Source: a bacterium (GTDB lineage Bacteria; JAMCPX01). Taken from it: a stretch of 12,091 nt of DNA. The DNA is taken from positions 1-12,091 of the forward strand of contig JAJYUJ010000055.1 in the NCBI GenBank assembly GCA_021792615.1. The letters run 5' to 3'. The notes under the pieces were generated by a model. It saw only the letters and a program-made list of their open reading frames with translations. It made no database searches and had not been told where the DNA came from. Position numbers and translations under genes: made by a program. This document shows, piece by piece, positions 1 through 12,091 of this stretch. Numbering within the stretch: position 1 is the stretch's first letter; each line of letters begins with the position of its first letter.

Positions 1-1936
1 AATACCATATCCCGATGCCTAAATTTATCTGGGGATCCATGAGTATTTGGGAGGAGAAAGGAGTAAGGTCTATACTTTTTGCCACCCGTGAGGCTGTTGA
101 CGGCATAATCTGCATGATACCCAAGGCACCCGCATTTGAGACAGCATCGGGTTTGTATCTGCTTTCCTGGAGGATAAGCGAATAGAGGAGAAACGGATCG
201 AGCTGATATTTTTCAGTATAGTTTTTTATTATCTGGGAATAACCGGCAGGATAGCTATAAAACCATACGGGCGCGGTGTCTCCGTCAAATGTCTGTAACT
301 TATCGCCGAGCTCCGTACGAGCGATATAGAGGCTGTGAAAAAAATCGCCGTTCACATAATATTCCCGGCAAAGCAAGAGGTATTCGTTTCTGGATAGATT
401 GAGTGCGGAAAGTGCCGCAAGTTCACGGATCGCTTCCCGGCGAAGTCCAATGTTCATGAGGAACAGATATCTCGAATAATGGTACCGGAAAGAAGGATCC
501 AACAGCACGGGTTTTGGAGAATAAATGGCATTGGCATCATAAGAAACCGTATTCACTCCTATCCACATGTTTGCCATGAGCGTATAATAGTTCATGGGCA
601 TCGTGTTCGCTATCTTAAAAAAGATTTTATTGGCTTTGCCGGCATTCCCTCTTTTCAACAGGATCCTCGCCCGCCAATATGCCGCTTTTATTTTTTCGGA
701 TTCATCGCTGTATTTTGAACGCTCCATTTTTGTTAAATAAGAAAGTGCATCTTTAAAATTACCGGTTTTATAAAATGACCACGCAAGGTTCCAGTAAGCT
801 GTCAGCGAGAAAGGTGTGTTGGTGTTTGCAAGTTTCAACAACCATCGCTGCGCCGCATGTTCGTTGTTTTCATCCTGATAAAGAGCGAAGAGTTTATACA
901 TAGCCATGGGCGCGTAGCTGCTCTTTATATATGCCAGCTGCATAAATGTGCTTTTCGCATAACCCGTCTTTCCGCGTTTTATAAAACATTTGCCGAGCCA
1001 GAAGAGTATCTCCGGGTAATCGTGGTCTTTGGTATTATAGTGCAAGGATGTTTCCAATGCGGTTATCGCCTCGTTGTAGTGTCCCGTATAATAATATGCA
1101 ATGCCGGTATCCTTGTACAGATTGGATATTTTCTTGTTGTTACCGTTCTCGCGCAGTCCAGGGATGGCCATATTCAGTTCATCTAATGCCTCAGTGTAGT
1201 TGCCCTCCATCATCAGCAGACGCCCTCTCTGATAATGGTCAAGGCTTAAGCTGGTAACATCCGTTATAGCGCTGAGCGCACTGAATGCGATGCCTGCGTA
1301 CGGTGAGGCCGGAAACATAGTGTAAACCTTTACATAATCGTTTATACCATTTAAAGTATTACCGGTGCTCACATACAGGGCAGCCCTCTGTGTAAGCATT
1401 TCAGGCAGTTGCCGGTAAAAGGAAGGGTCTGTTATGTATCCGGAATAAAGCGCTATAGCATTGTTGTATTCTTTCATCTTCGCCATGCACTGGCCCATCT
1501 GTTGTATGGAAGGTTTAAAGAACACACTTTCGGTGTAACCGTCCGCAATGAGATGCAGATACGTCAGAGAACTGCGGCAATCACCGGATTTCTCATAGCT
1601 TCTGGCAAGATACCAATTCACATAATCAAGAACACCTGTTTTATCAGCCAGTAATTGTTTAAAATACTTCTGTGCACGCTTATAATGTGCAGTTTGGTAG
1701 CTTAAGAAGGCCAGCATAAATGTATACTGCAGTAGCGGTTCCCCGGACATTCCCGATGCAGGGACATAGTTTAATTCCGAGTATGCGAGTTGATAATTCC
1801 CCGCAGAGCTTGCATTTTTGACGTCTTCAAGAGAGTATTGTTTTCCTATCACGATTGGCCGTATGAGACTGCAGGAAGCTACAAAAATCAAAAGGAAGAA
1901 TAACGGTAAGGATCTCCAGACTATTTTTAAATGCAT
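1..1936 (-). CDS. Lipid-anchored soluble-lytic-transglycosylase-like murein hydrolase (Slt family), 3' end cut by window edge
   Basis: The reading frame is open from ATG at 1936 down to base 1 (645 codons) with no stop, so the C-terminus is missing. The N-terminus is a lipoprotein signal: a hydrophobic stretch at residues 10-20, then lipobox V19-A-S-C22. Residues about 30-560 are helical TPR-like sequence, as in the superhelical part of Slt70. From about residue 575 the SLT catalytic domain begins, with QESRY (E591, the expected catalytic acid), then SNAGALGIMQIMPSTA and a later DPQINLGIGIWY segment. The family cleaves the MurNAc-GlcNAc bond of peptidoglycan to give 1,6-anhydro-MurNAc in the periplasm. 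The start lies 11 bases after the rodZ stop and has no clear Shine-Dalgarno, so translational coupling is likely. A lipobox is unusual for Slt70 itself, which is soluble in E. coli. The family assignment is strong; which subfamily is uncertain. Confidence 0.9.
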   Translation of the reverse strand, partial: MHLKIVWRSLPLFFLLIFVASCSLIRPIVIGKQYSLEDVKNASSAGNYQLAYSELNYVPASGMSGEPLLQYTFMLAFLSYQTAHYKRAQKYFKQLLADKTGVLDYVNWYLARSYEKSGDCRSSLTYLHLIADGYTESVFFKPSIQQMGQCMAKMKEYNNAIALYSGYITDPSFYRQLPEMLTQRAALYVSTGNTLNGINDYVKVYTMFPASPYAGIAFSALSAITDVTSLSLDHYQRGRLLMMEGNYTEALDELNMAIPGLRENGNNKKISNLYKDTGIAYYYTGHYNEAITALETSLHYNTKDHDYPEILFWLGKCFIKRGKTGYAKSTFMQLAYIKSSYAPMAMYKLFALYQDENNEHAAQRWLLKLANTNTPFSLTAYWNLAWSFYKTGNFKDALSYLTKMERSKYSDESEKIKAAYWRARILLKRGNAGKANKIFFKIANTMPMNYYTLMANMWIGVNTVSYDANAIYSPKPVLLDPSFRYHYSRYLFLMNIGLRREAIRELAALSALNLSRNEYLLLCREYYVNGDFFHSLYIARTELGDKLQTFDGDTAPVWFYSYPAGYSQIIKNYTEKYQLDPFLLYSLILQESRYKPDAVSNAGALGIMQIMPSTASRVAKSIDLTPFSSQILMDPQINLGIGIWY

Positions 1937-1947
1937 ACCACGGTAAC

Positions 1948-2721
1948 TTAATCGGGCAATTTAAGCCGTATAACTTCTGCCCTGATACGGTTGTGATGGA
2001 TTTTCCGGTTATCCAGTATAATATCGACGCCTTCCGCATTGCCGACCGTCAGCATAGCTGTGCCGGTAAATCGCCAGAAAACTTGTTCGCCTGTTTTCAT
2101 TAAAGCTTCCTGGCCCGCGCTTTCCTCATTATTCGGCACAAGTCTTACCCAGGTATTTTCCGTTGCCTTGAGAAGAAGGGTATGCTGTCTGGCTGTCAGG
2201 GTAAGCGGAACACCGGTTGTCGTTATTTCAGAGAGAGCGGTTTGCGTAACGGCCGTGGCAGTCTCCGTGTTCGAGCGGGCTGTTGTGGCTGATGGTAAAT
2301 TTACCTCCTGAACATTCTTTCCCTGTCCACGCCCCTGCCTGATCATTCTGTCCTTTGATGTGTGGTACAGGAGCACGAGCATTATGCCGGCCAAAACCAG
2401 TCCGGCTGCTACGAGGGCGATTATCGTTTGCCGGTTTAACCTGCTGCGTAAACTTTTTTTCTGAGGTTTTACTGCTTGATTGAAGCTCTCCTCATAAAAC
2501 TGCTGAAAATAGTTCACGGTTTGTTCGGAGTCCAGACCTATGTAATTGCAGTAAGCCCTTATAAATCCTTTTACAAAGGCTATATCGGGAAGTTCATCAT
2601 ACGTATCGTTTTCTATTGCCTGCAGATAAGCTTTCTTTATCTTTGTTATTTTCGATATCTCGTTTAACTCTATGTGTCTGAGTTCTCTTTCTCTCCGGAG
2701 GAACTCGCCAAAACTATCCAT
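1948..2721 (-). CDS. rodZ: RodZ-like cell-shape protein (N-terminal HTH, one membrane segment, C-terminal DUF4115-like domain)
   Basis: The 257-residue protein has the standard RodZ layout. Residues 1-75 form a Cro/CI-like helix-turn-helix (HTH_25 type: GEFLRRERELRHIELNEISK, then KKAYLQAIEN and FVKGFIRAYCNYIGLD). A basic stretch at 86-97 precedes one hydrophobic membrane segment at about 99-119. Next comes a Thr/Ala/Ser-rich linker at about 140-175 and a C-terminal beta-rich domain at about 178-255 (TWVRL, GEQVFWRF, ILDNRKI). RodZ binds MreB through the cytoplasmic HTH and links the actin cytoskeleton to the elongation machinery. The start ATG lies one base after the stop of the upstream TPR gene (TAA-G-ATG) with no own ribosome site, which argues for coupled translation. 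A TPR lipoprotein next to rodZ matches the pilF-rodZ order known in gammaproteobacteria. The next gene, a transglycosylase, fits a role in wall growth. Confidence 0.9.
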   Translation of the reverse strand: MDSFGEFLRRERELRHIELNEISKITKIKKAYLQAIENDTYDELPDIAFVKGFIRAYCNYIGLDSEQTVNYFQQFYEESFNQAVKPQKKSLRSRLNRQTIIALVAAGLVLAGIMLVLLYHTSKDRMIRQGRGQGKNVQEVNLPSATTARSNTETATAVTQTALSEITTTGVPLTLTARQHTLLLKATENTWVRLVPNNEESAGQEALMKTGEQVFWRFTGTAMLTVGNAEGVDIILDNRKIHHNRIRAEVIRLKLPD

Positions 2722-2722
2722 C

Positions 2723-3478
2723 TTATTTTAACAACTTGATATAATTTTCAGCAGACGCGGCAAAGGTGCTGTCGGGTGCCAATTTGAGTACTGTTTCGAA
2801 CTGTTTTTTTGCTTCTGTATCGTTTTTCTCTTTCATGTACACTATGCCGAGATTGAGGTAAGCCTCTGCATATCCCTTGAAATAGTATAACGCCGTCTTG
2901 AATTCATGTTCAGCATAGGGAAGCATATTTTTTCTTAAATAGACCAGCCCCATATTGTTATGTGCCGCCGGCATATCCGGTAAAATGGTAAGAGCGCTTT
3001 TGTATGCTTTCAGTGATTCGTCGAGTTTGCCTTTCTGATAGAATGCCCAGCCAAGATTTACCCATGCTATCTGAGGAGACATGTAGAGAGGATTGGAAAG
3101 CGCTGCCTGGAATGCCGTTATCGCCTTATTCCATTGAGCTTCGCTCAGATACAATACGCCGAGATTATTATAGGCATCCGAAAAATTTTTATTCAGCGAC
3201 AGTGCCTTTTTATATGCTTCCTCAGCCTCAACCTTCATGCCTTCTGCATAGTATGCAAGCCCCAATGCGTTGTAGGTGAAGGGATCGTCTGGGTTCAGCC
3301 TTTTTGCTTCGGATAATTGCTGTATGGAACCGGGATAATCTCCTTTATTGAGAAGCGCCGCACCTATATCATATCGCATGCTTGCCTGTTTAATTAATTC
3401 AGGATTTCTACTTGCACAACTTACCAGTGATATTCCGAACAGTACAATCAAAACAAACTTAATATTCTTGCCAGCCAT
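2723..3478 (-). CDS. TPR-repeat lipoprotein, PilF/PilW-like
   Basis: The 251-residue protein starts with a signal peptide ending in lipobox L18-V-S-C21, so it should be a membrane-anchored, probably outer-membrane, lipoprotein. From residue 32 on it consists of six TPR units of about 34 residues (for example YNALGLAYYAEGMKVEAEEA, then AYNNLGVLYLSEAQWNKAI). The size and architecture match PilF/PilW, the pilotin that helps the type IV pilus secretin PilQ to assemble in the outer membrane. The position directly upstream of rodZ is the same as for pilF in gammaproteobacteria, which is the main support for that name. No pilus gene lies in the window, so a general TPR scaffold is also possible. The start is well supported by GGGAGGAAAG, 3 bases before ATG. 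The first 31 bases overlap the 3' end of the upstream gene. Confidence 0.8.
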   Translation of the reverse strand: MAGKNIKFVLIVLFGISLVSCASRNPELIKQASMRYDIGAALLNKGDYPGSIQQLSEAKRLNPDDPFTYNALGLAYYAEGMKVEAEEAYKKALSLNKNFSDAYNNLGVLYLSEAQWNKAITAFQAALSNPLYMSPQIAWVNLGWAFYQKGKLDESLKAYKSALTILPDMPAAHNNMGLVYLRKNMLPYAEHEFKTALYYFKGYAEAYLNLGIVYMKEKNDTEAKKQFETVLKLAPDSTFAASAENYIKLLK

Positions 3479-3981
3479 TGCTTTCCTCCCTTATTTCTTA
3501 AGACTCCATCTTCGGCTTTACCCTGAAGATTATGCATATCCGTTTCCTCATACACCGCGTTAAGTACGAGCTCATCCCCGCTTGCAGGCGGCTTGTATGT
3601 CTTGAGATCCGATAGAAAGGCGGGTATGGATTTGAGTACCGCCTCTCTTTGTTCATTCGTATCACCAAGTTCTACCTTTTCCATAATAAACCCCATACTT
3701 CCCGTAAAATCAAGCGCTTCATTAAAGACGGCCTTGGCATGGATAAGCTCAACATCCCCGCCCTCGTTCGTATAAAACACCCCTTCCCTGCTCTGTTCAC
3801 GAAAAAGATATATTACTATCTGCATTTTTTTTTCTTTTTTTATGGCAATTACGTGTGCCCACGTCGGCTCCGGAGATTTGTCGGGAAGGGCTATAACAGG
3901 TTGATTTACAGAGCCGTGAACCTCCCATACAGCATCGAGAGAAGACGACAAGTTTTTTACAGACTCATTACCTATAAACAT
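3448..3981 (-). CDS. Unrecognised 177-residue protein, first protein gene after tRNA-Arg
   Basis: I do not recognise this family. The protein is mixed alpha/beta and seems soluble: no signal peptide, membrane segment or metal-binding motif is visible. Residues about 38-63 (WAHVIAIKK, then MQIVIYLFRE) look like two beta strands around a lysine-rich turn. Residues about 84-130 look helical and acidic. The C-terminal 40 residues are polar and may be disordered. Reality is supported by a clean GGAGG Shine-Dalgarno 4 bases before ATG and by its place 21 bases after the tRNA. It overlaps the downstream TPR gene by 31 bases, as is usual within operons. Codons around residues 47-53 form an A7-G-A9 tract, where polymerase slippage could occur. 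A role linked to the envelope genes that follow is only guilt by association. Confidence 0.7.
   Translation of the reverse strand: MFIGNESVKNLSSSLDAVWEVHGSVNQPVIALPDKSPEPTWAHVIAIKKEKKMQIVIYLFREQSREGVFYTNEGGDVELIHAKAVFNEALDFTGSMGFIMEKVELGDTNEQREAVLKSIPAFLSDLKTYKPPASGDELVLNAVYEETDMHNLQGKAEDGVLRNKGGKQWLARILSLF
3825..3841 (-). repeat. A7-G-A9 homopolymer tract inside the 177-residue gene
   Basis: The plus strand reads T9-C-T7, so the mRNA carries A7-G-A9, coding Lys-Lys-Glu-Lys-Lys just before an in-frame Met. Runs of nine A are known sites of transcriptional slippage in bacteria. I followed both shifted frames by hand: one extra A gives a stop nine codons after the run, and one missing A gives a stop two codons after it. 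Slippage would therefore yield a truncated product of about 55-65 residues rather than an extended one. Whether it happens is unknown. Confidence 0.85.
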
Positions 3982-4002
3982 ATTGCCTCCGTTCTATCAT
4001 AT

Positions 4003-4076
4003 TGCCCCCGACAGGAATCGAACCTGCGGCACAGGGATTAGGAATCCCTTGCTCTATCCAACTGAGCTACGGGGGC
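4003..4076 (-). tRNA. tRNA-Arg, anticodon CCT
   Basis: The 74-base minus-strand sequence folds as a complete cloverleaf: acceptor GCCCCCG pairs with CGGGGGC (7 bp), D-arm GCTC/GAGC around AGTTGGATA, anticodon arm AGGGA/TCCCT around loop TTCCTAA, a 5-base variable loop, and a T-arm with loop TTCGATT. The central loop bases CCT give the anticodon, which reads the rare AGG codon. The discriminator base is A, as in E. coli tRNA-Arg(CCT). The terminal CCA is not encoded. The 3' end is only 21 bases from the next minus-strand start codon and no terminator-like hairpin lies between. Confidence 0.96.
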
Positions 4077-4092
4077 ACATTTATTTTTCACA

Positions 4093-4121
4093 TACTTAGC
4101 TACTTTCACTGCTTCTGTCAA
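4093..4121 (-). promoter_or_regulatory. Likely sigma-70 promoter for tRNA-Arg and the envelope genes downstream
   Basis: On the minus strand a perfect TTGACA (4121-4116) is followed after 17 bases by TAAGTA (4098-4093), a poor -10 match. Initiation would fall about 10 bases before the tRNA. I see no other candidate close to the tRNA. The -35 box and the position are the support; the weak -10 lowers confidence. Confidence 0.5.
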
Positions 4122-4239
4122 CCACTACTATATATGGAGCAGCATCATTTTGTACAGGCTAAGAGGCACGCGTGTGTTTCTCGATCTTTATCACCACGCC
4201 GGTAAGCCCCGTCGAAAAAATACGTTGGAACCAATACCC

Positions 4240-4261
4240 TCCTGGCTATCACACAGCAGGA
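4240..4261. repeat. Small inverted repeat upstream of the lipoprotein promoter
   Basis: TCCTGGCT and AGCAGGA pair as seven base pairs with one bulged G around a 7-base loop, ending 9 bases before the candidate -35 box. It could be a regulator site next to the promoter or a chance repeat. The rest of the 288-base gap between 4077 and 4364 contains no convincing gene; apart from the two promoters and the second inverted repeat listed separately I see nothing firm in it. Confidence 0.25.
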
Positions 4262-4269
4262 ATTAGTAC

Positions 4270-4298
4270 TTGACAAAACCGGCGTATATTTTTAAGGT
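4270..4298 (+). promoter_or_regulatory. Candidate promoter of the repeat-bearing lipoprotein gene
   Basis: A perfect TTGACA (4270-4275) is followed at 17 bases by TAAGGT (4293-4298), a three-of-six match to TATAAT. Transcription would start near 4305, right at the left edge of the long inverted repeat, leaving a leader of about 60 bases. The -35 box is convincing and the -10 box is weak, as expected if an activator helps. Confidence 0.45.
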
Positions 4299-4305
4299 CA
4301 TACTA

Positions 4306-4339
4306 TTGTACGATCATGCTGTTACCATGATCAGTACAA
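4306..4339. promoter_or_regulatory. Near-perfect inverted repeat in the leader of the lipoprotein gene
   Basis: The left arm TTGTACGATCATG and the right arm CATGATCAGTACAA are complementary over 13 base pairs with one extra base in the right arm, around a 7-base loop (CTGTTAC). The repeat starts at the predicted transcription start and ends 25 bases before the ATG. It has no T-tract, so it is not a usual terminator. It may be a repressor operator overlapping the start site or a 5' mRNA hairpin affecting stability. The structure is directly visible; the role is inferred. Confidence 0.6.
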
Positions 4340-4364
4340 AACTTAAAACCTTAGAGAGATAACC

Positions 4365-5561
4365 ATGAAAAAAGAAAAAATATCGGGAAGCGTGAAATGT
4401 ATAAGTACCGCAATCATAGCGGCATTCTTAGGCGGATGTGTTGTGGTAGCACGGCCTGTTGGTGAGCCCGGACCTGGTCCGGGACCTCAGCAACCCGCCT
4501 ATGACCAATCCCAGCAGCCCCAGCCCGAAGAGGAGCAGCCTTCGTATCAGCCTGCGTCTGAATACCAGCCAGAATCAGGGGTGCCTGAGCCGCCATCCAT
4601 CACATTTACGGTGCAGCCGAGTGTGGTGGTGCTGCCGGATACCAACAATGTGTACGTTGTTCCGGATGCTCAAATAGACATATTTTTTTGGAATGGATGG
4701 TGGTGGCGTTCATGGGACGGCTATTGGTACCGTTCTCAGTATTACGACAGAGACTGGTCTTATTATAATCAGGTGCCGTCGTTTTATTACGAAGTAGACC
4801 CGCGATGGAGGGCATATTACAGAGATCATGACTGGCAGGGACACCCCTGGTACTACCAGCAGATCCCCGACAGGGAACTCAGAAATAACTGGAGAACCTG
4901 GCAGAACGATCAGTATTGGCAAAGACAAAGAACGTGGAACGTCAGAAATTATCAGCCCCCTTCGCGGCAACAGATGCAGGTGATAAGATATCAAAGAGAA
5001 AGAGTGTATCAACAGAAACAACAAGCAGAACAGCGGCACTGGCAGCAGACGCATGGTCAGCAAGGGCCGCAGCAACCGCGAGGCCGTCAGGGACAGCTAC
5101 CCTGGCAGCAAAGACAACAGCAGATCCAGCAGCCCCCACAGCAACAGTCGTATGGTCAGCAGGGCCCGCAGCAACCGCGAGGCCGTCAGGGACAGCTACC
5201 CTGGCAGCAAAGACAACAGCAGATCCAGCAGCCCCCACAGCAACAGTCGCATGGTCAGCAGGGCCCGCAGCAACCGCGAGGCCGTCAGGGACAGCTACCC
5301 TGGCAGCAGAGGCAACAGCAGATCCAGCAGCCCCCACAGCAACAGTCGCATAGCCAGCAGGGCACACAGCAACCGCGAGGCCGTCAGGGACAGCTACCCT
5401 GGCAGCAGAGGCAACAGCAGATCCAGCAGCCCCCACAGCAACAGTCGCATGGTCAGCAGGGCCCGCAGCAACCGCGAGGCCGCAAGGAGCAATCACAAGG
5501 ACAACAGAAACGGCAACACCAGCAGAAGCAAAACCGGGAAAACCCAGGACATCGGCAATAG
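4365..5561 (+). CDS. Aromatic- and Gln-rich lipoprotein with C-terminal 33-residue tandem repeats
   Basis: The 398-residue protein has a lipoprotein signal ending in lipobox L22-G-G-C25. Residues 30-78 are rich in Pro, Gln and Glu. Residues about 80-200 form the most conserved-looking part: VVVLPDTNNVYVVPDAQIDI, then FFWNGWWWRSWDGYWYRS and many W/Y/R residues. This resembles a family of envelope proteins I recall from deltaproteobacteria, with a strand followed by an aromatic GYWYR-type motif; I know of no established function. Residues 230-373 are four 33-residue repeats plus 12 residues, made mostly of Gln, Pro, Arg and Gly, probably disordered. The tail is basic and Gln-rich. The product should be anchored in a membrane and exposed to the periplasm or surface. 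The Shine-Dalgarno is weak (GAGAGAT). Several open frames on both strands here are shadows of the 99-base repeat. The gene is monocistronic, converging on the phosphatase gene. Confidence 0.85.
   Translation: MKKEKISGSVKCISTAIIAAFLGGCVVVARPVGEPGPGPGPQQPAYDQSQQPQPEEEQPSYQPASEYQPESGVPEPPSITFTVQPSVVVLPDTNNVYVVPDAQIDIFFWNGWWWRSWDGYWYRSQYYDRDWSYYNQVPSFYYEVDPRWRAYYRDHDWQGHPWYYQQIPDRELRNNWRTWQNDQYWQRQRTWNVRNYQPPSRQQMQVIRYQRERVYQQKQQAEQRHWQQTHGQQGPQQPRGRQGQLPWQQRQQQIQQPPQQQSYGQQGPQQPRGRQGQLPWQQRQQQIQQPPQQQSHGQQGPQQPRGRQGQLPWQQRQQQIQQPPQQQSHSQQGTQQPRGRQGQLPWQQRQQQIQQPPQQQSHGQQGPQQPRGRKEQSQGQQKRQHQQKQNRENPGHRQ
5052..5483 (+). repeat. Tandem array of four 99-base repeats plus a 36-base partial copy
   Basis: Copies begin at 5052, 5151, 5250, 5349 and 5448, exactly 99 bases apart, so the reading frame is kept. 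Each codes HGQQGPQQPRGRQGQLPWQQ, followed by RQQQIQQPPQQQS, with few changes (His to Tyr in copy 2, GP to GT and HG to HS in copy 4). Most differences are single bases, such as the AAAGACAACAG and AGAGGCAACAG variants that group copies 1-2 and 3-4. Such near-identity points to recent duplication or ongoing homogenisation, so copy number may vary between strains. Confidence 0.97.
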
Positions 5562-5588
5562 CGGCATGCAAAACCAGAGAATCAACTA

Positions 5589-5636
5589 AACTTCTCTGAC
5601 TTCACCTTGATTTTTTCTTATAAGAGGCGAGAAGTT
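5589..5636. terminator. Inverted repeat between convergent genes, possible weak terminator
   Basis: AACTTCTC (5589-5596) pairs with GAGAAGTT (5629-5636) across a 32-base AT-rich loop that contains six T in a row. The pair sits just after the lipoprotein stop, in the 152-base gap between convergent genes. The long loop makes it a poor intrinsic terminator. Apart from a short T-rich/A-rich pair at 5667-5691, I see nothing else in this gap. Confidence 0.25.
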
Positions 5637-5713
5637 CAATAAATATCAAAAATAAATAATTTTTGTTTTGTTTCCGGAATTGATAAACAAACTCCCTGTT
5701 ATATTTTCCGGGC

Positions 5714-6322
5714 TCAGCGGTAAAAAATGCCGTTCAACAGCCGTACAACAGGGAACCTTCTGTGGAACTCTATGATGTTCAAGGCTGCAAAATCCTGTTC
5801 GATCCTGAAAATGTTATTGAGCGGCAAGCCGAGTGCCTGTGCAATGATGACCCTGTTCACTGCACCGTGGGCTACGACCGCTATGTTCTGGTTCTTGTTG
5901 TTCGCCAGTATCTGATCCATCGCCTCCATTACCCTGCCCCTTACCTGAGGTATCGTTTCTCCGTTTACCGGTCCCTGCATGAGAGGGTCGTTTGCCCATA
6001 CATCGAATTCATCCGGATATTTTTCCCGCACCTCTTCAAACGTCATGCCCTCCCATGAACCGAAATCGATTTCCCGCAGCTGGGGAAGGATAATGGGTTG
6101 AAGATTGTAACGCTGTGCAATAATCTCAGCGCTGTTCTGTGCCCTGCTCAGGGGAGAAGAGTATACGAAATTCAAGGTTGTATGCTGTGCCAAAAAATCC
6201 GCAAGCATTCCTATCTGCCGTGTTCCGTTCTCTGAAAGAGGTACATTGATATTGCCTTTATATCTCATTTCATGAGCGTTCTCTGTTTCGCCATGCCGTA
6301 TCAAATAGATTTTGTTTGCCAT
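5714..6322 (-). CDS. Histidine phosphatase family protein, CobC/GpmB-like
   Basis: The 202-residue protein has the full catalytic set of the two-histidine phosphatase (phosphoglycerate mutase-like) superfamily: LIRHGETE with the phospho-acceptor H10, SSPLSRA with R60, LREIDFGSWEG with E84, and VAHGAVNR with H152. The ID-FGSWEG element, followed by EEVREKYPDEFDVWANDP, is typical of alpha-ribazole phosphatase (CobC) and related broad-specificity phosphatases. The length is normal. CobC removes the phosphate from alpha-ribazole-5'-phosphate in cobalamin synthesis, but no cobalamin gene is near, so the substrate is open; a mutase or general sugar-phosphate phosphatase is possible. The start has a good ribosome site (AAGGTGGAG). 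The gene is divergent from murA over 121 bases and convergent with the lipoprotein gene, so it is probably transcribed alone. Confidence 0.85.
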   Translation of the reverse strand: MANKIYLIRHGETENAHEMRYKGNINVPLSENGTRQIGMLADFLAQHTTLNFVYSSPLSRAQNSAEIIAQRYNLQPIILPQLREIDFGSWEGMTFEEVREKYPDEFDVWANDPLMQGPVNGETIPQVRGRVMEAMDQILANNKNQNIAVVAHGAVNRVIIAQALGLPLNNIFRIEQDFAALNIIEFHRRFPVVRLLNGIFYR

Positions 6323-6374
6323 GTCTCCACCTTTTCAAGCTCTATGCGCAGTACCGCTGTTCATCAAAATATTT

Positions 6375-6403
6375 TCTATATATCACTCCGCGGCAAATCA
6401 CAA
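6375..6403 (-). promoter_or_regulatory. Candidate promoter of the phosphatase gene
   Basis: On the minus strand TTGTGA (6403-6398) is followed after 17 bases by TATAGA (6380-6375). Both boxes match consensus at four positions. The start would lie near 6368, leaving a leader of about 45 bases. It lies in the 121-base divergent gap and is separated from the murA candidate by only a few bases. Confidence 0.4.
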
Positions 6404-6407
6404 CTGT

Positions 6408-6437
6408 TTGACAGAACGCAGTTCCAGCGGTTAATCT
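6408..6437 (+). promoter_or_regulatory. Candidate promoter of the murA-his operon
   Basis: A perfect TTGACA (6408-6413) is followed after 18 bases by TAATCT (6432-6437), a weak -10. The transcript would then begin at or within a base or two of the murA ATG at 6444, which would give a leaderless mRNA. This fits the absence of any Shine-Dalgarno before murA. The weak -10 box keeps confidence low. Confidence 0.4.
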
Positions 6438-6443
6438 CTCTCT

Positions 6444-7730
6444 ATGGATAAACTGGTTATAAAGGGACGCAAGAAGCTTTATGGTACTGTTGAAATAAGC
6501 GGCGCAAAAAATGCGGCACTGCCGGCAATGGCTGCCGCAATACTGACCTCTGAAGATGTACATCTTCATGGTGTACCGCATCTTGCGGATGTAACGACCA
6601 TGGTCGATCTTCTTGAAAAGATGGGTATGAAGACAACAGGTTATAAAGGCGGGCACGAGAGTAATCTTGTCAAGAGCAGTATCACCCTCAACACGTCGGG
6701 CATGAATACGTATGAGGCTCCGTATGAACTTGTAAAGACAATGAGGGCATCGGTGCTGGTGCTCGGTCCCCTGGTCGCACGGTATGGGAAAGCAAAGGTT
6801 TCCCTTCCGGGCGGTTGTGCCATAGGCAGCAGGCCTATAGATCTGCATATAAAGGGACTTGCAGCCCTTGGTGCGAATGTTTCAATCGATCATGGCTATG
6901 TCAATGTTACAGCAAAAAGGCTTAAAGGCGCAAAGATAGCCTTTGATACACCCACGGTTACCGGCACGGAAAACATCATGATGGCAGGAACACTTGCCAA
7001 AGGGATAACCGTGATAGAAAATGCAGCAAAAGAGCCTGAAATCACAAGCCTGGCCGAGCAACTGACAAAAATGGGTGCTGTCATACATGGCGCCGGTACG
7101 GATATAATCGAAATACAGGGGATAGATCGACTGCACGGATGCAGCATGGATATTATATCCGACAGGATAGAGGCCGGGACCTATATTATTGCAGCGGCTG
7201 CGGCAGGCGGAGAGGTTGAGGTAACGAACTGCAACCCCAGACATCTGGACGCACTCCTGTTCAAGATGAAAGAGGCCGGCATAGAATACACGGAAACGGA
7301 TAACAGTGTCGTTGTAAAAAGAGAAAGAGAAGCATGGCTGAAAAGCGTAACGATAAAGACCATGCCGTATCCGAATTTTCCCACGGATCTTCAGGCACAG
7401 TTTATGGTACTGATGACGCAGGGAGACGGTACAAGCATTATCACGGAAACGATATTCGAGAACAGGTTCATGCACGTAGCAGAGCTGAGAAGAATGGGGG
7501 CCGACATTACGGTTGAAAACAACGTCGCGATAGTAAAAGGCCGGACACGGCTCACGGGTGCGCAAATGATGGCAACAGACCTGCGGGCAAGCGCATCCCT
7601 CGTTATCGCTGGGCTTATGGCAGATAATGTTACGGAGCTATCCAGAATATATCACCTTGATAGGGGGTATGAGGTTATGGAGAAAAAGTTATCAAAGATC
7701 GGTGCAAAGATTGAAAGGGTGAAAGTATGA
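6444..7730 (+). CDS. murA: UDP-N-acetylglucosamine 1-carboxyvinyltransferase (MurA)
   Basis: MurA transfers enolpyruvate from PEP to UDP-GlcNAc, the first committed step of peptidoglycan synthesis, in the cytoplasm. The 428-residue length is normal. The substrate-binding pair K22-N23 is present in SGAKNAALPAM, and the active-site loop reads LPGGCAIGSRPIDLH with C125, the equivalent of E. coli Cys115 and the target of fosfomycin. The C-terminal half keeps YPNFPTDLQAQFM and DLRASASLVIAGL, both standard for the family. The start is fixed by an in-frame stop (TAA at 6432) just upstream, and this ATG gives the normal N-terminus, but the preceding bases are only TCTCTCTCT with no ribosome site. The stop overlaps hisG by four bases. 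The pairing with hisG-hisD is known from Geobacter-type genomes. Confidence 0.97.
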   Translation: MDKLVIKGRKKLYGTVEISGAKNAALPAMAAAILTSEDVHLHGVPHLADVTTMVDLLEKMGMKTTGYKGGHESNLVKSSITLNTSGMNTYEAPYELVKTMRASVLVLGPLVARYGKAKVSLPGGCAIGSRPIDLHIKGLAALGANVSIDHGYVNVTAKRLKGAKIAFDTPTVTGTENIMMAGTLAKGITVIENAAKEPEITSLAEQLTKMGAVIHGAGTDIIEIQGIDRLHGCSMDIISDRIEAGTYIIAAAAAGGEVEVTNCNPRHLDALLFKMKEAGIEYTETDNSVVVKREREAWLKSVTIKTMPYPNFPTDLQAQFMVLMTQGDGTSIITETIFENRFMHVAELRRMGADITVENNVAIVKGRTRLTGAQMMATDLRASASLVIAGLMADNVTELSRIYHLDRGYEVMEKKLSKIGAKIERVKV

Positions 7731-8356
7731 CTATTAAAATAGGACTGCCTAAGGGCAGGATGCTGGCAGAATCCATCGCAGCTCTGAAAAAGAGCGGTCT
7801 TGATTTTTCCTCGGCACTCAACAAATCGAGAAGACTGAGGTTTGCAACACACGATGGGAAGGCAGAGGCCATCGTCATCCGGGCTGTAGACCTGCTTACT
7901 TATGTAGAGTGCGGTGCGGTTGATCTTGGTATCATCGGATATGATCTCGTAAAGGAACAGAACCGGGATATTGTCACGGCGTTTGCATTCGGTTTCGGCA
8001 ACTGCAGGCTTTCTGTTGCCGGCGCACAAGGCAGCGGAATCATGGAGAGGCCGGACCTTTCCGGCATACGGGTCGCCACTAAATACCCGCATCTTGCGTC
8101 AGAATATTTCGAAAAAAAGGGGTTTCAAGCCGAGATAATAAAACTCTACGGCGCAATCGAGCTTGCGCCGCTTTTCGGTATCTCAGACCTTATTGTCGAT
8201 CTTGTTTCAACCGGAGAAACATTAAAGACCAACGGACTGGAAGAACTTGAGGTCATCATGCAATCTTCCGCACGGCTTGTTGTCAATAAAGCATCACTGA
8301 GGACAAAACAAGAAGATATGAACAAGATACTGTCCAGACTCAGGAGGGCCGTATGA
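7727..8356 (+). CDS. hisG: ATP phosphoribosyltransferase, short form (HisG-S)
   Basis: HisG condenses ATP with PRPP to give phosphoribosyl-ATP, the first and feedback-controlled step of histidine synthesis. At 209 residues it is the short form: the C-terminal regulatory domain of the long form (about 300 residues) is absent. Visible motifs are IGLPKGRM at the start, VDLGIIGYDLV, and the PRPP-binding loop VDLVSTGETLKTNGLEEL at about residues 145-165. Short HisG normally acts in a hetero-octamer with HisZ, a catalytically dead HisRS-like subunit that provides allosteric control. No hisZ is in this window. Start and stop overlap the neighbours by ATGA on both sides, which implies translational coupling with murA and hisD. 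Confidence 0.95.
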   Translation: MTIKIGLPKGRMLAESIAALKKSGLDFSSALNKSRRLRFATHDGKAEAIVIRAVDLLTYVECGAVDLGIIGYDLVKEQNRDIVTAFAFGFGNCRLSVAGAQGSGIMERPDLSGIRVATKYPHLASEYFEKKGFQAEIIKLYGAIELAPLFGISDLIVDLVSTGETLKTNGLEELEVIMQSSARLVVNKASLRTKQEDMNKILSRLRRAV

Positions 8357-9615
8357 TAAAGGTTATCAACAGATCCGACATTGGCGCTATCCTCTCAAAA
8401 AGAAAAGGTACGTACGGGGATATCCAGGAGCCGGTGAAAAAGATCGTCGGTGACGTACGTAAACATGGGGATCGGGCGTTGTTGAAATTCCGGAAGCTCT
8501 ACGATCATACCGGCTCAAAAGATCTGACGGTTGATCGGAAAGAAATAAAATCGGCTTTCAACAAGCTTAGCCGCATTGAAAAGCAGGCATTTATGTTTGC
8601 AATTAAGAGGGTAACTGCTTTTCATAAACAGGAGAAAAGGCGAATAAAACCATGGAGGCTTACGGAGAGCACCGGGATTTCCTACGGCGAATTCTTTTCT
8701 CCCGTACAGCGCGTCGGGCTGTATGTACCCGGCGGCAGCGCATCATACCCTTCATCCGTAATCATGAACGCAGTTCCTGCGCTCGTAGCAGGTGTAAAAG
8801 AAATAATGATGGCAACGCCTTCTCCGGATTATCCTGTACTTGCAGTTGCAGGTATGCTCGGTATTGACAGGGTAGTATCCATAGGTGGAGCACATGCGAT
8901 AGCAGCCCTTGCATACGGTACCGAAAGCATCGAAAAGGTGGACAAGATTGTTGGCCCGGGCAACCGCTATGTTACGCTTGCCAAAAAGCTTGTATATGGA
9001 GATGTCGGGATTGATATGGTGGCCGGTCCCAGCGAGGTTGTCATTGTTGCAGACGGGTCGGTGAATCCCTCCTTCATCGCTGCAGACCTTATGGCACAGG
9101 CAGAGCACGATGAACAGGCAATGAGCGTTTTGATCGCACCCACTCCGTTATATATTCAAAAGGTGAACGAGCATATACGCAGACTCGTCAGCTCGATGAA
9201 GAGAAAGGACACGATCAATAAAAGCCTCCGAAACTATGGATTTGCCGTCGTTGCCAATACTCTGAAACGCGCAATGGATGTTGCCAATATGATCGCACCG
9301 GAACACCTTGAACTTGCGGTAAGAAAACCTCAGGAATATCTTAAATTCGTCAGGCATGCCGGAGCCGTTTTTCTCGGAGCATTCACGCCCGAGGTGCTTG
9401 GGGATTATGTGGCAGGCCCCGACCATGTGCTTCCGACCATGGGGTCCGCAAGGTTTTCGTCCGGGCTTGGTGTGTACGATTTCATGAAAAGGACAACCCT
9501 CCTCGAGGTTAAGGAAAACGGTTTTATAAGGCTTGCGCAGCATGCGGGAGTAATCGGGAGGGTAGAAGGCCTCGAGGCCCACACCCTGGCGACCCGTATT
9601 AGAATACGACGGTAA
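8353..9615 (+). CDS. hisD: Histidinol dehydrogenase (HisD)
   Basis: HisD oxidises L-histidinol to L-histidine in two NAD-dependent steps, the end of the pathway that hisG opens. The 420-residue protein keeps the family's key parts: [45 protein letters not shown], and AGPSEV. Zinc ligands by comparison with E. coli are Q249 and H252 in [10 protein letters not shown]351 in GDYVAGPDH, and H410 in EGLEAHTLA. The general-base region IAPEHLEL has E318 and H319. It starts within the hisG stop (ATGA) and has an AGGAGG ribosome site inside the hisG end. The length is slightly below E. coli's 434, which is normal. Confidence 0.97.
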
Positions 9616-9631
9616 AAAAGCAGGCTCGGAC

Positions 9632-10174
9632 ATGGAATTAACCACCGGAAACACGGTACTGTCCCTCGTAAATGGTGATATTACCCTGGAGCAGACCGAT
9701 GCAATTGTCAATGCAGCAAACTCGAGACTCGCAGGAGGCGGCGGCGTTGATGGGGCCATCCACAGGGCAGGCGGCCCGATAATCACGGAAGAGTGCAGGA
9801 AGATTGGCGGCTGTCCAACGGGCAGTGCGGTCATTACATCAGGGGGTAACCTGAAGGCGCGGTATATTATCCATGCGGTAGGACCGGTGTATCATGATGG
9901 CCAACACGGCGAGGACAGGCTGCTGTCCGGAGCTTATAAAACGAGCCTTGAGCTTGCGGTGAGCCAAAAACTGCAAAGCATCGCCTTCCCTGCCATAAGC
10001 ACCGGGATATACGGTTATCCGATTGACCAGGCAGCGTACGTTGCCCTCACCACGGTGCTTGATTTTGTCAAAACGAATACAGGGCTGTCGCTCATCAGAT
10101 TCGTACTGTTCTCGGACAGTGATCTGAAGGTGTACGAGAACACCCTGAAGAGGCTGACCGCGGAAAAGCAATAG
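9632..10174 (+). CDS. Macro-domain protein, MacroD/YmdB-type ADP-ribose hydrolase
   Basis: The 180-residue protein is a single macro domain. It shows NGDIT with D16 (adenine contact), DAIVNAANSRLAGGGGVDGA with the catalytic-loop Asn and D40, AIHRAGG, the PTGSAVITSGGNL strand, YIIHAVGP, and the phosphate-binding loop STGIYGYP at 123-130. All the motifs of the MacroD branch are present, so hydrolysis of O-acetyl-ADP-ribose or of ADP-ribose on acidic side chains is likely. E. coli YmdB also modulates RNase III, but that is not implied here. It starts 16 bases after hisD with a weak ribosome site (GCAGG) and no visible promoter, so it should be the last gene of the murA-his transcript. Its functional link to histidine synthesis is not obvious. 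Confidence 0.92.
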   Translation: MELTTGNTVLSLVNGDITLEQTDAIVNAANSRLAGGGGVDGAIHRAGGPIITEECRKIGGCPTGSAVITSGGNLKARYIIHAVGPVYHDGQHGEDRLLSGAYKTSLELAVSQKLQSIAFPAISTGIYGYPIDQAAYVALTTVLDFVKTNTGLSLIRFVLFSDSDLKVYENTLKRLTAEKQ

Positions 10175-11757
<1,583 letters not shown>

Positions 11758-11776
11758 TAATTACAGAACCGGTTCA

Positions 11777-11805
11777 TTGAGCAAAACGATTGAATATTTT
11801 AAAAT
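11777..11805 (+). promoter_or_regulatory. Candidate promoter for lgt (or a short leader RNA)
   Basis: TTGAGC (11777-11782, four of six) is followed after exactly 17 bases by TAAAAT (11800-11805, five of six), with an AT-rich palindrome TATTTTAAAATA (11795-11806) over the -10. The start would be near 11812, giving lgt a leader of about 119 bases that includes the strong hairpin at 11837-11869. A perfect palindrome GAACCGGTTC (11766-11775) lies just upstream, straight after the gdhA stop. Confidence 0.5.
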
Positions 11806-11836
11806 ACATGATTAGTGTTATTCAAGAAACCCCGTA

Positions 11837-11869
11837 AGAAAGGACGTGGCTTTATGCCACGCCCTTTCT
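11837..11869 (+). terminator. Strong hairpin between gdhA and lgt, probable terminator or attenuator
   Basis: AGAAAGG-a-CGTGGC pairs with GCCACG-c-CCTTTCT over 13 base pairs with one A/C mismatch, around loop TTTAT. The right arm is pyrimidine-rich (CCTTTCTCTAT), which gives a modest U-tract. It most simply ends the gdhA transcript about 80 bases after the stop. Because a promoter candidate lies upstream of it, it could also act in the lgt leader. Confidence 0.65.
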
Positions 11870-11930
11870 CTATAGGAACCCGGTAATCCATGGCGGGATT
11901 TTCTAATGGGGTTAAAATAAAGGAGAATAT

Positions 11931-12091
11931 ATGTATCCGATTCTTTTCCACTACGGACCAATAACCATTCACACCTACGGTGTCGCAATGGCTACAGCTT
12001 TCATCGTTGCGATCTATCTCGCAACACGGAAAGGCAAAAAGCTCGGCATGGACCCGAACATCGTTCTGGACATGAGCTTCTGGATCATGAT
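11931..12091 (+). CDS. lgt: Prolipoprotein diacylglyceryl transferase (Lgt), N-terminal part, cut by window edge
   Basis: Only 53 codons are present and the frame stays open to the end of the window. The start MYPILFHYGPITIHTYGVAM is the usual Lgt N-terminus, followed by a first membrane segment at about residues 14-32 and then ATRKGKKLGMDP and the helix start VLDMSFWIM. Lgt, in the inner membrane, moves diacylglyceryl from phosphatidylglycerol to the lipobox cysteine of prolipoproteins. Its substrates would include the three lipoproteins encoded in this window. The ribosome site AAAGGAG lies 6 bases before ATG. The catalytic Arg and His residues lie beyond the window, so integrity cannot be judged. 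The leader between the hairpin and the start has a further small nested pair, AATCC/GGATT inside AACCC/GGGTT (11878-11913). Confidence 0.93.
   Translation, partial: MYPILFHYGPITIHTYGVAMATAFIVAIYLATRKGKKLGMDPNIVLDMSFWIM

Follow-up and report, generated by a model that had tools for sequence, protein, structure and literature searches.

The window (the whole 12,091-nucleotide stretch of DNA analysed here) carries a gene for a predicted lipoprotein in which an undescribed, well-conserved aromatic domain is joined to a long, basic, Gln-rich arm made largely of tandem repeats; the architecture as such (lipoprotein, folded core, low-complexity arm) is ordinary, and the locus clearly exemplifies repeat turnover specific to a lineage. 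The lipobox, the Trp- and Tyr-dense core and the near-identical 99-base repeats described in an earlier note on this DNA are all confirmed in the open reading frame at 4365-5561. As to function, the reading that we favour, tentatively and at somewhat less than an even chance, is that of an outer-membrane-sorted lipoprotein acting as an envelope scaffold or tether, with its arm contacting polyanions, and probably useful under envelope stress. The parts of the gene and the two neighbours of its site are as follows.

4365-5561, + strand: lipoprotein open reading frame, 398 amino acids, ATG start
4365-4436, + strand: lipoprotein signal peptide, residues 1-24, MKKEKISGSVKCISTAIIAAFLGG (sequence, LGGC found by pattern)
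4437-4439, + strand: Cys25, predicted lipidated residue (sequence)
4440-4592, + strand: acidic Pro/Gln/Glu-rich linker, residues 26-76 (composition)
4593-4955, + strand: conserved aromatic core, about residues 77-197 (60-row alignment A3, AlphaFold)
4962-5069, + strand: predicted long helix into the arm, about residues 200-235 (DSSP on AlphaFold models)
5042-5482, + strand: 99-bp tandem array, 4.5 copies, 33-residue unit [S/T]HGQQGPQQPRGRQGQLPWQQRQQQIQQPPQQQ (Tandem Repeats Finder)
5483-5561, + strand: non-repeated basic Gln-rich C-terminus and stop (sequence)
4002-4077, - strand: tRNA-Arg (CCT), left neighbour of the accessory site
5714-6322, - strand: histidine-phosphatase-family gene, right neighbour of the accessory site (PF00300)

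A lipoprotein is expected to carry a lipobox ending in [GAS]C near its N-terminus, preceded by a basic n-region and a hydrophobic stretch. The N-terminus of the window protein, MKKEKISGSVKCISTAIIAAFLGGC, fits this signal peptidase II substrate criterion, as a sequence match alone, with a predicted lipobox, LGGC, at residues 22-25 that ends in Cys25. According to the Lol rule of Escherichia coli, a residue other than Asp at position +2 leads to sorting to the outer membrane; the window protein has Val, not Asp, at this position, from which we infer that it would be sorted there. Residues 26-79, which follow the predicted anchor, contain 26% Pro and 17% Gln by composition count and have a net charge of -7. 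The reading frame can be taken as correct because the paralogues and 59 relatives encode the same core. The array leaves long open frames elsewhere, at 4942-5571 (- strand) and 5053-5589 (+ strand), which we rejected as genes and regard as mechanical by-products of the repeat; in the close relative G003 one of the alternative frames of the array is interrupted by stops, and the Gln frame is open to its stop codon.

The core is rich in aromatic residues throughout the family. Residues 80-200 of the window protein consist of 12.4% Tyr and 11.6% Trp (24% together), and its core, which is 45-69% identical to the 59 other rows of alignment A3, carries the family motifs [FY]FW[ND]G[WF]WW, WYRS, VP.FY, DP.WR and G..W.Y. 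Almost every invariant column of A3 is occupied by Trp, Tyr, Pro, Gly, Phe or Ser. Structure prediction of the core, a step proposed in the earlier note, gave a confident fold without a significant structural match: with A3 as input, AlphaFold produced a model with a pLDDT of 91.9 and a pTM of 0.85, running from a short-stranded beta meander through small helices to a long C-terminal helix, for which Foldseek found no match at E 0.001 either in the PDB (best E 1.6) or among viral models (none below 1.2), and the best Z obtained with VIA-align was 2.3. It is possible that the predicted core represents a new fold. Several of the weak Foldseek rows against the PDB were beta-propeller proteins, which hint at most at a blade-like strand meander. 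As a confidently predicted domain without a structural match, the core makes a cheap target for structure solution.

The suggestion that the protein is uncharacterised agrees with the database searches, in which the core falls under no Pfam or NCBIfam model. The window protein itself had zero matches in Pfam; when all 60 rows were scanned, the best match was DUF2396 (E 0.015, 2 rows), with none above the curated cut-off, and the Pfam WXXGXW repeat model, which covers WXXGXW / YXWGXW secreted proteins, was absent from the results up to an E of 10. NCBIfam returned nothing above cut-off, the only match being SclB, whose 17.3 bits fall far short of the required 325; we rejected this identity as low-complexity similarity in the arm. 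Nothing usable came from Pfam, NCBIfam or PDB-sequence searches, whether run with the protein, its core, the paralogues or remote relatives. Literature searches turned up neither the core motif nor a described family, although one paper has a single mention of WXXGXW, and no known binding domain was detected by sequence or by structure. A plasmid search with the core gave no match, so nothing points to carriage on plasmids.

A scan of named genomes yielded 59 loci with the same core, labelled Geobacter/Geobacteraceae, Syntrophus/Syntrophaceae, Nitrospirota, Desulfobulbus, Syntrophorhabdus and 'Deltaproteobacteria'; the deltaproteobacterial kin mentioned in the earlier note are thus real, with Geobacteraceae, Syntrophaceae and Desulfobulbus among them. 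When the sample was mostly one genome per family across the domain, the core matched in 14 of 386 genomes, and several genomes hold two to five family copies each. The family is unnamed, wide within certain lineages and sparse overall, and it matters that its core is kept across several phyla (including the small phylum of the window genome), frequently with at least two copies in one genome, without a family model. The window genome (G000; 77 contigs, 99.55% complete) encodes a pair of paralogues (254 and 239 residues, 57-58% identity), both with a signal-peptidase-I-type leader and without the 33-residue array. In G001, from the same genus, a related 357-residue lipoprotein is encoded at another site and has an 87-bp array of its own (2.1 copies). 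Non-lipidated paralogues (such as L002, L003 and L007) and homologues from Geobacter, Syntrophus and Nitrospirota share with the window protein both the core and the order of the parts, namely export signal, core, helix and Gln/Arg-rich arm, but unlike it they have a signal-peptidase-I-type leader, and their arms are shorter, otherwise repeated, or absent. A remote lipoprotein-like relative in G115 (L090:1096-2214, - strand) has three tandem core-like segments and no Pfam match.

Tandem Repeats Finder reported a single array in the window gene, with period 99, 95% matches, 0% indels and a score of 791. Any two of the four full copies show 3-10 differences in their 99 bases, and two positions, at offsets 69 and 72, separate copies 1-2 from copies 3-4, so that the pairwise grouping noticed earlier holds at two sites. 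Orthologous sites in relatives were located via the histidine-phosphatase gene, and the site at 4077-5714, between this gene and tRNA-Arg(CCT), proved to vary among close relatives. In the congeneric G003, which has the only near-identical locus and whose neighbouring phosphatase protein is 98% identical, the lipoprotein gene lies at the same site, and about 2.8 copies of its 33-residue unit, EHGQQGPQQSRGRQEQQPLQHRQQQVQQPPQQQ, are visible on a contig whose start falls inside the array; two of these copies are 87% identical to each other, the second entering the degenerate end of the array. The copies in the window are closer to one another (91-97% identity) than to those of G003 (75-85%), a pattern as expected from repeated homogenisation or re-expansion, and the recent expansion put forward in the earlier note is in this sense upheld as a lineage-specific one. 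In G004 the tRNA and the phosphatase gene are only about 100-200 bases apart and the gene is absent, and in G002 the site holds an unrelated 189-residue open reading frame with no Pfam match (loci L108 and L107 are those at the relatives' sites). The window gene, next to tRNA-Arg(CCT), is accessory and no constant neighbour.

The arm of the window protein comprises 198 residues with 44% Gln, 11% Arg, 11% Pro and 10% Gly, and carries a net charge of +22. In a full-length model built from an 8-sequence alignment the repeat arm is mostly coil, with a pLDDT of 36-46, as the idea of a disordered arm would have it; since the model rests on only 8 sequences, this low confidence speaks only weakly for disorder, and the arm may be disordered in vivo. 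When the arm is taken to begin 95 residues past the first residue of the FFWNGWWW motif, its length in the family ranges from 0 to 287 residues. Five Nitrospirota members have an arm length of 0, and the arm is therefore not needed for every function. In the short Nitrospirota members L074, L075, L076, L077 and L079 a His/Tyr/Arg-rich tail follows soon after the core, without a Gln-rich arm. Among the arms of at least 40 residues (n=51), Gln makes up 8-52% and net charge runs from 0 to +21, nearly all being Gln-rich and basic. Arrays are present in 32 of the 61 genes examined, and their period is divisible by 3 in all but one, a 17-bp repeat in L033 that lies upstream of the likely start; unit lengths vary by lineage (87, 42, 108, 75, 54, 93 and 24 bp among others). 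The arm keeps its composition (Gln-rich, basic, hydrophilic), not its sequence or length. The earlier note had named a conserved core with varying repeats as the pattern that would support it, and the family shows a constant core and a changing arm, with 19 invariant columns across the 60 rows of A3 against arms of 0-287 residues built from units particular to each lineage.

One could also speculate that only the core does the work, the arm being near-neutral low-complexity sequence in which in-frame repeats accumulate because they are not removed. A length that varies from 0 to 287 residues, an unconserved sequence and the unrelated units of different lineages all agree with this, but in almost every lineage the arms are Gln-rich and non-negative, their reading frame is kept over long distances, and several of the differences among the window copies are synonymous; we consider this explanation rather unlikely. 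If instead the arm sets reach or valency, as the tether reading would have it, the family would supply natural variants of differing length in which to study how flexible arms work in the envelopes of metal- and sulfur-cycling bacteria.

Hydrophilins are defined by a Gly content above 6% and a mean hydrophilicity above 1. Scored alone, as distinct from the whole protein, the window arm has 10% Gly and a mean hydrophilicity (-Kyte-Doolittle) of 2.38, and could be taken for a hydrophilin-like protectant, a disordered segment that is exported together with the core, holds water and acts in bulk like a chaperone when the cell meets osmotic, desiccation or metal stress, and not for a tether. The likeness in hydrophilicity extends to the family, in which the mean exceeds 1 in 51 of 51 arms of at least 40 residues; most members lack a lipid anchor, and some of the genes lie near BON-domain, CsbD-like and Metal_resist/LTXXQ genes, all of which speaks for a protectant. 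Gly, however, exceeds 6% in only 14 of the 51 arms, so the criterion does not characterise the family, a bulk protectant does not require the strongly conserved aromatic core to which these mostly Gly-poor arms are attached, and the predicted lipid anchor of the window protein favours a localised role. On balance we regard a protectant as unlikely.

No fixed genomic context emerged, as no neighbour is common to most loci. BON-domain genes lie within 5 kb of family genes in 4 of 12 genomes, with 0.17 pairs expected under random placement; the resulting P of 3e-5 is optimistic, the hypothesis having come partly from the same loci (2 of the 4 genomes). Some family loci also have CsbD-like, Metal_resist/LTXXQ or OmpA-family envelope proteins nearby. 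The non-lipidated paralogues L006, L007, L009 and L011, from four related genomes, adjoin an outer-membrane beta-barrel gene (PF13505). Such neighbours (BON, CsbD-like, Metal_resist/LTXXQ, OmpA, barrel), present in some genomes, suggest a place in the envelope and perhaps a link with stress; there is no BON, barrel or similar envelope gene beside the window gene itself.

A surface adhesin or biofilm-matrix protein, with the core on glycans and the arm on extracellular DNA or polysaccharide, would likewise combine a lipobox, an aromatic-rich core and a basic arm, and the barrel gene beside the paralogues in four related genomes would suit it. We hold this to be highly doubtful, as neither a surface-export signal nor a carbohydrate-binding family was found, and the barrel is a neighbour of the paralogues, not of the window gene.

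Under the favoured reading of a scaffold or tether, the lipid would anchor the protein at the membrane, the acidic Pro-rich linker would keep the core at a distance from that anchor, and the basic Gln/Pro/Arg arm, about 200 residues long, would extend into the periplasm or outwards. As a flexible polycation, the arm would form many weak contacts with peptidoglycan, LPS or exopolysaccharide, and the protein would thereby serve as a scaffold or tether in the envelope, probably of use under envelope stress, with in-frame duplication and homogenisation of the units determining how long and how multivalent the arm is. The tether role, the binding partner of the arm and its action as a polycation are proposals.

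TolA/TonB and Lpp are known envelope-spanning arms. The family resembles them in placing a low-complexity arm on an envelope anchor (Pro-rich, or with Arg/Gln/Glu-rich repeats in L037, L039 and L054) and differs from them in lacking TonB/TolA domains as well as any known energy-transducing partner or C-terminal attachment site. The relation between Lpp length and periplasm width is treated in PMC8824477. Pal and RcsF, according to PMC12826056 and PMC7553776, are outer-membrane lipoproteins with disordered segments, and to that extent share with the window protein a lipid anchor, a flexible segment and a folded envelope domain; the comparison is one of working principle only, given that the sequences are unrelated and that the longest flexible segment of the window protein lies C-terminal to the core and is built from tandem repeats.

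On the tree of the core, nine lipoproteins imply three changes of state, at least two of them forced by well-supported branches, and the lipoprotein form appears at three places: the genus of the window and one clade each of Geobacteraceae and Syntrophus. Anchored members of the first data set had arms of 152-287 residues and non-anchored members arms of 0-174, with medians of 189 and 92 among members with an arm (Mann-Whitney P 2e-6, ignoring relatedness). The proposition that anchored members are always longer-armed was weakened by a later member, L121, which is lipid-anchored with an arm of only 106 residues; with only about three independent origins of the anchor in addition, the link between anchor and arm length is weak. 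A fuller account, in which the small aromatic domain, possibly a new fold, would be the business end of the tether, in-frame repeat turnover would tune its reach and valency, and the protein would have switched between soluble and anchored forms two or three times, lengthening its arm on anchoring, strikes us as distinctly unlikely in its entirety. In the Geobacteraceae lipoproteins L037, L039 and L054 the arms consist of long runs of RQEDQKRQQD-type repeats, unlike the Pro/Gln arms found elsewhere, and could form a straight charged helix.
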